Source: Fictibacillus enclensis
GTDB taxonomy: Bacteria; Bacillota; Bacilli; Bacillales; Fictibacillaceae
Reading direction: 5' to 3'
NCBI RefSeq assembly: GCF_001457035.1
Contig: NZ_KQ758617.1
Location: 1,550,001 to 1,614,000, forward strand
DNA length: 64,000 bases
How positions within the stretch are numbered: position 1 is the first letter of the stretch; each line of letters begins with the position of its first letter. Under the pieces are notes generated by a model, which had not been told where the DNA came from, searched no databases, and saw only the letters and a list, made by a program, of their open reading frames with translations. Position numbers and translations under genes: made by a program. Positions 1-64,000 of the stretch are shown piece after piece.

Positions 1-451
1 ATACACCTTTATAATCTACAATACCTGTACTTGGCACCCGGATCGCACCCACTCCTTTTACATGCGGCTCTATCTCCCGAAGTTCTTCTGGCACAATTTT
101 CATAACATCCAGCTGATTCTGCAAGCCCCGCTCATATAGATGCTCTAACAACGGCAGTTCTTTCCGTTCGGTCGCCACGATGACTTTCCCGCAGACATCA
201 TATTTAATTCCATGTTCCTTGCAGAAGTGCACCATGGCTTTACTCCCTTCGCGGGCAAAACGTGCCTTGAAACTCCCTGGTTTATAATAAATACCTGAAT
301 GGATTACCCCACTGTTATGACCCGTTTGATGATGGGCCAAGTCCTCTTCCTTTTCGATGACGATAATTTTTGAGCCAGGGTATTGCTTCGTAAGAGCCAT
401 GCCTGCTGATAAACCAACGATTCCTCCCCCTACGATAGAAAAATCATACAT
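1..451 (-). CDS. lhgO: L-2-hydroxyglutarate oxidase, partial (3' end beyond window)
   Basis: FAD-dependent oxidase family that converts L-2-hydroxyglutarate to 2-oxoglutarate and passes electrons to the respiratory chain. Seen: about 150 N-terminal residues opening with MYDFSIVGGGIVGLSAGMAL, the dinucleotide-binding GxGxxG fold, then IEKEEDLAHHQTGHNSGVIH and a GIYYKPGSFKA segment typical of LhgO. The ATG at 449-451 follows an AGGGATAT stretch, so the Shine-Dalgarno is only moderate. The gene lies about 100 bp downstream of the succinate-semialdehyde-type dehydrogenase and is probably the last visible member of the 7314-to-1 operon. The pairing recalls the lhgO-gabD neighbourhood of glutarate and lysine breakdown in Pseudomonas (established), but csiD is not visible here. 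The C-terminal half lies outside the window. Confidence 0.85.
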   Translation of the reverse strand, partial: MYDFSIVGGGIVGLSAGMALTKQYPGSKIIVIEKEEDLAHHQTGHNSGVIHSGIYYKPGSFKARFAREGSKAMVHFCKEHGIKYDVCGKVIVATERKELPLLEHLYERGLQNQLDVMKIVPEELREIEPHVKGVGAIRVPSTGIVDYKGV

Positions 452-514
452 AATATCCCTCTTTTTTAATGGTAATTTAGATCTGGGCCGTTCACTTTTC
501 CATACTTGCATGAG

Positions 515-543
515 AGGGCAAAGATCACCATGACCTTTGCCCT
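515..543. other. Intercistronic stem-loop
   Basis: A 9-bp perfect stem, AGGGCAAAG/CTTTGCCCT, with an 11-nt loop in the gap between the semialdehyde dehydrogenase and lhgO. On the minus strand, the direction of the operon, it has no U-run after it, so it could be a processing or stabilising hairpin or a leaky terminator. On the plus strand it is followed by a short T-rich stretch but no plus-strand gene precedes it. Confidence 0.4.
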
Positions 544-552
544 GCTTGCTTT

Positions 553-2025
553 TTATTTGGTTTGAATCTTCATCGATAGATACTTATCCTCTAAATAATC
601 ATCAATTCCCTGGTGGCCGCCTTCACGACCCATTCCACTCTCTTTTATCCCTCCGAACGGAGCTTGGGCTACAGTCGGTATTGCATCGTTCATACCAATG
701 ATTCCAAATTCCAAAGCTTCTGAAACTCTGACGGACCGACTGGCATTCTGTGTATAAAAGTACGCCGCTAAACCATAAACCGTATTATTCGCTTGTTGAA
801 TCACTTCTTCTTCTGTGTCAAAAGGTATAATGGGAGCCACAGGTCCGAATGTTTCCTCATTGGTAATCAGCATTTCATTCGTTACTTCATCCAAAATGGT
901 AGGTTCATAGAACAATCCATTGGAAAGTTCTCCCTTCAGCCTTTTCCCGCCGCAAAGAAGACGAGCTCCTTTATCTAAAGCGTCTTGTACGTGCTCTTCT
1001 ACCTTTGATAACCCATCACGGCTTACCAGAGGCCCCACCTCAACGGTTGAATCCAGGCTATTACCGACTTTAAGAGCTTTTGTTTTTTCCAAAAATAGTT
1101 TTGAGAACTCCTCAATAACTGAACGCTGAACATAAATCCGATTTGCACAAACACACGTCTGTCCTGTGTTTCTAAATTTACTGGCAACGGCCCCTGCTGC
1201 AGCTTCTTCCAGATCCGCATCATCAAACACAATAAATGGAGCATGCCCGCCAAGTTCTAGTGACAATCTCTTTAATTGGGAAGCCGATTTGGCGACCAAA
1301 AGTTTTCCCACCTCAGTAGAACCTGTGAAAGATATCTTCTTAACCACCTGATTATCAAAAATCTCGTCTGAAATAGGACCAGAATCCCCGGTTACCACAT
1401 TCACAACACCACGCGGAACTCCCGCCATTTCCACCAATTTACCAAATGCAATGGCACTGATAGGAGATTGTTTGGCTGGCTTCACAATCCCTGTACATCC
1501 TGCAGCCATCGCCGGGCCGATTTTTCGAGTCATCATGGCTAGCGGGAAATTCCAAGGGGTAATGGCAGCCACTACTCCGATCGGTTGACGAATCACCATT
1601 AATCTTTTATCAGGTGTGGAAGCAGGAATGGTTTCCCCATAGATCCTGCGTCCTTCTTCAGCAAACCACTCCAAATAACTGGCCGCAAAGAACACTTCCC
1701 CCTGTGCTTCCTTAAATGGTTTTCCCATTTCCATGCTCATAATTTCAGCTAATTCATCTTTGTATTCATGCATAAGATCACGAATTTTCAATAGATATTT
1801 ACCGCGTTCCCCTGCGGTTAATTTCGACCAAGACTTAAACGCTTCACCAGCAGATTCGATGGCCTGCTTTGTTTCGAAGCGTCCTCCTTTTGGAACTTGG
1901 GCGACGACTTGACCGTTGGATGGATTAGTAACTGAGAACGTTTCTCCGCCCTGAGCGCTTGTCCATTCCCCATTTATAAACATTTTTAGTTCACTTAAGT
2001 TAACTAATGAGTCTACTTTTAACAT
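553..2025 (-). CDS. gabD: NAD(P)-dependent succinate-semialdehyde-type dehydrogenase
   Basis: Aldehyde dehydrogenase superfamily, GabD-like branch, 490 residues, the normal family length. It oxidises a short semialdehyde to the acid in the cytoplasm. Seen: MFINGEWTSA near the N-terminus, the ITPWNFPLAMM substrate-channel motif, FTGSTEVGK in the cofactor site, the general-base glutamate in LELGGHAPF and the nucleophile cysteine in GQTCVCANRIYVQ, a form typical of succinate-semialdehyde dehydrogenases. AGGAGG lies 6 nt before the ATG at 2025, so that start is preferred over the ATG at 2031, which abuts the ribosome site. It sits between the MFS transporter and lhgO. The substrate is inferred from family resemblance; glutarate semialdehyde or another omega-oxo acid is equally possible. 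Confidence 0.8.
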   Translation of the reverse strand: MLKVDSLVNLSELKMFINGEWTSAQGGETFSVTNPSNGQVVAQVPKGGRFETKQAIESAGEAFKSWSKLTAGERGKYLLKIRDLMHEYKDELAEIMSMEMGKPFKEAQGEVFFAASYLEWFAEEGRRIYGETIPASTPDKRLMVIRQPIGVVAAITPWNFPLAMMTRKIGPAMAAGCTGIVKPAKQSPISAIAFGKLVEMAGVPRGVVNVVTGDSGPISDEIFDNQVVKKISFTGSTEVGKLLVAKSASQLKRLSLELGGHAPFIVFDDADLEEAAAGAVASKFRNTGQTCVCANRIYVQRSVIEEFSKLFLEKTKALKVGNSLDSTVEVGPLVSRDGLSKVEEHVQDALDKGARLLCGGKRLKGELSNGLFYEPTILDEVTNEMLITNEETFGPVAPIIPFDTEEEVIQQANNTVYGLAAYFYTQNASRSVRVSEALEFGIIGMNDAIPTVAQAPFGGIKESGMGREGGHQGIDDYLEDKYLSMKIQTK

Positions 2026-2049
2026 ATACATCCTCCTCTTATTAATGGG

Positions 2050-3348
2050 TTACATGCCGGTTGCGACATTCTTTTCCTCTGTTTTTTCTTCGTGGAACGA
2101 AATTCTCTGGTTTTTAATAATGAATGTATAGGCTAATGAAGCAATTCCACAAATGACTATGGGTATAATCAGCGCAATGGTGAAATTTTTAAATTGAGAA
2201 ATGAGGAGCCCGGTTACTACAGGAGCGAGCCATCCAGCCAGATTTCCTACAAAGTTTTGCAATCCTGCCAGCTTTCCTTCAGCCCCAATCGGAGCGACAT
2301 CCGAGACGGTTGCCCATAGGATACCCGCTGCCAACCCCTCACCGCCAATGGCAATAGAGATAAAGATAAGTGCTGTCATCGCATCTTTTGTATAGACGGT
2401 CGGAATAATGAATAACGGGAAAAGCATACCGATCGCCAAAATCGTTTTCCTGGCTTTAATAGAATTCCATCCTCTTCTTATTAACCAGTCAGATAGAATA
2501 CCACCAAGGATGTTCCCCAGGAAAGACATAATCCATGGAAGCATTGTAAAAAATCCGGCCTTTAACAGGGTCATATGCCTTTCTACTACTAGATAAGTAG
2601 GCAGCCAGGTCATCATTAAATAGATCAAGTAATTATGTGCGAATAAGCCATATAGCATGGGCCATACATTTCTATACCTTAGAAATTTTATCGGTGATAT
2701 CTTAATAGCAAGCTCACTTTTTGTTTCTGTTTGTCCCGCTGCAATATAATCAACCTCGGCTTTATTCGCAATGGCACTTTGGCTTGGTTGATTTCGGAAA
2801 AAGAACAGCCAGAACGCCAGCCAGATAAACCCAATGGATCCGATGACTACAAAAGCCGCCTGCCAGCCCCATTTTTCAATGATCCATGCCAGTACCGGAG
2901 TTGTAATTCCAATTCCAATTGCTGTTCCTGAGTTGAAAATTCCGTTTGCAACCCCCCGTTCATTCGCAGGCAGCCAATCAGAGATTACTCGAGTATTTGT
3001 TGGAAATGCAGGTGCTTCCCCAATTCCCATCAGGACACGGATTCCGATCAATGTACCGATAGACCGGCCCAGTCCCGTGAATACCGTACATAAAGACCAC
3101 CAAACAATAGCAATGGAATACGTTAATCGTGCTCCTAACTTGTCTACAATCATCCCCACTGGAATTTGCATTAAAGCATACGACCAAAAAAATGCGGATC
3201 CCAAGATGCCAAATTGCACAGTTGAAAGAGAAAGATCTTTCATCATCGAAGGCCCTGCAATTCCGAGAATAGCCCGGTCCATATAGTTCACTGTTGTAGC
3301 AATGAAAAGAAGGACAACTACCAGCCATCTTCCATTCGTTTTCTTCAT
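2050..3348 (-). CDS. MFS transporter, anion:cation symporter (ACS) family
   Basis: Inner-membrane secondary transporter of about 432 residues with roughly 12 hydrophobic segments. Family members (sugar acids, hydroxy acids, phthalate, tartrate) co-transport organic anions with protons. Seen: the ACS signature in the first transmembrane region (TTVNYMDRAILGIAGPSM), RVLMGIGEAPAFPTNTRVI in the fourth to fifth helix, and a charged tail. AGAGGTGAGCGT precedes the ATG at 3348; an in-frame upstream ATG at 3369 has no good ribosome site. It sits between an iron-type alcohol dehydrogenase and the semialdehyde dehydrogenase, so it probably imports the substrate of this operon, likely a hydroxylated carboxylate. 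The specific substrate cannot be read from sequence. Confidence 0.82.
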   Translation of the reverse strand: MKKTNGRWLVVVLLFIATTVNYMDRAILGIAGPSMMKDLSLSTVQFGILGSAFFWSYALMQIPVGMIVDKLGARLTYSIAIVWWSLCTVFTGLGRSIGTLIGIRVLMGIGEAPAFPTNTRVISDWLPANERGVANGIFNSGTAIGIGITTPVLAWIIEKWGWQAAFVVIGSIGFIWLAFWLFFFRNQPSQSAIANKAEVDYIAAGQTETKSELAIKISPIKFLRYRNVWPMLYGLFAHNYLIYLMMTWLPTYLVVERHMTLLKAGFFTMLPWIMSFLGNILGGILSDWLIRRGWNSIKARKTILAIGMLFPLFIIPTVYTKDAMTALIFISIAIGGEGLAAGILWATVSDVAPIGAEGKLAGLQNFVGNLAGWLAPVVTGLLISQFKNFTIALIIPIVICGIASLAYTFIIKNQRISFHEEKTEEKNVATGM

Positions 3349-3400
3349 ACGCTCACCTCTTATTTTCATTTATAAATTGAATACGCTTCCAAAAACTAAG

Positions 3401-4600
3401 TCAAAGTACGCTCATTTTATTCGGTTCGTTATAGCTGACTTCCAGATCACCATGATAAGCCTTTTCAATGATCGCTTGAATATCAGCAGGCCTTGTAAGC
3501 CTTGGATTCACATGTACATTCCCGCTCCTCATTGAGTCTTCCACAAGTTTTTCCATTAATTGTAACGAAACGCCCAAGTCCTTTATATTAAGGGGGATAT
3601 TCATTGACTCATTCATTCTGATAACCGTTTCAATCGCCTCTTTGGCAGCCTCCATCTCAGGAAGACCATTGACTTCCCTACCTAAAGCAATGGCAATATC
3701 TTTATATTGCGCAGCACATGCCGGCAGGTTAAATTTCATCACAAAAGGCAGTAATGCAGCATTTGCAATGCCATGAGGAATATCAAACGTGCCACCAAGC
3801 GTATGCGATATGGCATGCACATTTCCCAGACGTGATTGGGAAAACGCAACCCCAGCAAGCATTGCAGCAACAAGCATCTTTTCCCTGCTTTCAATATCCG
3901 TTCCCCTAAAATACGCCTTTGGCAAATGCTCACCAATCATTTTAATAGCTTGTATAGCATATCCCTGGCTAACCGGATTAGCAGTTTTAGATGTATAAGA
4001 CTCAATGGCATGGGTTAAAGCATCCATTCCAGTCGAGGCTGTAATTTCCTGTGGCAGCTGGATGGTAAGAGCTGGATCAAGTATAGCTAGATCCGAAAAT
4101 AAATAGGAACTTAGCACACCCAGCTTAAAGGAAGTTTCTTTGTTGGTCACCACTGTCGAATTTGTGGCTTCACTTCCGGTTCCTGCTGTAGTAGGGATCG
4201 CAATAATTGGCAGTGGGGGAATCCTAATCATGCCTACTCCCTCATAATCAAGGATATCACCGGGATTCACTGCCATTACTGCTATTGCCTTTGCGGTATC
4301 AATACTGCTTCCGCCACCGACACCAAGTACTGCATCACAATTTCTTTGCCTAAGAACCTCGGTACCTCTTCGAATAGTGTCAGCGGATGGGTTCGGCTCT
4401 ACCTCATCATAGATTTCATATTCCAAATTAACTGCATGAAGCGACTTCACGATTCCTTCTAACAGATTCGCTGACCTTACCCCTTTATCAGTTACGATTA
4501 AAACCCTGGAAACATCCAGTTCATTAACTAATTCTCCTGTCTTTTTAGACATACCGTTTCCACATTCCACTCGGGTAGGCATAAAATAAGTAAACGACAA
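3401..4600 (-). CDS. Iron-containing alcohol dehydrogenase (type III), first copy
   Basis: NAD(P)-dependent group III alcohol dehydrogenase, 399 residues. Seen: GVGGGSSIDTAKA for nucleotide binding, IPTTAGTGSEATN, and metal-ligand regions GMDALTHAIE, HAISHTLGG and DIPHGIANA with conserved histidines. The best start is TTG at 4598-4600: AAAGGGG lies 8 nt upstream, whereas the in-frame GTG at 4622-4624 would place that ribosome site inside the gene. It is the third gene of the operon, next to a second member of the same family with which it shares only family-level identity, so it is not a recent duplicate. Family members oxidise 4-hydroxybutyrate, propanediol, lactaldehyde or butanol. With two aldehyde dehydrogenases nearby, oxidation of an omega-hydroxy acid or diol is plausible (inference). 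Confidence 0.82.
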   Translation of the reverse strand: MSFTYFMPTRVECGNGMSKKTGELVNELDVSRVLIVTDKGVRSANLLEGIVKSLHAVNLEYEIYDEVEPNPSADTIRRGTEVLRQRNCDAVLGVGGGSSIDTAKAIAVMAVNPGDILDYEGVGMIRIPPLPIIAIPTTAGTGSEATNSTVVTNKETSFKLGVLSSYLFSDLAILDPALTIQLPQEITASTGMDALTHAIESYTSKTANPVSQGYAIQAIKMIGEHLPKAYFRGTDIESREKMLVAAMLAGVAFSQSRLGNVHAISHTLGGTFDIPHGIANAALLPFVMKFNLPACAAQYKDIAIALGREVNGLPEMEAAKEAIETVIRMNESMNIPLNIKDLGVSLQLMEKLVEDSMRSGNVHVNPRLTRPADIQAIIEKAYHGDLEVSYNEPNKMSVL

Positions 4601-4653
4601 TGTTTGAACCCCTTTCTGTTTCACTTTCTTAAATCAAATGCCTCTTTGATCTT

Positions 4654-5856
4654 TTATAAGGCTTTTCGAAGCAACTCTTCCAAACCATGGAGAGTGGGAA
4701 CCCTCGGATTATTTCGGACCAAACGGTCAATCTGCAAAGTCTTCTCCGCAATTTCGGCAACATCTTCTTCTTTTATTCCTATATCTGAAAGGTGTGTAGG
4801 CAATCCAATCGTCTCAAGTAAGTTAAAGACGGCTTTTGAAGCAGCCAATGCCGCTTCCTTTCTGGATAAACCATCAGCGTTGATGTCAAAAGCTTTTAAA
4901 ATTTTCACCATTTTCTCTGTTTCTACTGCCGTATTAAATTCCATTACATATGGCAGCAGGAGCCCTGTCACTTCTCCATGTGGGGATTTTACAAGTCCCC
5001 CAATGGGATAAGCTAACGCATGGGCTGCCGCAGTTCCAGCATTTGAGAAAGCCATTCCGGCAAGCAGACTGCCCAATAACATATTTGAGCGTGCTTCAAG
5101 ATTTGTCCCTTGCTGTACCGCGAGCGGAAGATTCTTGGCAATTAATTCAATTGCCCTGTAAGCAAGAGCATCACTAATGGGAATTGAACCTTGAAACAAA
5201 ATCTGGCCTTCTGCTTGGATAAATGAAAATGGTTTAGCTGTGTATGCCTCAATGGCATGGGATAAGGCATCTATTCCTGAGCAAGCTGTTACGTAAGAAG
5301 GAAGGCCAATGGTTAACTCGGGATCAAGCAACGCAACAGTTGGCCGAAGATAATTATCCGAAATTCCCACTTTTAGATTGTTCTTAACATCAGTCAATAC
5401 TGAAACCGATGTGACCTCAGAACCGGTTCCGGCTGTCGTTGGAATTGCTACTAAAGGCGCAATTGGTCCTGGAACCTGATTTTCCCCTCCATAATAATCA
5501 AGCGGATGTCCTCCATGCGCGACCAGAAGGGCAACAATCTTTGCCATATCTATGCTGCTGCCTCCCCCCAACCCAATAACGGCATCGGTATTTTGTGACT
5601 TGGCAAACTCATAACACTCCAAGGCTGAATCTATTGGCGGTTCTGGTATAACTTGATCATAAACAACAGCATGGTAGCTGGCCTGCTCTAAAAGAGCTAA
5701 AACTTTATCAACAATGCCGGCCTGTTTAATTCCAGGATCAGAAATAAGCAGAACATTTTTTGCTCCAAGCCTTTGAAGAATTTCACCCAGTTGCTGTATT
5801 GCCCCATTCCCAAATACAATTCTCTCTGTAGAATAAAAATCCCATGTAGTTCTCAT
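4654..5856 (-). CDS. Iron-containing alcohol dehydrogenase (type III), second copy
   Basis: Group III metal-dependent alcohol dehydrogenase, 400 residues. Seen: MRTTWDFYSTERIVFGNGAI at the N-terminus, GLGGGSSIDMAKIVALL for cofactor binding, IPTTAGTGSEVTSVSVLTD, and metal-binding segments GIDALSHAIEAYT, AAHALAYPIGG and KSPHGEVTG. The ATG at 5856 has AAGGGG 8 nt upstream; the GTG at 5865 would overlap the ribosome site. It is second in the operon, 15 bp after the aldehyde dehydrogenase. An alcohol dehydrogenase followed by an aldehyde dehydrogenase converts a primary alcohol to the acid in two NAD-linked steps, which is the likely role of the pair. The exact substrate is unknown. Confidence 0.82.
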   Translation of the reverse strand: MRTTWDFYSTERIVFGNGAIQQLGEILQRLGAKNVLLISDPGIKQAGIVDKVLALLEQASYHAVVYDQVIPEPPIDSALECYEFAKSQNTDAVIGLGGGSSIDMAKIVALLVAHGGHPLDYYGGENQVPGPIAPLVAIPTTAGTGSEVTSVSVLTDVKNNLKVGISDNYLRPTVALLDPELTIGLPSYVTACSGIDALSHAIEAYTAKPFSFIQAEGQILFQGSIPISDALAYRAIELIAKNLPLAVQQGTNLEARSNMLLGSLLAGMAFSNAGTAAAHALAYPIGGLVKSPHGEVTGLLLPYVMEFNTAVETEKMVKILKAFDINADGLSRKEAALAASKAVFNLLETIGLPTHLSDIGIKEEDVAEIAEKTLQIDRLVRNNPRVPTLHGLEELLRKAL

Positions 5857-5871
5857 ACCTTTCACCCCTTC

Positions 5872-7314
5872 TTACAAATTGATCACGACAAGCTTTTCAT
5901 CTGTCATTTCCTGAATAGCAAAATGAGGACCTTCTTTACCAATTCCACTGTCCTTTACACCACCATAGGGCATAACATCAGCGCGATATGTAGACACATC
6001 ATTGATAATGACCCCGCCAAAATGGAGCTCCCTTGTGGCTCGCATCGCTAAATGGAGATCGGATGTAAACAGACCAGCCTGCAAGCCAAATGCCGAATGA
6101 TTCGCTTGTTCGAATGCCTTTTCAATTTGGTCAAAAGGAATAATGCTTATGACAGGTGCAAAAACCTCTTCACATACCACCTTCATCTTTTCAGTGACAT
6201 CTACTAAAATGGTTGGTTTAAGAATAGCCCCTTGCCTTTCCCCGCCGTATATCACTTTTGCCCCCTGTTGAACGGCTTCCTGAATCCATTCTTCTGCTCT
6301 TCTTGCTTCTTTTTCTGATATCATCGGCCCTATATCGGTCGCAGAATCGGCAGGATCCCCAATCTTCAAAGACTCGGCAACTTTTATAGCTTTTGCTATA
6401 AATGAATGATAAATGTCACGATGGACATAGACGCGTTGTACGGAAATACAGGCCTGTCCTGCATTTGAAAAACCCCTCGTAATACATAAATCTGCAGCTC
6501 TGTCGATATCAGATACATCTTTGTGAATAATATTGGGTGAATTGTTACCTAGCTCCAATGTAACCTTTCGGATTCCCGTCTTACTTTTAATTTGACGCCC
6601 AACGGCTGCACTGCCTGTAAATGTATACATTGCAATGCGCTCATCTTCTAAAAGATATTGACCCGTTTCTTGGCCACGTCCGTTGACAACATTCAGAAAC
6701 CCTGCTGGTAATCCAGCTTCTGATAGTATTTCTGTAATCTTGCACACAATAAGGGGAGTTACTTCAGCCGGTTTTAAAACTACTGTGTTTCCTGCGGCAA
6801 TCGCTGGTGCAACTTTATGTAAAGTTAGATTAAATGGAAAGTTAAACGGTGTTATAGCTCCAATAACCCCTACCGGAACACGTATCGTATACGCCATTTT
6901 ATTTTCATTTCCCGGCTGCCCTAAAGGCACCCCGTTGCCAGCAATCCGTTTAGCTTCTTCAGCAGAAGTAATCAGCGTTTGAATTCCTCTATCGATTTCC
7001 CCCCGGGCATCTTTTAATACTTTGCCTACTTCACTTACAAGAATCATAGCCAGTTCTTCTTTTCTCTCTCTTACTATTTCTGCAGCCCGCATTAAAATCT
7101 CATATCTTTGATTGGAATCCAGTTTCTTTGTCTGAAAAGTATGTAATGCATTAGTAACAGCTTCAGTAACTGTCTTTCTGGATGCACTGCCGATCCGTGA
7201 AATCTCTTCATACGTATATTTGTTAACGACAGGGATTGTATTTTGATCAGTAATCCATTCTCCATTTATAAAATGTCCAAAAAATGCGCTTGATGTATTT
7301 ATTGTTGTTCTCAC
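5872..7314 (-). CDS. NAD-dependent aldehyde dehydrogenase (lactaldehyde/GAPN-like branch)
   Basis: Aldehyde dehydrogenase superfamily, 480 residues, first gene of the operon. Seen: ITPFNFPFNLTLHKVAPAIA, FTGSAAVGRQIK, general-base glutamate in TLELGNNSPN and nucleophile cysteine in SNAGQACISVQRVYVH. This cysteine context is typical of the lactaldehyde, non-phosphorylating glyceraldehyde-3-phosphate and sulfolactaldehyde-type branch rather than betaine-aldehyde enzymes. GTG at 7314 is preferred: AGGAGG ends 7 nt before it, while the ATG at 7320 nearly touches the ribosome site. It is clearly paralogous to the enzyme at 41963-43408 (nearly identical C-termini, PYGG(V/I)K(D/N)SGIGKEGPH). Likely controlled by the divergent GntR regulator and by CcpA through the cre box just upstream. 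Confidence 0.82.
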   Translation of the reverse strand: MRTTINTSSAFFGHFINGEWITDQNTIPVVNKYTYEEISRIGSASRKTVTEAVTNALHTFQTKKLDSNQRYEILMRAAEIVRERKEELAMILVSEVGKVLKDARGEIDRGIQTLITSAEEAKRIAGNGVPLGQPGNENKMAYTIRVPVGVIGAITPFNFPFNLTLHKVAPAIAAGNTVVLKPAEVTPLIVCKITEILSEAGLPAGFLNVVNGRGQETGQYLLEDERIAMYTFTGSAAVGRQIKSKTGIRKVTLELGNNSPNIIHKDVSDIDRAADLCITRGFSNAGQACISVQRVYVHRDIYHSFIAKAIKVAESLKIGDPADSATDIGPMISEKEARRAEEWIQEAVQQGAKVIYGGERQGAILKPTILVDVTEKMKVVCEEVFAPVISIIPFDQIEKAFEQANHSAFGLQAGLFTSDLHLAMRATRELHFGGVIINDVSTYRADVMPYGGVKDSGIGKEGPHFAIQEMTDEKLVVINL

Positions 7315-7345
7315 TTCCATTCCTCCTAGAAGACGTATTTTAATA

Positions 7346-7359
7346 ATAAAGCGCTTTCA
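7346..7359 (-). promoter_or_regulatory. Candidate cre (CcpA) site
   Basis: Minus-strand TGAAAGCGCTTTAT matches the Bacillus cre consensus TGWAARCGYTWNCW at 13 of 14 positions, with a perfect AAAGCGCTTT core. It lies 32-45 bp upstream of the first gene of the alcohol/aldehyde dehydrogenase operon, a position where CcpA would block transcription when a preferred sugar is present. Confidence 0.7.
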
Positions 7360-7454
7360 AATAACATGTAATTTAATTACCATCAATCTGCTGCTCCATC
7401 AGGACAATAAATCACATGTTCATTTCTTTTTCTTACTGAAGATGATTTCATCCT

Positions 7455-7470
7455 AAATAATATATTATTT
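7455..7470. promoter_or_regulatory. AT palindrome 1, candidate GntR operator
   Basis: AAATAATATATTATTT is a perfect 16-bp palindrome in the divergent intergenic region between the dehydrogenase operon and the GntR/FCD gene. It is one of four near-identical copies; its centre is exactly 30 bp from that of the next copy. FCD-type GntR proteins commonly bind short AT-rich dyads in such regions (established), so this is a likely operator. Confidence 0.6.
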
Positions 7471-7486
7471 TTTAAGAATATATCAC

Positions 7487-7498
7487 ATAATATATTAT
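7487..7498. promoter_or_regulatory. AT palindrome 2, candidate GntR operator
   Basis: ATAATATATTAT, a perfect 12-bp palindrome identical to the core of the copy at 7455-7470. The centre-to-centre spacing of 30 bp (three helical turns) would put two bound dimers on the same face of the DNA. Confidence 0.6.
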
Positions 7499-7635
7499 TT
7501 TGTAAATATTCAAAATAAGAAAAAATAGTATAAATTAAGTTGAACTTTTAAAAATCCTGGTTTAATCAAGTTTTACAAAGATGCGGTATTATATTTCTAA
7601 ATTATTTTTTATTCCCTTGAATGAAATTAGACGAA

Positions 7636-7651
7636 AAATAATATATAATTT
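7636..7651. promoter_or_regulatory. AT palindrome 3 (imperfect), candidate GntR operator
   Basis: AAATAATATATAATTT differs from the perfect copy at 7455-7470 at two adjacent positions (TA for AT). It lies about 100 bp upstream of the regulator gene. Confidence 0.5.
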
Positions 7652-7656
7652 TTATG

Positions 7657-7670
7657 AATAATATATTACT
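7657..7670. promoter_or_regulatory. AT palindrome 4 (imperfect), candidate GntR operator
   Basis: AATAATATATTACT has one mismatch to the core dyad. Its centre is 20 bp from copy 3. It lies 34 bp upstream of the predicted -10 of the GntR gene, so it could mediate autoregulation. Confidence 0.5.
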
Positions 7671-7700
7671 TTGCTGTGACACATTACAAAATGTTAATCT

Positions 7701-7709
7701 TGATATAAT
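7701..7709 (+). promoter_or_regulatory. Extended -10 promoter of the GntR gene
   Basis: TGATATAAT is a TG-N-TATAAT extended -10 element 28 bp upstream of the start codon, with no good -35 at normal spacing. The ribosome site AGGAG lies between it and the ATG at 7738. Confidence 0.55.
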
Positions 7710-7737
7710 GAAAATGTAGTAAGATAGGAGACTTTCA

Positions 7738-8397
7738 ATGATAAGAGAGAAAGAACGAGGAGAGACAACGGAATATGTCTATAATTTGTTAAAAGAGAGA
7801 ATTTTCGATTGGAGTTTATCCCCTGGAGAAAAAATAAACATTAGAAATTTAACTCGGGAAATTAGTATTAGCGCCATACCTTTAAGAGAAGCATTGTCCC
7901 GCCTTCATTCCGAAAAATTAGTCGTTTTAGAACCATATAAAGGGTATCGGGTCAGTGATATCCTAGATGACGAAAACATGTCCAAAATGCTAGAAGCACG
8001 TGTTTTGATGGAGACTTATGCCATCCAAAACATTATCCGAACCAATAATTTGTCCGTAGCGGAAGAAATGACAAGGCTAACTGAACAAATGTTTTCAATC
8101 CATTCGGACACACCCAATAAGAAAATACTCGACTTCACGCATTTAGATCAACAATTTCATATTGCCTTGATGGAAGCTGGCGGAAACAATTTTCTGTGCA
8201 AAGCATATGAAGGCTTGCATTGCCATCTTCATATCGGCCGTTTTTATCATGTAAGAGGTGAGGTTGACCAACGGGAGGCCCCTTCTGAACATTTGGAAAT
8301 TATCGAAGCCATTCGAACGCGGGATGTTTTAAGAGCAGAAAATGCTGTTTCCACCCATATTCAGGATTCTATAAAACGGTTATTGAGAAAAGAGTAA
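7738..8397 (+). CDS. GntR family regulator, FCD subfamily
   Basis: Transcription factor of 219 residues. Residues about 10-75 form a winged helix-turn-helix (SAIPLREALSRLHSEKLVVL is the recognition region) and about 85-215 form an all-alpha FCD ligand domain. The FCD metal/ligand residues are visible as DQQFHIALMEAGGN, a histidine in LHIGRFYHV and SEHLEIIEAI. FCD regulators usually bind small carboxylates and act as repressors. It is the only plus-strand gene at the left end and is divergent from the dehydrogenase operon, the usual arrangement for its local regulator. The intergenic palindromes are likely operators. Its stop codon is followed within 5 bp by a group II intron relic. Confidence 0.88.
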   Translation: MIREKERGETTEYVYNLLKERIFDWSLSPGEKINIRNLTREISISAIPLREALSRLHSEKLVVLEPYKGYRVSDILDDENMSKMLEARVLMETYAIQNIIRTNNLSVAEEMTRLTEQMFSIHSDTPNKKILDFTHLDQQFHIALMEAGGNNFLCKAYEGLHCHLHIGRFYHVRGEVDQREAPSEHLEIIEAIRTRDVLRAENAVSTHIQDSIKRLLRKE

Positions 8398-8399
8398 TT

Positions 8400-8480
8400 G
8401 AGATAGGGGGAGGCGCCTAGCCTCATATCCCCTCACACCACCGTACGTGCGGTTCCGTCTACGGCGGTTCCTGTTAGTTA
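8400..8480 (-). mobile_element. 3' end of a group II intron (domains V/VI), relic
   Basis: On the minus strand, GAACCGCCGTAGACGGAACC followed by GCACGTACGGTGGTGTGAGG forms the stem ACCGCCGTA/TACGGTGGT. This is how domain V looks in bacterial group II introns of the Firmicutes (recognised from memory). It is followed by a domain VI-like hairpin with GAGGGG and CCCCCT arms, ending in CTAT next to the GntR 3' end. No reverse-transcriptase frame is attached. The 5' boundary is uncertain: 8481-8586 is unassigned and may be domain IV residue. It is a dead fragment, not a functional intron. Confidence 0.55.
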
Positions 8481-8586
8481 GGTCTGACGCAGAAAGTCAT
8501 ATCTTGCAGTCAAGCTCCCTTTCGATATGTATCGTGCAAGATAGCCACAATTTGGTGATTCAGGGACCATTACTACGGGGATTTGC

Positions 8587-8700
8587 TTTGGAATAGTGGT
8601 CGGTAACTTCCGCTCCCTCAACTGGTACTCCGTTTTTGGTTTGCTGAAGGCGTACGTGTGTCATGCCCAGCTTATCAGTTTCGATTTGCTTTTGTTTGAA
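8587..8700 (-). pseudogene. Neutral protease (bacillolysin, M4) propeptide fragment
   Basis: About 38 codons in one frame include DKLGMTHVRLQQT and NGVPVEGAEV, which match the FTP motif of the fungalysin/thermolysin propeptide. Nothing of the signal peptide, of the HExxH catalytic domain or of the rest of the propeptide is present. The frame stops at 8560 just after homology ends. It is a relic of a secreted metalloprotease gene, broken on the 3' side next to the group II intron remnant; the intron may have been the breaking event (inference). Confidence 0.65.
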
Positions 8701-8777
8701 TGAAAAGAGAAGAAAAAATAGACTGACATTGCTATTTTGTATATTGGTATTAAGGCTTTGTGAGCAAAACAAAAAAG

Positions 8778-8803
8778 AGCCAAATCCACATAGGGACTTG
8801 GCT
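8778..8803 (-). terminator. Rho-independent terminator (orphan)
   Basis: Minus-strand stem AGCCAAGTCC/GGATTTGGCT (10 bp, one G-T pair) with loop CTATGT, followed by CTCTTTTTTG. It is a good intrinsic terminator, but no intact minus-strand gene ends just upstream, so it probably belonged to a lost gene in the relic zone. Confidence 0.6.
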
Positions 8804-9183
8804 ACTCAATGAGGGTATTTCATTAGGGGGTGTGTCAAAATCTTGTTCCCAACGATTATAGATTTATCTTACCATAGCACATTAATAAGTCAACGCTTTT
8901 ATGCGCTAAAATAAAAAATGGTAAGAACGTCTCGATTGACCATCCTTCAACCGTTAAAATGTTACTAAAGCATAGTCATATTTTCGCTTTAAATATTCTT
9001 TGCATTCGGTGATAAAAAGGTACCTGTGTACCTACCAAAAATGATTACGGGCTCCCGTTCTCTGATTAGATGGAAAAGAACTTCATAGTTTAATAATCCT
9101 TTCCCCAATTCAATAGCATTCTGGCTTGTGATTCAACTGGATCCGGACTGTTATCAAATTGTCCATCAGCTGCTCCTCAAGAA
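8804..9183. other. No intact gene; degraded sequence
   Basis: Stop codons interrupt all frames. The string GGGGGTGTGTCAAAA at about 8825-8840 resembles the terminal inverted repeat of some insertion sequences (TGACACACCC type), but I find no partner repeat or transposase fragment. I see no recognisable domain in the rest. Confidence 0.4.
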
Positions 9184-9420
9184 ATGATCATCAAAGATAC
9201 AGGTCTCAGTCTCCAAAGAACACAAAATCTTGTAGTTATCAGTATGGTAAGTAAAACAAGAACGAAAGAACAAAAAGAAAGGCTGTATTCTTGACTGGCG
9301 GAGCGGCTTCAAAAGGAAGTCGGCATCTCCCCGCAAGATCTTATGTTTTCGGTTACAGAAAATGGAGCGGCCGAATGGAGTTTTGGTCGTGAGGCTCAAT
9401 TTCTTACAGGTAAATTTGAC
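9184..9420 (+). pseudogene. Tautomerase family protein, C-terminal pseudogene
   Basis: One plus-strand frame reads NLVVISMVSKTRTKEQKERL, then an in-frame TGA at 9292-9294, then [20 protein letters not shown] and [18 protein letters not shown]. This is the C-terminal half of the tautomerase/MIF-like family, in which the ENxxxxWSFGxGxAQ ending is characteristic. The intact family reads WSFGxGxAQ, so one residue is also missing here. The N-terminal catalytic proline is not found. With an internal stop and a lost 5' end it is a pseudogene. Confidence 0.7.
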
Positions 9421-9578
9421 GAAAAAAGGCTTCTGTTTTTTATTTATGTACGACTAATGAGATTATGTCGATTACTAATGTCGTGATCTTTGTTATTCAG
9501 AAACTATTTACGTTTAAAAGGAAGGATTGAGAGGTAAAAGTAAAGATGGTTAAAAAGACTTATAAGGTTCTTCCTATG

Positions 9579-9596
9579 CCAATTACCTGTAATTGG
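9579..9596. other. Small hairpin with T-run
   Basis: CCAATTACCTGTAATTGG, a 7-bp perfect stem with a 4-nt loop, followed on the plus strand by TTTTTAAC. It could be a weak terminator isolating the next transcription unit from the relic zone. Confidence 0.35.
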
Positions 9597-9670
9597 TTTT
9601 TAACATGTCCCTACTATAAAATTCGTGAGAAAGGAGAAATAAAAAATCAACGAAATGGGATCTATTTGTA

Positions 9671-9729
9671 TGTTCTTTTACATGTTTTCATTTCATTTAA
9701 AGCATCCTAAAATGAAATGACAAAGAACA
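9671..9729. repeat. Long bulged inverted repeat upstream of an opuD-linked gene
   Basis: Outer arms TGTTCTTT (9671-9678) and AAAGAACA (9722-9729) enclose inner arms TCATTTCATTT (9688-9698) and AAATGAAATGA (9710-9720). All pair perfectly, with a 9-nt bulge on the left side, 1 nt on the right and an 11-nt loop. It ends 44 bp before the GTG of the next gene. Possibilities are a 5' leader structure, a protein-binding dyad or a small repeat element. Confidence 0.45.
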
Positions 9730-9772
9730 TTCTCGATGATATAAACATCAAAAGTTGGAGGGAGAATTATCA

Positions 9773-10432
9773 GTGAAACTGTATCAAGTAAGAAAAGGCC
9801 AGTTTGTCTACTTTAACAATGAATTACACAGGGTTTATGGAGTAAAACACATGTATAAGCAATCCGTTCATCTCATACGGCTTAGAGATTTAACACAACA
9901 CTTAACCAATGCCGTCAGTGTGGAGAAATACAAGCCTAAGGAACTGGACAGTTTTATCTTTAACCATAAGGAGTATACGCTCAGAAGTAATCAAAAAGCA
10001 CAAGTAGGGGATTTTGTTCTGATTCACAATCCAATGCCTGATTCCCTCGATACATATTCTCTAAATGAAATTGATGAGGTAGAAACAGTGGATACTAAAG
10101 GTGTCATGACTAGTAGATCACACGGCATTAAACATAATGAATACATGCTGATGGTACCCGGACGTTCAAATAACAGCCATGCCATTGATTATCAGGATAT
10201 GAACCGTGTACCAGACCACTTACAGGATACTCAGTTCTCTCAGCCAAAAGAAGAAATTCTGCCAACACTTGGAGATATTTACAGAAAGCACGACAGTAAC
10301 GAACCTTATGAGGCTATGGTCATAGCAATAACTGGTTCAACGGTTTTCCTGGGAAACGGTTTGCAGCTATCTCAGAAAGAACTGATGAACACAGATCAGT
10401 GGGAACTACTTTATAATCTACTTGATAACTAA
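9773..10432 (+). CDS. Conserved-looking protein of unknown function linked to a betaine transporter
   Basis: I do not recognise this 219-residue protein. No signal peptide or membrane segment is visible. It begins KLYQVRKGQFVYFNNELHRV, a beta-rich stretch that recurs around residues 65-90 (QVGDFVLIHNPM) and near the end (MVIAITGSTVFLGNG), suggesting two or three small beta-barrel or SH3-like units. Start: GTG at 9773, with GGAGGGAG 9 nt upstream; upstream in-frame codons run through that ribosome site. It lies 52 bp before the BCCT transporter on the same strand and is probably co-transcribed, which suggests a role in osmotic adaptation (inference). Confidence 0.7.
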   Translation: MKLYQVRKGQFVYFNNELHRVYGVKHMYKQSVHLIRLRDLTQHLTNAVSVEKYKPKELDSFIFNHKEYTLRSNQKAQVGDFVLIHNPMPDSLDTYSLNEIDEVETVDTKGVMTSRSHGIKHNEYMLMVPGRSNNSHAIDYQDMNRVPDHLQDTQFSQPKEEILPTLGDIYRKHDSNEPYEAMVIAITGSTVFLGNGLQLSQKELMNTDQWELLYNLLDN

Positions 10433-10484
10433 CTCTATTTTGAATGCAGTTTACATGTTTCAGACATTTTATTAGGAGGATTCT

Positions 10485-12011
10485 ATGGACAGAAAAAACA
10501 CCGGAAATAGTGTTTTTATTATTTCAATACTCATTACATTGATTTTTATTATCTGGGGCGTGTTTTTTACAGATAATCTCGCCAAAGTTACCAATGCTAT
10601 TTATAATGGTTCCATTGATTATCTAGGTTGGTTCTATCTTGGTGCCACGTTATTCTTTGTTATCTTTTCCGTTTATTTATTGCTGTCAAAGTATGGAGAT
10701 ATCCGTCTTGGCAAAAAAACAGACAGGCCAGATTTTAACACAGCGTCCTGGCTCGCCATGTTATTCGGTGCAGGGATGGGAATCGGAATTGTGTACTGGA
10801 GTGTGGCTGAACCGATTACGCACTACACTGCCCCGCCTTACGGAAAAGGATATACGGTCGACGCAGCAAATACAGCAATGAAGTTCACATTTTTCCACTG
10901 GGGTTTAGACCCCTGGGCTATTTATACTGTAATTGGTTTGGCTCTGGCCTTTTTTCAATACAACAAACGGCTTCCTGCCGCGATTAGTTCGGCATTTCAT
11001 CCAATATTGGGTGACAAAATTTATGGGCCGATCGGTAAGACCATTGATATTTTATCCATTTTTGCCACAGTTTTTGGAATCGCGACGTCTTTAGGTCTGG
11101 GGGCGATGCAGGTTACTGCAGGCATGCATGACATATTTGGCGTTCCCAACGGATTAGTTGTGCAGCTCATCGTGATTGCGGTCGCTACCGTCCTTTTTAT
11201 CATATCGATCAATACAGGCTTAGAAAAAGGGATTCAATATTTATCGAATACAGCTATGATCTTATCTTTCGCTATAATGCTTATGATTTTGGTTGTTGGT
11301 CCGACCTTGACCATATTTAAAGTTCTTTTTAACACCACGGGTATCTACTTAAGTGACTTTATACACATGAGTTTACGATTAGAACCTTTTGGTGAAGGAA
11401 AATGGATTGCATCCTGGACATTATTTTATTGGGCATGGTGGATTGCCTGGGCACCTTTTGTGGGTATGTTTATTGCCCGTGTTTCAAAAGGACGAACGGT
11501 CCGGGAATTTGTTATTGGAGTGTTAGTCGTGCCCACCCTGGGCACATTTCTCTGGATGTCCATCTTTGGAGGCTCAGCTCTTGAACTTGTCCAAAAGCAA
11601 GATAATCATCATCTGGCAAACTTTATTACAAAAAATGTGTCGTTGTCGATCTTTACATTCTTTGATTATCTCCCATTAAGCTCAGTACTCAGCATTTTAG
11701 GGTTCGCAGTGGTAGCCATTTATTATATTACAGTTGCAGATACGGCCACCTTTGTCCTGGGCATGCTTAGCGAGGGCGGAACATTAAATCCATCAAATAA
11801 AATTAAAGTAATTTGGGGCGTGATTCAATCGGCCGTAGCTGCTGTATTACTGTTGGCGGGTGGATTAAACGTATTGCAAACCGCCTCTATTGCAGCTGCC
11901 CTCCCTTTTGCTGTCATCATGGTGGTCATGTGCTACTCGTTATTGAAGGGGCTAAAAAGTGAAGTTAAAGTACAGCGAGGAAGTAAAGGCAGAGCCCCTT
12001 TTCAGCCTTAA
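10485..12011 (+). CDS. opuD: BCCT family glycine betaine/choline-type transporter
   Basis: Sodium-coupled betaine/carnitine/choline transporter, 508 residues, about 12 transmembrane helices. Seen: the glycine-rich helix GAGMGIGIVYWSVAEPITHY and the family signature WAWWIAWAPFVGMFIARVSK with the following GRTVREF. Both tails are short, as in OpuD of Bacillus, not long regulatory tails as in BetP. AGGAGG lies 8 nt before the ATG. It imports compatible solutes during osmotic stress (established for the family). It follows the unknown 219-residue gene and ends at a strong terminator. The exact substrate among betaine, choline and carnitine cannot be fixed. Confidence 0.88.
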   Translation: MDRKNTGNSVFIISILITLIFIIWGVFFTDNLAKVTNAIYNGSIDYLGWFYLGATLFFVIFSVYLLLSKYGDIRLGKKTDRPDFNTASWLAMLFGAGMGIGIVYWSVAEPITHYTAPPYGKGYTVDAANTAMKFTFFHWGLDPWAIYTVIGLALAFFQYNKRLPAAISSAFHPILGDKIYGPIGKTIDILSIFATVFGIATSLGLGAMQVTAGMHDIFGVPNGLVVQLIVIAVATVLFIISINTGLEKGIQYLSNTAMILSFAIMLMILVVGPTLTIFKVLFNTTGIYLSDFIHMSLRLEPFGEGKWIASWTLFYWAWWIAWAPFVGMFIARVSKGRTVREFVIGVLVVPTLGTFLWMSIFGGSALELVQKQDNHHLANFITKNVSLSIFTFFDYLPLSSVLSILGFAVVAIYYITVADTATFVLGMLSEGGTLNPSNKIKVIWGVIQSAVAAVLLLAGGLNVLQTASIAAALPFAVIMVVMCYSLLKGLKSEVKVQRGSKGRAPFQP

Positions 12012-12027
12012 CATTCTTTAAAAACGA

Positions 12028-12057
12028 AAGGCTGCCCCGATTCATCGGGGCAGCCTT
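12028..12057. terminator. Strong rho-independent terminator (bidirectional)
   Basis: AAGGCTGCCCCGA/TCGGGGCAGCCTT, a 13-bp perfect stem with a 4-nt loop, then TTTTTTATT on the plus strand. It closes the opuD transcript. The minus strand also has a T-containing tail and could serve the convergent isomerase gene. Confidence 0.9.
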
Positions 12058-12154
12058 TTTTATTAGTCCTGCAGTTTGAAAAAAGTGCCATTGTCGAGGA
12101 GTATTGATTTGTTTTGAAGATGTCCTTGCATATAGACAACTTGAATTCATTACT

Positions 12155-12979
12155 TTAGATGTGCTTTTTAACTATGTCTTTCACTTTATTAATACCCTTC
12201 CATACATCCCCTGGTTCGTCATAAACTAATGTTAAAGGTCCACTGTAATCAGCGTCCCTTAGTAGAGCTAAACAGTTTTCTAATTCTTCCTTGTCAACTT
12301 CGCCATCTTGTGTGGTGAGAGCCTTTACATGGACAGATTTACTTTTAGGAAGAGTTTCCTTTAAAGAGTCCAATTTGTTAGGACCAGAGAAGTTCCCGAA
12401 GTCACTTATTAAGCCGGTAAGGTCAGTATGTTCAAGTAAATACAAACAATTTTCTGATGTAGACGCTAACGACCGAAAATTTTCGGTTAAGACCCCAACA
12501 CCTTTTTTCTTTGCGTATACGCATAGCTCAGTAAACTGGACCGAAGCACGTTGTAAAGCTACTATATCTTCTGGACTTGATTCCCCGCTAACAACTCGTA
12601 CATTTTCAGCCCCAGCTATTGAAGCAACATCAATCCAACTTTTGATAAAATCCATATCCTTCTCTCTTCGGACGGGATCTGAAGTGGATATATCACCATA
12701 ATCAATCAAGAGAGTATAAAACCTTATGCCACTCTTTTTTATGGATTGACATAATTTTTGTAAATAATCTAGTTCAGTAGAATGGAAATGTGCATGTACA
12801 ATTTCTACTGCTTGGAATCCTTTTTCAGACAGGATGCCTGGCAGATCTACTAGTTTAAGATTTAACGGTTGTTCCTCAACTTCTGTCACAATTTCTTTTT
12901 TATCATGATCCCATTTTGACCAAGATAAAGGACCTAAATGTCTGTGTAAGCTCCAAGATGTTAATGATAAATAGCTCAT
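12155..12979 (-). CDS. Sugar phosphate isomerase/epimerase family protein (xylose isomerase-like TIM barrel)
   Basis: Putative TIM-barrel enzyme of 274 residues. Seen: SLTSWSLHRHLGPLSW at the N-terminus, FQAVEIVHAHFHS (barrel strand with metal-site histidines), IRFYTLLIDYGDIS, GVLTENF with a conserved glutamate and PLTLVYDEPGD near the end. Members isomerise or epimerise keto sugars using a divalent metal. The ATG at 12979 has AGAGAGGA 10 nt upstream. The open frame continues to 13111, but that part overlaps an acyl-CoA ligase relic, so the longer start is rejected. It stands alone between relics and a terminator; the substrate is unknown. Confidence 0.7.
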   Translation of the reverse strand: MSYLSLTSWSLHRHLGPLSWSKWDHDKKEIVTEVEEQPLNLKLVDLPGILSEKGFQAVEIVHAHFHSTELDYLQKLCQSIKKSGIRFYTLLIDYGDISTSDPVRREKDMDFIKSWIDVASIAGAENVRVVSGESSPEDIVALQRASVQFTELCVYAKKKGVGVLTENFRSLASTSENCLYLLEHTDLTGLISDFGNFSGPNKLDSLKETLPKSKSVHVKALTTQDGEVDKEELENCLALLRDADYSGPLTLVYDEPGDVWKGINKVKDIVKKHI

Positions 12980-13087
12980 ATATTCGATGTCCTCTCTTAG
13001 AAATTCATAGATTGTAAATTTAGTTTTATATTCTTTGGGAGCAAGAATCACACTTTCGTAATATCCATCAACCGTCGTCCGAGGCGT

Positions 13088-13226
13088 GGCCCAACCAACG
13101 CTTCGCCCCATTCCGGATCAGGAATACCAAATACACTCAATTCATCAATCTGCGAATGCTTCACCATACTTCTTCCACTTCACGCGGATAAATTTTGTTG
13201 CCTCCACTTCCACTGATGATCATGTC
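13088..13226 (-). pseudogene. Acyl-CoA synthetase (AMP-binding) C-terminal relic
   Basis: Minus-strand translation gives MIISGSGGNKIYPREVEEV in one frame, then after a -1 type shift MVKHSQIDELSVFGIPDPEW and GEALVG in another. These are the hinge and C-terminal cap motifs of AMP-forming acyl-CoA ligases (normally the (S/N)GGxxIxPxEVE hinge followed by VFGxPDxxxGE). An inserted SG and the frameshift break the gene and the large N-terminal domain is absent. Only about 45 codons remain. Confidence 0.75.
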
Positions 13227-13308
13227 TATTATGCAGTAATCTCACATAATCATCATTCCTTATCAGATTATTCAGCTATTAAATTATCTTCTATAATAGA
13301 CTTTAAAA

Positions 13309-13329
13309 AGCAACTTCAGAGAAGCTGCT
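13309..13329 (-). terminator. Rho-independent terminator after hisJ
   Basis: Minus strand AGCAGCTTC/GAAGTTGCT (9 bp, one wobble) with a 3-nt loop, followed by TTTTTAAAG. It begins at the hisJ stop codon and is the first clear terminator downstream of the yhf-like gene run. Confidence 0.75.
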
Positions 13330-14135
13330 TATAATTCCGTCATATACCTTTTTTTCTTTCTAAAATACGCCCACTCCCGGAACCCGATCTCCTTTAACCG
13401 CTTCTGGACTTCTTCAAATTCATCGCCGACTCGCTTCGGGGTATGAGCATCAGAGCCGAACGTCACGGCTACACCATGGAACAGGGCACGTTCAAGTAGC
13501 TCATCTGCGGGATACCATCCTCCGCAGTCTTTGTTCTTTCCGGATGTATTAATTTCTATGGCAATTTCATACTGCGAGATGGTTTTCAACGTTTTATCGA
13601 CGGCCTCGGTCTGAATTGTGGAAAAAGCAGGATAGTAACCTTTCATGGCATCGATATGGCCGAGGATCTGAAAAATCCCGCTTTTGGCCGATTGCCCGAT
13701 CAAATCATAGTAGGTTTCTTTCGTTTCCTGCTTTTGTTTTTCGGTTAACCCCTCCCAGCGGTTTCTTTTAAAAATACTTAGTCCGCTCACATGATGCACC
13801 GATCCGATAATGTAATCTAGCGGAAATTGCTCATAGTATTGCTGGTACATCTCGGCATGCTCGGGAAAAAAGTCCGATTCCACACCCAATAGTACTTCAA
13901 TTTTCCCCTGGTACTCTTCCTTGAGCTGAAGAACCTCCTTGATGTATTGGGGAAAGTGGCTTTTGGCCATCGCAATACCTGGAAAGAGATGGTCTTCTTC
14001 ACTGTACAGATAAGGTGAATGGTCAGAGATTCCGATCATGTCCAAATGGTTTTCAATTGCGGCCTCAATGTATGCGCGAATGCAATCTTCCGCATGGCCA
14101 CATCGGTCATGGTGAGTATGATAGTCAAATTTCAT
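13329..14135 (-). CDS. hisJ: Histidinol-phosphatase of the PHP family (HisJ-like)
   Basis: Metal-dependent PHP-domain phosphatase, 268 residues, the same length as Bacillus HisJ, which removes phosphate from L-histidinol phosphate. Seen: DYHTHHDRCGHAEDCIRAYI (HxH motif), ISDHSPYL, LLGVESDFFPEH, SVHHVSG, ILGHIDAMKGYYP, EINTSGKNK and a C-terminal FGSDAHTPKRVGDEF. AGAGGTGG lies upstream of the ATG at 14135. It starts 36 bp after the serine hydrolase with no terminator between, so it may be the last gene of the long yhf-like transcript rather than a plain housekeeping his gene; a different phosphorylated substrate is possible. Confidence 0.85.
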   Translation of the reverse strand: MKFDYHTHHDRCGHAEDCIRAYIEAAIENHLDMIGISDHSPYLYSEEDHLFPGIAMAKSHFPQYIKEVLQLKEEYQGKIEVLLGVESDFFPEHAEMYQQYYEQFPLDYIIGSVHHVSGLSIFKRNRWEGLTEKQKQETKETYYDLIGQSAKSGIFQILGHIDAMKGYYPAFSTIQTEAVDKTLKTISQYEIAIEINTSGKNKDCGGWYPADELLERALFHGVAVTFGSDAHTPKRVGDEFEEVQKRLKEIGFREWAYFRKKKRYMTEL

Positions 14136-14171
14136 GTAAAACCACCTCTTTTAAAATTAAAGTCTAGTATC

Positions 14172-15452
14172 TTATTTTTTGATGGAAGTATAAACTAGAT
14201 TGGCGATTTCCTTTGAAAGCGGACCTGTACTTGGATAACTCCCACTTGGAAGTGGTCCGTTATTCTGCTTGTTGGTCAGTACGATAATCTGCAGGTTATA
14301 TGCCGGATCAAAAATAACCTGTGTGCCGGTAAAGCCGGTATGTCCGAACGCTTTGGAAGAGTAATAGTCTCCCATGTACCAGTTTTTAGCCTTTTCCCAG
14401 CCATAACCCTGTCCAAATGCATGCTCCGAAGTGAAGTTTTGAATGGTTTTTGCCCCATACACCTTTTCCTTCCCATAAGAACCGCCGTTCAGCATCATTT
14501 GGCCGATGACGGCTAAATCCCTTGCTGTAGAAAACAGTCCTGCATGGCCAGCAACTCCTCCATTGGCATAAAAACTGTTGCCATCATTCACTTCTCCTAC
14601 CAGCGTGTAATGCCGCCAGCCAGGAAACATGTTCGGATCCTCTTCTACATAATAGCCGAAATCGGGATCGTCTATCATTTTATATTCGTAAGGATTTCCC
14701 CAAGAAGTGGCAGCGATCTTGTGCCCCAGACTGGCATCAGGGGTAAACATCGTATTTTTTAGTTTCAGTGGCTGGTAGATTTGTTTTTCCAGATAGACAT
14801 CAAGTGGCCGGTGGGTGATTTTTTCGATGACAAAGCCAAGGGTCATAAAACTAAAATCACTGTAAACGCGCTTAGTGCCTGTCGGGTATTCCAGGGGTAA
14901 GTTGTTGATGATCTCCAACACTTGCTTTGGATTTCTGGCATATAAGTAAGTTGGTTTCCAAGGGGTTAATCCGGAAGTATGTGTAAGTAAATCGGCAGTC
15001 GTCACATGCTCTTTTCCATTTTGTCCGAAATCAGGGATATACTTTACAACCGGGTCGGAGAGCTTCAGCTTTTTTTCATTTACAAGCTTCATGATGCCTT
15101 GTGTGGTACCCATTACTTTGGTTATAGAAGCCAAATCAAAAAGCGTGTTCTTTTTCATTTTACGGGGATGGGGGAGCAGAACGCCCATGTCATATTTTTG
15201 TGCATCTCCGTATGCAGTTTCTTTTACGATTTTCCCATTTCTCGCGACCAAGACGACAGCGCCAGGCGTCATTCCGGTTTGGATCGCCTGCTTGGCCACC
15301 CCGTCAATTTTCCCTAACGTCGTGGAACTCATTCCTACCGATTCAGCATGACCGTATGTTAATTTTGTCGCTTGAGCAGACGCCTCCGCTCCGACAGGTA
15401 TTGCAGCAGTAATCAAACAAAACGCCATAAAAGTACTCAACCATTTCTTCAA
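14172..15452 (-). CDS. Exported serine hydrolase, beta-lactamase/class C PBP family (YbbE-like)
   Basis: Secreted beta-lactamase-fold hydrolase of 426 residues. Signal peptide KKWLSTFMAFCLITAAIPVG with AEA-SA cleavage region. Seen: SxxK nucleophile motif in FDLASITKV, Tyr motif region RVYSDFSFMTLG, and the third motif as HTG in FGHTGFTGTQ. Likely start TTG at 15452 (AAAGGAG 8 nt upstream); GTG at 15455 is an alternative. Family members are esterases, D,D-carboxypeptidases, D-aminopeptidases or relatives of YbbE. It lies only about 30 bp after the yhfX-like gene with no terminator, suggesting it feeds or processes the substrate of the yhf-like pathway outside the cell (inference). Confidence 0.8.
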   Translation of the reverse strand: MKKWLSTFMAFCLITAAIPVGAEASAQATKLTYGHAESVGMSSTTLGKIDGVAKQAIQTGMTPGAVVLVARNGKIVKETAYGDAQKYDMGVLLPHPRKMKKNTLFDLASITKVMGTTQGIMKLVNEKKLKLSDPVVKYIPDFGQNGKEHVTTADLLTHTSGLTPWKPTYLYARNPKQVLEIINNLPLEYPTGTKRVYSDFSFMTLGFVIEKITHRPLDVYLEKQIYQPLKLKNTMFTPDASLGHKIAATSWGNPYEYKMIDDPDFGYYVEEDPNMFPGWRHYTLVGEVNDGNSFYANGGVAGHAGLFSTARDLAVIGQMMLNGGSYGKEKVYGAKTIQNFTSEHAFGQGYGWEKAKNWYMGDYYSSKAFGHTGFTGTQVIFDPAYNLQIIVLTNKQNNGPLPSGSYPSTGPLSKEIANLVYTSIKK

Positions 15453-15482
15453 CACAATCACTCCTTTACCCTTTTATTTTTT

Positions 15483-16646
15483 TCACATCCCTCTCCGCTG
15501 AAAGTGAACCACCTCCGGGTTATGAGAATTTGTTCGTTGAATAAAAGCCACATGGGACCTCGTGACAAAAATCTGTGACCGAAAGGCATAGATTACTGAA
15601 TCTCCAACATTCATTCCATCGTTTTTCTCAAGGCTTCCATAATAATCGATATTTTCGTAAGACGGAGGCTGCACGCTTGTTTCTTGTTTCAATAGACGTT
15701 GAGGGGTATTTCCAAAAAACGCTTTTTCCATATTGGACCTTGCGTAAAAGCCTCCAGCAATCGTATAAGCCGCGTAATCATCCATATGGGAAATTTCTGA
15801 AACATAAACCAGGCATGGGGTTTCTTGCAGTGATGATGTATAAGCATGAAGCGGTGTGGTTCCGGTCATGGCATGCCCCGGCTCTCCATGGGTAATACCA
15901 TGTTCTTTTAAAAAAGGGATTGTAAAGCAGCTTGTTGAACCCGGCGCATTAATATGTGTCACCCTCACCCCCTGATCCTCCATGATCTCTCTCGCTTTTT
16001 TTAACGTTTCGAGGTTCATTGTAAAATCAAAACCGGTTTGACCTTTGTTTAGCTGCAGAACCGGAAAGCTGGTCAAGCCGATCACGTTTATTCCTGGAAG
16101 CTTGAGCAATTCAGGGACAGCAGCATTTATTGTGTTAAGGGGAAACCCTCCATGCTGGCCTGGATACAACACATCGTGTTCACTGATAACACGGAGTATC
16201 ACATTCTGCGATTTTCCAAGAGACAAAGCGGCCTCAGACAGCTGTTCTGCCCGCTCCAAGGAAAAAAGGGTGATCACTTCCGGGCAGATTTTGGTGAGAA
16301 CTTCCTTCCACTGCTTGTTTCCCGGCTGAACCAAATGCCCGACGTTTCCGATTTGGCAGCCTGCTTTCTTCAAATTAAAAGCCTCATCGATATCCACAGC
16401 AACTGCTTTTGAAATGCCGTTCTTTTCAATGACCTGTCCAATATAACCGCTTCGCCCGATTTGTTTTGTCATGTAATACAATTGCAAATCATGCTCTTTG
16501 GCACACCGGGAGAGACTTTGAACATTGCGGCAAAAGGAATCGAGGTCAATCACATACGTATTGGGCGGAATGGACCCGTTTTGATGAAGGGCTGCAGCTG
16601 CTTTGACTAATGCCGGGTTTCTCTTTTTCATCATGTCTGTAAACAT
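15483..16646 (-). CDS. yhfX: YhfX-like PLP enzyme (alanine racemase N-terminal fold)
   Basis: 387-residue fold-type III pyridoxal-phosphate protein related to E. coli YhfX. Seen: TYVIDLDSFCRNVQ, PLP-lysine segment LQLYYMTKQIGRSGYI, VILRVISEHDVLYPG, THINAPGSTSCFTIPF (phosphate-binding region) and HGEPGHAMTGTTPLHA. Relatives include alanine racemase and D-threonine aldolase, but this branch has no settled function that I know of. The ATG at 16646 is chosen because AAGGAG lies 9 nt before it; an upstream ATG at 16673 would overlap the preceding gene. It is the seventh gene of the yhf-like run. Confidence 0.82.
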   Translation of the reverse strand: MFTDMMKKRNPALVKAAAALHQNGSIPPNTYVIDLDSFCRNVQSLSRCAKEHDLQLYYMTKQIGRSGYIGQVIEKNGISKAVAVDIDEAFNLKKAGCQIGNVGHLVQPGNKQWKEVLTKICPEVITLFSLERAEQLSEAALSLGKSQNVILRVISEHDVLYPGQHGGFPLNTINAAVPELLKLPGINVIGLTSFPVLQLNKGQTGFDFTMNLETLKKAREIMEDQGVRVTHINAPGSTSCFTIPFLKEHGITHGEPGHAMTGTTPLHAYTSSLQETPCLVYVSEISHMDDYAAYTIAGGFYARSNMEKAFFGNTPQRLLKQETSVQPPSYENIDYYGSLEKNDGMNVGDSVIYAFRSQIFVTRSHVAFIQRTNSHNPEVVHFQRRGM

Positions 16647-16659
16647 CGTCGGGAGCTCC

Positions 16660-17778
16660 TTATGATATGTCATCCATTATCTTGTTAAGTATCGTTAGCA
16701 CGGTTAGTGCTGAAGCTTTCATCGGATTGACGCGGAGACCAAATTCCTTTAACCGCGGCTGATGCTCAAGGAAACTGCCGGATACCCGGTAAATCATGGG
16801 CAACAGTTCATATTTCGATTCAGCGCCAACCGGGTAGGTCGCTGCACCATGGCAGCTTGCGTTTTCAATTACTTTTTGGGCAATGGGCTTCTTCAGCTCT
16901 ACGATCACATTTTTTGACTGGGAATTGGTGATATATGCCTCTTTTACGAAGGGGACCTCTCCTTTATTTAGTCTTTCGCACAAATCTTCCACCTGTTCAT
17001 TTTGAATGGCCAGCATAACAGGTGCCATCGTCATGGCGCGCAGCAATTCATGGCCTTCATGCCCTTGAACCTGTCCCCCTCCTGAATAATTGCGCTTATG
17101 GAGTGTTTCGATGAAATCTTTCGTTCCCAAAATGACTCCAATTCCTTCTGGCCCCAGAACTTTAAAACCGGAAAAGGTGGAAACATGAGCCCCATATTCA
17201 ACGCCTATTCCTTTCATTTTTAAAGCGCAATAATTATCATCGACAATGATCATTACATCCGGCCGGAGATCCTTGACTTGAGAAATCACTTCCTGAATCC
17301 GATAAGTGTCTGTTGGCTGCTGCCTTGCATGCTGAACATAAAATACCTTGATTTCTGTATGTTTCTGTAAGGCTTTAATCAGTTGCTCCTTGTGGTTGTA
17401 ATTTACCGGTTTCTGCACTAACCCCATCAGGCGAAAGGTTTCCCTTGTGGTCATGTACATCGGTGCATCATGGACAAAAATGGAATCCCCCGGCTCAGCT
17501 AAAATACTTAACGCTAACCGGATGGCACCGGTGCCGCTTCCTCTTACCAGTGCACACGCTTCACTGCCAAATACACTGGCGATTACTTTTTCCGCCTTTG
17601 CTGTCGTTTGCGGCCGGTGATGGTCGGGATGCAACCCGACATCGCCGAGGGTAAAAAATGAATTGTGGTGAAAGACTTTGGTCATCTCTTCTACCAATCG
17701 AAACTGCAGTTCCTTTGCTTCTTCCAGTGTTCGGTTCTCCAACATAGATTCCGCATATTTAAGTCGCACCCTGTTCAC
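16660..17778 (-). CDS. yhfS: YhfS-like aminotransferase (PLP fold type I)
   Basis: 372-residue aminotransferase-like protein matching E. coli YhfS. Seen: VRGSGTGAIRLALSIL (PLP phosphate cradle), VMIIVDDNYCALK with the aspartate that pairs to the PLP ring nitrogen, and STFSGFKVLGPEGIGVILG with the Schiff-base lysine. The GTG start overlaps the stop of php as GTGA, indicating translational coupling. Substrate unknown. Together with YhfX it gives the cluster two different PLP enzymes, pointing to an amino acid or amino-containing substrate. Confidence 0.83.
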   Translation of the reverse strand: MNRVRLKYAESMLENRTLEEAKELQFRLVEEMTKVFHHNSFFTLGDVGLHPDHHRPQTTAKAEKVIASVFGSEACALVRGSGTGAIRLALSILAEPGDSIFVHDAPMYMTTRETFRLMGLVQKPVNYNHKEQLIKALQKHTEIKVFYVQHARQQPTDTYRIQEVISQVKDLRPDVMIIVDDNYCALKMKGIGVEYGAHVSTFSGFKVLGPEGIGVILGTKDFIETLHKRNYSGGGQVQGHEGHELLRAMTMAPVMLAIQNEQVEDLCERLNKGEVPFVKEAYITNSQSKNVIVELKKPIAQKVIENASCHGAATYPVGAESKYELLPMIYRVSGSFLEHQPRLKEFGLRVNPMKASALTVLTILNKIMDDIS

Positions 17779-18695
17779 CCCCTCTCCTTAATGCTGAACG
17801 CCTTTTTCGGATTTTCCTTCAACAGCTTCTCGATGACCGCTTCTGTCACTCCCTGTTTTTTCAAGGCAGGAACAAACGACCGGAGAACAACATCATACCC
17901 ATGTCCGCCGGAAGAACGCAGATGGGATTTTCTCGTTAGATCACTGGAAAGCAGCAGTTGGTCTTCATATCCCTCTTCCAAAAAAAGAAGCAGGGCATTC
18001 AAGCGATCCTGATCCGATCGGTAATTCTCTTTACCGATCGTGTCGAGAGCGACATATGCCCCGCTTTTCAATACGTCCAAAACGACTCCGTTATCCTGGT
18101 TTAAGTCCTGATGTCCGATGATGACCTGATGAAGCGGTAATGCTTCTGTTATAAACAAATCGATCTGTTCGGCAGCGCACGTTCCCAGAGTGGTATGGGT
18201 GGAGAGAGTCAAACCCGTCTGACGGGCTGCCTCTATAGCTCCATGGAATAATTCTGTTTCAATGGGTTTAAATTCATTGAAACTGCTACCAATCTCACCA
18301 ATGACCCCTGGCTTGATGCCTGTTCCAGCAATACCGTAACAAATTTCATCTACCATCCACTCAGCAAACTGATCACGGGTCCATTGCTGTTTATCTTCTG
18401 GGATAAAAGGATCCTTATAACAGCCTGTACTTGCGACAATGTGCAGATCGAGCGTGGTGCTCAATTGTTTCAGGATCTCTGGGTTCCTGCCCATTCCATC
18501 ATTCGTGACCTCGATCACCGTCCGGCCGCCGAGCACTTTAAATTGTTCCAAGTCTTCGGCGACTAACTTTTCTTCCTGCAAACAGCAATCCTTGTCGTTT
18601 TTGATATGACTTAAATCCACATACAGATGTTCATGACAGGCACAGATACCCAATTCATCTGGCTCGATCAGACCTTTCACGGTTTGTATAAGCAT
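17775..18695 (-). CDS. php: Phosphotriesterase homology protein (Php/YhfV)
   Basis: Amidohydrolase-superfamily binuclear metalloenzyme, 306 residues. Seen: CACHEHLYVDLS (HxH metal ligands, residues about 21-23), GVIGEIGSS in the bridging-ligand position (glutamate here, as in E. coli PHP, rather than the carbamylated lysine of true phosphotriesterase), LSTHTTLGT, IIGHQDL and LLSSDLTRKS with the catalytic aspartate. GGAGGAGA precedes the ATG. In spite of the name, members of this branch are lactonases or hydrolases of unknown natural substrate. It is 12 bp downstream of the yhfT-like membrane gene. Confidence 0.87.
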   Translation of the reverse strand: MLIQTVKGLIEPDELGICACHEHLYVDLSHIKNDKDCCLQEEKLVAEDLEQFKVLGGRTVIEVTNDGMGRNPEILKQLSTTLDLHIVASTGCYKDPFIPEDKQQWTRDQFAEWMVDEICYGIAGTGIKPGVIGEIGSSFNEFKPIETELFHGAIEAARQTGLTLSTHTTLGTCAAEQIDLFITEALPLHQVIIGHQDLNQDNGVVLDVLKSGAYVALDTIGKENYRSDQDRLNALLLFLEEGYEDQLLLSSDLTRKSHLRSSGGHGYDVVLRSFVPALKKQGVTEAVIEKLLKENPKKAFSIKERG

Positions 18696-18707
18696 GTATT
18701 CTCCTCC

Positions 18708-20006
18708 TTAGCCTGCAGGCGGTGTGTACAATCCAATCCACACGAGAATATTTCCGAGAATCCCCACGGCGATAGCCCCGATTGGACCTACAGCCATGCG
18801 GACAATCGGCCGGCCGGCCGCCTCGTTGAGCAAATAGAGCCCGGCAATCGCAAAAAAACCGAGTCCTGGAACAATGGCGTTGGCCGCGTTCGCACCGCCG
18901 ATCAGCAAAGCCACTTCAAGCACCCGTGTCATGGCGGTACGAATGTTTTCGCCGGATTCACGAATACCCGGGTAGCGGTCAAGCACTTTGGCTAACTGTG
19001 TCAGCAGCATTACTTCGGCAAAGATAATAACTGCCCCCAGAATGGCGGCGAGGAAAGGGTTAGGTGAAAAAATACCTGCGCCAAAAACAAAGGTAAATCC
19101 AACAGGGCCATAAACCCCTGTTGCAATGGCGGTACTTGCGATTAACGGGACGAATCCAATCGCTTTAGCGAGTGAAGCAATACCGCCTTCGGAAATCTTA
19201 CCGTCAGAAAGCAGGTTAAGAGAAATAGGATCTCCTGCAATCATAAGCTGATTGGTTGCAACGGCCACGAGCGCGCCACTGATCATTAATACCCAGGAGT
19301 ATTTCCTGATTTTTGCGACCCGTTCGGTAAACAACGAGGCAAGTATGGAAAGGTTCTGGTCTTCGGATTTTTCCCTTATGGCAAACGAAAGCAAAAAGAC
19401 CATTCCTATGATTAAGGCAATACCTTCAGGACTTAATACAACTTGTGTTCCGTTAATCAAAATCAGTTTTTCAATGTTGGCAAAAACAATAAGCTGACGG
19501 GCAATGGCTGCTGCGATAAAGGTAAGTACACCTTTCTTGATGCTGAATTGCAAGGCAACAGCAATGGCAGGGAACACCATAAAAGAAACAACCACCGGTT
19601 CGCCCACTTTATTGAATCCATCCACGAAATTAAGAGGCAGCATTTTAAACACTTCAACGACCGACTGGAGTCCATAGTAAATGCCAAGTCCATATAGGGC
19701 TCCCGCCACACCTGCCAATACGGCATTCACTTTGCTCCGGTTAAACGCCAGACCGATGATATCAGTACCAAGCAAGATACTGTGGATTAAGATAATACTT
19801 CCTGCAATCGAGATCGGAATTCCAAACCCGATGACAAGACCAAAGCTCATGGCGAATGCAGTTACTCCCAATTCTTTGCGGCTCATCCGTCCTTCCAGAT
19901 TTTCTGGTACGATTGGACGGAGACCATCATTAAAAACGGCGATTCCCAAATTTGCCATAACTGCAGCAAGCGCACCGATACAAACCATTAACCCCGCTTC
20001 CAGCAT
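18708..20006 (-). CDS. yhfT: YhfT-family membrane protein, putative transporter
   Basis: 432-residue polytopic inner-membrane protein with about 11-12 hydrophobic segments, matching YhfT of E. coli. Seen: LMVCIGALAAVMANLGIAVF, IIGLAFNRSKVNAVLAGVAG, AKVLDRYPGIRESGENIRTA and GRPIVRMAVGPIGAIAVGIL. No known transporter family motif is apparent. AAGGGGGATAAATC precedes the ATG. Its place among soluble catabolic enzymes suggests that it imports the cluster's substrate (inference). Confidence 0.82.
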   Translation of the reverse strand: MLEAGLMVCIGALAAVMANLGIAVFNDGLRPIVPENLEGRMSRKELGVTAFAMSFGLVIGFGIPISIAGSIILIHSILLGTDIIGLAFNRSKVNAVLAGVAGALYGLGIYYGLQSVVEVFKMLPLNFVDGFNKVGEPVVVSFMVFPAIAVALQFSIKKGVLTFIAAAIARQLIVFANIEKLILINGTQVVLSPEGIALIIGMVFLLSFAIREKSEDQNLSILASLFTERVAKIRKYSWVLMISGALVAVATNQLMIAGDPISLNLLSDGKISEGGIASLAKAIGFVPLIASTAIATGVYGPVGFTFVFGAGIFSPNPFLAAILGAVIIFAEVMLLTQLAKVLDRYPGIRESGENIRTAMTRVLEVALLIGGANAANAIVPGLGFFAIAGLYLLNEAAGRPIVRMAVGPIGAIAVGILGNILVWIGLYTPPAG

Positions 20007-20031
20007 GATTTATCCCCCTTATTTATTTGAT

Positions 20032-20397
20032 CTATGTGTATTGTTTCAGTAAGGCTCCCATTACGTATTCCACCGCTTGTTCCTTATGATCTCCTGTAAA
20101 ACCAAATGCTTTTGCCCCTGATTCCACCGCTTGTTCCACCTGTTCTTTAACCGGCTTTTTACCAGGCATGGAAATGGTGGCACATTTCGGTTTTCCCAAT
20201 AGAGCAATGGCCATGGCAAGTGCTCCGCCTCCCCCGGTATGGCAGGCTCCGAGGTAATAATCCGCTCCGCCTGATTTAATGAGCATAGCCGCTTCAAGAT
20301 CCGATTTTATAACAACGTTAACCTGATCTCCTCCCGCTGCCTTGACCAACTGTTGAATTTCCTGCTTTTCCACTTGTCCTCCGATTGCAATCCTCAT
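20032..20397 (-). CDS. yhfU: YhfU-like DUF2620 small protein
   Basis: 121-residue soluble protein of the DUF2620/YhfU family: MRIAIGGQVEKQEIQQLVKA, DYYLGACHTGGGGALAMAIA and GKPVKEQVEQAV-like lysine-rich middle. The CHTGGGGALA glycine-rich loop is the family hallmark and could bind a phosphate or nucleotide. GGGGGAGAC precedes the ATG. It has no known function; it always accompanies YhfT-type membrane proteins in the clusters I know, so it may be an accessory transport component (inference). Confidence 0.8.
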   Translation of the reverse strand: MRIAIGGQVEKQEIQQLVKAAGGDQVNVVIKSDLEAAMLIKSGGADYYLGACHTGGGGALAMAIALLGKPKCATISMPGKKPVKEQVEQAVESGAKAFGFTGDHKEQAVEYVMGALLKQYT

Positions 20398-20412
20398 TTG
20401 TCTCCCCCTCTG

Positions 20413-20757
20413 CTAGGCTGATAGCACATTCACAAAATGCAGGTATAAAAACTCTTTTTCTTCTTCTGGCAAGTTCTGATTTAACAGTTTTTCAATCCAG
20501 CCGACACGTCCCCGTGCTTCCTCCATTTTCGGAGATTGATAGACTTCTATCATGATATCCGTTGGCGGCGGGAGCAGCTCCTGCTCTCTTTCTATTCTTG
20601 TTAGTGCCATTGCGAGATGTGTAATCAGCATAGTGTACTGGTCCGCTTCATTCTCGCTTACAAATTTCTGAATGGTCTTCCGGCAGATGTCAAAAGCCGT
20701 CTCTGTAATGGAATCGCTGCTTTTTAACAACTCCAGGCGTTCCAGCAATCCATTCAC
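20413..20757 (-). CDS. yhfY: Stand-alone PRD domain protein (YhfY-like)
   Basis: 114-residue protein that consists essentially of one PTS regulation domain (PRD): an all-alpha unit with LITHLAMALTRIEREQ carrying the usual PRD histidine, and a C-terminal EKEFLYLHFVNVL containing the second. It matches YhfY. GTG start with GGAGG upstream. PRDs are usually phosphorylated by HPr or EIIB in antiterminators; a free one in an operon with a GntR-like regulator suggests a link between PTS state and this pathway (inference). Confidence 0.75.
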   Translation of the reverse strand: MNGLLERLELLKSSDSITETAFDICRKTIQKFVSENEADQYTMLITHLAMALTRIEREQELLPPPTDIMIEVYQSPKMEEARGRVGWIEKLLNQNLPEEEKEFLYLHFVNVLSA

Positions 20758-20784
20758 TTAAATCCTCCTTTCAAAAACACTTTA

Positions 20785-21705
20785 TTAATATTTAGGGAGA
20801 TGATCTCCTGTTTGTACCATTTCCTGAATCTGTTTCACCTTTTCTAAATGAACCAGGCTCAGTCCATAAGCTCCCTTTTTATTGTCGTTCCTGGCTACAC
20901 ATACGGCCTCCCCCATATACTCTCCCATCTTTTTAGCTAGGGGCGAAGAAAGCTGCATGGTGTGATAGCGTTCATTATCCACCTCATCCATATTCCAGAT
21001 GGTGGCGTCGATTGTTTTGGCCTGAATATGCCGAAGCAAATGCATGTAGTTCAGCTCGATGTATTGCACGTTTTTATTCTTAGTCTCTTCTTTAATCAAA
21101 ACTTGTTGGTCGGTTGAGAACGGGTCAATTCCAATCTTCATCCCGTCTTCAAAGCTTTTGTATTTCCGGTCTGAAAAAATAACCGCATGTTTGGATACAT
21201 AGGAGTAGCTTCCAAACGAAAGAAGAGTGGAAAGTTCAGGATGCTCTTTCATGGCTTCATTTGCCGAAAACCTGGAAACGATGGCAAAATCGTACCTGCC
21301 CTGTACTACCTCCTGGAGCCGGAGTTTTGCTCCCCTCATGAATGCAATACTTAATTCCATTCCTTGCGCCTGACACTCGGAAGAAAGTCCGGATGCGAGG
21401 CCTTCATACTTTTTGGAATAAGGTAAAGGCATGATTCCCGTTAATCGCTCCATGCCGCAAAATTTCAAGAGCTGAGGGGTGTTTTTGTACCGTAAAAAAG
21501 TCCCCAAATGACCTTTGGCTTGAAGCCGGATACTTCCGCTTTCCTCCAGGTATTTTAGAACCGTCTGGATCGTGCCTCTGCCCACACCGTTCATACTCGC
21601 TAAATCACCAATCTTTGGGATGCGATGATCCACTTCAATGAATAAGAAAGATTCTGCTATTTTTTGCAGGATCATTCCTTTTTTTGATAAAAGCCGTTCA
21701 TTCAT
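20785..21705 (-). CDS. yhfZ: YhfZ-like transcriptional regulator
   Basis: 306-residue regulator related to E. coli YhfZ. Residues about 10-65 form a GntR-type winged helix (RIPKIGDLASMNGVGRGTIQ then TVLKYLEESGSIRLQAKGHLG). The rest resembles a periplasmic-binding-protein sensor (GIMPLPYSKKYEGLASGLSS, FAIVSRFSANEAM). It is the first gene of the yhf-like run and probably controls it and itself. A TACAAA-N2-TTTGTA dyad sits 21-34 bp upstream of the start. The Shine-Dalgarno is weak, in keeping with a low-abundance regulator. Confidence 0.8.
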   Translation of the reverse strand: MNERLLSKKGMILQKIAESFLFIEVDHRIPKIGDLASMNGVGRGTIQTVLKYLEESGSIRLQAKGHLGTFLRYKNTPQLLKFCGMERLTGIMPLPYSKKYEGLASGLSSECQAQGMELSIAFMRGAKLRLQEVVQGRYDFAIVSRFSANEAMKEHPELSTLLSFGSYSYVSKHAVIFSDRKYKSFEDGMKIGIDPFSTDQQVLIKEETKNKNVQYIELNYMHLLRHIQAKTIDATIWNMDEVDNERYHTMQLSSPLAKKMGEYMGEAVCVARNDNKKGAYGLSLVHLEKVKQIQEMVQTGDHLPKY

Positions 21706-21725
21706 TTGTGTTCTACCACGCTTTG

Positions 21726-21739
21726 TACAAAAATTTGTA
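21726..21739. promoter_or_regulatory. TACAAA-TT-TTTGTA dyad, candidate YhfZ operator
   Basis: TACAAAAATTTGTA on the plus strand is an inverted repeat with 6-bp perfect half sites and a 2-bp spacer, located 21-34 bp before the yhfZ start. Its position fits autoregulation. I did not find a second copy elsewhere in the cluster. Confidence 0.45.
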
Positions 21740-21805
21740 TTTTCAACATCAACATACCATATGCGAAAGAAGGAGACAATAAATTTTTTGAAAATTTAAA
21801 AAAGA

Positions 21806-21824
21806 GCCATCCCAGCAGGATGCC
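21806..21824 (-). terminator. Rho-independent terminator after metE-like gene
   Basis: Minus strand GGCATCC/GGATGGC-type stem with loop TGCTG, followed by CTCTTTTTTAAATTTT. It lies 19 bp after the stop of the methionine synthase-like gene and isolates it from the yhfZ promoter region. Confidence 0.75.
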
Positions 21825-21842
21825 CCTCGTTCTCTTACTATT

Positions 21843-22958
21843 TTATAGAATGTTTAATTTCAATACCTCGTTTGCAATGGAAACGACATGTCTAATTTTT
21901 TCCCACTGCTGCTCCTCTGTCAGCAGATTTCCTTCCTCTGTGGAAGAAAATCCGCACTGAGGGCTGAGACAGATTTGATCCAGTGGAACATACTGGGAAG
22001 CCTCACGAATTCGTTCCTTAATGAGTTTCGGATCTTCCAATTCGCCGAATTTTGATGTAATCAGTCCAAGAACAATCTGTAAATCGGAGCGGTTCACATG
22101 CCGAAGAGGTTCGAAGCCGCCGGAACGCTCATCATCAAATTCAAGGAATAACCCGTCCACCTTTAATTTGCCGAAAATGTATTCGGAAGCATTGTCATAG
22201 CCTCCGCTTGCCGTATAGCTGGACTTGAAGTTTCCTCGGCAGATGTGCATGGTGATGACCATGTCTTCCGGCTTTTTGGCAATGGATTCATTAATGGCAC
22301 GTGTAAAACGCTCAAGCAATTCATCGATTGAGTAACCTTTAGCGGCAATCTGTTCCTGACCCTTTTCAGAGAAGAAAACAGCCCAGGCCGTATCGTCAAG
22401 CTGCAGATACCGGCAGCCGGCATCATAAAATGCTTGAATGGCTTTCTGGTAAACCGCGATCAGATCGTTAAAAAATTCATCTTTGTCCGGATATACCTTT
22501 TCATCAATCGTTCCCCTGAAAAACAGCATGTTGGGGCTGGGGATTGTGAATTTTGCGACATGGTCCCCTGCAAGATCATGAAGGAATTTATAATCTTCAA
22601 GCATTGGATGGTCGCTAAAGTCCAGTTTGCCAACGACCTTAATTCCGTGCGCTTTTGTTTGTACACCGTTAAACTGAATGCCGGCGTTAGTTTCGTAAAG
22701 TTCTACGCCTTCTAATTGAGACAGAAAATCAAAATGCCACCAGGCACGTCGAAACTCTCCGTCCGTTACGGCCTGCAGCCCTGCTTCTTTTTGTTTTTCC
22801 ACTAGACGTGTAATTTCTTCATCTTCAATGTTACGAAGCTGCTCTCTCGTAATGTCCCCATTTTGGTGAAGGACACGGGCTTCTTTAATCCGCTCAGGGC
22901 GTAAAAAACTCCCTACATGATCGGCTTTGTAAGGTCCTTTTGTTAACGTTGTTGTCAA
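21843..22958 (-). CDS. MetE C-terminal-like (B12-independent) methyltransferase, YxjG/YxjH type
   Basis: Zinc-dependent homocysteine methyltransferase-like protein, 371 residues, equivalent to the C-terminal catalytic half of MetE. Seen: YKADHVGSFLRPERIKEAR, TDGEFRRAWWHFDF, zinc-site segments VITMHICRGNF and ICLSPQCGFSSTEEGN, and LQLDDTAWAVFF. TTG start with AAGGAG 9 nt upstream. Members of this family use methyl donors other than folate polyglutamate in some bacteria. Bacillus yxjG/yxjH are preceded by S-box riboswitches, but the gap upstream here (23 to 145 bp) shows no S-box and contains another gene's terminator. It is monocistronic. Confidence 0.85.
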   Translation of the reverse strand: MTTTLTKGPYKADHVGSFLRPERIKEARVLHQNGDITREQLRNIEDEEITRLVEKQKEAGLQAVTDGEFRRAWWHFDFLSQLEGVELYETNAGIQFNGVQTKAHGIKVVGKLDFSDHPMLEDYKFLHDLAGDHVAKFTIPSPNMLFFRGTIDEKVYPDKDEFFNDLIAVYQKAIQAFYDAGCRYLQLDDTAWAVFFSEKGQEQIAAKGYSIDELLERFTRAINESIAKKPEDMVITMHICRGNFKSSYTASGGYDNASEYIFGKLKVDGLFLEFDDERSGGFEPLRHVNRSDLQIVLGLITSKFGELEDPKLIKERIREASQYVPLDQICLSPQCGFSSTEEGNLLTEEQQWEKIRHVVSIANEVLKLNIL

Positions 22959-23067
22959 TTGTGACAGCTCCTTGAAATTTTTAACCCTATTATAACCATA
23001 AAATTGAGCTATACGCTATGCTTTTGTCTTAATTCATCAAATAATGAAAATTTTTTGTCATAAAAAA

Positions 23068-23089
23068 GTCTCTCCTTATATGGAGAGAC
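23068..23089 (-). terminator. Rho-independent terminator after phosphoesterase gene
   Basis: GTCTCTCC/GGAGAGAC-type stem (8-9 bp) with an AT loop, followed on the minus strand by TTTTTTATG, 15 bp after the stop codon at 23104. Confidence 0.85.
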
Positions 23090-23103
23090 CTATTTTTTCA
23101 TTA

Positions 23104-25848
23104 TTAGTCATTGTCTGCAGGTGACGGTGCTTTGCTTTCGGGTTGCTGAGCCACTACATCAGGCGCAAGAGGAGCTTTATCTCCCGGAAATGGAGTATCA
23201 AACCCTTTTGTTGCATACCAGACGGCGTGATTTAACATATTGGCGTTGACTTCATCTGGTGAAGCGGTTTTTCCGCTCAAGAACTTTTTGTTCTTATTTG
23301 ACCACTCCGTCCATTTCTGCGCCAGTATTTTTGAAGTTGATGTCGTATCTTCTGTATTGGCTAGTGCAGCAGTATTAGCTTTGGGCTGGCCGTTCAGGGT
23401 ATCCAGCGGAATGCGGCTACCTTCAGCTTTATACGGTGTAAAATCAGGCTTGTTCGTAAAAATTTCGCTCATTGGCTGAGCAGCCGCATCGTTTTGGTTC
23501 ATTGCTGGAAGTCCAAGGATTTGTTCAATACTTCGAACCATGTTGATAACGGTCCAATAACGGCTGTTGGTAATCTCCTTTTTAACCCAAGGACTTATAA
23601 CATAAGCCGGTTCCCGGTGTCCGTCTACATGGTCCAATCCGTTCTGTGCATCATCTTCTGTAACGAAGATCACGGAGTCCTTCCAATACGGACTATGAGA
23701 AATAAGATCAACTATTTTGCCGACAGCCAAATCATTGTCTGCCACCATGGCCTGCGGGGTAGGATTCCCGGTGGCTGTTCCTGCTGTATGATCATTCGTT
23801 ACCCAAAGCGTATTTAATGCAGGAAGATCATTATTTTTTACATGTTTCTCAAATTTCTTTTTGAAGATTTCAAAACGGTATTGATCTGGAATGTTCATAT
23901 CAAACGTTGGGTAAGGTTTGTGCGTGATTGGTCCTAATGATGGAATATCGTAAGTAGCTTTATAATGGCCAACCGGAACATGAAGATCTCCTTCCTGTTT
24001 ACCAGAAAGTTTTAAATAATCATTGTACCAGTCTGTCCACGTTCCAAACTCTTCCGGCCCGACAAAGCCGGTGGTATCTTCTCCAAAGTTTTCTACAGAA
24101 ACATTATATTTACGGGCTTGGTCCCATAGATGTCCAGTCGGTGCATAGGCCATTGGATCTCCTGCTCCACCGGGGTAGCTTCTTACGTTAGCTGTATCGG
24201 TTTCTTTGTCTTCGTAATCTGTATTGGTTCCTTGCATCACCCATTGATGGCCACTTGCTGATTGAATCCCTGACACATAAAAATTGTCCAGAAGCGGAAA
24301 AGTGTTAGCCAGCTTATGAAAATTCGGTGTCACTTCTTCACCAAACTGAGTGATGGCCGGTTCGCCATTGCCCTTTCCTAAATCACCGAGTACCTGGTCA
24401 TACGTTCTGTTCTCCTTAATAATGTAAAATACATGCTTAATGGTAGAAGGCTCACCTACCCGTTCCGGCATGGCAACCGGCTTTTTGTTTGGGCGGCCCT
24501 TGGCATTTAAATCTTTTAAGCCATACCAATTGTTATTTTCATACACTTTCTTTGTCCCTTTAATTATGTCTCCCGGTGACGGAATCGGCATCAGTGATAT
24601 CGACCCAACCTGAGCATAGGAAGAGTGGCCGGAAACCGTAATACCCTGAATAGTGGATGTCCTTGCCGGTCCAAGAGAGCCGACTCCATCAGCATTTGCC
24701 ACAATGAGTCGTTTATTTTTGGAATCCATTGCCATATCTACCGGGAACCAAGCGGTTGGCAGCAAACCGAGAAGTTCCGGTTTCTTTTTTGGTCCCTGCC
24801 AGTCATAGACGGCTACAGCGTTTGCTCTTCCTAATGTTACAAGCAAACGGTGATCATCCAGCATTTTAATCGAGTTTGGTGCTGCTCCCTTTTTCGATTT
24901 AGGATATGGCTTTACATCAATGGTTTGAACCACTTTATTTGTTTTTGTGTTGATAACGGATACAGAATCACTGTTGGTATTCGTTACAAATAAATACTGA
25001 CCGGATTGCGTCATTCTTTCAGGCTGGACGCCCACTTTAATGTTTTTGATTACTTTCTTGGTGTTAAGGTCTATGACTGAAACGGTTCCTGTTGACGTCG
25101 CCCCTGTTTTCTTGTTAATGACCACCTGTGTCCCGGAAGAATCAACGGTGGCATCACCAGGCTTTGGCTTTCTTCCTCCCTGATTGGTTACATATGCCTT
25201 ATCTCCGTCTATCCAAACACCGGTGGGCGCATTTTCAACCGCGATTTTGGATGTGATTTCCCCGGTTTTCGGATCGATCAGCCCCAGACTGTTATCCCGA
25301 TTTAGCGCAACAAGGAGTTGTCCATTTTGCGCTACCCTGATATCGAGAGGATTAATATTTCCGCCTGCAGCTGCCTCAGGAAGGTCATATGTCGCTTTAA
25401 CTGATGGAGTTCCATCTTGAGCGACAGACATGACAACAACTTTACCAGTTTTGCCGGTTGAACCTGTTGCATATAACTCTTTTCCGTCCTGAGAATAGGC
25501 TACACCCCACATGTGAGAAAGTTTCAATTTAAAACTTGTAGCCATAAGTTTCCCGGTCTCAAGATTGATCACATTTAATCCATTTCCGCCATAATCTGTT
25601 CTTCCATTTAATGATACTGCTGTCTTACCATTCGGATGAACTGCCAGTGAAATAGGATTTCCGCCAAATTCAATTTGCTTGCCGGCAGGTGTTACGAGTT
25701 GGTTGACCGGAGTTACCACTTTACCGCTGGGCTGCCGACCGACCAGTTTTTTACCGAAAGGATCCTGTACCGTGGCATATACGCTTGCCGAGCCAAGCAG
25801 AACAGTGCTGAGCGCGATCCCCGTTATGAACTTTTTCTTGTTTTTCAA
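23104..25848 (-). CDS. Exported bifunctional YncE-type beta-propeller / phosphoesterase
   Basis: Secreted protein of about 914 residues. Signal peptide KKFITGIALSTVLLGSASVYA. Residues about 50-430 are a YncE-like beta-propeller with repeated VxVIDxxTxKVxxxIxVG units (SVSVINTKTNKVVQTIDVKP). Residues about 480-830 are an alkaline phosphatase-like phosphoesterase domain: HVFYIIKENRTYDQVLGDLG, FPLLDNFYVSG, SVIFVTEDDAQNGLDHVDGH. The tail is Pro/Ala-rich. A TTG at 25848 is the likely start (GGAGAGAGG 6 nt upstream); the ATG at 25869 has no ribosome site. Homologues are annotated as bifunctional YncE/alkaline phosphatase proteins; substrate unknown. Monocistronic. Confidence 0.82.
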   Translation of the reverse strand: MKNKKKFITGIALSTVLLGSASVYATVQDPFGKKLVGRQPSGKVVTPVNQLVTPAGKQIEFGGNPISLAVHPNGKTAVSLNGRTDYGGNGLNVINLETGKLMATSFKLKLSHMWGVAYSQDGKELYATGSTGKTGKVVVMSVAQDGTPSVKATYDLPEAAAGGNINPLDIRVAQNGQLLVALNRDNSLGLIDPKTGEITSKIAVENAPTGVWIDGDKAYVTNQGGRKPKPGDATVDSSGTQVVINKKTGATSTGTVSVIDLNTKKVIKNIKVGVQPERMTQSGQYLFVTNTNSDSVSVINTKTNKVVQTIDVKPYPKSKKGAAPNSIKMLDDHRLLVTLGRANAVAVYDWQGPKKKPELLGLLPTAWFPVDMAMDSKNKRLIVANADGVGSLGPARTSTIQGITVSGHSSYAQVGSISLMPIPSPGDIIKGTKKVYENNNWYGLKDLNAKGRPNKKPVAMPERVGEPSTIKHVFYIIKENRTYDQVLGDLGKGNGEPAITQFGEEVTPNFHKLANTFPLLDNFYVSGIQSASGHQWVMQGTNTDYEDKETDTANVRSYPGGAGDPMAYAPTGHLWDQARKYNVSVENFGEDTTGFVGPEEFGTWTDWYNDYLKLSGKQEGDLHVPVGHYKATYDIPSLGPITHKPYPTFDMNIPDQYRFEIFKKKFEKHVKNNDLPALNTLWVTNDHTAGTATGNPTPQAMVADNDLAVGKIVDLISHSPYWKDSVIFVTEDDAQNGLDHVDGHREPAYVISPWVKKEITNSRYWTVINMVRSIEQILGLPAMNQNDAAAQPMSEIFTNKPDFTPYKAEGSRIPLDTLNGQPKANTAALANTEDTTSTSKILAQKWTEWSNKNKKFLSGKTASPDEVNANMLNHAVWYATKGFDTPFPGDKAPLAPDVVAQQPESKAPSPADND

Positions 25849-25975
25849 CAATTGCCTCTCTCCTGTCATTTGGTATGTATTTCTAGATTAGAATACTCCT
25901 CCACTATTAATCTTTCTTTACGTTAACGTAAATTTAATTGATTAATAATGTAAAATATTCAAATTATTTCTTAAT

Positions 25976-26013
25976 GAATGAAACCTGCAGCATGGTTGCT
26001 GCAGGTTTCATTC
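25976..26013 (-). terminator. Hairpin terminator after RND gene
   Basis: A 16-bp perfect stem (GAATGAAACCTGCAGC and its complement) with a 6-nt loop, overlapping the stop codon of the RND gene. The following U-tract on the minus strand is weak (ATTAAGAAATAATTTG), so termination may be partial. Confidence 0.55.
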
Positions 26014-29000
26014 AGGCATATTTTTTTTGCTCGTGTTCTGTACGGTCAGGCAGTGCCTTTCTGTTCATCCACTTATAAAAAATCGGAATAATGATCAAGC
26101 TGCAAAAAGTGGAAGTGACTAAGCCTCCAATGACAACAATACCCAGAGTTTGTGATACCACAGCATCCTGACGTGAAGAAAGTGCCAAAGGAAGAACCGT
26201 TAATACCGTCGTAAGAGCAGTTGTTATAATGGGGCGTGCCCTTGTTATAGCAGCAAAACGAACAGCCTCCTCAAGATAAGCTCCTCTTGCAATATTTCTT
26301 TCGATTTTATCCACAATGACGATTCCGTTGGTAACTACAATTCCTGTTAGCATTAATAATCCAACCAAAGCTGCCAAATCCCATTCCAGCCGGAAGATGA
26401 CCATGGCGATGACTGAGCCGATAAATGCTAATGGAACACATATTAGAACAGATAATGGTCCCTTCCAGCCCTTAAATACCAAACTGACAATCATAAGTAC
26501 GAGCAGAAAGGAAAAGGCGAGAGCTATGGCCATTTCATACATCATTTCATTAACTTGCTCCGGTATGCCAGAAAATGAATACTGAATATTCTCTGGTAAA
26601 TCCAGTTTTTCCATTTCATCCTTCACTTGCCTTGAAACACCACCCAGATCACTGGAGGTGATATTTGCGGTCACTTCTGCATATGGCTTTCCGGCTTTTT
26701 CCTGAATTTCCGTACCATCTTTATCTGCCTCAACCGTTGCCAGCTCACGGAGCTTCACTTGCTGTCCCTTGTTTGCAGTAAACGTTTCATTACTGAGCCG
26801 GGCTAAGGCATCAGATGCCTCTTCATTCTGATTTAAACTCTGAGTATTTTTGAAAACAACCGGGAATGAAGTGTCATTAATGTTGAATTGTCCGATGGCT
26901 CCTTCAGAAGTATAGTACTGTATTCGCTGGAGCACATCACTTTCCTTAATGCCATTCCGTTCAATCGCTTTTTGATCAAGATTGATGCGATACCCTTTCA
27001 CCGTTCCTTCCTGGTCTGCCATGTTCTCAACCGCAAGCCCGGGAATATGTGAAAGATGCTGCCCTATACTTTGCGCCATAGCTTCCAATGTCTCGGGGGC
27101 TGCTCCTGTAAGATTAATCTTTAACTGAGAATCATCTCCCGCTATTCGTTGATTGGTTACGGTATAAATTGCTTTTCCTGACCGTGCATCCAGTTGTTTT
27201 TGCAATACTTTCATAAACGAATTAACATCAGTTCCTTGTTTTAGGCTAACCAATAAATTGGCCACGTTTGGCTTTTGAATCCAACCGCCCCCTGCATCAA
27301 AAACATCATCTGATTCCGGGGTGAACGATGATCCAAGCAAAGAAGAAAACCCGCTTACCTTTTTGTTTGCTTTTAACTCCCCTTCAAGTTTTTCAACTTC
27401 AGCTTCCATATTTTCTAATGATGTGGTTTGGGGTAATTCCAGACGCACGCCAATTTGACCTGGTTTATGGGCCATTGGAAGAAAATTGACCGGCAAAAAA
27501 GCAGCTCCCACACCACTTAGAACAAATAGGACAAGGATGATCGCAACAATTCTCTTTTCATATTGGAACCCCCAATGAAACAGCATTCTGGCGTGTGTTT
27601 CAAGTGGATCCTGGCTTTTTCCTGGACTTGTTTTCCAGACTACATAATAAAGTGCAGGAACGATAAACATGGCAACAGCAAGAGAAATAACAAGCGCGAT
27701 AACCACCGACCAGGCAAAACCGGAAAAAGCAGAACGGATCAGTCCTCCGATCAACGCGATTGGGATATAAACAGCTATTGTTGTTGCAGTTGAGGAAACG
27801 ATGGCAGGCAGCATTTCAGCAACCGCTCCAACTACTAGTTGTTTTCTAATTCTTCCGCCAGCCTCCTGTATTTTTCGGTTCATATTATCCAGAATTACAA
27901 TGGAATCATCAACCACACGTCCCATTGCAACAATTAACCCGGAAACTGTCAGCAGGTTTAAACTTATTCCCATCGTGTACAAAATCCCTGTTGTTGCCAG
28001 TAAACAAACGGGCAGAGATAAAACGATAAGCAACGTTGAACGCACCTGACGGAAAAAGAGGAAGACACAAATCATGGAAAAGAGACATCCGAGCAATCCT
28101 TCTTTTACCAGACCCTGTAATGAAGTGTTTACTTCCTGGCTTTGATCAAATAAAATAACCGATTTAACTTCATGGTTCTTAATTTCAGGTATAGCACTCA
28201 GTTTGCTTTTTACCCGTTCGCCTACTTCTGTGATGGTAGATTCGGAAGTTTTTAGTACATCAAGCTGCACACTCGGTGATCCATTTGTCCGTGAAATGGT
28301 TTGAAGATTGACAACAGCATTAGAAATATCAGCTACACGGAAAAGAGGTATTGTATGACCATCCTGTCGCTTGATTGGCAACTGCATGAGATCATTTTTA
28401 GATAATATCCAGCCGGTGACTTGAATGGGAAAAGAAGAGATTTGATTAGCCACATTGCCTTGAAGCATGGTTGAATGTTTCTTTTCCAATGCGGATTGTA
28501 CATCATCAATCGACAATCCTTCTTTCTTCAGCTTTTCAGGATTTAATTGTAAAGAGTAACCCGCGTTTCCGCCGCCAGTAACTTTTATATCTTTGACACC
28601 TGGTACCGTTTTTAGTTCATTCCCGATCTCTTCCTGTATCAGGGTCCTTAAGCCGTTTTCTGTCACATTGGCAGATGAACTGGTCAGATTGATGCTCATG
28701 ATCGGAAACGAATGAGTACTTAACCGGGTAACAACTGGCTTCTTTAACCCAGAAGGCAATTGCAAATCATCAATAGCCGCACGTACATCCGTTTCTGCTT
28801 GTTTCATATCGTAGCTCATGGGAAAATTGAGCCGCAAGAATGAGCCTCCCTGATACGAACTTGTCTCAATGTCCTGAAGGCCGTCAACCACTCTGACGGC
28901 TTGTTCAATAGGTTTGGTAATAGAGGTTTTCACTTGATCGGCTGAGAAATTCTGAGCTTGAGCAGAAACAGTTAGAGTCGCATTGCTGATCTCCGGCAGA

Positions 29001-29110
29001 TAATCCCGCTGAATCTTCCAGGCGCCGACAGCACCCCAGACCATAATTAATACGATTAACGTAATCATAAGTATGGCGCGGTTCATTACCGCATTGAGAA
29101 TTGACTTCAT
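26012..29110 (-). CDS. RND efflux pump (AcrB/SwrC-like)
   Basis: Resistance-nodulation-division transporter, 1032 residues, with 12 expected membrane helices and two large extracellular loops. Seen: N-terminal helix then IQRDYLPEISNATLTVSAQA, SMSYDMKQAETDVRAAIDDL-type porter-domain sequence, VAMGRVVDDSIVILDNMNRK (TM4 with the proton-relay aspartate, one D where many have two), LLMLTGIVVTNGIVIVDKIE and ITRARPIITTALTTVLTVLP near the end. ATG at 29110 has AAGGGGGGATA upstream. Length and motifs resemble Bacillus SwrC/YerP, a lipopeptide exporter. No membrane-fusion partner gene is adjacent. Proton-driven export of an amphiphile is the likely role. Confidence 0.85.
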   Translation of the reverse strand: MKSILNAVMNRAILMITLIVLIMVWGAVGAWKIQRDYLPEISNATLTVSAQAQNFSADQVKTSITKPIEQAVRVVDGLQDIETSSYQGGSFLRLNFPMSYDMKQAETDVRAAIDDLQLPSGLKKPVVTRLSTHSFPIMSINLTSSSANVTENGLRTLIQEEIGNELKTVPGVKDIKVTGGGNAGYSLQLNPEKLKKEGLSIDDVQSALEKKHSTMLQGNVANQISSFPIQVTGWILSKNDLMQLPIKRQDGHTIPLFRVADISNAVVNLQTISRTNGSPSVQLDVLKTSESTITEVGERVKSKLSAIPEIKNHEVKSVILFDQSQEVNTSLQGLVKEGLLGCLFSMICVFLFFRQVRSTLLIVLSLPVCLLATTGILYTMGISLNLLTVSGLIVAMGRVVDDSIVILDNMNRKIQEAGGRIRKQLVVGAVAEMLPAIVSSTATTIAVYIPIALIGGLIRSAFSGFAWSVVIALVISLAVAMFIVPALYYVVWKTSPGKSQDPLETHARMLFHWGFQYEKRIVAIILVLFVLSGVGAAFLPVNFLPMAHKPGQIGVRLELPQTTSLENMEAEVEKLEGELKANKKVSGFSSLLGSSFTPESDDVFDAGGGWIQKPNVANLLVSLKQGTDVNSFMKVLQKQLDARSGKAIYTVTNQRIAGDDSQLKINLTGAAPETLEAMAQSIGQHLSHIPGLAVENMADQEGTVKGYRINLDQKAIERNGIKESDVLQRIQYYTSEGAIGQFNINDTSFPVVFKNTQSLNQNEEASDALARLSNETFTANKGQQVKLRELATVEADKDGTEIQEKAGKPYAEVTANITSSDLGGVSRQVKDEMEKLDLPENIQYSFSGIPEQVNEMMYEMAIALAFSFLLVLMIVSLVFKGWKGPLSVLICVPLAFIGSVIAMVIFRLEWDLAALVGLLMLTGIVVTNGIVIVDKIERNIARGAYLEEAVRFAAITRARPIITTALTTVLTVLPLALSSRQDAVVSQTLGIVVIGGLVTSTFCSLIIIPIFYKWMNRKALPDRTEHEQKKYA

Positions 29111-29279
29111 TTTATCCCCCCCTTTTGTTTTGTTGATTACCATGGATCTTTGATTTATGTAAATTTTTCCTGTTACTAGTCCAGTATAAAACCCTTGTGT
29201 AAAAACCTTGTTAATTCAGCGTAAAAGAATTGTATATTGTTAAATACTTTTCTTGTAAACTATTTCTCCATACAAAAAA

Positions 29280-29305
29280 CCCCTTAACACGTAAATGTTA
29301 AGGGG
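29280..29305 (-). terminator. Rho-independent terminator after sugar operon
   Basis: CCCCTTAACA/TGTTAAGGGG, a 10-bp perfect stem with a 6-nt loop, followed on the minus strand by TTTTTTGTATGG, 15 bp after the last gene of the ABC/oxidoreductase operon. Confidence 0.9.
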
Positions 29306-29319
29306 CGCTTTCTATTTGA

Positions 29320-30522
29320 CTAACTTTTTACTGAGGGTTCTGCTCTTTTAAAAACGTCGGACAGGGTAACCCATTGCTTTGTTTGTGCCGATTCCTGCAC
29401 TGCTTCCAATATCGCCTGGTTCCGGACTCCGTCAACAAAGTTTGGTAGCGGACTGTATCCTTGATCAATGCCATTCATCAATTCCACCATCAGGTTGGTG
29501 AAGGTATGCTCGTAACCTATGATATGGGCTGCCGGCCAGTAGGCGCCTGCATAAGGGTGGACCTCTTCGGTACAATTTATGGTTCTGAACCCCTGAAGTC
29601 CGTCTTCATCCTGATGAAAATAGACATCAAGATTGTTCATGTTTTCCATATCCCAACGAATGGATCCTTTTTCTCCGTTGATCTCAAACCTGTTTCCGTT
29701 TCGGTTGCCTCCTGCAAAGCGTGTAGCTTCAAATGTTCCGATGGCACCGTTTTCAAAACGGGCGAGGAATACACTTGCATCGTCTACCTCAACAGGCCCT
29801 TTTTGTTCGGATGATCCTTTGCCACTTAATCCAGAACTGTCCTCCACAATGGGCCGTTCTTTAATGAATGTTTCCATAATCCCGCTGACTTCCTTGAATT
29901 CTCCGACTAAAAAACGGGCAAGATCGATGCTGTGTGCGGCCAAGTCACCCAATGCACCGGAGCCGCAGACCTCTTTGCTCAACCGCCAAACCAGTGGAAA
30001 TTCGGGGTCCATGATCCAATCCTGCAAATAGGTCGCCCGGATATGATAGATTCGACCCAACCGGCCTTCTTCGATCAGTTTTTTTGCCCACTGTACAGCC
30101 GGAGCAAACCGGTAGTTATGGTTGATCATATGTACCACACCATTTTTCTCCACCGCATCCAGCATCCGTTGGGATTGTTCCAGCGTCAAAGCCAGCGGCT
30201 TCTCGCAAAAAACATGTTTGCCGGCTTGTGCGGCTGCAATAGCAATCTCTGCATGACTGTTGTTAGGAGTTACAATATCAATGAGATCAATGTCATCACG
30301 TGCAATCAGTTTTCGCCAATCTGTTTCATAGCTTTGCCAGCCCATGGTGGCTGCCGCTTCTTTCACGCCTTCTTCATTGCGTCCGCAGATGGCTTGCAGG
30401 ACCGGCTTCGCCTTTGTGTCAAAGTAAAACGATACATCCCGGTACGCATGAGAATGCGCTTTTCCCATAAACTTATAGCCGACCAGTCCTACCCTTACCT
30501 GCTTTTGGTTTACGCCCACCAC
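29320..30522 (-). CDS. Gfo/Idh/MocA family oxidoreductase (operon-distal)
   Basis: NAD(P)-dependent sugar or cyclitol dehydrogenase family, 400 residues. Seen: Rossmann motif VGLVGYKFMGKAHSHAYRDV, catalytic EKPLAL (lysine of the EKP signature), MINHNYRFAPAVQWAKKLIE and a GDLAAHSIDLARFLVGEF active-site helix. GTG start overlaps the end of the isomerase/epimerase gene by 13 bp, so the two are translationally coupled. It is last in the operon, before a terminator. Such enzymes oxidise a hydroxyl (often C3 of a glucoside or a myo-inositol ring). Together with the second family member at 34549 and a TIM-barrel isomerase it suggests an oxidative sugar route (inference). Confidence 0.83.
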   Translation of the reverse strand: MVGVNQKQVRVGLVGYKFMGKAHSHAYRDVSFYFDTKAKPVLQAICGRNEEGVKEAAATMGWQSYETDWRKLIARDDIDLIDIVTPNNSHAEIAIAAAQAGKHVFCEKPLALTLEQSQRMLDAVEKNGVVHMINHNYRFAPAVQWAKKLIEEGRLGRIYHIRATYLQDWIMDPEFPLVWRLSKEVCGSGALGDLAAHSIDLARFLVGEFKEVSGIMETFIKERPIVEDSSGLSGKGSSEQKGPVEVDDASVFLARFENGAIGTFEATRFAGGNRNGNRFEINGEKGSIRWDMENMNNLDVYFHQDEDGLQGFRTINCTEEVHPYAGAYWPAAHIIGYEHTFTNLMVELMNGIDQGYSPLPNFVDGVRNQAILEAVQESAQTKQWVTLSDVFKRAEPSVKS

Positions 30523-31478
30523 ATCTCAACAGCTCCTTCTTCAATCAATTTGTCCTTTAAAAAGGCTACTGCTTTTGTGAATCCTTCTTCGACACTCATC
30601 AATCCATCTTCATGCTCAATGCTGATTGCTCCGTTATAACCAATCGTTTGAAGAGCGCTGATGATATCCCTCCATGTATCTTCTCCATGGCCGTAACCCA
30701 CGGTTCTGAACACCCACGACCGGTTGGCGATGTCGCTATAACTCTTTGTATCAAGTACACCATTTAATGGATGGTTTTGTCCATCAATTTTTGTGTCTTT
30801 AGCATGAAAATGAAAGAGCGCTTTTTCTCTTCCAAGTGCCCGGATGCAGGCGACCGGATCCATCCCCTGCCAAAAATAATGGCTTGGATCAAAGTTTGCG
30901 CCAATTTGGTTGCCACATTCTCTTCGTAATCGAAGCAGCGTTTCCGTATTGTATACAACAAATCCGGGATGCGGCTCGATGGCTGCTTTTACGCCATGTT
31001 CTTTTAGAAACTCATTTTGCTCCTTCCAATACGGAATGACTTTTTCGTTCCATTGCCAATCCACAACTTCAGAAAAATCGGTCGGCCAAGGGCATGTGAT
31101 CCACACAGGATGAAGAGAATATTCGGATTCACCCGGACACCCCGAGAAAGTAACTACCTGTTCAACACCCAGTTTTGCGGCCAGGCGAACCGTATCCTGA
31201 AAGATCCGATGGTGCTCTTCTGCAATATTTTGATTGGGATGCAACGGGTTGCCGTGGCAGCTGAGGGCACTGATCTGAATCCCCCGTGACTGCAGTGCGT
31301 ATTTAAAGTCATTCAACTTTGATTCATCCGCCAGCAATTCAGCTGGCTTGCAATGGGCATCACCGATATAGCCTCCAGTGCCGATTTCTACCGTATCCAG
31401 CCCACTTTCCTTTATGTAATCCAAAGCTTCTTCAAATGTCTTTTTTGAAAATAACACAGCAAATACTCCTAATTTCAT
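30510..31478 (-). CDS. Sugar phosphate isomerase/epimerase family protein
   Basis: TIM-barrel (xylose isomerase-like/AP endonuclease 2 fold) protein of 322 residues. Seen: MKLGVFAVLFSKKTFEEALD, GLDTVEIGTGGYIGDAH, SALSCHGNPLHPN, KAAIEPHPGFVVY (metal glutamate), GANFDPSHYFWQG (metal aspartate/histidine), FHFHAKDTKI and AISIEHEDGLM (final glutamate). These ligands are complete, so it should be active with a divalent metal. ATG at 31478 has AAAGGAGAGAG upstream; the open frame upstream of it overlaps the permease end and is rejected. Predicted to act on an oxidised sugar or inosose made by a neighbouring dehydrogenase. Confidence 0.83.
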   Translation of the reverse strand: MKLGVFAVLFSKKTFEEALDYIKESGLDTVEIGTGGYIGDAHCKPAELLADESKLNDFKYALQSRGIQISALSCHGNPLHPNQNIAEEHHRIFQDTVRLAAKLGVEQVVTFSGCPGESEYSLHPVWITCPWPTDFSEVVDWQWNEKVIPYWKEQNEFLKEHGVKAAIEPHPGFVVYNTETLLRLRRECGNQIGANFDPSHYFWQGMDPVACIRALGREKALFHFHAKDTKIDGQNHPLNGVLDTKSYSDIANRSWVFRTVGYGHGEDTWRDIISALQTIGYNGAISIEHEDGLMSVEEGFTKAVAFLKDKLIEEGAVEMWWA

Positions 31479-31506
31479 CGAACTCTCTCCTTTTTTGATT
31501 TTCTGA

Positions 31507-32343
31507 TTATTTAACAGACCCGGAGGCCAGTCCTCCAACGATATGTTTTTGAAACGCGATAAAAATAATGATGATCGGAATAACACAAACGGTTGCCACC
31601 GCCATCAAAGAGTTCCAATCGGTTCCATATTGCCCGACAAAGGTATACAAATGGACCGTTAATGGCCGGACGCTTTTGTCCGTGGTCAAAATTAAAGCAA
31701 ACAGCAAGTCCCCCCAGGCATGTAAAAAGCAGAAAGATCCAACTGTCAGGAGGCCGGGCTTTGCCAGCGGCAGAACGATTTTCCAAAATGCGGCAAAGCG
31801 GTTACATCCATCAATGACCGCTGCTTCTTCAAGCCCTTTTGGAATGGACATGAAAAATGGGCGAAGCACAAGTATGGCAAATGGCATGGAAAGCGTGGCA
31901 TTGGCAATGATCAAGGATATAAAATGGTTTAATAGATGAAGTTTAGAAAACAAGATAAAGAACGGTAAAGCAAGCATGATGTTCGGAAGCATCTGGACGA
32001 CCAGCAAAAATCCAATCATCCAGCCCTTTCCTCTCAACTCCAGACGGGCCAGCGCATAGGCGAATGGTGAAGCAAACAGCAAGGTCAATATCATGGAACC
32101 TGTTGCGATAATAACACTGTTTAAAAAGAATCTCAGAATCTCGGTATCTTGTATAAAATTTTTCACATAAGCTTGGAACTGTATCTCGTGAGGGATGATC
32201 TGTGGAGTGGTAGCCAAAATGCCAGACATCGGTTTTATGGATGTGGTGACCATCCAGTATACAGGGAACAGAAAAATGATGGTCGAAATGACAGCAATGG
32301 CCGTCGTAAAATATTTATTGTTGACCTTCGGGAGCGAATTCAT
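31507..32343 (-). CDS. Carbohydrate ABC transporter permease (MalG-type)
   Basis: Inner-membrane permease of 278 residues, six predicted helices. Seen: LFPVYWMVTTSIKP after the first helix and the EAA loop GLEEAAVIDGCNRFAAFWKI-VLPLAKPG, which docks the ATPase. ATG at 32343 overlaps the stop of the MalF-type permease by one base (TAATG) with AAGGAGG upstream. Works with the permease at 32343-33284 and the binding protein at 33303-34523. No ATPase is encoded in the operon; in Bacillus such importers share the MsmX ATPase (established). Confidence 0.88.
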   Translation of the reverse strand: MNSLPKVNNKYFTTAIAVISTIIFLFPVYWMVTTSIKPMSGILATTPQIIPHEIQFQAYVKNFIQDTEILRFFLNSVIIATGSMILTLLFASPFAYALARLELRGKGWMIGFLLVVQMLPNIMLALPFFILFSKLHLLNHFISLIIANATLSMPFAILVLRPFFMSIPKGLEEAAVIDGCNRFAAFWKIVLPLAKPGLLTVGSFCFLHAWGDLLFALILTTDKSVRPLTVHLYTFVGQYGTDWNSLMAVATVCVIPIIIIFIAFQKHIVGGLASGSVK

Positions 32344-33284
32344 TACACATTTTCCTCCTTTCTGACCAGCCATAAATAGACCAGAGCTACAAGTACCAAT
32401 AAACCGAGCATAATCGTGTTTATGGTGGCGCCAAGGCTAAAATTATAGTTGGTAAATGCCAATTCATAGGAGTAAAACGGCAAGACCGTAGAACTGTTGA
32501 CTGGTCCCCCGCCGGTCATAATCAATATGATGTCAAAGACTTTGAAGGTGTAAATAATGCCCAGTATGAGCAAGGTCAAGATAGTGGGCTTCATAAGCGG
32601 AAGGGTGATGAAAAAGAATTGCCGAATCTTTCCTGCTCCATCCACTTTGGCCGCTTCATAGGTTTCCTCAGGCAACGATTGGAGACCGGCCAGCAAAATG
32701 ATCATATTGAACGGAATCCCGATCCAGATGTTGGCCGTGATGGTGCTGTACAATGAAGTATGATCATTGATCAGCCAATGAATCGGCTGGTCAATCGCTC
32801 CCAGCCATAAAAGAAGATGGTTAATGATTCCGTGGTCACCGGCAAACATCCATTTAAATAATGTGCCTGTGATCACCATGGGAATCATCCAGGCAATCAA
32901 AATGAGCGCCCTCATTACGTTCCTTCCTGGAAATTTCTTGTTAAAAAACAGAGCAAAGGCAAAGCCGATCGTAAATTGGAAAAAGATACAGAGACCTGTA
33001 AAGATAACAGAGTTTTTTAGCGACAGAAGAAAAATTTTATCTTTCAGCACCGTCACATAGTTTTCCAGACCGACAAAGGACTGTTCCTTTAAAATATTTA
33101 AGGCTGTTAAATCCTCAAACGTAATTTTCAAGTTATAGCCGATGGGAAACACCAAAAACAGAAGCAGAAAGACTCCGCCTGGCAGTATGAACAGGTAATT
33201 ACCCAACGACTTTTTTCGTTTTGCTTTTTTTCTGATTTCCATAGTGACGTTCCGTTGCCAAGAAGTATCCGTTTCTACATTCAT
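32343..33284 (-). CDS. Carbohydrate ABC transporter permease (MalF-type)
   Basis: Inner-membrane permease, 313 residues, six predicted helices after a basic N-terminus (IRKKAKRKKS). Seen: ILPGGVFLLLFLVFPIGYNL and the EAA loop LPEETYEAAKVDGAGKIRQF then FITLPLMKPT. ATG at 33284 preceded by AAGGTGGTG. It partners the MalG-type permease; 18 bp separate it from the lipoprotein gene. Confidence 0.88.
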   Translation of the reverse strand: MNVETDTSWQRNVTMEIRKKAKRKKSLGNYLFILPGGVFLLLFLVFPIGYNLKITFEDLTALNILKEQSFVGLENYVTVLKDKIFLLSLKNSVIFTGLCIFFQFTIGFAFALFFNKKFPGRNVMRALILIAWMIPMVITGTLFKWMFAGDHGIINHLLLWLGAIDQPIHWLINDHTSLYSTITANIWIGIPFNMIILLAGLQSLPEETYEAAKVDGAGKIRQFFFITLPLMKPTILTLLILGIIYTFKVFDIILIMTGGGPVNSSTVLPFYSYELAFTNYNFSLGATINTIMLGLLVLVALVYLWLVRKEENV

Positions 33285-33302
33285 GACTCTCACCACCTTT
33301 TC

Positions 33303-34523
33303 TTATTGAGTGATATAGGGTTTGATCTTTTTGGCTGCTTGTTTGACCGCCTGATCAGCGGGCATGCTTCCGGTTAAAACCTCCTGCATCAATTTTTGAA
33401 TTTCTTCAGAAATGGAAGGATAATATGCCCCGTAAGCTCTGGCTTTGGCAAACTCCATACTGTTGGCAAAGGTTTTTAGTCTGGGATCCTTTTGCCAATA
33501 GTCATCCTGGATGTAATCCTTTCGCGGGGGCAAATTCCCTTTTTGAATAAGAATCTTTTTGGCATTTTCTTTCTCCTGCAAAAACATAAGCACATTCCAT
33601 GCTGCCTCTTTGTGTTTGGACGTACTTGTGATAGCATAATTTTCTCCGCCCAAAATGGTGCTGTTTTCCTTGTATCCTGGAAGCTCCACTACATTCCAAT
33701 TCAATTTCTTTTCTTTTTCCAAAACAGGAATTTGCCAGGTACCGTTCACCATCATCGCGGTTTTTCCGTTGATGAACTGCAAAGCAACATCCTGCTGGGT
33801 TTGTGTTAGAACGCCTTTGGACATAGAGTGACTATCAATCAGTTCCTTCCAGAGGGAAATTGCATCGACGGATCCCTGCGTATTAAAATGAGTCAGGTCA
33901 GAACCTGCTTGCCAGACGAATGGCAAAAATTGAAACGTACCTTCCTCCTGACTGATGGCCGATACCGATATGCCATATACATCGTTATGGGTCAATTTCT
34001 TAGCTGCGTTTTTAAGCTCGTCCCAGGTTTTTGGAGGCTTTATCCCTGCCTCTTTTAACAGGTCCTCATTATAAAAGAGGGCAAGGTTGTTGCTTCCAAG
34101 CGGTATTCCGTAATTTTTCCCTTTATAAACGGTAGATGACAGCGGCCCTTCAAAGTAATTCTTTTCCTGTCCCCATACTTTCACTTTCTTCGTAAGATCT
34201 GCCAGAATCCCCGCTTCTGCCAGCATCTGATGGTCAGGGTTGTCAATGATCAAAATATCCGGCAATTCCCCTCCGGCTGCTCCCAAGAGTATCTTCTTTT
34301 TCAACTCTCCAAAAGGAACCTCGATTCGTTCGATATCCACATTTGGATGGGCTTTCTCATATGTTTTAATGGCGTTGTTCATTGCGACAGCGGCTTCACT
34401 GCCGTAATAGTCCCACCACGTTAATTTAATCTTTCCATCTTGTTTGCCTTCTGCGCTTTCACAAGCGGGTAAAACCAGAATTAAGGCTAATAACATGATA
34501 AAAACCGACAGTTTCTTTGCCAT
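33303..34523 (-). CDS. Extracellular sugar-binding lipoprotein (ABC family 1)
   Basis: Solute-binding protein of 406 residues. Type II signal peptide with lipobox LVLPAC after SVFIMLLALI, so it is lipid-anchored outside the membrane. Seen: KLTWWDYYGSEAAVAMNNAI, IPLGSNNLALFYNEDLLKEA (family 1 signature), FINGKTAMMVNGTW and MNVLMFLQEK-type C-lobe. ATG at 34523 with AAAGGAGGGG upstream; longer in-frame extensions overlap the previous gene. It captures an oligosaccharide or glycoside for the two permeases. Confidence 0.88.
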   Translation of the reverse strand: MAKKLSVFIMLLALILVLPACESAEGKQDGKIKLTWWDYYGSEAAVAMNNAIKTYEKAHPNVDIERIEVPFGELKKKILLGAAGGELPDILIIDNPDHQMLAEAGILADLTKKVKVWGQEKNYFEGPLSSTVYKGKNYGIPLGSNNLALFYNEDLLKEAGIKPPKTWDELKNAAKKLTHNDVYGISVSAISQEEGTFQFLPFVWQAGSDLTHFNTQGSVDAISLWKELIDSHSMSKGVLTQTQQDVALQFINGKTAMMVNGTWQIPVLEKEKKLNWNVVELPGYKENSTILGGENYAITSTSKHKEAAWNVLMFLQEKENAKKILIQKGNLPPRKDYIQDDYWQKDPRLKTFANSMEFAKARAYGAYYPSISEEIQKLMQEVLTGSMPADQAVKQAAKKIKPYITQ

Positions 34524-34548
34524 TCCATACCCCTCCTTTAGCCTGTAA

Positions 34549-35556
34549 TCAGTTTTGGACCAGGGATAAAGGCAGCTTGACCACCTTGTGAGTAACTGCT
34601 GATTCGATGGCGGCGCAGGTGAGCTCATAACTCTTAATATTATCTTCAATAGAAGTGGCTGCCTGATTACCGTAAATAATCGATTGAACAAAATGATCCA
34701 GTGACAACGTACGGTCATCATAAGGCAGGTCGACTAAAGGCACATTTCGTGCTTTATTAGTTGAATCATATAAAGTAACTTTATCCTCTATTAGTTCAAT
34801 GGCACCTTTTTCTCCGACCAACCGAAACTCTCCATTCCACGGGGTTTCCTTTCCTTTTGTCACCCAGCTTCCCGCATAGTTGACATGAACATCATCCTCA
34901 AAGGCAATCGTTACATGGGCATTCGGATTCCCCTGAAACCAGCTCCAGGATGGACGGTAGCTTTGTGCGTAAACTTCAATCGGGTTTTTATTTAGCAGGT
35001 ATCTCATCAGATCGAAATGATGGATCGACATATCCTCCAGGAGGATATGATCATATCGGTCTCTCCAGCCTCCAAAGTGGCTTGCGCGCTGAAAGGAATA
35101 ATTCATCCATTCCACTTTTCCGATTTCACCCGCATCAAGCAACTGTTTTACCGTTTGGATCGGACGGTTCCACCGGTAATTTTGACTGACTATCAGCTGT
35201 TTATGATGGTTCTGTTTAAAATCCAGCAATTCCTTTGCTTCTTCAAGCGTATGTGCAAGTGGCTTTTCCATCATCACGTGAAACCCCTGCTGGATGGCTT
35301 TTATCGCCAGCTCTTTATGCGTTTGCGGCGGAGTGACGATCAACACGGCATCCGCCTCGATTTCCCTTAAAGCTTCATCTATAGTTGAGAGCAACATTTC
35401 CCCCGGTAAGCCAGTAATCTGTTTTGCTTGCTTCAGGTTTTCCTCCATCATATCTACAACAGCAACAAGCTCAACTTGTTCATACTTCATGGCCACTTCA
35501 AGCCATGATTGGCCGAATCCTCCTGAACCAATTTGAATGATACGTATTTTTTCCAT
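34549..35556 (-). CDS. Gfo/Idh/MocA family oxidoreductase (operon-proximal)
   Basis: 335-residue NAD(P)-dependent dehydrogenase and first gene of the sugar operon. Seen: IIQIGSGGFGQSWLEVAMKY (Rossmann), MMEKPLAHTLEEAKELLDF (EKP lysine), VSQNYRWNRPIQTVKQLL and LLEDMSIHHFDLMRYLLNKN (active-site histidine). Divergent from the family member at 29320, so the operon has two different dehydrogenases of this class. AGGAGGCTAGAGAT precedes the ATG. A candidate cre box lies 80-93 bp upstream. Confidence 0.83.
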   Translation of the reverse strand: MEKIRIIQIGSGGFGQSWLEVAMKYEQVELVAVVDMMEENLKQAKQITGLPGEMLLSTIDEALREIEADAVLIVTPPQTHKELAIKAIQQGFHVMMEKPLAHTLEEAKELLDFKQNHHKQLIVSQNYRWNRPIQTVKQLLDAGEIGKVEWMNYSFQRASHFGGWRDRYDHILLEDMSIHHFDLMRYLLNKNPIEVYAQSYRPSWSWFQGNPNAHVTIAFEDDVHVNYAGSWVTKGKETPWNGEFRLVGEKGAIELIEDKVTLYDSTNKARNVPLVDLPYDDRTLSLDHFVQSIIYGNQAATSIEDNIKSYELTCAAIESAVTHKVVKLPLSLVQN

Positions 35557-35635
35557 ATCTCTAGCCTCCTGTTGAATGAATTACCTGGTATTCAGTTTTC
35601 TGTTAATGTATTTCCACTCTTCGCATTTATCGTAC

Positions 35636-35649
35636 TGAATGCGCTTTCT
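35636..35649. promoter_or_regulatory. Candidate cre (CcpA) site, sugar operon
   Basis: TGAATGCGCTTTCT on the plus strand matches TGWAARCGYTWNCW with one mismatch. It lies in the 220-bp divergent region between the sugar operon and the AraC regulator. A weaker second match, AGAAAGCGTTGTCA at 35705-35718 (two mismatches), sits closer to the regulator gene. Confidence 0.5.
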
Positions 35650-35776
35650 TATGGCTATTCACAATCTTATTCATAATTCGCACAATATTACGCAACTCAG
35701 ACAAAGAAAGCGTTGTCATTCTTCCGTTTACCTGTTATCTTAATAGAAAAATATGAGTGGATTGAGGAGGAATGGT

Positions 35777-36622
35777 ATGACCAGAAGTGATTTAAAGGAA
35801 GCAACATATATTCCGGATAAGACATTTCCTATTAATATTTTCTTCATCAATAAGTTTCCTCTTCACTGGCACAATCATATGGAATGGATTTTTATTAAAG
35901 AAGGAAAAGTAAAGGTGCAAATAGATGATACATTCGTCCATCTCGAAAAAGGAGAACTTGCCTTTGTGAACCCGAAACAGCTGCATGCTGCAGAGGGGCT
36001 GACTGACCATGCTGAAATTGCAGCTATTGTGTTTAATGATGCCCTGCTTCGGAACACGGGCCTCGATTGTACCGAACGCCTTTATCTTTATCCCTATTTC
36101 AACAATGAATTAAAGCTTCAAAACTTTTTAAGAAAAGAAGAAGTGTACACGAATGAACTCAGCCGTTCCATTTCTTGCTTGATCACCGAATTTGAAAAGA
36201 GCGAGGTCGGTTATGAACTTTTAGTTAAGGCAGAGCTGTTTCGGATTTTCGGTCTTATTTTCCGCTATTATCATCAGCTGAAAGAACAGTCTCCTGCTTT
36301 TTCCAAAAAGTCTTATCATCTCACCGGCCTGTTAAAATTCCTGAGAGAACACTATAACCAGGAAATCAGCATTGAAGAAGCTGCGAGGATGGTTAACTTA
36401 AGCCCCAATCACTTTTGCAAAGTCTTTAAGAAAATAACGGGAAAAACATTAATTGAATATCTTCATTTGCTTCGAATCAACGAAGCAGAAAAAATGCTGG
36501 TGGACACTGACGCTTCGATCACAGAAATTGCAGGGAATGTCGGATTCAGCAGTATTACCTATTTCGGAAGAGTGTTTAAAAAAATTAAAAATGTGCCTCC
36601 TTCTGTTATCCGAAAAAAATAA
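35777..36622 (+). CDS. AraC family transcriptional regulator
   Basis: 281-residue activator. N-terminal cupin sensor (about residues 20-90: FPLHWHNHMEWIFIKEGKVK, GELAFVNPKQLHAAEG) and C-terminal double helix-turn-helix (about 185-281: INEAEKMLVDTDASITEIAG then NVGFSSITYFGRVFKK). ATG at 35777 with GAGGAGG 6 nt upstream; a short upstream frame is rejected. Divergent from the sugar ABC/oxidoreductase operon, so probably its activator, responding to the imported sugar or an oxidation product. Confidence 0.87.
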   Translation: MTRSDLKEATYIPDKTFPINIFFINKFPLHWHNHMEWIFIKEGKVKVQIDDTFVHLEKGELAFVNPKQLHAAEGLTDHAEIAAIVFNDALLRNTGLDCTERLYLYPYFNNELKLQNFLRKEEVYTNELSRSISCLITEFEKSEVGYELLVKAELFRIFGLIFRYYHQLKEQSPAFSKKSYHLTGLLKFLREHYNQEISIEEAARMVNLSPNHFCKVFKKITGKTLIEYLHLLRINEAEKMLVDTDASITEIAGNVGFSSITYFGRVFKKIKNVPPSVIRKK

Positions 36623-36655
36623 AAGCCAAACAGCAATGGATCACTGTTTGGCTTT
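36621..36655. terminator. Bidirectional terminator between araC-type and yukJ-type genes
   Basis: AAAAGCCAAACAG/CTGTTTGGCTTTT, a 13-bp perfect stem with a 9-nt loop. It follows the AraC stop directly and overlaps the last codons of the convergent yukJ-like gene. Confidence 0.88.
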
Positions 36656-37348
36656 TCTGTTGGCTTGATCATAATTCAAATAATTGCATTTCTCTACAGG
36701 CAGCACGGCGTTACCTTGATCATCGGTGCACCAGGACTGTGATTGAAAAGCAAGGAACGTTCCTACCCACGAATTCGATTCTTCAAAATAAAGCAGCAAA
36801 CCGCCATCCTGCCAAGTTCCATTATCTCGTTTCCACTGTCCCACGTTTCCCTGGTTCATATGGATATCATGAATTCCATTCCCAGGGGTAAATCCAAAAT
36901 ACTGATCCGGTTTGTTATTCTCGGGTCCCCAGCGCTGGCCGAAGGCATAAAGGACTGCCTTTTCCTGTTGTGCTTTTTCAATGTAAAAACTTAACTTTTC
37001 ATTCAGGTCATTATCCGGTCCTTCAACGTCAGCAGGCAACGGAACCATCTTTTTGGGATCAAATAAATTTCCTCGGATAAAATCAAGCGCGATATCCGGA
37101 TGGTTATTTTTTATATCCATAAATCCAGCTGGTAAGTTCGGCAATGCGGCTAAATCTTCGGATTGAAACTGGTCACTGACTAAATACAATACTTCTGAAG
37201 GGTAGGATTGTGACTTAATGTTAACCGCCACACGGTATTTCGTTTGTTCTTCCCCCTCAACAAGGATCTGGTAATGAGGACTGGCATCACTGCCATGCTT
37301 GGAATCTAGTACTTTCCCTTTTAACACTCCGTAGTTGTTCAATGACAT
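36641..37348 (-). CDS. YukJ family protein (DUF2278)
   Basis: 235-residue soluble protein of the DUF2278/YukJ family. Seen: MSLNNYGVLKGKVLDSKHGS and DASPHYQILVEGEEQTKYRV (family N-terminus), then LDFIRGNLFDPKKM, VLYAFGQRWGPEN, PGNGIHDIHMNQGN and FLAFQSQSW. AAGGAGGGGAAGTAC precedes the ATG. The molecular function is not known; the HDIHMNQGN segment is the best conserved part. Monocistronic and convergent with the AraC regulator. Confidence 0.82.
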   Translation of the reverse strand: MSLNNYGVLKGKVLDSKHGSDASPHYQILVEGEEQTKYRVAVNIKSQSYPSEVLYLVSDQFQSEDLAALPNLPAGFMDIKNNHPDIALDFIRGNLFDPKKMVPLPADVEGPDNDLNEKLSFYIEKAQQEKAVLYAFGQRWGPENNKPDQYFGFTPGNGIHDIHMNQGNVGQWKRDNGTWQDGGLLLYFEESNSWVGTFLAFQSQSWCTDDQGNAVLPVEKCNYLNYDQANRKAKQ

Positions 37349-37616
37349 GTACTTCCCCTCCTTGAACCCATATAATTCGTTGCACGATCTCTAAATCCTT
37401 TTTATAAACCAAACAGGAACATTTGTTCTTATTGTAAACCGGGAAAGTTACCGCCGCAAGTGTCCATTGTAGGAATCATAGTAAGTAATCTGTGAATTTC
37501 TTCCTACTTATTCCTCCTTAAAAATAAATCTAAAGCAATGGGTTATTTCTCTATGAATCTTCTATAATTATACTGTTATTACCAATTAATAGAAAATAAG
37601 GAAAAGAGGTTTTGTC

Positions 37617-39215
37617 ATGGTATCAAAGAAAAAAGCAGGCTCAATGCTGCTTGCTGCTTTTCTTGGCGGCAACTTACTCCTATCCACCCAAGCTGCCAAT
37701 GCTCAATCATCCCCTCATCAAGCAAAAACATATCCTAAGCAAGAACTTCGTGGAGCCTGGATTGCCAGTGTAACGAACATCGATTGGCCTTCCAAGCCAG
37801 GGCTGTCCATCTCACAGCAAAAAGAAGAGTTCAACCGGTACCTGGATGAGCAAAAAGCAATGAACATGAATGCGGTCGTCATGCAAATTAAACCGACTGC
37901 GGATGCTTTTTATCCTTCCCAATATGGTCTCTGGTCGAAATATCTGACAGGTGTCCAGGGCAAAGATCCTGGCTATGATCCCCTCTCTTTTATGGTAGAA
38001 GAAGCTCACAAGCGTAATATGGAATTTCATGCCTGGTTTAATCCGTACCGCATTACCATGCCATTAGGCAAAACGGCCGATCTGTCAGATCTTGATAAAC
38101 TGCCAGCCGATCATCCTGCAAGGCTGCATCCCGACTGGGTCGTTCCATATGGCCAGCAGCTGTATTTTAATCCCGGGATTCCGGCTGCACAGAAGTTTAT
38201 CATTGACGGTATTATAGAAGTGGTAAAAAACTATGACATTGATGCGGTTCATATGGATGACTATTTTTATCCCTATAAAATCGCCGGAGTTCCATTTCCG
38301 GATCAAGCCACTTACCAAACATACGGAAGATCACGTTTCTCGAACATTGAAGATTGGCGGCGCGACAATGTAAACCAGCTGGTAAAGCACTTGAATGAAG
38401 CGATTAAATCGGAAAAATCCTATGTGAAATTTGGCATCAGCCCGTTTGGTGTTTGGCGCAACAAAGCTGTTGATCCTACAGGCTCTGATACAGCAGCCGG
38501 ACAAACGAATTACGATGATTTATACGCAGACACAAGAACCTGGATCAACAATGGGTATATTGATTATATTGCTCCGCAAATTTATTGGAACATTGGCCTG
38601 CCTGTTGCGGATTATGCCAAGCTTCTCGATTGGTGGGCAAAAGAAGTTAAGGACAAACCGGTCCAGCTGTATGTGGGACAAGCTGATTACAAAATCAATA
38701 CGATAACGAACGGTGTATCCAACTGGCTGAATCCTGAAGAGATGCCCCATCAGTTGCAACTAAACCGTACGTATGATGAATTCAAAGGAAGCATGCATTT
38801 CAGTGCTAAGGATTTACGTAAAAACCCACTGGGCATTGCGGATCGCTTAAAAAATGATATTTACAAATATCCTTCACTCATTCCTTCCATGCCATGGATT
38901 GATGATCAAGCTCCAAAGTCACCAAAGATACGCGGAATAAGTTATAGAAATGATACGGTCTCCTTTGTGATTGAAAAGCACAATAAACACAGTGATGCCA
39001 CTGCCTATGCTGTTTATCGGTTTGAAGGAAAGAAAAAAGGCAGTATTGATGATGCGTCCCACATGCTTATGACTATTTACAGTCCAAAACAAAAGTACTT
39101 GTTCACTGATCAAACAGCTGAAGCCGGAAAGACGTATACCTATGTGGTAACGGCACTGGATCGAACCCACAATGAAAGTAAACCTTCCAAAAGTTTTAAA
39201 ATAAAAACAAATTAA
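37617..39215 (+). CDS. Exported family 10-like glycosyl hydrolase (YngK/DUF187 type)
   Basis: Secreted 532-residue putative glycosidase. Signal peptide MVSKKKAGSMLLAAFLGGNL then LLSTQAANA. Residues about 40-400 form the GHL10 TIM barrel: ELRGAWIASVTNIDWPSKPG, NAVVMQIKPTADAFYPSQYG, EFHAWFNPYRI, DAVHMDDYFYPY, FGISPFGVWRN and YIDYIAPQIYWN. Residues about 430-532 form a fibronectin III-like domain (SFVIEKHNKH, TYVVTALDRTHNES). AAAGAGG precedes the ATG. Relatives act on peptidoglycan or polysaccharides; substrate not known. Stands alone between a promoter region and a terminator. Confidence 0.86.
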   Translation: MVSKKKAGSMLLAAFLGGNLLLSTQAANAQSSPHQAKTYPKQELRGAWIASVTNIDWPSKPGLSISQQKEEFNRYLDEQKAMNMNAVVMQIKPTADAFYPSQYGLWSKYLTGVQGKDPGYDPLSFMVEEAHKRNMEFHAWFNPYRITMPLGKTADLSDLDKLPADHPARLHPDWVVPYGQQLYFNPGIPAAQKFIIDGIIEVVKNYDIDAVHMDDYFYPYKIAGVPFPDQATYQTYGRSRFSNIEDWRRDNVNQLVKHLNEAIKSEKSYVKFGISPFGVWRNKAVDPTGSDTAAGQTNYDDLYADTRTWINNGYIDYIAPQIYWNIGLPVADYAKLLDWWAKEVKDKPVQLYVGQADYKINTITNGVSNWLNPEEMPHQLQLNRTYDEFKGSMHFSAKDLRKNPLGIADRLKNDIYKYPSLIPSMPWIDDQAPKSPKIRGISYRNDTVSFVIEKHNKHSDATAYAVYRFEGKKKGSIDDASHMLMTIYSPKQKYLFTDQTAEAGKTYTYVVTALDRTHNESKPSKSFKIKTN

Positions 39216-39235
39216 GAAAATAATTTTCAAGGTAA

Positions 39236-39267
39236 AAAGATACCACTTGTGCTAGAGTGGTATCTTT
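39236..39267 (+). terminator. Rho-independent terminator after yngK-like gene
   Basis: AAAGATACCACT/AGTGGTATCTTT stem (12 bp) with an 8-nt loop, then GATTTTTTTAG, 21 bp after the stop. Confidence 0.9.
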
Positions 39268-39340
39268 GATTTTTTTAGTTAATTTTATATTAAAAATTTT
39301 AATATTAAAATACGGTACGTGAAATTATTTCATTCGTTAA

Positions 39341-39378
39341 AAAAAGAGAGTTCTCACTTATGAAGAGGCTCTCTTTTT
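39341..39378 (-). terminator. Terminator-like hairpin downstream of lut relic
   Basis: AAAAAGAGAG/CTCTCTTTTT arms with an interior part that pairs imperfectly; on the minus strand it ends the lutBC relic and probably the whole tartrate-type operon. Confidence 0.65.
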
Positions 39379-39386
39379 TCACTAGG

Positions 39387-39751
39387 TTATTTATCTTCTA
39401 TCATAATGTAAGCCGTGTATGTGGTTGGCAGCAGGCTCACGGAACGGCCAATGCCCATGCTGCTGTATAGCACGACTGTCCCAGCTTCAGCCAGTGTCAT
39501 TTCACTGAACGTGATTCCTGCGTTTGACCGCTCTGCCAATAGGATGTTCTCATTCCCCATCCCGGCATTCCATTCATAGGACGAAGCTTTTAATGGCCCA
39601 GGACCTTTTTTAATCGATCCTTTATATGGCTGAAGGTGCAAATTTTGAACCAATGTTATAAAGCCCGTCCTTCTCTTTCCACAATGACTTGCCTTGTTTA
39701 TGCAGCAGTTGATGAAGCGGTATTTTAACTGGACAGGCATCTGTGCAGGTG
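39387..39751 (-). pseudogene. lutB-lutC (lactate utilisation) relic with internal deletions
   Basis: Minus-strand frames give CTCTDACPVKIPLHQLLHK (4Fe-4S ligand region of LutB), then after a jump and frame change KKGPGPLK (LutB C-terminus), and finally AGITFSEMTLAEAGTVVLYS and GRSVSLLPTTYTAYI, the conserved C-terminal LUD domain of LutC. The intervening hundreds of codons of LutB and the LutC N-terminus are missing and the frames do not join. The piece is a deletion scar of an L-lactate oxidation operon, not a functional gene, although a 117-codon open frame runs through part of it. Confidence 0.75.
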
Positions 39752-39841
39752 CACTTCAAACGAAATATCATGAAGCACCGGTATCATTGTTTGATTAACA
39801 GAATACTCATATGAAAGGTTTTTCACCTGAATCAGCGGCTC
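39752..39841 (-). pseudogene. ABC transporter ATPase N-terminal relic
   Basis: About 30 codons, EPLIQVKNLSYEYSVNQTMI then PVLHDISFEV, match the first two strands of an ABC ATPase of the CbiO/EcfA or Dpp type. It stops before the Walker A motif where the sequence changes into lutB. The expected start reads ATA after a GGGGGG ribosome-like site, so the start codon also seems lost. It overlaps the last codons of the MFS gene. Confidence 0.6.
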
Positions 39842-41165
39842 CGTTATAGGATCCCCCCTTTTCGGATGAAAGTTCTGAAGACTCGGACGCTTGTTTTTTA
39901 ATCGTAATAACAAGTGCAAAACAAATGAGCAGACAGATACTTAAAAAATACAATCCTGATTTTGTACTGCCGGTGCTATCCTTTAAATAACCGATCATGT
40001 AAGGACCAACAAAGCCTCCTAAATTCCCAATCGAGTTAATCAACGCAATCCCCACAGCAGCCGAAGCTTCAGTTAAAAAGAGAGCGGGCAGGGACCAAAA
40101 CGGTCCAAAAAAACTATAAATGCCAATGGTGGCAATGGAAAGCATGATGATGGAGACATAGGGATTGGAGGTTAAACCAGAACCGATTAATCCGAGCGCG
40201 CCAATTAATGGCGGTACGGCCGTATGCACCTTTCGTTCTCCTGTCCTGTCGGAACGCCTCGCCCACAGAATCATGCACAGGCCTCCTGCAATATAGGGAA
40301 CCATGGATATCAGACCGATCTGTGTGTTGGACAGCAAAGATGAAAAGGATTGGATGATGGTAGGAAGCCAGAAGCCGACACCGTATAACCCGACAACCAG
40401 CGTCAAGTAAATAAAGGACAGCCTCCACACTTGAGGGTTGCTGAGCACTTGTTTAGTGGTTAATTGCCCCTCCTTTGACTTTTGCTCATTCTCCCGCTGG
40501 ATTTCTTGAATGAGCCATTCCTTCTCCTCTTTGTCCAGCCATTTGGCTTCCTGCGGCCGATCAGTCAGGTAAAAGTAGGTTACAACACCAATTAGAATAG
40601 CCGGAATCCCTTCCAGAACGAACATCCATCTCCAGCCCGATAAACCACCCCATTGGATATGATCCATGATCCAGGTAGAAAGCGGAGCTCCAATGATATT
40701 AGAAGCTGCAAGTGCTGTCATAAACAGAGCAAATGCCCGTGCCTGTTCTTTTCCTCTGAACCAGTAGGTGATGTACAATATAATGCCAGGGAAAAAACCG
40801 GCTTCCGCCACACCAAGCAAAAAGCGCAATATATACAACTGCCCGGCATTTTGAGCAAATGCGGTAATGATGACAACAACACCCCAGCTAAGCATAATGC
40901 GTGCGATCCATTTTCTCGCTCCCACTTTATGCAGCAAAATGTTGCTTGGAATCTCAAATAAAAAATAACCGAGAAAGAAGATTCCTGAGATCAATCCAAA
41001 AGTGGAACTGGCAAGCGCCAGATCTTCATTCATGTCCAGCGCTGCATATCCAAGGTTCACCCGGTCAAGAAAAGCGATAATATAGAGCAGAAAAATAAAT
41101 GGAATAACCCTCCAAAACACTTTTTTTGTGGAGCGTTCTTCCAATGAGATGTTCGGCTGATTCAT
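39807..41165 (-). CDS. MFS transporter, ACS family (tartrate/phthalate-type)
   Basis: 452-residue inner-membrane secondary transporter with about 12 helices. Seen: FLLYIIAFLDRVNLGYAALD (family signature), FLFEIPSNILLHKVGARKWI and RFLLGVAEAGFFPGIILYIT, all typical of tartrate/phthalate/hydroxy-acid symporters. GGAGGAAACAAG precedes the ATG. It is the fourth gene after the tartrate-type dehydrogenase, aldehyde dehydrogenase and SDR and probably imports their substrate. The last about 12 residues coincide with an ABC ATPase relic in another frame, so the native C-terminus may have been replaced by a deletion. Confidence 0.83.
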   Translation of the reverse strand: MNQPNISLEERSTKKVFWRVIPFIFLLYIIAFLDRVNLGYAALDMNEDLALASSTFGLISGIFFLGYFLFEIPSNILLHKVGARKWIARIMLSWGVVVIITAFAQNAGQLYILRFLLGVAEAGFFPGIILYITYWFRGKEQARAFALFMTALAASNIIGAPLSTWIMDHIQWGGLSGWRWMFVLEGIPAILIGVVTYFYLTDRPQEAKWLDKEEKEWLIQEIQRENEQKSKEGQLTTKQVLSNPQVWRLSFIYLTLVVGLYGVGFWLPTIIQSFSSLLSNTQIGLISMVPYIAGGLCMILWARRSDRTGERKVHTAVPPLIGALGLIGSGLTSNPYVSIIMLSIATIGIYSFFGPFWSLPALFLTEASAAVGIALINSIGNLGGFVGPYMIGYLKDSTGSTKSGLYFLSICLLICFALVITIKKQASESSELSSEKGGSYNGAADSGEKPFI

Positions 41166-41192
41166 CTTGTTTCCTCCTTTTCATTGAACGAA

Positions 41193-41966
41193 TTAAACGC
41201 CTCTTCCGCCATCAACATTCAACACTTCACCGGTCACAGCTTTGGCGAGATCAGAAGACAGGTATAATGCCGCCTGTGCGATGTCGTGCGGCTGGATCAG
41301 CCTGCCCAGGGGAACACTGTCCAAAAAGATTTTTTTCTTGTCTTCTTCTACTTTCTGTGCGTCACCTGGTAAAAACCGGCCAAGCATAGGAGTTTCTGCA
41401 GGTCCTGGATTGATCGCATTCACGCGTATGCCATAAGGAGCCAGTTCCAGGGCAAGTGCTTTGGTCAGCATGAGGGCTGCCCCTTTTGACGCACAATAGG
41501 CATTTAAACCCGGTCTGGCCCGTTCGCCGGCAATAGACGCGATATTAATGATGACCCCACTTTCCTTTTGCTTCATTAACGGAACAAGATGACGCGTGGT
41601 AAGAAAAATTGATTTTGAATTTACGGCCATAATGTTGTCCCATTCTTCCAACTGAAGTTCTTCGATCGGTGTAAAGAATTGAGGAACACCAGCACAGTTG
41701 ATGAGGATATGAGCGTCCCCAAACGCTTCTGTCGTCTGCCGAACCATGTCCTGAACACTGTCATCCTGTGCGACATTCGTCTGTACGACCAGCACACGTT
41801 TCTTTAGTTCCATTTCACTGGCTGTCCTTCTGGCTGCCTCTTCGTTCAAGTCCGCCAGTACAACGTTGGCGCCCTGGCTGCCAAATACTTTGGCGATTTC
41901 CTTTCCCATACCAGACCCAGCTCCTGTAACAACCGCCGTTTTCCCTTCCAACAGATTCACATTCAT
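41193..41966 (-). CDS. Short-chain dehydrogenase/reductase
   Basis: Classical SDR of 257 residues. Seen: TGxxxGxG motif TGAGSGMGKEIAKVFGSQGA, NCAG region ILINCAGVP, catalytic Ser in IINIASIAG and YCASKGAALMLTKALALEL (Tyr-x3-Lys), then INPGPAETPM and a C-terminal NVDGGRGV. The start overlaps the aldehyde dehydrogenase stop (ATGA), so translation is coupled. FabG-like SDRs reduce or oxidise a secondary alcohol; the substrate is inferred to be a hydroxy acid related to tartrate or malate. Confidence 0.83.
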   Translation of the reverse strand: MNVNLLEGKTAVVTGAGSGMGKEIAKVFGSQGANVVLADLNEEAARRTASEMELKKRVLVVQTNVAQDDSVQDMVRQTTEAFGDAHILINCAGVPQFFTPIEELQLEEWDNIMAVNSKSIFLTTRHLVPLMKQKESGVIINIASIAGERARPGLNAYCASKGAALMLTKALALELAPYGIRVNAINPGPAETPMLGRFLPGDAQKVEEDKKKIFLDSVPLGRLIQPHDIAQAALYLSSDLAKAVTGEVLNVDGGRGV

Positions 41967-43408
41967 AGGTTCATCACCACCATTCGTTCGTCTGTTAATT
42001 CCTGAATGGCATAATGCGGCCCTTCTTTGCCTATTCCGCTATTTTTTATTCCTCCATAGGGCATGACATCATTGCGGTAAGTTGAAACATCATTTATAAC
42101 CACGCCACCATATTGAAGAACTTTTGCAGCCCGCATGGCCAGTTGAAGATCTTTCGTAAAAATCCCGGCCTGCAGCCCGTAATCGGATGTATTCGCTGCT
42201 TCAAACGCTTCTTGCACCTCGTCATATGGAACAATACAGACGACTGGTGCAAACACCTCCTGACATATCACTTTCATGTCTGGTTTTGTGTCGACCAGTA
42301 CTGCAGGATAAAAGAGTGCTCCTTCCCTTTTAATTTCAACGAGAGAGCGTGCTCCCTGGCTGACAGCTTCCCTAACCCATTCTTCTGTACGGATGGCTTC
42401 CTTCTCACTGATCATCGGTCCAACATCAGTTTGCTCCTTCTCAGGATCTCCTATGTTCAACTGTTTAACATGTTCCACATATTTTTGTGTAAATTCTTCG
42501 AACACCTCTTTTTGGACATAAAGGCGCTGTACAGCAATACAAGCTTGTCCAGCGTTATGGAAGCTTCGGTTAGCTGTAAGCTGGGCAGCGAGATCCAAAT
42601 CTGCATCTTTATGGACAATGTTTGGTGAGTTGTTTCCGAGCTCGAGCGCCACAGGGCGCAGTCCGCTTTTTTCCTTGATATGTTTTCCAACTTCCCCAGA
42701 ACCAGTAAACGTGTACATGGCGATCCGTTCCTCCGCAAGCAGCCACTTTCCTACTTCACTTCCTGCACCAGTAATAATATTGACAAAACCTTTTGGAAGT
42801 CCGGCCTCTTCCAGCAAATCAACGAGCATGAAAGTCGCAAGCGGGGTAGATGTTGCGGGCTTGATAACAATCGTATTGCCTGCAGCTATCGCGGGGGCCA
42901 CTTTATGTACGCCAAGCAAGAGTGGATAGTTAAATGGTGTGATGACGCCAATTACTCCTTTTGGAACCCGAATCGTAAAGCCAATACGGTTTTCCGAACC
43001 TTCTGTTGCCTGAAGAGGAACCATCTCACCGGCAATCCGCTTCGCCTCTTCTGCAGAAAGTCGAAGTGTATTGATGGTGCGATCCAATTCCCCTTTGGCA
43101 TCCTTTCTTGTTTTTCCTACTTCCTGAACCAATGAACGTTCGAATTCATCTCTGCGCTTTTCCATGAGTTCAGCACATTTTAAAAGAATGGCATACCTCT
43201 GTACCGGAGTAAGGGAATCTTTGTTAAAATTCCTCTGGGCAGCATCTACCGCCTGGATGACATGCTGGCGGCCAGCTTTTGAAATGGACGCAATGACTTC
43301 ACCAGTATATTTGTGATAAACCGGAATGCTCTCTTCGGTTTTGATGTATTGTCCATCAATATACAACGGCAATTCTTTTTTTTGTTCGACTAATGATATG
43401 CTTCGCAC
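41963..43408 (-). CDS. NAD-dependent aldehyde dehydrogenase (paralogue of the one at 5.9-7.3 kb)
   Basis: 481-residue aldehyde dehydrogenase. Seen: ITPFNYPLLLGVHKVAPAIA, FTGSGEVGKHIK, ALELGNNSPN (general base) and HNAGQACIAVQRLYVQ (nucleophile cysteine). It is the closest relative in this window of the enzyme at 5872-7314, with matching substrate-channel and C-terminal sequence, so the two operons probably handle chemically similar aldehydes. GTG start, 8 nt after AAAGGAGG; an ATG 4 nt upstream is out of frame. Second gene of the sigma-54 operon. Confidence 0.83.
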   Translation of the reverse strand: MRSISLVEQKKELPLYIDGQYIKTEESIPVYHKYTGEVIASISKAGRQHVIQAVDAAQRNFNKDSLTPVQRYAILLKCAELMEKRRDEFERSLVQEVGKTRKDAKGELDRTINTLRLSAEEAKRIAGEMVPLQATEGSENRIGFTIRVPKGVIGVITPFNYPLLLGVHKVAPAIAAGNTIVIKPATSTPLATFMLVDLLEEAGLPKGFVNIITGAGSEVGKWLLAEERIAMYTFTGSGEVGKHIKEKSGLRPVALELGNNSPNIVHKDADLDLAAQLTANRSFHNAGQACIAVQRLYVQKEVFEEFTQKYVEHVKQLNIGDPEKEQTDVGPMISEKEAIRTEEWVREAVSQGARSLVEIKREGALFYPAVLVDTKPDMKVICQEVFAPVVCIVPYDEVQEAFEAANTSDYGLQAGIFTKDLQLAMRAAKVLQYGGVVINDVSTYRNDVMPYGGIKNSGIGKEGPHYAIQELTDERMVVMNL

Positions 43409-43422
43409 TCATTTAACCTCCT

Positions 43423-44508
43423 TTAGTTATGCTGCACGCTTACTTCTTGCATCTTTTTATGAATTGCATCACCAAGCTCAAAGGTTTTATTTTTTCCTCC
43501 TAAATCGGGTGTCCTGATGGTACCTTCAATTAAGACCTCCTCAATGGACGAAACAACCAAATGGTTCATCTCTTCAAAACCCAAGTGCTCCATCATCAGG
43601 CCAATGCTCCAAATTTGGGCGATTGGATTGGCGATTCCTTTACCAGCGATATCAGGTGCCGATCCGTGTATCGGCTCGAACATGGACGGGAAGGCTTTTT
43701 CCGGATTGATATTGCCAGAAGGAGCCATGCCCAGGCCTCCGACAATAGCCGCTCCCAAATCCGTGAGAATATCTCCAAATAAGTTACTTCCAACCACCAC
43801 ATCCAGCTGCTCTGGTCTGGTAATGAAATAAGCTGCAAGGGCATCAATATGATAAATATCGGTTTGAACCGATGGATGCTGCCTGCTGACCTCCTTCACA
43901 ATTTCATCCCAAAATGGCATGGAATGATTAATTCCGTTCGACTTCGTGGCTGCTGTCAGCCGCTTGGCTTTCCTTTTTTCAGCCAACTGAAAGGCATAGT
44001 TGATAACCCGCTCTGTTCCGTAACGAGTAAATACATTGTTTTGCACCGCCATTTCATAAGGGGTATTTTCGTGCAGCCGGCCACCCATGTTTGAATATTC
44101 ACCTTCTGTGTTTTCCCTTACAACAATAAAATCTAAATCACTGTGGTTCTTGTAACGTAAAGGACTTTCCAATCCCTTCAAAAGCTTGATGGGCCGCAAA
44201 TTAATATACTGCTGAAAGGTTCGGCGAATCGGCAGAATCAATTCCCATACCGACACATGGTCTGGCACTTCCGGCGTTCCAATGGCTCCTAAAAGAATAA
44301 CGTCATAATCCCTTAACGTATCCAGTCCATTTTCCGGCATCATTCTATGGTGCTTAAGATAGTAATGGCAGTTCCAATCGAACACATCAATAGAGAATCG
44401 GATTCCACCATGCAATTCCTCGATCTTTCTTAAGGTTTTGAGTCCTTCTTTCATTACTTCAGGACCGATTCCATCACCCGGAATAGCTGCAATAGAAAAA
44501 TGCTGCAA
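43423..44508 (-). CDS. Tartrate dehydrogenase / D-malate dehydrogenase (decarboxylating)
   Basis: 361-residue member of the isocitrate/isopropylmalate dehydrogenase family, TtuC/DmlA branch. Seen: IAAIPGDGIGPEVMKEGLKT, FDWNCHYYLKHHRMMPENGL, SVWELILPIRRTFQQYINLR (substrate-binding arginines), IVVRENTEGEYSNMGGR, DILTDLGAAIVGGLGMAPSG (metal aspartates) and EPIHGSAPDIAGKGIANPIA. It oxidises D-malate or tartrate with NAD and a divalent metal. TTG start with AGAGGTGA 6 nt upstream. First gene of the operon, 40 bp below a sigma-54 promoter, whose activator is encoded directly upstream. Confidence 0.85.
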   Translation of the reverse strand: MQHFSIAAIPGDGIGPEVMKEGLKTLRKIEELHGGIRFSIDVFDWNCHYYLKHHRMMPENGLDTLRDYDVILLGAIGTPEVPDHVSVWELILPIRRTFQQYINLRPIKLLKGLESPLRYKNHSDLDFIVVRENTEGEYSNMGGRLHENTPYEMAVQNNVFTRYGTERVINYAFQLAEKRKAKRLTAATKSNGINHSMPFWDEIVKEVSRQHPSVQTDIYHIDALAAYFITRPEQLDVVVGSNLFGDILTDLGAAIVGGLGMAPSGNINPEKAFPSMFEPIHGSAPDIAGKGIANPIAQIWSIGLMMEHLGFEEMNHLVVSSIEEVLIEGTIRTPDLGGKNKTFELGDAIHKKMQEVSVQHN

Positions 44509-44547
44509 AAAATCACCTCTTTTTAAATTTGATGTCTAATGAAAGTA

Positions 44548-44564
44548 TGCAAGTTCCATGCCAA
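44548..44564 (-). promoter_or_regulatory. Sigma-54 (SigL) -24/-12 promoter
   Basis: Minus strand TTGGCATGGAACTTGCA matches the sigma-54 consensus YTGGCACGRNNNTTGCW at nearly all positions, with the invariant GG and GC correctly spaced. It lies 40 bp upstream of the dehydrogenase operon and just downstream of a sigma-54 activator gene, so both halves of the control circuit are present. Confidence 0.88.
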
Positions 44565-44656
44565 TTCCCCTAATTTTGAATATTCTTACTATTTATCGCG
44601 TATTTTTACTTTGCCTCCAATAGAGCAGCTACTTATTATGTTTTAAATTGGCACAC

Positions 44657-44676
44657 TTGTATCAAAATGAATCAAA
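44657..44676 (-). promoter_or_regulatory. Candidate upstream activator sequence
   Basis: On the minus strand TTTGATTCAT is followed at once by TTTGATACAA, a 10-bp tandem (7 of 10 identical), about 100 bp upstream of the -24 box. The spacing fits an enhancer for the PrpR-like activator. The repeat overlaps the activator's last codons. Confidence 0.35.
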
Positions 44677-46507
44677 TTAGATCATGTTGTTTCATTTTTC
44701 GCCATAACGTGGAACGGCCGATTCCCAAAAACCTTGCCGCTTCGGTCTTATTTTCATATTTGCGAAGTGCATCTTGGATCAACTGTCGTTCATTTTCTTT
44801 CAGATTCTCTCTCTTTTCTTCTCTGCCTTTTTTGTTAGAGGTCAGCTTTGGATAAAAGACTTCTGCCTTTTGTGCATTCAATGATGTCCCTTGGTCAAGA
44901 AGGATTAACCGTTCAATCACATTTCTCAGCTCACGAATGTTTCCTGGCCAGTCATACTGCTTCAAAAGCGGCAAAAAGCCCGGATCAACATCACTCATTT
45001 TCCGGCTATGCTGTTCATTAAACTGTTCCATAAAGTGATTTACAAGAAGAGGAATGTCGTCCTTCCGATCTCGAAGAGGAGGAAGGTCAAGAGAGAGTAC
45101 ATTTAAACGATAAAAGAGATCCGTACGAAACTTTTTGCTGCGAAGAGCCTCTTCCATTTCAGTGTTGGTTGCCGCAATAATTCTTACGTTAACAGGAATG
45201 GCACGCTGTCCTCCAACTCTCCTTATCGTTTTTTCTTGAAGGACGCGGAGAAGATGAGCTTGAATCTGCAACGGCATCTCTCCCACTTCATCCAGGAACA
45301 GTGTCCCCCCATGCGCCAATTCAAACAGCCCTGGCTTTCCTCCTTTTTTCGCGCCTGTAAAACTTCCCTCTTCATACCCAAACAGTTCACTCTCCAGAAG
45401 GTGCTCCGGAAAAGCCGCACAATTGACCGCAACAAAAGGACCTATTGCCCGTCTGCTCTGCAGGTGGATTCCTTGTGCGAATAATTCCTTTCCCGTTCCA
45501 GATTCTCCAGTGATCAGTACGGTTGCATCGGTTTTGCCAAAAATTTCGGCTTGCTCTTTGGCATTCTGAATTGTTTTTGTTTCTCCGATGATGTCACGCA
45601 GTGTGTATTTCGCTTCCAGACCATTTTCATGCAGTCTTTTCCTTAGCTTCATCTCCATTTTTTGAAGGTCGGTGATTTCCTTAATATTTGAAACCGCACC
45701 AACGACCGTATTGTCCAGCAAAACAGGATACCGGTTAATAAGGTACTGCTTATCATGAATGGTGGCGATATCTCCTATTTCCTTTTTTCCTGCCTGTAGT
45801 ACTCTCAACATATCCGAATGGGGAATAAAATCGGTGATATTCCTTCCAATAACATCTGCCTCCAGCCTTAGATATTTTTTTGCGTGGTCGTTGGTCAAGG
45901 TTATTTTTCCATTCATGTCGACAGCTATTACCGCATCGTGTGCAGAATGCACAATGGCTTGTACGTGCAGCTTTTCTTTTACAAATTCCTTTGTTACTTC
46001 CATTAATTGCAATGCTTGTCGGACTGCAGCCATCAATGTGCCTGTTGCAGGATTTACAAAAACCACATTCTCTTTCTTCCAGTGTGGGAACGTTGCTTGC
46101 TTATGCCAAGCGGGAATAAAAAGGGATGCCTGTAATTTTACTGCATTATTCATTTCGTGTTCACTACTGAAAACAGGAAAGAAGGGTTCATCTATGAATT
46201 GTGATTCCATTTCCAGCCATTCCTTTTCTTTTGGAGACACGAAAAGAACGGTAGGTTCTTTATGAGCTTGAGTCCTCATTTCTGCTTCAAGAAAATCCTG
46301 CCTTTGCAATGAAAGGGGAATAATTGGCACATTCAAGGACTGAATTTCGTCGACAAAAGGTAATGGTGCGATTACAACAAAAGGATTCATTGATTGATCA
46401 ATCACAGCTTTTTTGGAATGAAAGCAAGAAGGACTTATCCCTTGCAGATGAAAAAGCCGAATAAGCGACGACTCCAGCATTTCGTTACATTTATATAGGG
46501 CAATCAC
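44672..46507 (-). CDS. Sigma-54-dependent activator, PrpR-like N-terminus with PAS domain
   Basis: 611-residue enhancer-binding protein. N-terminal PrpR-type ligand domain (about 1-190), PAS domain (about 195-300, [20 protein letters not shown]), AAA+ domain (about 320-550) with Walker A GESGTGKE, the sigma-54 contact loop GSFTGA (usual form GAFTGA) and Walker [13 protein letters not shown], then a Fis-type helix-turn-helix ([12 protein letters not shown]). GTG start with AAGGAG upstream. It lies directly above the dehydrogenase operon with the sigma-54 promoter between them, so it is the likely activator. The GSFTGA serine variant is seen in some Bacillus activators. Confidence 0.87.
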
Positions 46508-46558
46508 TGGTAAACACTCCTTTCATTATTAGCACTCTATCATTCTTTTATAAAAAAA

Positions 46559-46576
46559 GAGCCCGTTGTTGGGCCC
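46559..46576 (-). terminator. Rho-independent terminator after DoxX-like gene
   Basis: Minus strand GGGCCC-AACAAC-GGGCTC (6-bp stem with one wobble) followed by TTTTTTTATAA, 15 bp after the stop of the DoxX-like gene. Confidence 0.75.
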
Positions 46577-46590
46577 TTATTCATGTATGT

Positions 46591-46992
46591 CTATTTACCT
46601 CTTTTTTTATACAGCGGGATAATGCTTCGAACCTCTTTATTTCTCAGCCATAATCCTCCCCAGGCCAGTATCCCAACATAAACAGGGAAAAGTGTGTAAG
46701 AAAACAATGGATTGTCGAGCCGGAGATGAGTGGCGGCAGCGCCTCCAAAATACCCGGTCAGCAGGATCGCACCCAGTACAGCTGTTTTTGGATAAAGATA
46801 AAGCAGAACCGAAATAAGGCCAAGAAGTCCAATGGCCACGACATGATGCTCTGCAAAACCCAGTTCGGTGCTCCCATCCACAGCTGCTCGTGCTTTAAAC
46901 AGTTTGGAAATGCTGTCAAAAAGTAGGAAAAGAACAACCAGCCCGCTCATGATCCGCCCTGTCCACGTGCTTCCTTTCGAACCAACCGCCAT
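46591..46992 (-). CDS. DoxX-like membrane protein
   Basis: 133-residue protein with four predicted transmembrane helices (GRIMSGLVVLFLLFDSISKL, HHVVAIGLLGLISVLLYLYP, LGAILLTGYFGGAAATHLRL, FPVYVGILAWGGLWLR). Helix 1 and the TGYFGGAAATHLR motif are typical of the DoxX-like (DUF4260/DoxX_2) family. Function unknown. AAAGGGGGAC precedes the ATG. It is a single gene between acoR and the PrpR-like gene, with its own terminator. Confidence 0.78.
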   Translation of the reverse strand: MAVGSKGSTWTGRIMSGLVVLFLLFDSISKLFKARAAVDGSTELGFAEHHVVAIGLLGLISVLLYLYPKTAVLGAILLTGYFGGAAATHLRLDNPLFSYTLFPVYVGILAWGGLWLRNKEVRSIIPLYKKRGK

Positions 46993-47055
46993 ATTATGTC
47001 CCCCTTTAACACCCCTTTTCCCATCACTTTATTCACTCGCAGCCTGTCTAAAAAC

Positions 47056-48903
47056 TTATAGTCCATATTTATGAATTTTTTTGTAGAAGGTACTTCTCGG
47101 GATTTCACAAAGTTTGGCAGCGAGCGTTACGTTTCCTTTTGTCTTCTTCAATGCGTCCATGATAACGTTCCGTTCGACTTGATCGCGGAATGTAAGGGCA
47201 GTACTTTCATTGGAAGGTATACATGTGTTATCTTGAGGATCCAATGGCCGAAGCAATCGTTTCAATTGGCCAGTATTCATCTCAATTTCAGGCAAGACCT
47301 GTAAACGCTCCATCACATTAAACAGCTCTCTGATGTTTCCTGGCCAATCATACGCCATCAGAGTATCCATCATATGATCTGTCAGGTTTAGAACCAATCC
47401 CTGCTTTTCACAATAATAACGTATGAGATGTGGAATATCTTCCTTTCTTTCACGAAGTGCCGGAACAGCCAGCGGATATACGTGCAGACGATAAAACAAA
47501 TCTTTCCGGAACAATCCTTGTTGAACGAGCTGTCCCAAATCCTGATGGGTGGCACAAATCACCCTGAAGTCCGCCGGAATTTCCTTTGTTCCGCCAACAG
47601 GCGTAACTTTTTTCTCCTGCAGCACTCTTAGAAGGGCGACCTGCATAGCCGGAGGGATCTCCCCTATTTCATCCAGAAAAATGGTTCCGCCATCTGCCTG
47701 CCGAAATTTTCCTACCGTCCCTTGCTTTTTGGCACCGGTAAATGCTCCCGGTTCATAACCGAACAGCTCGCTCTCAAGCAGTTCAGCTGAAAGAGCTCCA
47801 CAGTTCACCGCAATAAAAGGGCCATTTTTTCGTAGGCTGTTATCATGAATTGCCCGTGCAACCAGCTCTTTTCCTGTTCCGGTTTCACCTGATATATAGA
47901 CACTCAGCGAGCTCGGCGCGACCCGTCTGATCTCTTCAATCGTTTGCTGAAAAGACGTACTTCTCCCCTTTTCACCAGGAAAAACAAAAGCAAGATCCGC
48001 TGCAGTTTTCGCCCCCTGCCAGGCGGAGGAGTACTGTTCGGGAACAAGGCTCACACAATAACCAAGGATCCTTTTTTCTTCATTATGTATGGCCATTTGC
48101 TTTTCATTTACCAGGCCATAGTGGACAGTTTCCGCAATGTTTAGTCCTGCCAAATTTGCGGATCTTCTGCGGAGCGCTTGTCCCATGGCTAAAATTTTAC
48201 CGTTTGGGCTGCAGACAACGAGATGGGGATTCATTTCTAAGAGATCCATGCACTGCCGGATGAGTTCCATCTCCCTATGACTGGACTGGATTCTCAGTTC
48301 CTGTTCAATCGCCTGGGATACCGAGGCGACAACACCGAGCATATAAGGGTGAGCCGTATTGACAGGACAGGAGACATCCAATACACCGAGAATTCTCCCT
48401 TCTGGGTCATGTACGGGCACGGCTGAACAGCTCCATTGATGGGATGCGATTGAATAGTGTTCTGTACCACTGACCAGCACGGCCTCTTTTGTTTGAAGAG
48501 CTGTGCCGATGGCATTGGTGCCCACTTCTTCTTCCGTCCACTTTACACCTTCAATAAAGTTGATCTTGGATGCTTCGGTTATAATTTTCCGGTTGCCGTT
48601 CAGCGAAAGAACATAGCCTTCTGAATCAATTAAAAGCGCCATCATACCCAGGTCCTGAAACGCCTTTTTCATCCGTTTCATGTGCGGCTCGGCAGCTTCC
48701 AAAAAACTGGAGCTCTGGTTTTTTCTGAGAAGCAGCTCCTTCTCAGATAAAATATGGCGCCCCTTGGTCAGATAAGGATCCACCTCAACATCCTTGCAGC
48801 GTTGCCACGATTCTTGAATGCGCTTATTTAACCGCGCTGGATCAAGCACTCCTTCCTGTACAAATCGCTTCCATGTGCTCAAATAACAGGTAGACGCAAG
48901 CAT
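47056..48903 (-). CDS. acoR: AcoR-type sigma-54 activator of acetoin catabolism
   Basis: 615-residue enhancer-binding protein. N-terminal GAF-like sensor (about 60-210: [20 protein letters not shown], a hallmark of AcoR), central AAA+ domain (Walker [15 protein letters not shown] loop in [14 protein letters not shown], Walker [14 protein letters not shown]) and Fis-type helix-turn-helix at the end ([20 protein letters not shown]). ATG at 48903 follows AGGAGG; the open frame upstream is rejected. It lies just downstream of the aco operon behind a terminator. It activates the sigma-54 promoter of acoA in response to acetoin (established for Bacillus). Its own promoter overlaps a cre box. Confidence 0.9.
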
Positions 48904-48981
48904 TTTAACCTCCTCTGTTGCAATAAGAGTCCGGGAATAAAGCTTGTGCATATTTTTGAATTTTCTGTCTGTTTTTCTATT

Positions 48982-49010
48982 ATTATACCGGAGTTTAAAA
49001 GCGCTTACAA
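48982..49010 (-). promoter_or_regulatory. Sigma-A promoter of acoR overlapping a cre site
   Basis: -35 TTGTAA (49010-49005), 17-bp spacer, -10 TATAAT (48987-48982). The cre match TGTAAGCGCTTTTA (49009-48996, 13 of 14 positions of TGWAARCGYTWNCW) covers the -35 and part of the spacer, so CcpA binding would block the promoter. In Bacillus subtilis acoR is a known CcpA target, which fits. Confidence 0.8.
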
Positions 49011-49023
49011 TCCACACAAAAAG

Positions 49024-49045
49024 AAGGCACAGAACTTCGTGCCTT
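49024..49045 (-). terminator. Rho-independent terminator at end of aco operon
   Basis: AAGGCAC/GTGCCTT stem (7 bp or more) with an 8-nt loop, followed on the minus strand by CTTTTTGTG, just after the acetoin reductase gene at 49068. It separates the operon from the acoR promoter. Confidence 0.85.
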
Positions 49046-49067
49046 TTGGGTATGTTTATCATCATTT

Positions 49068-49841
49068 TTAGGAAAATACAACTCCGCCATCAATCATGAT
49101 CGATTGGCCGGTCATGTAGTTGGAATCATTTGAAGCAAGATATGAAACAAATTGCGCCACATCCTCCGGTTCTTCAGGACGGCCAAGGGCAATTCCTTCC
49201 GAAAATTGCTTAAAGGCTTCTCCTCTTTTTAAATCCATATATTCAGCCATTTTTTCATCGATATGTTCCCACATCTGGGTTCCAACAATGCCAGGACAGT
49301 AGGCGTTCACTGTAATTCCGAACGGTGCCAGTTCCTGTGCGGCCGCCTGTGTCAAGCCTCTTACCGCAAATTTGGTGGCCGAATACACGCCGAGAAGGTT
49401 GAATCCTTTATAGCCGGCAATGCTGCAGGCATTGATAATTTTTCCATTTCCCTGTTTTTTCATCTGCTCGGCCGCTGCCTGAATGCCATACAATACACCA
49501 AAGACGTTCACATTAAAAATGCGTTCCAATTCCTCAGTGGTTACCTCAAGGAGAGGCTTTACCTGGGCAATTCCGGCGTTTGATACCATAACATCCACGC
49601 TGCCAAACGCTTCCTGTGTTCTGGAAACAAGGCCGAATACCTCTTCCCTGTTGCTCACATCCGCCTTGACTGCAATGCTTTTTTTGCCAAATTGCTGAAT
49701 TTCCTGAGAGACACTGTCCGCCCTCTCCTGGTTTACATCATTGATGACCACATTAAATCCATCGCTCGCCAGCCTCAAGGCGATCGCCCGTCCGATTCCC
49801 TGTCCGGCACCTGTGACAATGGCAGTTCTTGTTTCTTCCAT
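49068..49841 (-). CDS. budC: Acetoin/diacetyl reductase, 2,3-butanediol dehydrogenase-type SDR
   Basis: 257-residue SDR. Seen: [23 protein letters not shown] in [11 protein letters not shown], catalytic [35 protein letters not shown] (Tyr/Lys) and [15 protein letters not shown]; the YKGFN insert and [11 protein letters not shown]-like tail follow BudC. It interconverts butane-2,3-diol, acetoin and diacetyl with NAD(H). Start at 49841 with AGGAGGAGT. Placed after acoL, it lets the cell feed 2,3-butanediol into the acetoin operon; gene content aco plus budC is more than in B. subtilis. Confidence 0.82.
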
Positions 49842-49862
49842 TTTACTCCTCCTGTCAATTAA

Positions 49863-51245
49863 TCAAGCATGGACTGCCTGACCCGTTGTATTCGCAATTG
49901 CTTCTGAAATGGCTTCAGACAGCGTCGGATGGGCAGCAATAAAATCCTCCAGAACATCCACGGTTAGTTCACCGTGTATCATGAGTGTTCCCTGGCCAAT
50001 CAGTTCTGTCGCCCGCGGACCGACAATGGAAAGCCCCAGAACTTCATTGTACTGAGGTTCAATGAGCACTTTGACCTTTCCGGAAGGTTCGTTAAGGATC
50101 ATCGCCTTGCCGTTGGCTCCAAACGAGAATTCTCCCACTTTCACCTCTGTGTACTGTTCTCTTGCCTGCTTTTCTGTCAAGCCGACACTGGCGATCTCCG
50201 GTGATGTATAAATGCACCGCGGGACAGCTCTGTAATCGGCTCGTTTATGTCTTCCACACGCATTTAAAGCGGCAACCGTTCCTTCGTGAAATGCAACATG
50301 TGCAAGCAATATTCCCCCTGTCACATCTCCCGCCGCATAAATATGCGGCACGTTCGTCTGCATAAACTCGTTTACTTGTATTCCGCCTCGATCAGCAGCT
50401 ACTCCAATTTCGTCAAGCCCCAGATCGGATACTAAGGGGGTTCGTCCTACCGAGACCAAAACCTTATCCGCTTTTAATTCAACCGTCCGACCAGCATCTT
50501 CATAAACCGCCATTCTTCTGTCAGCATCAAGCAATTTTAAAGAAGCGGACGTATGGATGTCTACACCGTCCCTGGCCAGTCGGTCCTGAAGAACAGCTGC
50601 CATATCCTCGTCTTCCCCCGGAAGGAGTTGATCCGCCATCTCTATGATCGTTACCTTTGTTCCGAACCGGGTATAAATACTTGCAAACTCGCACCCTATA
50701 ACTCCTCCGCCCACAATTAGAAGAGTTGCAGGGATGGAATCGAGTTCCATCGCTTTCCCGCTGTCAATAACCCATTCTCCGTCAAAAGGCGCAAAAGGGA
50801 GCTCTGCAGGCTTTGATCCTGTAGCGATAATGCATGAATGAAAATCTATCATTCTTTCAGAACCGCTCCTTTCACGAACATGCAGGGTATTTTTCCTCAG
50901 AAACCCGGCCTTCCCCTGAATGACGGTTATCCGGTTCTTTTTCATCAAATATTGTATGCCGGCAACCAGCTGGTCTCTAATTGAGTTTTTGCGCTGCTGC
51001 ACGGTTCTCCAGTCAATAACCGGTTCCATAGAGGAAAGTGAGATGCCGAATTCCCCTGCATGCTGAACCTTTTCGAGTACTTCCGCGCTTTCTAGGAGAG
51101 CTTTTGTCGGCATACAACCTTTATTCAAACAGGTGCCTCCCAAAGCGGTATGATCAATTAAAATTACCTCTTTTCCCTGTTGTGCCGCAGTAATGGCAGC
51201 AACATAGCCGGCAGGGCCGCCCCCGATTACGGCGATTGTTTCCAT
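49863..51245 (-). CDS. acoL: Acetoin dehydrogenase E3, dihydrolipoyl dehydrogenase
   Basis: 460-residue flavin disulfide reductase. Seen: IAVIGGGPAGYVAAITAAQQ (FAD), redox disulfide in GGTCLNKGCMPTKALLES, LIVGGGVIGCEFASIYTRFG (NAD), HIYAAGDVTGGILLAHVAFH, and the C-terminal active-site AAHPTLSEAI (His-Glu pair). AGAAGGTGATGAA precedes the ATG. It reoxidises the lipoyl arm of AcoC. 15 bp after acoC. Confidence 0.92.
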   Translation of the reverse strand: METIAVIGGGPAGYVAAITAAQQGKEVILIDHTALGGTCLNKGCMPTKALLESAEVLEKVQHAGEFGISLSSMEPVIDWRTVQQRKNSIRDQLVAGIQYLMKKNRITVIQGKAGFLRKNTLHVRERSGSERMIDFHSCIIATGSKPAELPFAPFDGEWVIDSGKAMELDSIPATLLIVGGGVIGCEFASIYTRFGTKVTIIEMADQLLPGEDEDMAAVLQDRLARDGVDIHTSASLKLLDADRRMAVYEDAGRTVELKADKVLVSVGRTPLVSDLGLDEIGVAADRGGIQVNEFMQTNVPHIYAAGDVTGGILLAHVAFHEGTVAALNACGRHKRADYRAVPRCIYTSPEIASVGLTEKQAREQYTEVKVGEFSFGANGKAMILNEPSGKVKVLIEPQYNEVLGLSIVGPRATELIGQGTLMIHGELTVDVLEDFIAAHPTLSEAISEAIANTTGQAVHA

Positions 51246-51260
51246 TTCATCACCTTCTTT

Positions 51261-52502
51261 CTATACCAGCATTGAAAACGGCTCTTCCAGATACCCTTTA
51301 ATTTCCTTTAAAAAAAGGGCAGCTGGTGCGCCATCCACGAGCTGGTGATCAAAGGTTAGGCTGATCGGCAGAATGCTGCGGCGTTCCAAATTATCTCCCC
51401 GGTACACAGGCTGGTCTTCCGCTGCCCCCACACCAAGGATTCCCGCTTCCGGAGGATTCAGGATCGGAGTAAAATGCTCAACGCCATACGCTCCCAGGTT
51501 AGTGATGGTAAAGGTTGAACCTGTCATTTCTTCACTGCCAAGCTGATTCTCTCTTGCCTTTTTCGCCAACTCCCTAATCGAAGCGGATAATTGAGACAAA
51601 GAAAGTTTTTCAGCATCATTAATGACCGGTACAACAAGACCTTTTTCCAATGCAACTGCCATCCCCAAATGAACATTGTTTCTTTCATGGATCGAATAAT
51701 CAATCAAGGCACTATTCATGAACGGGTGCACCTGCAACGCTAAAATTGTGGCACGAGCAATAAAATCCGTTAAGGTGAGTTTCTCTCCAAACCTGCGTTT
51801 GACAGACGCTGCACTTTGAGCCTGCAGCGTTTTCAGCTCTGTAATGTCCGCTTTCATGTAAATGGTCAGCTGAGCGCTGTTTTGCAAGCTGCTGTGCATC
51901 CGTTCAGCGATCACTTTGCGCATTCCGGTTAGCGGCCGTGATGCCTGATCAGCCTTGGTGTTTGTTTCATTTTCTTTCCGCGCAGGAGGTTCCGGCCGGG
52001 ACTGTTGAGAAACGTTTTCGAGCGCCTTTTGCACATCTTCTTTGGTGATCCTTCCTCCCGGACCCGTTCCGGCCAGCGTCTGGATGTCCAGATTGGCCTC
52101 GGCAGCCATTTTTCTGGCAACCGGTGAGATTTTCACTTTCTCACCAGAGATCGTTACATGTGAAGGGTTTTCCTTTACCTGCGGGGATGCGGGAGCTGGA
52201 ACCTCAGGCTCCGCGACAATACTCGCAGCTGCCTCCTCTTGGGCTCCACTTACAACCTTTTCATCCGGCTGTCCAATGTAGGCGATCGGCGTTCCGGGAG
52301 GCACACCCTTCCCCTCCTCTACGGCAATTTCCAGAAGAATGCCTTCTCCGGGAGACTCTATCTCCATCTCTATTTTTTCAGAATTAATGCTGGCGATCAG
52401 CTCTCCTTTTTGTACCGGATCTCCCACTTTCTTGTTCCAGACAGAGACCGTTCCTTCTTTCATCGCCATTCCGAGTTTTGGCATGACAACATTGATGGCC
52501 AT
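51261..52502 (-). CDS. acoC: Acetoin dehydrogenase E2, dihydrolipoyl acetyltransferase
   Basis: 413-residue E2 subunit. One lipoyl domain (about 1-78, lipoyl-lysine in INSEKIEMEI), linker, peripheral subunit-binding domain (about 115-150, KISPVARKMAAEANLDIQTL then AGTGPGGRITKEDV), and catalytic domain with the active-site DHQLVDGAPA near the C-terminus. ATG at 52502 with GGAGAG upstream; the longer in-frame extension runs through acoB's end and has no ribosome site. It transfers the acetyl group to CoA, releasing acetyl-CoA. Confidence 0.92.
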   Translation of the reverse strand: MAINVVMPKLGMAMKEGTVSVWNKKVGDPVQKGELIASINSEKIEMEIESPGEGILLEIAVEEGKGVPPGTPIAYIGQPDEKVVSGAQEEAAASIVAEPEVPAPASPQVKENPSHVTISGEKVKISPVARKMAAEANLDIQTLAGTGPGGRITKEDVQKALENVSQQSRPEPPARKENETNTKADQASRPLTGMRKVIAERMHSSLQNSAQLTIYMKADITELKTLQAQSAASVKRRFGEKLTLTDFIARATILALQVHPFMNSALIDYSIHERNNVHLGMAVALEKGLVVPVINDAEKLSLSQLSASIRELAKKARENQLGSEEMTGSTFTITNLGAYGVEHFTPILNPPEAGILGVGAAEDQPVYRGDNLERRSILPISLTFDHQLVDGAPAALFLKEIKGYLEEPFSMLV

Positions 52503-52530
52503 CTTCGTTTCTCTCCTTTCCTTTATGCTG

Positions 52531-53562
52531 TTACACGCTAAGCGCGTTTTCTCCCAAGAGCTCCGAAACCACCTGTACGACCTTTTCCGGAGTTGGAAGG
52601 TAAATGTCTTCCAGCGGTGGAGAAAACGGAACCGGTGTATGCGGAGCGGTAATGCGCTTGATCGGAGCATCCAGTAAATCAAACCCTTTATCGGCAACAA
52701 GCGCTGCGATATCTGTCGCCATGCTGCACCGTGGATTCGCTTCGTCAATGACTACCACGCGGTTTGTTTTGGACACCGAAGCCAGAATCGTACCTTCATC
52801 AAGAGGAGAAAGGCTCCTTGGATCAACAATTTCAGCCTGGATGCCTTTTTCCGCCAACTGATCAGCAGCGGTCAGGGCAACCTGGACCATTTTTCCGATC
52901 GCAACAATGGTAATGTCGCTTCCTTCACGTTTGATATCTGCTTCTCCAAATGAAATAGTGTAATAGTCTTCCGGCACTTCGCCTGTCATGTTATACAGAG
53001 TCTTGTCTTCAAAAAAGATGACAGGATCATCGTCCTCAATCGCCTTTAACAGCAATCCTTTGGCGTCATAAGGAGTGGATGGAACCACCACTTTAATACC
53101 AGGAATGGCCGTAAAGAGGGCATACAGGCTTTGGGAATGCTGGGCCGCTGCTCGAAAGCCGGCGCCATGTGTGGTCCGGATGGTGATCGGAACTTTTGCT
53201 TTACCGCCAAACATGTAGCGGAATTTTGCCCCCTGGTTGAGCACCTGATCGAGGCAGGACCCGATGAAATCATTAAACATCAGCTCGGCTATCGGCCGAA
53301 GCCCCGTGGAAGCCGCTGCCATTGCAGCTCCGACATATCCCGCTTCGGTAATGGGAGTATCCAGCACGCGTTCCCGTCCGAATTCCTGAACAAGGCCCTT
53401 CGTTACACCAAGCACTCCGCCCCAGGCTTCATCATCCTGAAGGTGGTCAACCTGCGCACCTCCTGCCACATCTTCACCAAGCAGCAGTACATTTTCATCT
53501 TTTCTCATCGCAAGCTTCATTGCTTCATTTATGGCATCAGCCATACTGATTGTTCTTCCCAT
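52531..53562 (-). CDS. acoB: Acetoin dehydrogenase E1 beta subunit
   Basis: 343-residue TPP-dependent beta subunit (transketolase pyrimidine and C-terminal domains). Seen: ISMADAINEAMKLAMRKDEN, VLLLGEDVAGGAQVDHLQDD, GGVLGVTKGLVQEFGRERVL, TPITEAGYVGAAM, RTTHGAGFRAAAQHSQSLYA and IEIVDPRSLSPLDEGTILAS-like C-terminal. AGGAGGAAGGGAC precedes the ATG. Forms the acetoin-cleaving E1 with AcoA. Confidence 0.92.
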   Translation of the reverse strand: MGRTISMADAINEAMKLAMRKDENVLLLGEDVAGGAQVDHLQDDEAWGGVLGVTKGLVQEFGRERVLDTPITEAGYVGAAMAAASTGLRPIAELMFNDFIGSCLDQVLNQGAKFRYMFGGKAKVPITIRTTHGAGFRAAAQHSQSLYALFTAIPGIKVVVPSTPYDAKGLLLKAIEDDDPVIFFEDKTLYNMTGEVPEDYYTISFGEADIKREGSDITIVAIGKMVQVALTAADQLAEKGIQAEIVDPRSLSPLDEGTILASVSKTNRVVVIDEANPRCSMATDIAALVADKGFDLLDAPIKRITAPHTPVPFSPPLEDIYLPTPEKVVQVVSELLGENALSV

Positions 53563-53583
53563 TGTCCCTTCCTCCTTTTTCGA

Positions 53584-54579
53584 TTAATAGCTTACGTATA
53601 CATCGTTCAGTAAATCGGATGGTTCAGGATACTCGCTGTCTTCACTAAATTTGACCGCTTCTTCGATCGCCAGATCAACAGCGTTTTCAATTTCGACCAG
53701 TTCATTTTCAGCAAACATCTCTTTTTCCAGCAAATATTTTCTGAAATTGATAATGGCATCCTTTGTTTCCTTATGTTCCTGTTTATCTTCTTCCACCTTA
53801 TATTTCTGTGCATCTCCTTCAAAATGTCCGTAATTACGGTACGTGACACACTCAATTAATGTTGGTCCTTCACCTCTTCGTGCACGTTCAACCGCTTCTT
53901 CAGCTGCCTTGTAAACGGCAAGGATATCTTTCCCATCAACCGTGATTCCAGGAATATTGTAGCCGTGAGCCCGGTCAGCAATGGTTTTACAGCTTGAAGC
54001 ATAAGAGAACGGTGTAGCTTCTCCATAGCCATTGTTCTCCGCCACAAACACAACCGGCAGCTTCCAGATGGCGGCCAGATTAATGCCTTCATGGAAAGTT
54101 CCCTGGTTGTTGGCACCGTCACCGAAAAAGCAAACGCTTACATTATTGGTCTTTTTATACTTGGCCGTCAATGCAGCACCACAGGCCAAAGGAAAGCCAC
54201 CTCCAACGATTCCATTCGCCCCAAGCATGCCCTTGTCAAAGTCAGCGATATGCATGGATCCGCCTTTTCCTTTACAGAGTCCCGTCACTTTTCCATAAAT
54301 CTCGGCCATCATGCCATTCAGTCCGCATTCCTTGGCAATACAGTGGCCATGTCCGCGGTGTGTGCTCGTAATGCTGTCATAATCCGTCAAATGCGAGCAA
54401 ACGCCAACAGCTACCGCTTCTTCACCGGCATAAAGATGCACGAATCCCGGCAGCTTACCAAGCGAGAACAACTCATGCACCTTGTCCTCAAACTTTCTGA
54501 TCTCGAGCATTTTTCGGTACATCCACTGCGCCCTGTCATTTGTTAAAGATTCTACGTTCTGACTTTGCGTCGCTTCCAT
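53584..54579 (-). CDS. acoA: Acetoin dehydrogenase E1 alpha subunit
   Basis: 331-residue TPP-binding alpha subunit. Seen: MYRKMLEIRKFEDKVHELFS, FVHLYAGEEAVAVGVCSHLT, THRGHGHCIAKECGLNGMMA, the TPP/magnesium motif FFGDGANNQGTFHEGINLAA with AENN, and LIECVTYRNYGHFEGD. GGGAGGCTGAAGT precedes the ATG. First gene of the operon acoABCL-budC (gaps 15-28 bp), which cleaves acetoin to acetaldehyde and acetyl-CoA. Its promoter is a near-perfect sigma-54 site at 54628-54644. Confidence 0.93.
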   Translation of the reverse strand: MEATQSQNVESLTNDRAQWMYRKMLEIRKFEDKVHELFSLGKLPGFVHLYAGEEAVAVGVCSHLTDYDSITSTHRGHGHCIAKECGLNGMMAEIYGKVTGLCKGKGGSMHIADFDKGMLGANGIVGGGFPLACGAALTAKYKKTNNVSVCFFGDGANNQGTFHEGINLAAIWKLPVVFVAENNGYGEATPFSYASSCKTIADRAHGYNIPGITVDGKDILAVYKAAEEAVERARRGEGPTLIECVTYRNYGHFEGDAQKYKVEEDKQEHKETKDAIINFRKYLLEKEMFAENELVEIENAVDLAIEEAVKFSEDSEYPEPSDLLNDVYVSY

Positions 54580-54627
54580 ACTTCAGCCTCCCTGTCTTCC
54601 TTTTTTAAAAACTTCACTTTACTATGT

Positions 54628-54644
54628 AGCAAGATCCGTGCCAA
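54628..54644 (-). promoter_or_regulatory. Sigma-54 (SigL) -24/-12 promoter of acoABCL
   Basis: Minus strand TTGGCACGGATCTTGCT matches YTGGCACGRNNNTTGCW at every defined position, 49 bp upstream of the acoA start. The aco operon in Bacillus subtilis is SigL/AcoR-dependent, in agreement. Confidence 0.92.
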
Positions 54645-54695
54645 CTTGAAAAACCCTTCAGGAAAAGGGTTTTGAATTATTATGGAAGAAAAAAA

Positions 54696-54740
54696 CGAGA
54701 CGGAATGAGACGGTTGTCTCATTTTGTCTCGTTCTGTCTC
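54696..54740. promoter_or_regulatory. AcoR upstream activating dyads
   Basis: A dense group of GAGAC/GTCTC half sites: centre dyad TGAGACGGTTGTCTCA at 54706-54721 (6-bp arms, 4-bp spacer), flanked by CGAGAC at 54696-54701 and GTCTCG/GTCTC at 54726-54740, which are mirror-symmetric about the centre. It lies about 50-95 bp above the sigma-54 promoter, the normal place for an enhancer-binding protein site. Confidence 0.75.
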
Positions 54741-54781
54741 TGATAGTTTCATTAGTTTTACTAGTGTCTGTTAAATCAGTA

Positions 54782-55660
54782 CTAAGCAATAGAAGTCGGT
54801 GAACCAAATATTGTGGTGTACCCACTGATTGAGCTTAAGATCCGTTCCGCCTCTTCGTTATTCATCGAACCATAGCGCTCAACTGCATCGACAATTTTAG
54901 GGAACAAGTGAATATCTCCCGCACTGGCAAAACCAGCAATACCTGGGAAGGAAAGAACAAAGTGAACACAGGCATCGATTACTTCTTGTCGGTCGAAGGG
55001 CTCGTACCATGTAGCATAATTGCGCTCTTGTCCTTCTTCCCATGGTGCCTTTGCAATGGCCTTAATCACTCTGACTGCCACGTTTTGGCTGTTCGCTTCG
55101 GCCATTAGTGCATCAAACGCTGCCCGGTAATCAACCAGCGAGTACATATAATAATTAAGCGGAAGCAATACGGTGTCGAATGAAAAGCGCTTTAAAGCTT
55201 CCAAGTGGGTAACAGGAGCCTGATGTCCATGGCCAGTTATACCAATCGCTTTAATGATCCCTTCTTCTTTTGCTTCAATGGCGGCCTCCAGCGCGCCTCC
55301 TTTTGCTGTACATTTATCCAGCTCCTCGATCGTCCCTACGGCATGCAACTGAAGTAAATCCACTGAATCCACCCGCATCCGTTCCAACGAACGATAGATT
55401 TCTTCCTTCGCTTTTTCTTTCGTCCGTTGTCCCGTTTTCGTTGCTAAAAAGATATCGTTGCGGACTTCGCTGATGATCGGTCCCAACCTCACCTCTGCAT
55501 CCCCATAATCGGCGGCAGTATCAAAGTGATTCACTCCATGGTTCAGCGCATACGATATCGACTGATCCGCTTCTTCCTGCGTTACACTTCCCAAACTTGC
55601 TGCTCCAAACATAACCACTGAACCTTCATAACCCAAACGGCCAATTTTGCGTTTTAACAT
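54782..55660 (-). CDS. Aldo/keto reductase
   Basis: 292-residue NADP-dependent TIM-barrel reductase family. Catalytic aspartate and tyrosine in FDTAADYGDAEVRLG, lysine in IFLATKTGQRTKEKA, and histidine in LLQLHAVGT. The tail FPKIVDAVERYGSMNNEEAE is as in bacterial YdbC/AKR5-like proteins. GGGAGGGTTTTAC precedes the ATG. Monocistronic, immediately upstream of the aco control region on the same strand; it may supply or detoxify carbonyl compounds. Confidence 0.82.
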   Translation of the reverse strand: MLKRKIGRLGYEGSVVMFGAASLGSVTQEEADQSISYALNHGVNHFDTAADYGDAEVRLGPIISEVRNDIFLATKTGQRTKEKAKEEIYRSLERMRVDSVDLLQLHAVGTIEELDKCTAKGGALEAAIEAKEEGIIKAIGITGHGHQAPVTHLEALKRFSFDTVLLPLNYYMYSLVDYRAAFDALMAEANSQNVAVRVIKAIAKAPWEEGQERNYATWYEPFDRQEVIDACVHFVLSFPGIAGFASAGDIHLFPKIVDAVERYGSMNNEEAERILSSISGYTTIFGSPTSIA

Positions 55661-55783
55661 TGTAAAACCCTCCCTATTTGTGAGCTTCCTGGATAAAAAT
55701 TCATTCTATGGAGAAATGTAACCAAGCAATAGTAAAAAATCAAATATTTGGACTTTTTCAAAACTATAAACTTAAACAAATTG

Positions 55784-55822
55784 AAAAAGCCTGCAGTCAT
55801 GAAACTTGTCTGCAGGCTTTTT
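55784..55822. terminator. Terminator after yitT-type gene
   Basis: AAAAAGCCTGCAG/CTGCAGGCTTTTT, a 13-bp perfect stem with a 13-nt loop, T-runs on both strands. It follows the stop at 55831 on the minus strand. Confidence 0.88.
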
Positions 55823-55830
55823 CCGGATCA

Positions 55831-56703
55831 CTAATGAATATTATTCTTTCTGAAATTTCCGCCTTTAACTTCGGCTACGTCATATACCGTAACAAAAGCA
55901 CCTTCATCTATTTCGTTGATGATTTCTTTAATTTTGCTTTCCTCCAGACGGTTGATGACGCATGTAATTTCTTTAAATTTTTCCTTTGTGTAGCCGCCGT
56001 ATACTTCATTATATGTGGCACTTCGGCCTAAGCGGTCCCGAATGGTTTCTACCATTAATTCAGGTTCAGTTGTAATAATTTTAAACATTTTAGAGCCGCT
56101 TAATCCTTCTTCAACAATATGTATCACTTTCGATGCAATGAAATAGGCAATCGCAGACAGGATGCCCCCCTGAAGACCAAATACGAAGGAAACAAATATA
56201 AAAACAAACAAATTCAGGAAGAGGATAAAATCACTTGTACCGAATGGTAATTTTCTTGCGAGTAATACGGCAAGCATATCGATTCCATCCAAGGCACCAC
56301 CGTTACGCAAAGCCAAACCCATTCCTAGTCCAAGAATGATTCCCCCCACAACCGTGATCAGCAAGGTGTCTCCTTCAATAATTGCCGGCATATGATGCAT
56401 GAGGCTTGTTCCGAGTGCAAGCGAAGCAATGCCAATGACGGAAAAAATCGCGAAGCTTCTGCCAATTTGTTGATACCCTAACCATATAAAAGGAATATTG
56501 ATAATCGCAATTAGGACCCCAAGAGGCAGATCAAATAACTCTGAACCAACGATGCTAAGCCCTGTCACTCCCCCGTCTGAAACGCTGTTGGGAATCAAAA
56601 CGGTTTCCAGTCCATATGCCGCAATAAATCCTCCAATAATGATTGCTAGTCCTCGTATAGTCAGCCACAGTGCTTTGTTCTTTCGTTTTCTAATCGTTCG
56701 CAT
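55831..56703 (-). CDS. YitT family membrane protein (DUF2179)
   Basis: 290-residue protein: five predicted transmembrane helices (GFIAAYGLETVLIPNSVSDG is the first-loop signature; LDGIDMLAVLLARKLPFGTS is another) and a cytoplasmic DUF2179 domain (about 200-280: MFKIITTEPELMVETIRDRL, VINRLEESKIKEIINEID). AAAGAGGATTGGT precedes the ATG. The family has been suggested to act in transport or membrane stress; role unknown here. Monocistronic. Confidence 0.86.
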   Translation of the reverse strand: MRTIRKRKNKALWLTIRGLAIIIGGFIAAYGLETVLIPNSVSDGGVTGLSIVGSELFDLPLGVLIAIINIPFIWLGYQQIGRSFAIFSVIGIASLALGTSLMHHMPAIIEGDTLLITVVGGIILGLGMGLALRNGGALDGIDMLAVLLARKLPFGTSDFILFLNLFVFIFVSFVFGLQGGILSAIAYFIASKVIHIVEEGLSGSKMFKIITTEPELMVETIRDRLGRSATYNEVYGGYTKEKFKEITCVINRLEESKIKEIINEIDEGAFVTVYDVAEVKGGNFRKNNIH

Positions 56704-57009
56704 ACCAATCCTCTTTCAATCTTTATCTGATTTAAGTGTAACATAAAGTGGTCTTATATTACTTTTCCCTAAGATGGAATGAAAAATCAAATGAGGAACG
56801 AATGTTACTCCTTGTACATCACTTGTGGTACCTGCCAGGAACTAATGTCTGTGACGGCGATCCTCATTTTCCTCTTTCCCCATGTTGCATGAAGATGAAC
56901 TCCTTCACTTAATGCAAAATAAAGAGACACAGGAAGTGTAATCAGTAAACCGTTTTTAATATACCTTATTTGTTTATAAAGGGTATTATTTCTAATATCA
57001 AAAGAAAAA
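56704..57009. other. Gene-poor gap with a doubtful small frame
   Basis: About 305 bp without a supported gene. A minus-strand 80-codon frame ends at 56805 (ITLPVSLYFALSEGVHLHAT is its most protein-like part, a possible membrane stretch), but its TTG start lies on the M28 relic's terminator and no ribosome site precedes it. Possibly a decayed gene; I recognise no family. Confidence 0.3.
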
Positions 57010-57032
57010 GGCAGCTCTGATAAGCTGTCCTT
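57010..57032 (-). terminator. Terminator of the lost M28 peptidase gene
   Basis: GGACAGCTT/AGAGCTGCC-type stem (7-8 bp, AT-rich loop), followed on the minus strand by TTTTTCTTTT, 13 bp after the relic's stop. It now ends the sensor kinase transcript. Confidence 0.7.
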
Positions 57033-57044
57033 CCCTTTATTCCT

Positions 57045-57219
57045 CAATCCACCGGACGGTTTTCAAAAGGATATTCGACCGGATTCTGGTTATAGTTTGG
57101 TCCTGGGCAGACGACCTGGAACGTTGATGCTGCAACGATTTCCGCTGTTTGCTTCAGTTTTTCCTTATCGACCTTGTCCAGGGTATCTTCAGGCGTGTGA
57201 TACCATGCTAAATTTCTAC
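57045..57219 (-). pseudogene. M28 aminopeptidase C-terminal relic
   Basis: One minus-strand frame reads NLAWYHTPEDTLDKVDKEKL then KQTAEIVAASTFQVV and ends FENRPVD with a TGA at 57045-57047. The WYHTPEDTxDK(V/I)D segment carries the last zinc ligand (His) of M28-family aminopeptidases. Only about the last 58 codons remain, with their terminator. The upstream side is joined to the 3' end of the sensor kinase gene, whose last codons (SMLRFVEI) run into this relic, marking a deletion junction near 57220. Confidence 0.75.
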
Positions 57220-58434
57220 AAATCTCAACATTGACAGCGGAAGTTCTATATTTACTTTTGTTCCTCCATGTTCTCGTTTTCTAATATCCGCTATGCCCCA
57301 TTGCATGCCAAAACCGTGTTTTAATCGCTTGTCAACATTCGCCAAACCGATTCCTGTCGTCTGCCTCTGTTTTTCGGAAGGAAGTGACCGGGTCTGATCC
57401 CCAATGCCAATACCATCGTCCAAAATTTCTATGATAACTTTATTGTCAGTTTGATAGGCATGCAGTGAAATATGTATCGGTTCGCCTGAGGGCTCAAAAC
57501 CATGCACAATGGAATTTTCAATGATGGGCTGGATGGTGAAAATCGGGACTTGCATGGTCAACAAGGACTTATCCACTTCCAGCTGAAAATCAATTTTATG
57601 GCGGTAACGTGTTTGCTGGATTAATAGATAGTTTCTGACATGCTCGATTTCTTCTTGAAAGGGGACGTATTGTTCGGTATTTTTCAGGCTGTAACGAAGG
57701 ATTTTAGCCAACAGGTAGGTGACTTCCTGAGTTTGCTCGGCTTGCTCCATATAAGCGATGCGGGAGATCGTATTGAGTGTATTGAATAGAAAATGGGGGT
57801 TAATCTGTGATTGAAGAAATTTAAGTTCTGTTTCTTTCAGATCGCGTTCCAGCTGAGTTCTGCGCTGAAGCTCCTTAACCAATTTGTCGCTTTTACGAGA
57901 CAGCTCCTTTTTCGTCAAATAGGCATCACAGATTTTTACGATATGATTGGCAGTAACAAAGAGTAATTCGGCGATCGCTTCAATTTCGCTTTTCTTCTTG
58001 AAAAGCAGTTGATTGTAATGCATCCCTAGCTCCTCTGTGTTCAGGTCCAATTGATCCTTGTCCATTCTCATATCGGAAATGGTGTTCAATTCTGTTTCTG
58101 TCATTAAGACCTGACCGCAAAGAATGGCGCCCATGTACCTTCCCCGCAGCACGATAGGCGCCGCAAAATCTACCAATCCGGAATGACAGCGATGAAGAAC
58201 AGGGCGCTGGCGCTGGGCAGCCATTCTTCCAACATTTTCGTCTGAAAGCATGCAGCGGCGGAAGCCTTCGGGAGAAGAGCGGACATATCTACAAAAGCTT
58301 GTGAAGTTGCTGGCTTCGGTAATGGGCACACCTGTATCGTCACAAATCAAAACGGCGACACTGGTCGCATCCGCAAACTTGTTTTGGATTTCCTGCAATA
58401 TACTGACATCCACCAAATCAAGCAGCTTTTTCAC
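57208..58434 (-). CDS. Sensor histidine kinase with PocR ligand domain (LytS/YesM-type kinase)
   Basis: 408-residue two-component sensor. N-terminal PocR domain (about 1-165) with its cysteine/histidine set: FCRYVRSSPEGFRRCMLSDE, VLHRCHSGLVDFAAPIVLRG. Coiled coil, then HisK kinase: phospho-His in FLQSQINPHFLFNTLNTISR, RYSLKN, and ATPase IIENSIVHGFEPSG, LDDGIGI, TGIGLANVDKRLKHGFG. No transmembrane segment, so it senses a cytoplasmic ligand. GTG at 58434 with AAGGAG 8 nt upstream. PocR domains sense propanediol or similar hydrocarbon derivatives (established), and the dehydratase operon lies just upstream. The C-terminal eight residues derive from a relic. Confidence 0.87.
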   Translation of the reverse strand: MKKLLDLVDVSILQEIQNKFADATSVAVLICDDTGVPITEASNFTSFCRYVRSSPEGFRRCMLSDENVGRMAAQRQRPVLHRCHSGLVDFAAPIVLRGRYMGAILCGQVLMTETELNTISDMRMDKDQLDLNTEELGMHYNQLLFKKKSEIEAIAELLFVTANHIVKICDAYLTKKELSRKSDKLVKELQRRTQLERDLKETELKFLQSQINPHFLFNTLNTISRIAYMEQAEQTQEVTYLLAKILRYSLKNTEQYVPFQEEIEHVRNYLLIQQTRYRHKIDFQLEVDKSLLTMQVPIFTIQPIIENSIVHGFEPSGEPIHISLHAYQTDNKVIIEILDDGIGIGDQTRSLPSEKQRQTTGIGLANVDKRLKHGFGMQWGIADIRKREHGGTKVNIELPLSMLRFVEI

Positions 58435-58473
58435 ATCTGTCACTCCTTGTTATTGAAATGTTCAGTCTCTTTT

Positions 58474-59244
58474 TTACATGATTCTATCATAAGGAAACCG
58501 ATTTCGTTTTTCCTTGCGTAAGCTTTCATGATAGGTACGGTATTTTTTTGGCGGCACACCCTCAAGCTTGCTGAACACCCTGGAAAAATAATTGATGTCA
58601 GTAAAGCCGCATTGCTGGCTGATTTCTGTGATAGAGGAATGGGACTGGATTAACAGCTCTCTTGATTTTTCAATCCGTTTTTGCGTAATGTAGTCAGTGA
58701 CCGTTTTTCCGGTTTCTTGTTTAAACAGCCGGCTTAAATATTGAGGATGGAGAAAAACATGGTCAGCGAGCTGCTTTAAAGAAAGTTTTTCGTCTAAATT
58801 CATCCGGATATACTCAGTCACCGACTGTATGGCATCACTCGCGTCTTCTTTATATACCATGCTTACAGCATGAAGGCCCATCTGTTCGGTTATTTTGGAT
58901 AATGAAGCCAGAATTTCTTTTGGACTTACAGGCTTTAACAGGAAATCCTCGACCCCTATTTTTACCGTTTTGACGGCGTAATCAAAATCGTTATATGCCG
59001 TCAGTATGATAATTTTCACCTGTGGGTACTGATCCTTCATTTCTGCAGCAGCATGGATGCCATCCATCACCGGCATTTTTAAATCCATAATGACGATATC
59101 TGCTTGCTCATTCCTCATCTGATCTAAAGCAGCCCGTCCATTTTCTGCTTCAAAACACCGGTCAAACTCGAGAGAGCTTTTGGAAACAATATCAAGCAAT
59201 ACCTCCCGTTCCAACGGCTCATCGTCAACGACCATGATATTCAT
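58474..59244 (-). CDS. Response regulator with AraC-type output (YesN-like)
   Basis: 256-residue response regulator. Receiver domain (about 1-125) with acidic pocket MVVDDEPLEREV, phospho-aspartate in DIVIMDLKMPVMDGIHAAAE, and lysine in FLLKPVSPKEI. C-terminal AraC helix-turn-helix (about 155-250: LKQLADHVFLHPQYLSRLFK, QETGKTVTDYITQKRIEK, CGFTDINYFSRVFSKLEGV). AAAGGCGGTGACTCA precedes the ATG. It lies 39 bp upstream of the PocR kinase and pairs with it; likely target is the dehydratase operon (inference). Confidence 0.88.
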   Translation of the reverse strand: MNIMVVDDEPLEREVLLDIVSKSSLEFDRCFEAENGRAALDQMRNEQADIVIMDLKMPVMDGIHAAAEMKDQYPQVKIIILTAYNDFDYAVKTVKIGVEDFLLKPVSPKEILASLSKITEQMGLHAVSMVYKEDASDAIQSVTEYIRMNLDEKLSLKQLADHVFLHPQYLSRLFKQETGKTVTDYITQKRIEKSRELLIQSHSSITEISQQCGFTDINYFSRVFSKLEGVPPKKYRTYHESLRKEKRNRFPYDRIM

Positions 59245-59285
59245 TGAGTCACCGCCTTTTAAAGGTTTTCTTTTTTTAGTATCTA

Positions 59286-59299
59286 TGAAAGCGGATACA
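59286..59299. promoter_or_regulatory. Possible cre site above the two-component operon
   Basis: TGAAAGCGGATACA on the plus strand matches TGWAARCGYTWNCW at 12 of 14. It lies 42-55 bp above the response regulator start, between it and the dehydratase operon terminator. Confidence 0.4.
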
Positions 59300-59328
59300 A
59301 TTACAAGATAAACGGTTCATCACAAAAA

Positions 59329-59353
59329 GACCAATCCAGCTTCCGAATTGGTC
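59329..59353 (-). terminator. Rho-independent terminator of the dehydratase operon
   Basis: GACCAAT/ATTGGTC stem (7 bp) with an 11-nt loop, followed on the minus strand by TTTTTGTG, 18 bp after the GlcG-like gene. Confidence 0.82.
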
Positions 59354-59370
59354 TCTTGTCAACTTTTTTA

Positions 59371-59781
59371 TCACGCCATAACCAATGCATCAGCGACAGC
59401 TTCGGCCACTTCAATGTCCTGACTTACCGACCCGCCGGAAACACCAACCGCGCCGATAATTTCATTCCCGGACACTAAAGGAATTCCTCCACCAAAAATG
59501 ATGACCCGTCCACTGTTTGAGGTGTTTATTCCAAAAAGCTCCCCGCCGTTTGCACATGTTTCTGCGAGTGCCGCAGTAGGTTGTTTAAAAGCGACAGAGG
59601 TCCATGCCTTATTTAATGAAAGATCCACACTTACAAGAAGCGCATCATCCATGCGGTGGGTGGCGATGAGATTTCCGCCGCCGTCCACAACGGTAATCAC
59701 CATGGGTACACCAAGTTCCTGCGCTTTTCCTTCACCTTGTTCAATCATGGATTTGACTGTCGATAAAGTAAGTTTTTCCAT
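59371..59781 (-). CDS. GlcG/HbpS family protein (PduO C-terminal type)
   Basis: 136-residue GlcG/PduO-C domain protein. Seen: MVITVVDGGGNLIATHRMDD, ALLVSVDLSLNKAWTSVAFK, VIIFGGGIPLVSGNEIIGAV and GVSGGSVSQDIEVAEA. Family members bind heme or cobalamin-related ligands and often accompany B12-dependent diol dehydratases. ATG at 59781 has AAGGAGG 5 nt before it; the ATG at 59784 is too close. Last gene of the dehydratase operon. Confidence 0.82.
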   Translation of the reverse strand: MEKLTLSTVKSMIEQGEGKAQELGVPMVITVVDGGGNLIATHRMDDALLVSVDLSLNKAWTSVAFKQPTAALAETCANGGELFGINTSNSGRVIIFGGGIPLVSGNEIIGAVGVSGGSVSQDIEVAEAVADALVMA

Positions 59782-59805
59782 CATATCCTCCTTATTCTCT
59801 TAACG

Positions 59806-60105
59806 TTATTCAAGACAAAGTGGAAGGCCTTTAACCAATCTGGCCGCATTTTTCCCTCCCCACCGCTCCTGGCCCTCACTTCCGTTCAGATAACTTTGGC
59901 CATCGGGAAGTTTTTCATGAAAAACCATGAACTGGTTTCCTTTTACCAGAATAGAAATAGGCAGGGAGGATGAAAGTTTTTCAGATTCTGCTAAAATTCG
60001 GTATGGAACCCCCTCCTCCTCCAAACCCGCGCATAATTCTTTTAACGAGATGGAATGAGAAACGTTTTGACGAACGATAGGGACAAACACCTCTTTAAGA
60101 TCCAT
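59806..60105 (-). CDS. ddrB: Diol/glycerol dehydratase reactivase, small subunit (DdrB/PduH-like)
   Basis: 99-residue small subunit, somewhat shorter than the usual 115-125. Seen: FVPIVRQNVSHSISLKELCA, EEGVPYRI and LSSSLPISILVKGNQFMVFH. Start overlaps the end of ddrA by 11 bp, with GGGGTGG upstream. With DdrA it exchanges damaged cobalamin from the dehydratase using ATP (established for the family). Confidence 0.82.
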   Translation of the reverse strand: MDLKEVFVPIVRQNVSHSISLKELCAGLEEEGVPYRILAESEKLSSSLPISILVKGNQFMVFHEKLPDGQSYLNGSEGQERWGGKNAARLVKGLPLCLE

Positions 60106-61930
60106 TAGCCACCCCTTCGGTTACAGATAAAATAAGTCCTGTGGCAACTGCATTTCTTGGTCCCTCTGTTCCTCTCGTATTGGCAAAGCCGGCAACGATG
60201 GAATATTTGGACAGCTCTTCGGTAATCATTTGCGGGATTTCAAAATCCAGTGCAGACCCGCCAAGCATTACAACAAACGAAAGATGACGGAGATTTTGGG
60301 TAGGCGACACTTTTTCCAGGGCTCTCAAGGCGTTAGTTACAAAAACCTTTCGTTTGGCTTCCCGGCGTACATGGCGGATTTTCTCAAGACTGTCCCGTAT
60401 GGGCAATGGCGTTAGTCCGCTATCCTCACGTATAACGACTTTGCCATACGTCTCAGGAGCATATGGTGTTTCCGTAAAGGAAATAGTCCCATCCTCAAGC
60501 TGCATATGAAAAAGGCTGATCACTTTTCCCAAAGGATACTTCTTTATTTTTTCAGCCAGATCAGCGTCTTCCAGCGCCAATTCTGACTTAATGACCAGGG
60601 TGACCATGTCACCCGCCCCTGCAAGGTGTGTTGTCGTTATTTGTCCTTTATGGTCAATGGAGGCAGCATCTGTTGAACCTCCACCCATATCAAGGATGAC
60701 CAGAGGCTGTTCTGTTCCCGGTGTTGTCAATGCTCCGCGCATCGCCATTTCCGCTTCAATTCCTCCGACCTCCACCTCAACGTCCAATCGCTGTTGAAGC
60801 AAATCAGCTACTTTATGAACAGAGAGTTTTTCTGTTTTTACCATGGAAGCCAGGGCAACGCCTTGTTCCATGGCAATTTCTCCAGCCATCGCACCACTAA
60901 TGGAAGTCGGTATTCCTGCATCCACCGCCAGCATGTCTGAAATATGAATGTCATTGGCATCCTGACCCGTCAAATTTGCCAGGTCCTGTCTGAGACCGTT
61001 CAGCATTCCGCCAACGTTCGTACCCATTTCACCCTGAACATCGACCAGATCCCCAATGTTCTCATAGGCTTTCATAATCCTCTCCGCTCCATCGTTGATC
61101 GGAACAGAAACTGAATCCTTGTCTCCTACTAATGTAATGTTGCCTGCTTCTATTTTTCGTTCCACAATTTCACCCTGAGGTGTCCGGATCACAACCGCAG
61201 AACGGATGCCGACCAGAGATTTGGCCACTGGTGCAATCTGCCGTGTTTCTTCCGGGCTCAAACCGAATACGGTCGCAAGTCCATAGGGGTTGGAAAGCAT
61301 TCGGATCACATGCCCAGAGAGCGCCACCTCTACTGCAGCCAGCTTGTGAAGCGGAACTTTTTCAATGAAGTCCACTTCATCCACAATAGGGATTTTCTCC
61401 TGCAGCCGGTTATGAACCAGTACGCCATCATCCTTTTGGATGATTGCTCCTTTCACGGAGATTCCGTCCTTTATACATCGGTTGATCATATAGGCCACCC
61501 ATTCGTAATCAAAGGACTCTGGAACGACCACAATAAAATCTTTATCTCTTCTTTGATCCGGCAGCTCATCAATCATGACGGTTTCTCCCACACCGATCCC
61601 TCCGCCACCTGGTGTATCGGGATTATGGCCGATCATGGATGATTCAGTAATAATGGTTTCACTGATCAGATCCATCGCAAGGTCTCCAATTACAGGCACT
61701 GCATCATTCAACCGGATTCGTGATAAATCCGAAACTTTGATACCTGCTTTTTCCGCGGCTTTTTCCAGACAGGCGACAATCCCATGGATATTCTCAGCCG
61801 TCCCTTTTACACCAGTTGTAGGAACAAGGTGCTGAGACAGAAACAGAGGATCTCTATCGCCCACCTCCGCAATGGCAATCTCGGTCGTGGAGTTTCCAAT
61901 GTCAATTCCGGCAAGAATATCTTTTGCCAT
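60095..61930 (-). CDS. ddrA: Diol/glycerol dehydratase reactivase, large subunit (DdrA/PduG-like)
   Basis: 611-residue Hsp70-like ATPase. Seen: LAGIDIGNSTTEIAIAEVGD (phosphate 1), SVKGAIIQKDDGVLVHNRLQ, VILDMGGGSTDAASIDHKGQ (phosphate 2), AGAGDMVTLVIKSELALEDA and TNVGGMLNGLRQDLANLTGQ. GGAGAGTAACG precedes the ATG. Length equals the family norm (about 605-612). It releases inactive B12 from the suicide-inactivated dehydratase. 2 bp after the small dehydratase subunit. Confidence 0.92.
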   Translation of the reverse strand: MAKDILAGIDIGNSTTEIAIAEVGDRDPLFLSQHLVPTTGVKGTAENIHGIVACLEKAAEKAGIKVSDLSRIRLNDAVPVIGDLAMDLISETIITESSMIGHNPDTPGGGGIGVGETVMIDELPDQRRDKDFIVVVPESFDYEWVAYMINRCIKDGISVKGAIIQKDDGVLVHNRLQEKIPIVDEVDFIEKVPLHKLAAVEVALSGHVIRMLSNPYGLATVFGLSPEETRQIAPVAKSLVGIRSAVVIRTPQGEIVERKIEAGNITLVGDKDSVSVPINDGAERIMKAYENIGDLVDVQGEMGTNVGGMLNGLRQDLANLTGQDANDIHISDMLAVDAGIPTSISGAMAGEIAMEQGVALASMVKTEKLSVHKVADLLQQRLDVEVEVGGIEAEMAMRGALTTPGTEQPLVILDMGGGSTDAASIDHKGQITTTHLAGAGDMVTLVIKSELALEDADLAEKIKKYPLGKVISLFHMQLEDGTISFTETPYAPETYGKVVIREDSGLTPLPIRDSLEKIRHVRREAKRKVFVTNALRALEKVSPTQNLRHLSFVVMLGGSALDFEIPQMITEELSKYSIVAGFANTRGTEGPRNAVATGLILSVTEGVANGS

Positions 61931-61932
61931 CG

Positions 61933-62355
61933 TTACTCTCCTTCTTGCCGCAGAATGCCCCGTCTTTCGTAAACTTCTGCAGCTTCCCGTACGAGCTTTG
62001 CATTTTCTGCTGCCTGGTACTCGTTTTCAAGCTCATCGGCAATTTGCAACAGCTCTCCTTTTGTGGAACGGTTAGGTCGTAATGCACTATAAATTTCCAG
62101 TATGCGCTGGTCCGATAAGTTGATGAGTTCAGCAGCGCGCCGGAAATTTTGCCCCAGCTGATCGCGGTGAAGACTTTCGGCGATCTCGGCATGCATGGAA
62201 AGTGTTTCGGGGCTGATCCGCATGTCCTTGCTCGTAATCTCACCGTTTATCGCCGCTTCGAGTGTGAGATCCTCCAATTTTTTTTGCGTTGGAGTGTAGA
62301 TTAACTCTGACCGCTTTTGTCCTAAAGGATAATCTGCTTTTGTTAAACCTGCCAT
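61933..62355 (-). CDS. pduE: Propanediol/glycerol dehydratase, small subunit
   Basis: 140-residue gamma subunit of the B12-dependent dehydratase. Seen: DYPLGQKRSELIYTPTQKKL, LTLEAAINGEITSKDMRIS, ETLSMHAEIAESLHRDQLGQ, NFRRAAELINLSDQRILEIY and SALRPNRSTKGELLQIADEL. The ATG at 62355 overlaps the medium subunit stop (TGATG) with AAGGAGGAGG upstream. The length matches glycerol dehydratase DhaE (about 141) rather than PduE (about 173, with an N-terminal extension), so no microcompartment-targeting segment is present. Confidence 0.9.
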   Translation of the reverse strand: MAGLTKADYPLGQKRSELIYTPTQKKLEDLTLEAAINGEITSKDMRISPETLSMHAEIAESLHRDQLGQNFRRAAELINLSDQRILEIYSALRPNRSTKGELLQIADELENEYQAAENAKLVREAAEVYERRGILRQEGE

Positions 62356-62939
62356 CAGTTTGCCTCCTCCTTGATTGAAAAGTTCCATTCGACTACGACC
62401 GGCTTTTTGTTTTTAATCACCTGCTCAGCTTCCCGTAAATGAAGCAGGGCAGCAATCGCCTGATATCTGGGACGTGCCATTTGATCATTGACCGAAGGTA
62501 CAGGGTCGACACTTTCACCGAGAGCATAAAGCGCGGCATTTTTTCCAATCGCGCGGTAGGTTTCCAGCGTAATCGACGGGGATTGCGGAAAGAGCTCCAG
62601 GTTGCTCAGGGGATCCAGGTCTTTTTGATGAATAACGGTCGTGCCTCTGGATTGCAGGCCGATTCCGATGCCTGAACCGCTGAGCTTTGCTGCCTGGTGG
62701 CCCATGAACGCCAAATCTGCTGTATGGTAACTCCGAATAATGCGGGGAAGCGCTCCTTGCTCTTCAATGCCTGAAATGATTTCTCTGAGCACCTTGCTGT
62801 GATCGACTTTCACAATCGTTTTATTGAGTTCTTTTCCAAAAGCAGGAGAAATCGCAATAACCACTTCGTTGGCATTTGTTCCTTTTTGTGCCGTTTCTCC
62901 GTCATTCAGATTCATGAGTATTTCAAACGTGCCAATCAT
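62355..62939 (-). CDS. pduD: Propanediol/glycerol dehydratase, medium subunit
   Basis: 194-residue beta subunit. Seen: NEVVIAISPAFGKELNKTIV, RIIRSYHTADLAFMGHQAAK, GSGIGIGLQSRGTTVIHQKD, LSNLELFPQSPSITLETYRA and PVPSVNDQMARPRYQAIAAL. AAGGAGGGAAGCTC precedes the ATG. 194 residues equals DhaC of glycerol dehydratase; PduD is about 224 with an extra N-terminal encapsulation peptide, which is missing here. It binds the adenosylcobalamin lower face with the large subunit. Confidence 0.9.
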   Translation of the reverse strand: MIGTFEILMNLNDGETAQKGTNANEVVIAISPAFGKELNKTIVKVDHSKVLREIISGIEEQGALPRIIRSYHTADLAFMGHQAAKLSGSGIGIGLQSRGTTVIHQKDLDPLSNLELFPQSPSITLETYRAIGKNAALYALGESVDPVPSVNDQMARPRYQAIAALLHLREAEQVIKNKKPVVVEWNFSIKEEAN

Positions 62940-62951
62940 GAGCTTCCCTCC

Positions 62952-64000
62952 TTAATAATCGCTGGGACTGATCGCCTGGCGGATATTTTTGATTTCTTCC
63001 CATCGCTCCCCGCCCAATCGGTAGCCTGTTCCCGGTCCTTTGTAATCGTTTTCATCATTAACCGCACTCAACACTACATTTTGCGCATTGATAATCGCAG
63101 AAGTATGCAAATAATCACCTGCTACTTTATGCTTCAGCATATTGAAGATCCGTTCCGCCGTTTGCTGGTAGCCTCTTTTGGCAAGGATGAGGGCTACCTG
63201 AAATCCAGTAATCTCTTCCGTTAAGATCCGCTCTGCCGCCTTCAAATCTTCCACTACATTGCGTTTTGGCATATCCGCACTGCTGTTGGCATAGGTTGCC
63301 GCTTCGACTTCTTCATCCGTGATCCTCGGAAAACCCAACTCTTCAAAGATCGCCTGCATGGATTTCGCTGCCTGATAGCGGACATTGATAACGTCCGTTT
63401 CCTCTACAGGTTTCAGTCCGCCGTCAACCATCATGTCCCGCTGAATGATAAGATAGTCGTCAATATCCGATGAGTCCATATTGGAGCCGGCAAACATATC
63501 ATCACTATTGGGCACTGCACTAAAGCCGGAGAAAATAAAATCGGTGCCTGGCAGCATTTGACAGAGCATTTTGGCGCTTCGCCTGATTTCCGAATGGGAG
63601 AATGTCTGGTCATTTCCCGAGGCGACTTCAAGATCGAACATAGTTGTGGCCAGGTTTTCCGCCAGGACCGCCCGCAACCCGCTCGGCACAGCCGCAGGAA
63701 TACCGATACAGCTGATGGACCCGTTTTGCAGCCCCTGAACACCGGCGCCCTTTGCCATCATGACACAACGGACTTCAAGGTAAAGCATGGACTTCCCTTC
63801 CGCCCCTGCCATTTGCACTTCTGAACCAGTTCCGGACGTAAAGCGCATTTTTGCGCCTCTTGAAGCATAGGCCGATGCCAAAAAGGACTTGGACCACGGC
63901 GTGTCATCTCCATCCATAAAGACAGATTCCGTTCCGTAAATGGAAATGGTTTCGGCATAGGTGGTAAGCCCCAGCATGGCCAGCCGCAATTCCGTTGCTT
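62952..64000 (-). CDS. pduC: Propanediol/glycerol dehydratase, large subunit, partial (5' end beyond window)
   Basis: C-terminal about 348 codons of the alpha subunit (full family length about 555). Seen: ATELRLAMLGLTTYAETISI, YGTESVFMDGDDTPWSKSFL, RFTSGTGSEVQMAGAEGKSM, FSGFSAVPNSDDMFAGSNMD and AEGKSMLYLEVRCVMMAKGA, all matching the catalytic TIM barrel of coenzyme B12-dependent diol and glycerol dehydratases. The frame is open through the right edge, so the start is outside. It dehydrates glycerol to 3-hydroxypropanal or 1,2-propanediol to propanal by a radical mechanism; which is preferred cannot be told. Confidence 0.93.
   Translation of the reverse strand, partial: ATELRLAMLGLTTYAETISIYGTESVFMDGDDTPWSKSFLASAYASRGAKMRFTSGTGSEVQMAGAEGKSMLYLEVRCVMMAKGAGVQGLQNGSISCIGIPAAVPSGLRAVLAENLATTMFDLEVASGNDQTFSHSEIRRSAKMLCQMLPGTDFIFSGFSAVPNSDDMFAGSNMDSSDIDDYLIIQRDMMVDGGLKPVEETDVINVRYQAAKSMQAIFEELGFPRITDEEVEAATYANSSADMPKRNVVEDLKAAERILTEEITGFQVALILAKRGYQQTAERIFNMLKHKVAGDYLHTSAIINAQNVVLSAVNDENDYKGPGTGYRLGGERWEEIKNIRQAISPSDY

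Follow-up and report, generated by a model that had tools for sequence, protein, structure and literature searches.

A nine-gene yhf-type cluster of Fictibacillus enclensis with an exported hydrolase and a putative YhfZ operator

According to PMC5061867, the MurNAc operons are made up of murQ murR murP amiE nagZ in B. subtilis and murQ murP yfeW in E. coli, in a layout where the secreted AmiE adjoins the MurP PTS permease. The locus described here is like MurNAc salvage in that a secreted PF00144 hydrolase stands beside an uptake system apparently tied to the PTS. It is unlike it in that the hydrolase lies apart from the AmiE-like ones in a tree, and the nine genes include neither MurP/EIIBC nor a MurQ-like gene.

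In the E. coli yhfS-Z cluster (locus L099), six families (Z, X, Php, U, T and S) have blastp identities of 33-44% to those found here, and for E. coli YhfY the match to the PRD family falls short of the cut-off (19.9 of 23 bits). The E. coli cluster differs in its order (Z Y X W Php U T S), in having a gene of YhfW size in place, in a yhfZ with no YhfZ box ahead of it and in its flanks, where the ORFs read include neither a hydrolase nor a PHP gene. No study of yhf cluster function was found in a literature search by titles and abstract starts.

The SFCGS/DUF4311/DUF4312 clusters, with DgaE-like and DgaF-like genes, share with yhf a small PRD protein, an amidohydrolase, a PLP enzyme, membrane proteins and a small RpiB-related protein with a conserved cysteine, and EI and HPr are near in locus L114. 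Unlike yhf, they have a PLP enzyme of the DgaE/SelA type and an aldolase, and YhfT appears unrelated to their DUF4311 and DUF4310-like proteins, the latter gene being assigned by reading only (no kinship found by hhalign with 5 and 3 sequences). RpiB/LacAB isomerases are like YhfU in the predicted fold and a loop containing a cysteine. They are unlike it in that YhfU has no sequence match to PF02502, and a direct YhfU-RpiB profile match was discarded as noise (score 20.8 against a shuffle maximum of 21.3).

The window, that is the whole stretch of 64,000 nucleotides of F. enclensis DNA that was analysed, contains the nine ORFs of the cluster, all on the minus strand and at the places given by the original prediction. 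Pfam and NCBIfam assign them to YhfZ, a PRD domain (YhfY), DUF2620 (YhfU), YhfT (PF10797), PTE (Php), YhfS-like, YhfX-like, PF00144 hydrolase and PHP; YhfZ, YhfT, DUF2620, Php, YhfS and YhfX are thus all together here. The features are as follows.

21802..21828, minus strand: hairpin with T run (-15.2 kcal/mol, z -2.5)
21722..21743, no strand: YhfZ box, putative operator (score 20.7; arms TACAAA/TTTGTA around 2 bp)
20785..21705, minus strand: yhfZ, GntR-like regulator (NF041241 347.6 bits, cut-off 260)
20413..20757, minus strand: yhfY, lone PRD domain (His47 invariant in aligned rows)
20032..20397, minus strand: yhfU (DUF2620), predicted RpiB fold (Cys52 invariant in aligned rows)
18708..20006, minus strand: yhfT, membrane protein, model mostly helical (no solved-fold match)
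17775..18695, minus strand: php (yhfV), amidohydrolase of the PTE family (conserves six presumed metal-site residues)
16660..17778, minus strand: yhfS, PLP protein resembling PDB 4j8l (K206, the presumed PLP lysine, is conserved)
15483..16646, minus strand: yhfX, alanine-racemase-like PLP protein (ORF open from 16673)
14172..15461, minus strand: exported serine hydrolase, AmiE/PBP4B type, PF00144 (has the SxxK, Tyr and HTG residues)
13329..14135, minus strand: PHP-family phosphatase, HisJ paralog
13308..13330, minus strand: terminator-like hairpin with T run, 3' of the PHP gene (-11.6 kcal/mol, z -2.2)

The presumed catalytic residues of the cluster enzymes are conserved. The likely start of yhfX is the ATG at 16646, behind AAGGAG, and the hydrolase starts with GTG at 15461 or TTG at 15452, its signal peptide being judged by eye. 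Spacings are short or overlapping, as had been noted: 27 bp between Z and Y, 15 bp between Y and U, 25 bp between U and T, 12 bp between T and Php and 13 bp between S and X, with an overlap of 4 bp between Php and S. The gaps between X and the hydrolase (about 21-30 bp) and between the hydrolase and PHP (36 bp) are without terminator, as predicted, and do not fold more stably than shuffled sequences (z -0.3 and 0.8). The original prediction placed the first clear terminator behind the PHP gene, where folding found the terminator-like hairpin at 13308-13330; a pattern scan for terminators did not have this hairpin among its matches and gave one weak minus-strand match, at 15566-15547 within yhfX. 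At the other end, the hairpin at 21802..21828 lies 3' of the upstream methionine-synthase-like gene (a label from reading) and sets that gene apart from yhfZ.

The yhf cluster may serve to release, import and break down a sugar-like compound. There is, in our estimate, an even chance that the nine genes are one PTS-dependent operon for salvage under YhfZ control, arranged as in MurNAc salvage. The AmiE/PBP4B-type hydrolase would act outside the cell, where it would cut an amide or ester bond and free a small compound. Uptake of this compound by the Y-U-T module would depend on phosphate relayed by the PTS (HPr), at the very least through control by YhfY, the PRD protein. Once inside, the compound would be converted to central metabolites by Php, YhfS and YhfX; elsewhere YhfW, an amidase-like protein and NagB would join the conversion, and in the present cluster the PHP phosphatase may catalyse a side step. 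The gene layout, the co-occurrence, the common box, the predicted fold of YhfU, the conserved residues and the association with HPr and EI were computed. One transcription unit, binding of the box by YhfZ, PTS dependence, the direction of the pathway and the class of substrate are what we infer. Points against the salvage model are the 15 of 33 YhfT-positive genomes without the hydrolase, the lack of an EIIC match for YhfT and the PHP gene without box, and further the hydrolase genes of L278 and L177, which are without a strong box, and the E. coli yhfZ, which has no such box. The interpretation in the original prediction is supported in part: the hydrolase belongs to the yhf set and PHP does so partly, but import by YhfT/YhfU and replacement of YhfW are not supported as stated. 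For the suggested D-configured compound, the findings speak neither for nor against. The putative operator, the travelling secreted enzyme and the PTS link make the orphan yhf cluster open to concrete tests.

The gene order does differ from that of E. coli, but Z-Y-U-T-Php-S-X(-W) is the common order in Firmicutes. Z Y U T Php S X W is found exactly in 40 of 80 named loci and with one insert in 16 more. Y-U-T is contiguous in 76 of the 80 loci, and it is the enzyme genes that move. YhfW is missing, as stated earlier, and this applies to the whole genome, where the only matches have 403 aa and 512 aa; from their sizes we take these to be DeoB and a phosphoglycerate mutase. The yhfW gene is also missing in L047/L118, L054/L133, L055/L134, L063/L163 and L120 and present in L057/L090, and yhfX is present in L054/L055. 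Because YhfW is absent from several other loci, it is treated as a dispensable and not a defining member of the cluster. The idea that a phosphatase replaces it is not supported as stated: the PHP gene is found somewhere in all 4 lineages seen without YhfW, but also in 13 of 28 genomes with YhfW.

That the hydrolase belongs to the yhf set is supported by its co-occurrence across genomes of the order and by a putative operator common in some genomes. Orthologs are present in 18 of 33 YhfT-positive genomes of the order, and missing from 15, compared with 0 of 364 YhfT-negative genomes (Fisher 1.6e-22); by genus the figures are 7 of 16 and 0 of 119 (p 8e-8). The orthologs stand apart, with the score falling from 560 bits to 282 at the next relatives. 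Hydrolase-like genes in L148 and L151 (remote in the tree) and in L173 and L195 (long-branched there) are for that reason left out of the ortholog counts.

The YhfZ box sits 17-38 bp before yhfZ. Its score of 20.7 is just under the counting cut of 21.5, and it is the sole site in the window scoring at least 14. In 2.9 Mb of sequence, in large part yhf neighbourhoods, the palindromic box recurs almost only before yhf-type genes; YhfZ would bind it. The box is also found 37-40 bp before a hydrolase gene unlinked to yhf in L276 and L277 (two genomes of one genus). No strong box was found at the unlinked hydrolase gene of L278 or at the upstream one of L177.

The PHP gene was proposed as a unit member, and this stands in that it is adjacent in several lineages, but it also occurs in 46 of 364 YhfT-negative genomes and, in the copies examined, has no operator of its own. 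We put it somewhat short of even that the gene is a mere neighbour, read through from the operon and not part of the pathway. Consistent with this, apart from its YhfT-negative occurrence, no YhfZ box was found before the gene in 18 copies near yhf (14 of them distinct, and three truncated where the locus ends), and elsewhere, in 5 of the 17 PHP loci that were fetched, the gene is next to a member of an aldose-epimerase-like group (one such member was checked by Pfam). Membership is favoured by its location no more than about 10 kb from YhfT in 14 of 18 PHP-bearing YhfT-positive genomes of the order, in four families although 9 of the 14 genomes are from one genus, and by Metabacillus arenae, where the gene is directly 3' of yhfX. 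The protein, earlier labelled HisJ-type, scores 108.6 bits against the NF005996 equivalog cut-off of 133 and is not the histidinol phosphatase ortholog. Another gene in the same genome (L101:7232-8068) scores 371.4, and an assignment as histidinol phosphatase was dropped on both grounds.

Import by YhfT/YhfU is unsupported as stated because YhfU has a predicted RpiB fold and is presumably soluble. In its predicted model (pLDDT 95.3), all 11 structure matches with E <0.001 are RpiB. Profile matches connect YhfU with SFCGS (35.1, shuffle maximum 24.1) and SFCGS with RpiB (36.9, shuffle maximum 18.9), each with 40 column shuffles. No PDB sequence relative of YhfU was found with E <0.1; two weak matches, 3c5y and 2ppw, touch the cysteine region. 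Cys52 of YhfU is invariant in 127 of 127 rows and His47 of YhfY in 124 of 124, duplicates included. The best PDB sequence relative of YhfT has an E of 0.33, and its model matched no solved fold with E <0.001 and no EIIC among the best 50 of 334 matches. Matches to viral families were found for neither YhfU nor YhfT, and none of the nine genes matched an EII family.

HPr is located directly 3' of the cluster in 4 loci, compared with 0.03-0.10 expected at random. It follows NagB in 2 of the 4, so a travelling nagB-HPr pair is possible. EI is present in 39 of 40 YhfT-positive and 10 of 30 YhfT-negative genomes, raw counts that ignore ancestry and genome size, and the sole YhfT-positive genome without EI is that of L152, although HPr is in its locus.

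PRD domains are usually regulatory. A possible reading, with the balance tilted against it, is that Y-U-T makes up a secondary transporter set of ordinary type, with the PTS in a purely regulatory role: HPr would phosphorylate YhfY as a catabolite signal, and YhfU would isomerise the sugar phosphate after its import. The usual role of PRD domains, the isomerase fold predicted for YhfU with its conserved loop cysteine and a YhfT without EIIC-like fold agree with this. However, Y-U-T remains one block as the enzyme genes change place, and the parallel system has a PRD-SFCGS reading frame, which fits a physical partnership better than separate roles. It is unlikely, though worth stating, that YhfY, YhfU and YhfT together make up a PTS permease of a new type, in which phosphate would pass from HPr to YhfY (His47), to YhfU (Cys52) and on to a sugar-like substrate coming through YhfT, with the SFCGS/DUF4311-4312 clusters as a second branch. 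If HPr does phosphorylate YhfY and YhfU, this would be an overlooked PTS type.

A tree groups the AmiE-like genes and an unannotated E. coli match (L279, presumably PBP4B) in a 13-row clade (100/100), with a program warning of long branches at L279. The hydrolase falls outside this clade and was for that reason rejected as AmiE. With the PBP4B (PRK03642) model NF002968 it scores 306.4 bits, under the cut-off of 385. Among its next relatives, the L227 gene adjoins a PTS EIIBC gene (Pfam) and a NagZ-like gene (by eye), and the neighbourhoods of L226 and L228 look like that of L227 (by eye). FmtA and Flp are among its PF00144 relatives in the PDB list, as would suit a cell-wall enzyme (D-Ala esterase or carboxypeptidase) with a merely common operator and yhf as a cell-envelope locus, but this is improbable given that the hydrolase co-occurs with a catabolic-looking enzyme set and that some of its next relatives lie in MurP-AmiE-NagZ-like surroundings.

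More specific substrates (an Amadori compound, a nucleoside or pentose, D-Ala of teichoic acid) were set aside, having scattered neighbours or nothing behind them. The neighbours concerned are Indigoidine_A and PfkB genes in L188 and a nucleoside hydrolase in L133/L134.

Nine genes with short gaps lie in a row on one strand of the window, as the original prediction had it:

21705 to 13329, minus strand: YhfZ, a lone PRD protein (YhfY), a DUF2620 protein (YhfU), YhfT, Php, YhfS, YhfX, a PF00144 serine hydrolase and a PHP-family phosphatase
15461 to 14172, minus strand: the hydrolase of this row, with a start that by eye is signal-peptide-like
14135 to 13329, minus strand: the phosphatase of this row (PHP gene below)

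The window comes from a Fictibacillus, since its YhfT and the F. solisalsi one share 97% identity. One hairpin with a T run is found before yhfZ (3' of the upstream gene) and another follows the PHP gene; folding in the yhfX-hydrolase gap and the hydrolase-PHP gap is no stronger than in shuffled sequence, which agrees with the prediction of no terminator until after the PHP gene. Beyond it, at 13080-13250 on the minus strand, is a decayed stretch in two frames, which we take to resemble the end of an acyl-CoA ligase.

The exported hydrolase belongs to the yhf system, as had been proposed. When at most the best four candidates per genome were scored, orthologs were found in 18 of 397 genomes of the order, every one with YhfT; the genome counts, which ignore kinship, are 18/33 with YhfT versus 0/364 without, and by genus 7/16 versus 0/119. 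The orthologs have 62-100% identity (own genome included) and at least 560 bits, and the next matches lie at 282 bits and 45% identity. The gene stands apart from yhf in three of the 18 genomes (G203, G329 and G348). In a tree of 49 rows, for which the program warns about long branches, the yhf-associated hydrolases form one group with modest support (86/97 with the long-branched L195 sequence, 84/82 without it but with that of L173), outside a clade of 13 rows (100/100) holding AmiE-like proteins and an unannotated E. coli match, presumed PBP4B (L279). One AmiE-like gene (L227) adjoins a PTS EIIBC gene, according to Pfam, and, by eye, one for an exported NagZ-like protein; L226 and L228 are similar by eye. 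In the MurNAc operons of E. coli and B. subtilis MurP is paired with PBP4B or AmiE, and the action of AmiE and NagZ is extracellular (PMC5061867).

Counted over the cut-off, YhfT is present in 4/34 genomes at family level, in 33/397 at order level (35 at E 1e-3) and in 12/398 at phylum level (13 at E 1e-3). Its neighbourhoods were examined in a first set of 45 loci (47 stretches fetched, leaving out L087 with no YhfT and the 3-kb stretch L091) and a second set of 80, the best of 362 confirmed relatives, together holding 105 distinct YhfT proteins. The gene order, earlier called rearranged, is instead the normal Firmicute one, since 40 of the best 80 loci have exactly yhfZ, Y, U, T, php, S, X, W; another 16 differ by an amidase-like gene (c10) inserted between T and php.

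YhfW was not found anywhere in the window's genome, and is present in 41/45 first-set and 73/80 second-set loci (L176 and L186 end near a contig end). It is missing in five loci of four lineages (F. solisalsi, Metabacillus arenae, two Alkalihalobacillus and Lederbergia citrea), where the hydrolase or PHP gene comes after yhfX. The PHP gene is a HisJ paralog (108.6 bits, cut-off 133; a different gene in this genome reaches 371.4) found in 18/33 genomes with YhfT versus 46/364 without. In 14 of these 18 its distance from YhfT is about 10 kb or less, far above chance; nine of the 14 are of one genus, three of them at about 9 kb. The idea that this phosphatase replaces YhfW stays a conjecture: all four YhfW-less lineages have the gene (Lederbergia by G345), but so do 13 of 28 YhfT-positive genomes with YhfW.

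Upstream of the window's yhfZ is a putative operator, TACAAATTTTTGTA, with two perfect 6-bp arms and 2 bp between. With at most two mismatches it occurs in 71 of 107 distinct yhfZ upstream stretches, versus 5 of 107 after shuffling each once. From 41 sites upstream of yhfZ in the second set a matrix of 22 bp was trained (consensus AATATACAnnATnnTGTATATT); it gave 216 matches in 2,899,951 bases, training sites counted, versus one in total for ten column-permuted matrices. Because the scanned loci were mostly chosen for their yhf genes and the two sets share members, the counts show specificity of the predicted box within the scanned loci, not a genome-wide rate.

Matches to the YhfZ box matrix by neighbouring gene
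yhfZ (training sites included): 115
yhfY: 62
c10: 10
PRD-type variants c14, c7 and PRDb: 9
a hydrolase gene: 6
yhfU: 5
unlinked hydrolase genes (L276 and L277, one genus): 2
NagB: 1
php: 1
elsewhere: 5 (two before a FAD-oxidase-like gene just upstream of yhfZ, three by position inside Shouchella yhfW)

The window's own box scores 20.7, slightly below the counting cut of 21.5. The six hydrolase-gene matches, at 3-287 bp, are in L069 and L178 (identical stretch), L136, L173 and L195 (twice); the L173 and L195 hydrolases are not orthologs of the window's. Their boxes (L173:4147; L195:1745 and 1914) stand at distant Clostridia PF00144-type hydrolases, as if this kind of enzyme had been recruited more than once. 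There was no strong box at the unlinked hydrolase gene of L278 or the upstream one of L177, no box before E. coli yhfZ, none in the eight AmiE-like upstream stretches checked, and no own box before the 18 PHP gene copies near yhf (14 distinct, three truncated at a locus edge), where the best score was 11.0. Two Oceanobacillus loci (L137:683-2044 and L141:685-2046) have the FAD-oxidase-like gene (Pfam, L137) with a box before yhfZ.

YhfY, YhfU and YhfT are encoded contiguously in 76 of the best 80 loci, even where the enzyme genes are differently arranged. In Bacillus sp. T33-2 (L154) a lone Y-U-T set (8747-10793) adjoins a complete yhf cluster (12116-19976) with a longer YhfT of 499 aa. The AlphaFold2 model of YhfU (pLDDT 95.3, 55 sequences) gave 11 matches with E < 0.001, all ribose-5-phosphate isomerase B (RpiB; TM 0.64-0.71 by query length), and all 127 rows, duplicates included, have Cys52, which is part of a GAC-x-[TS]-G loop. 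Profile comparison links YhfU to SFCGS proteins and these to RpiB, with the cysteines aligned; direct comparison of the YhfU and RpiB profiles stayed at noise level. The YhfT model (pLDDT 88.0) matched no solved structure. In YhfY, His47 is found in 124/124 rows and His107 in 114/124. SFCGS (PF14272), over its cut-off in 5 of 299 genomes, lies in clusters where, as in yhf, a small PRD protein and membrane proteins are encoded together with an amidohydrolase and a PLP enzyme, most clearly in L111. A PRD domain and an SFCGS protein share a single frame in L113 (7134-7883), with a weak LacAB_rpiB match (E 0.0035), and another SFCGS locus (L114) has HPr and enzyme I (EI) close by.

An HPr gene directly follows the yhf cluster in four loci (L078, L123 with EI, L152 and L157), versus 0.03-0.10 expected within 1 kb by chance in 126 loci, presuming independent loci and 4-Mb genomes with 1-3 HPr genes each. 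EI was found in 39 of 40 genomes with YhfT (of 41 named, L164 being left out) versus 10 of 30 genomes of the phylum without, and outside Bacilli in 18/19 versus 9/29, counts that ignore ancestry. The best supported reading is that the cluster works like a PTS-linked salvage operon: the secreted hydrolase would release a compound, its import by Y-U-T would depend on the PTS, and processing would fall to two PLP enzymes and a metal hydrolase. The cluster is filed under yhf rather than PTS because no EIIC was among the listed fold matches of YhfT.

As to the substrate, a sister operon (L065) has NagB over its NCBIfam cut-off, and the amidase-like c10 of sister operons conserves the MTGS and DGGGSV stretches; together they hint at an amide-linked amino sugar, which is a guess. 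After yhfW in L188 (8998-10894) are a PfkB kinase and an Indigoidine_A family gene, presumably of the pseudouridine-phosphate glycosidase kind, a possible hint of pentose chemistry. The genes facing E. coli yhfS (L099:10521-15445) we take to resemble the frl (fructoselysine) set, and a xylose-isomerase-like ORF of the window (12155-13111) weakly matches one of them (22% identity, E 2e-4).
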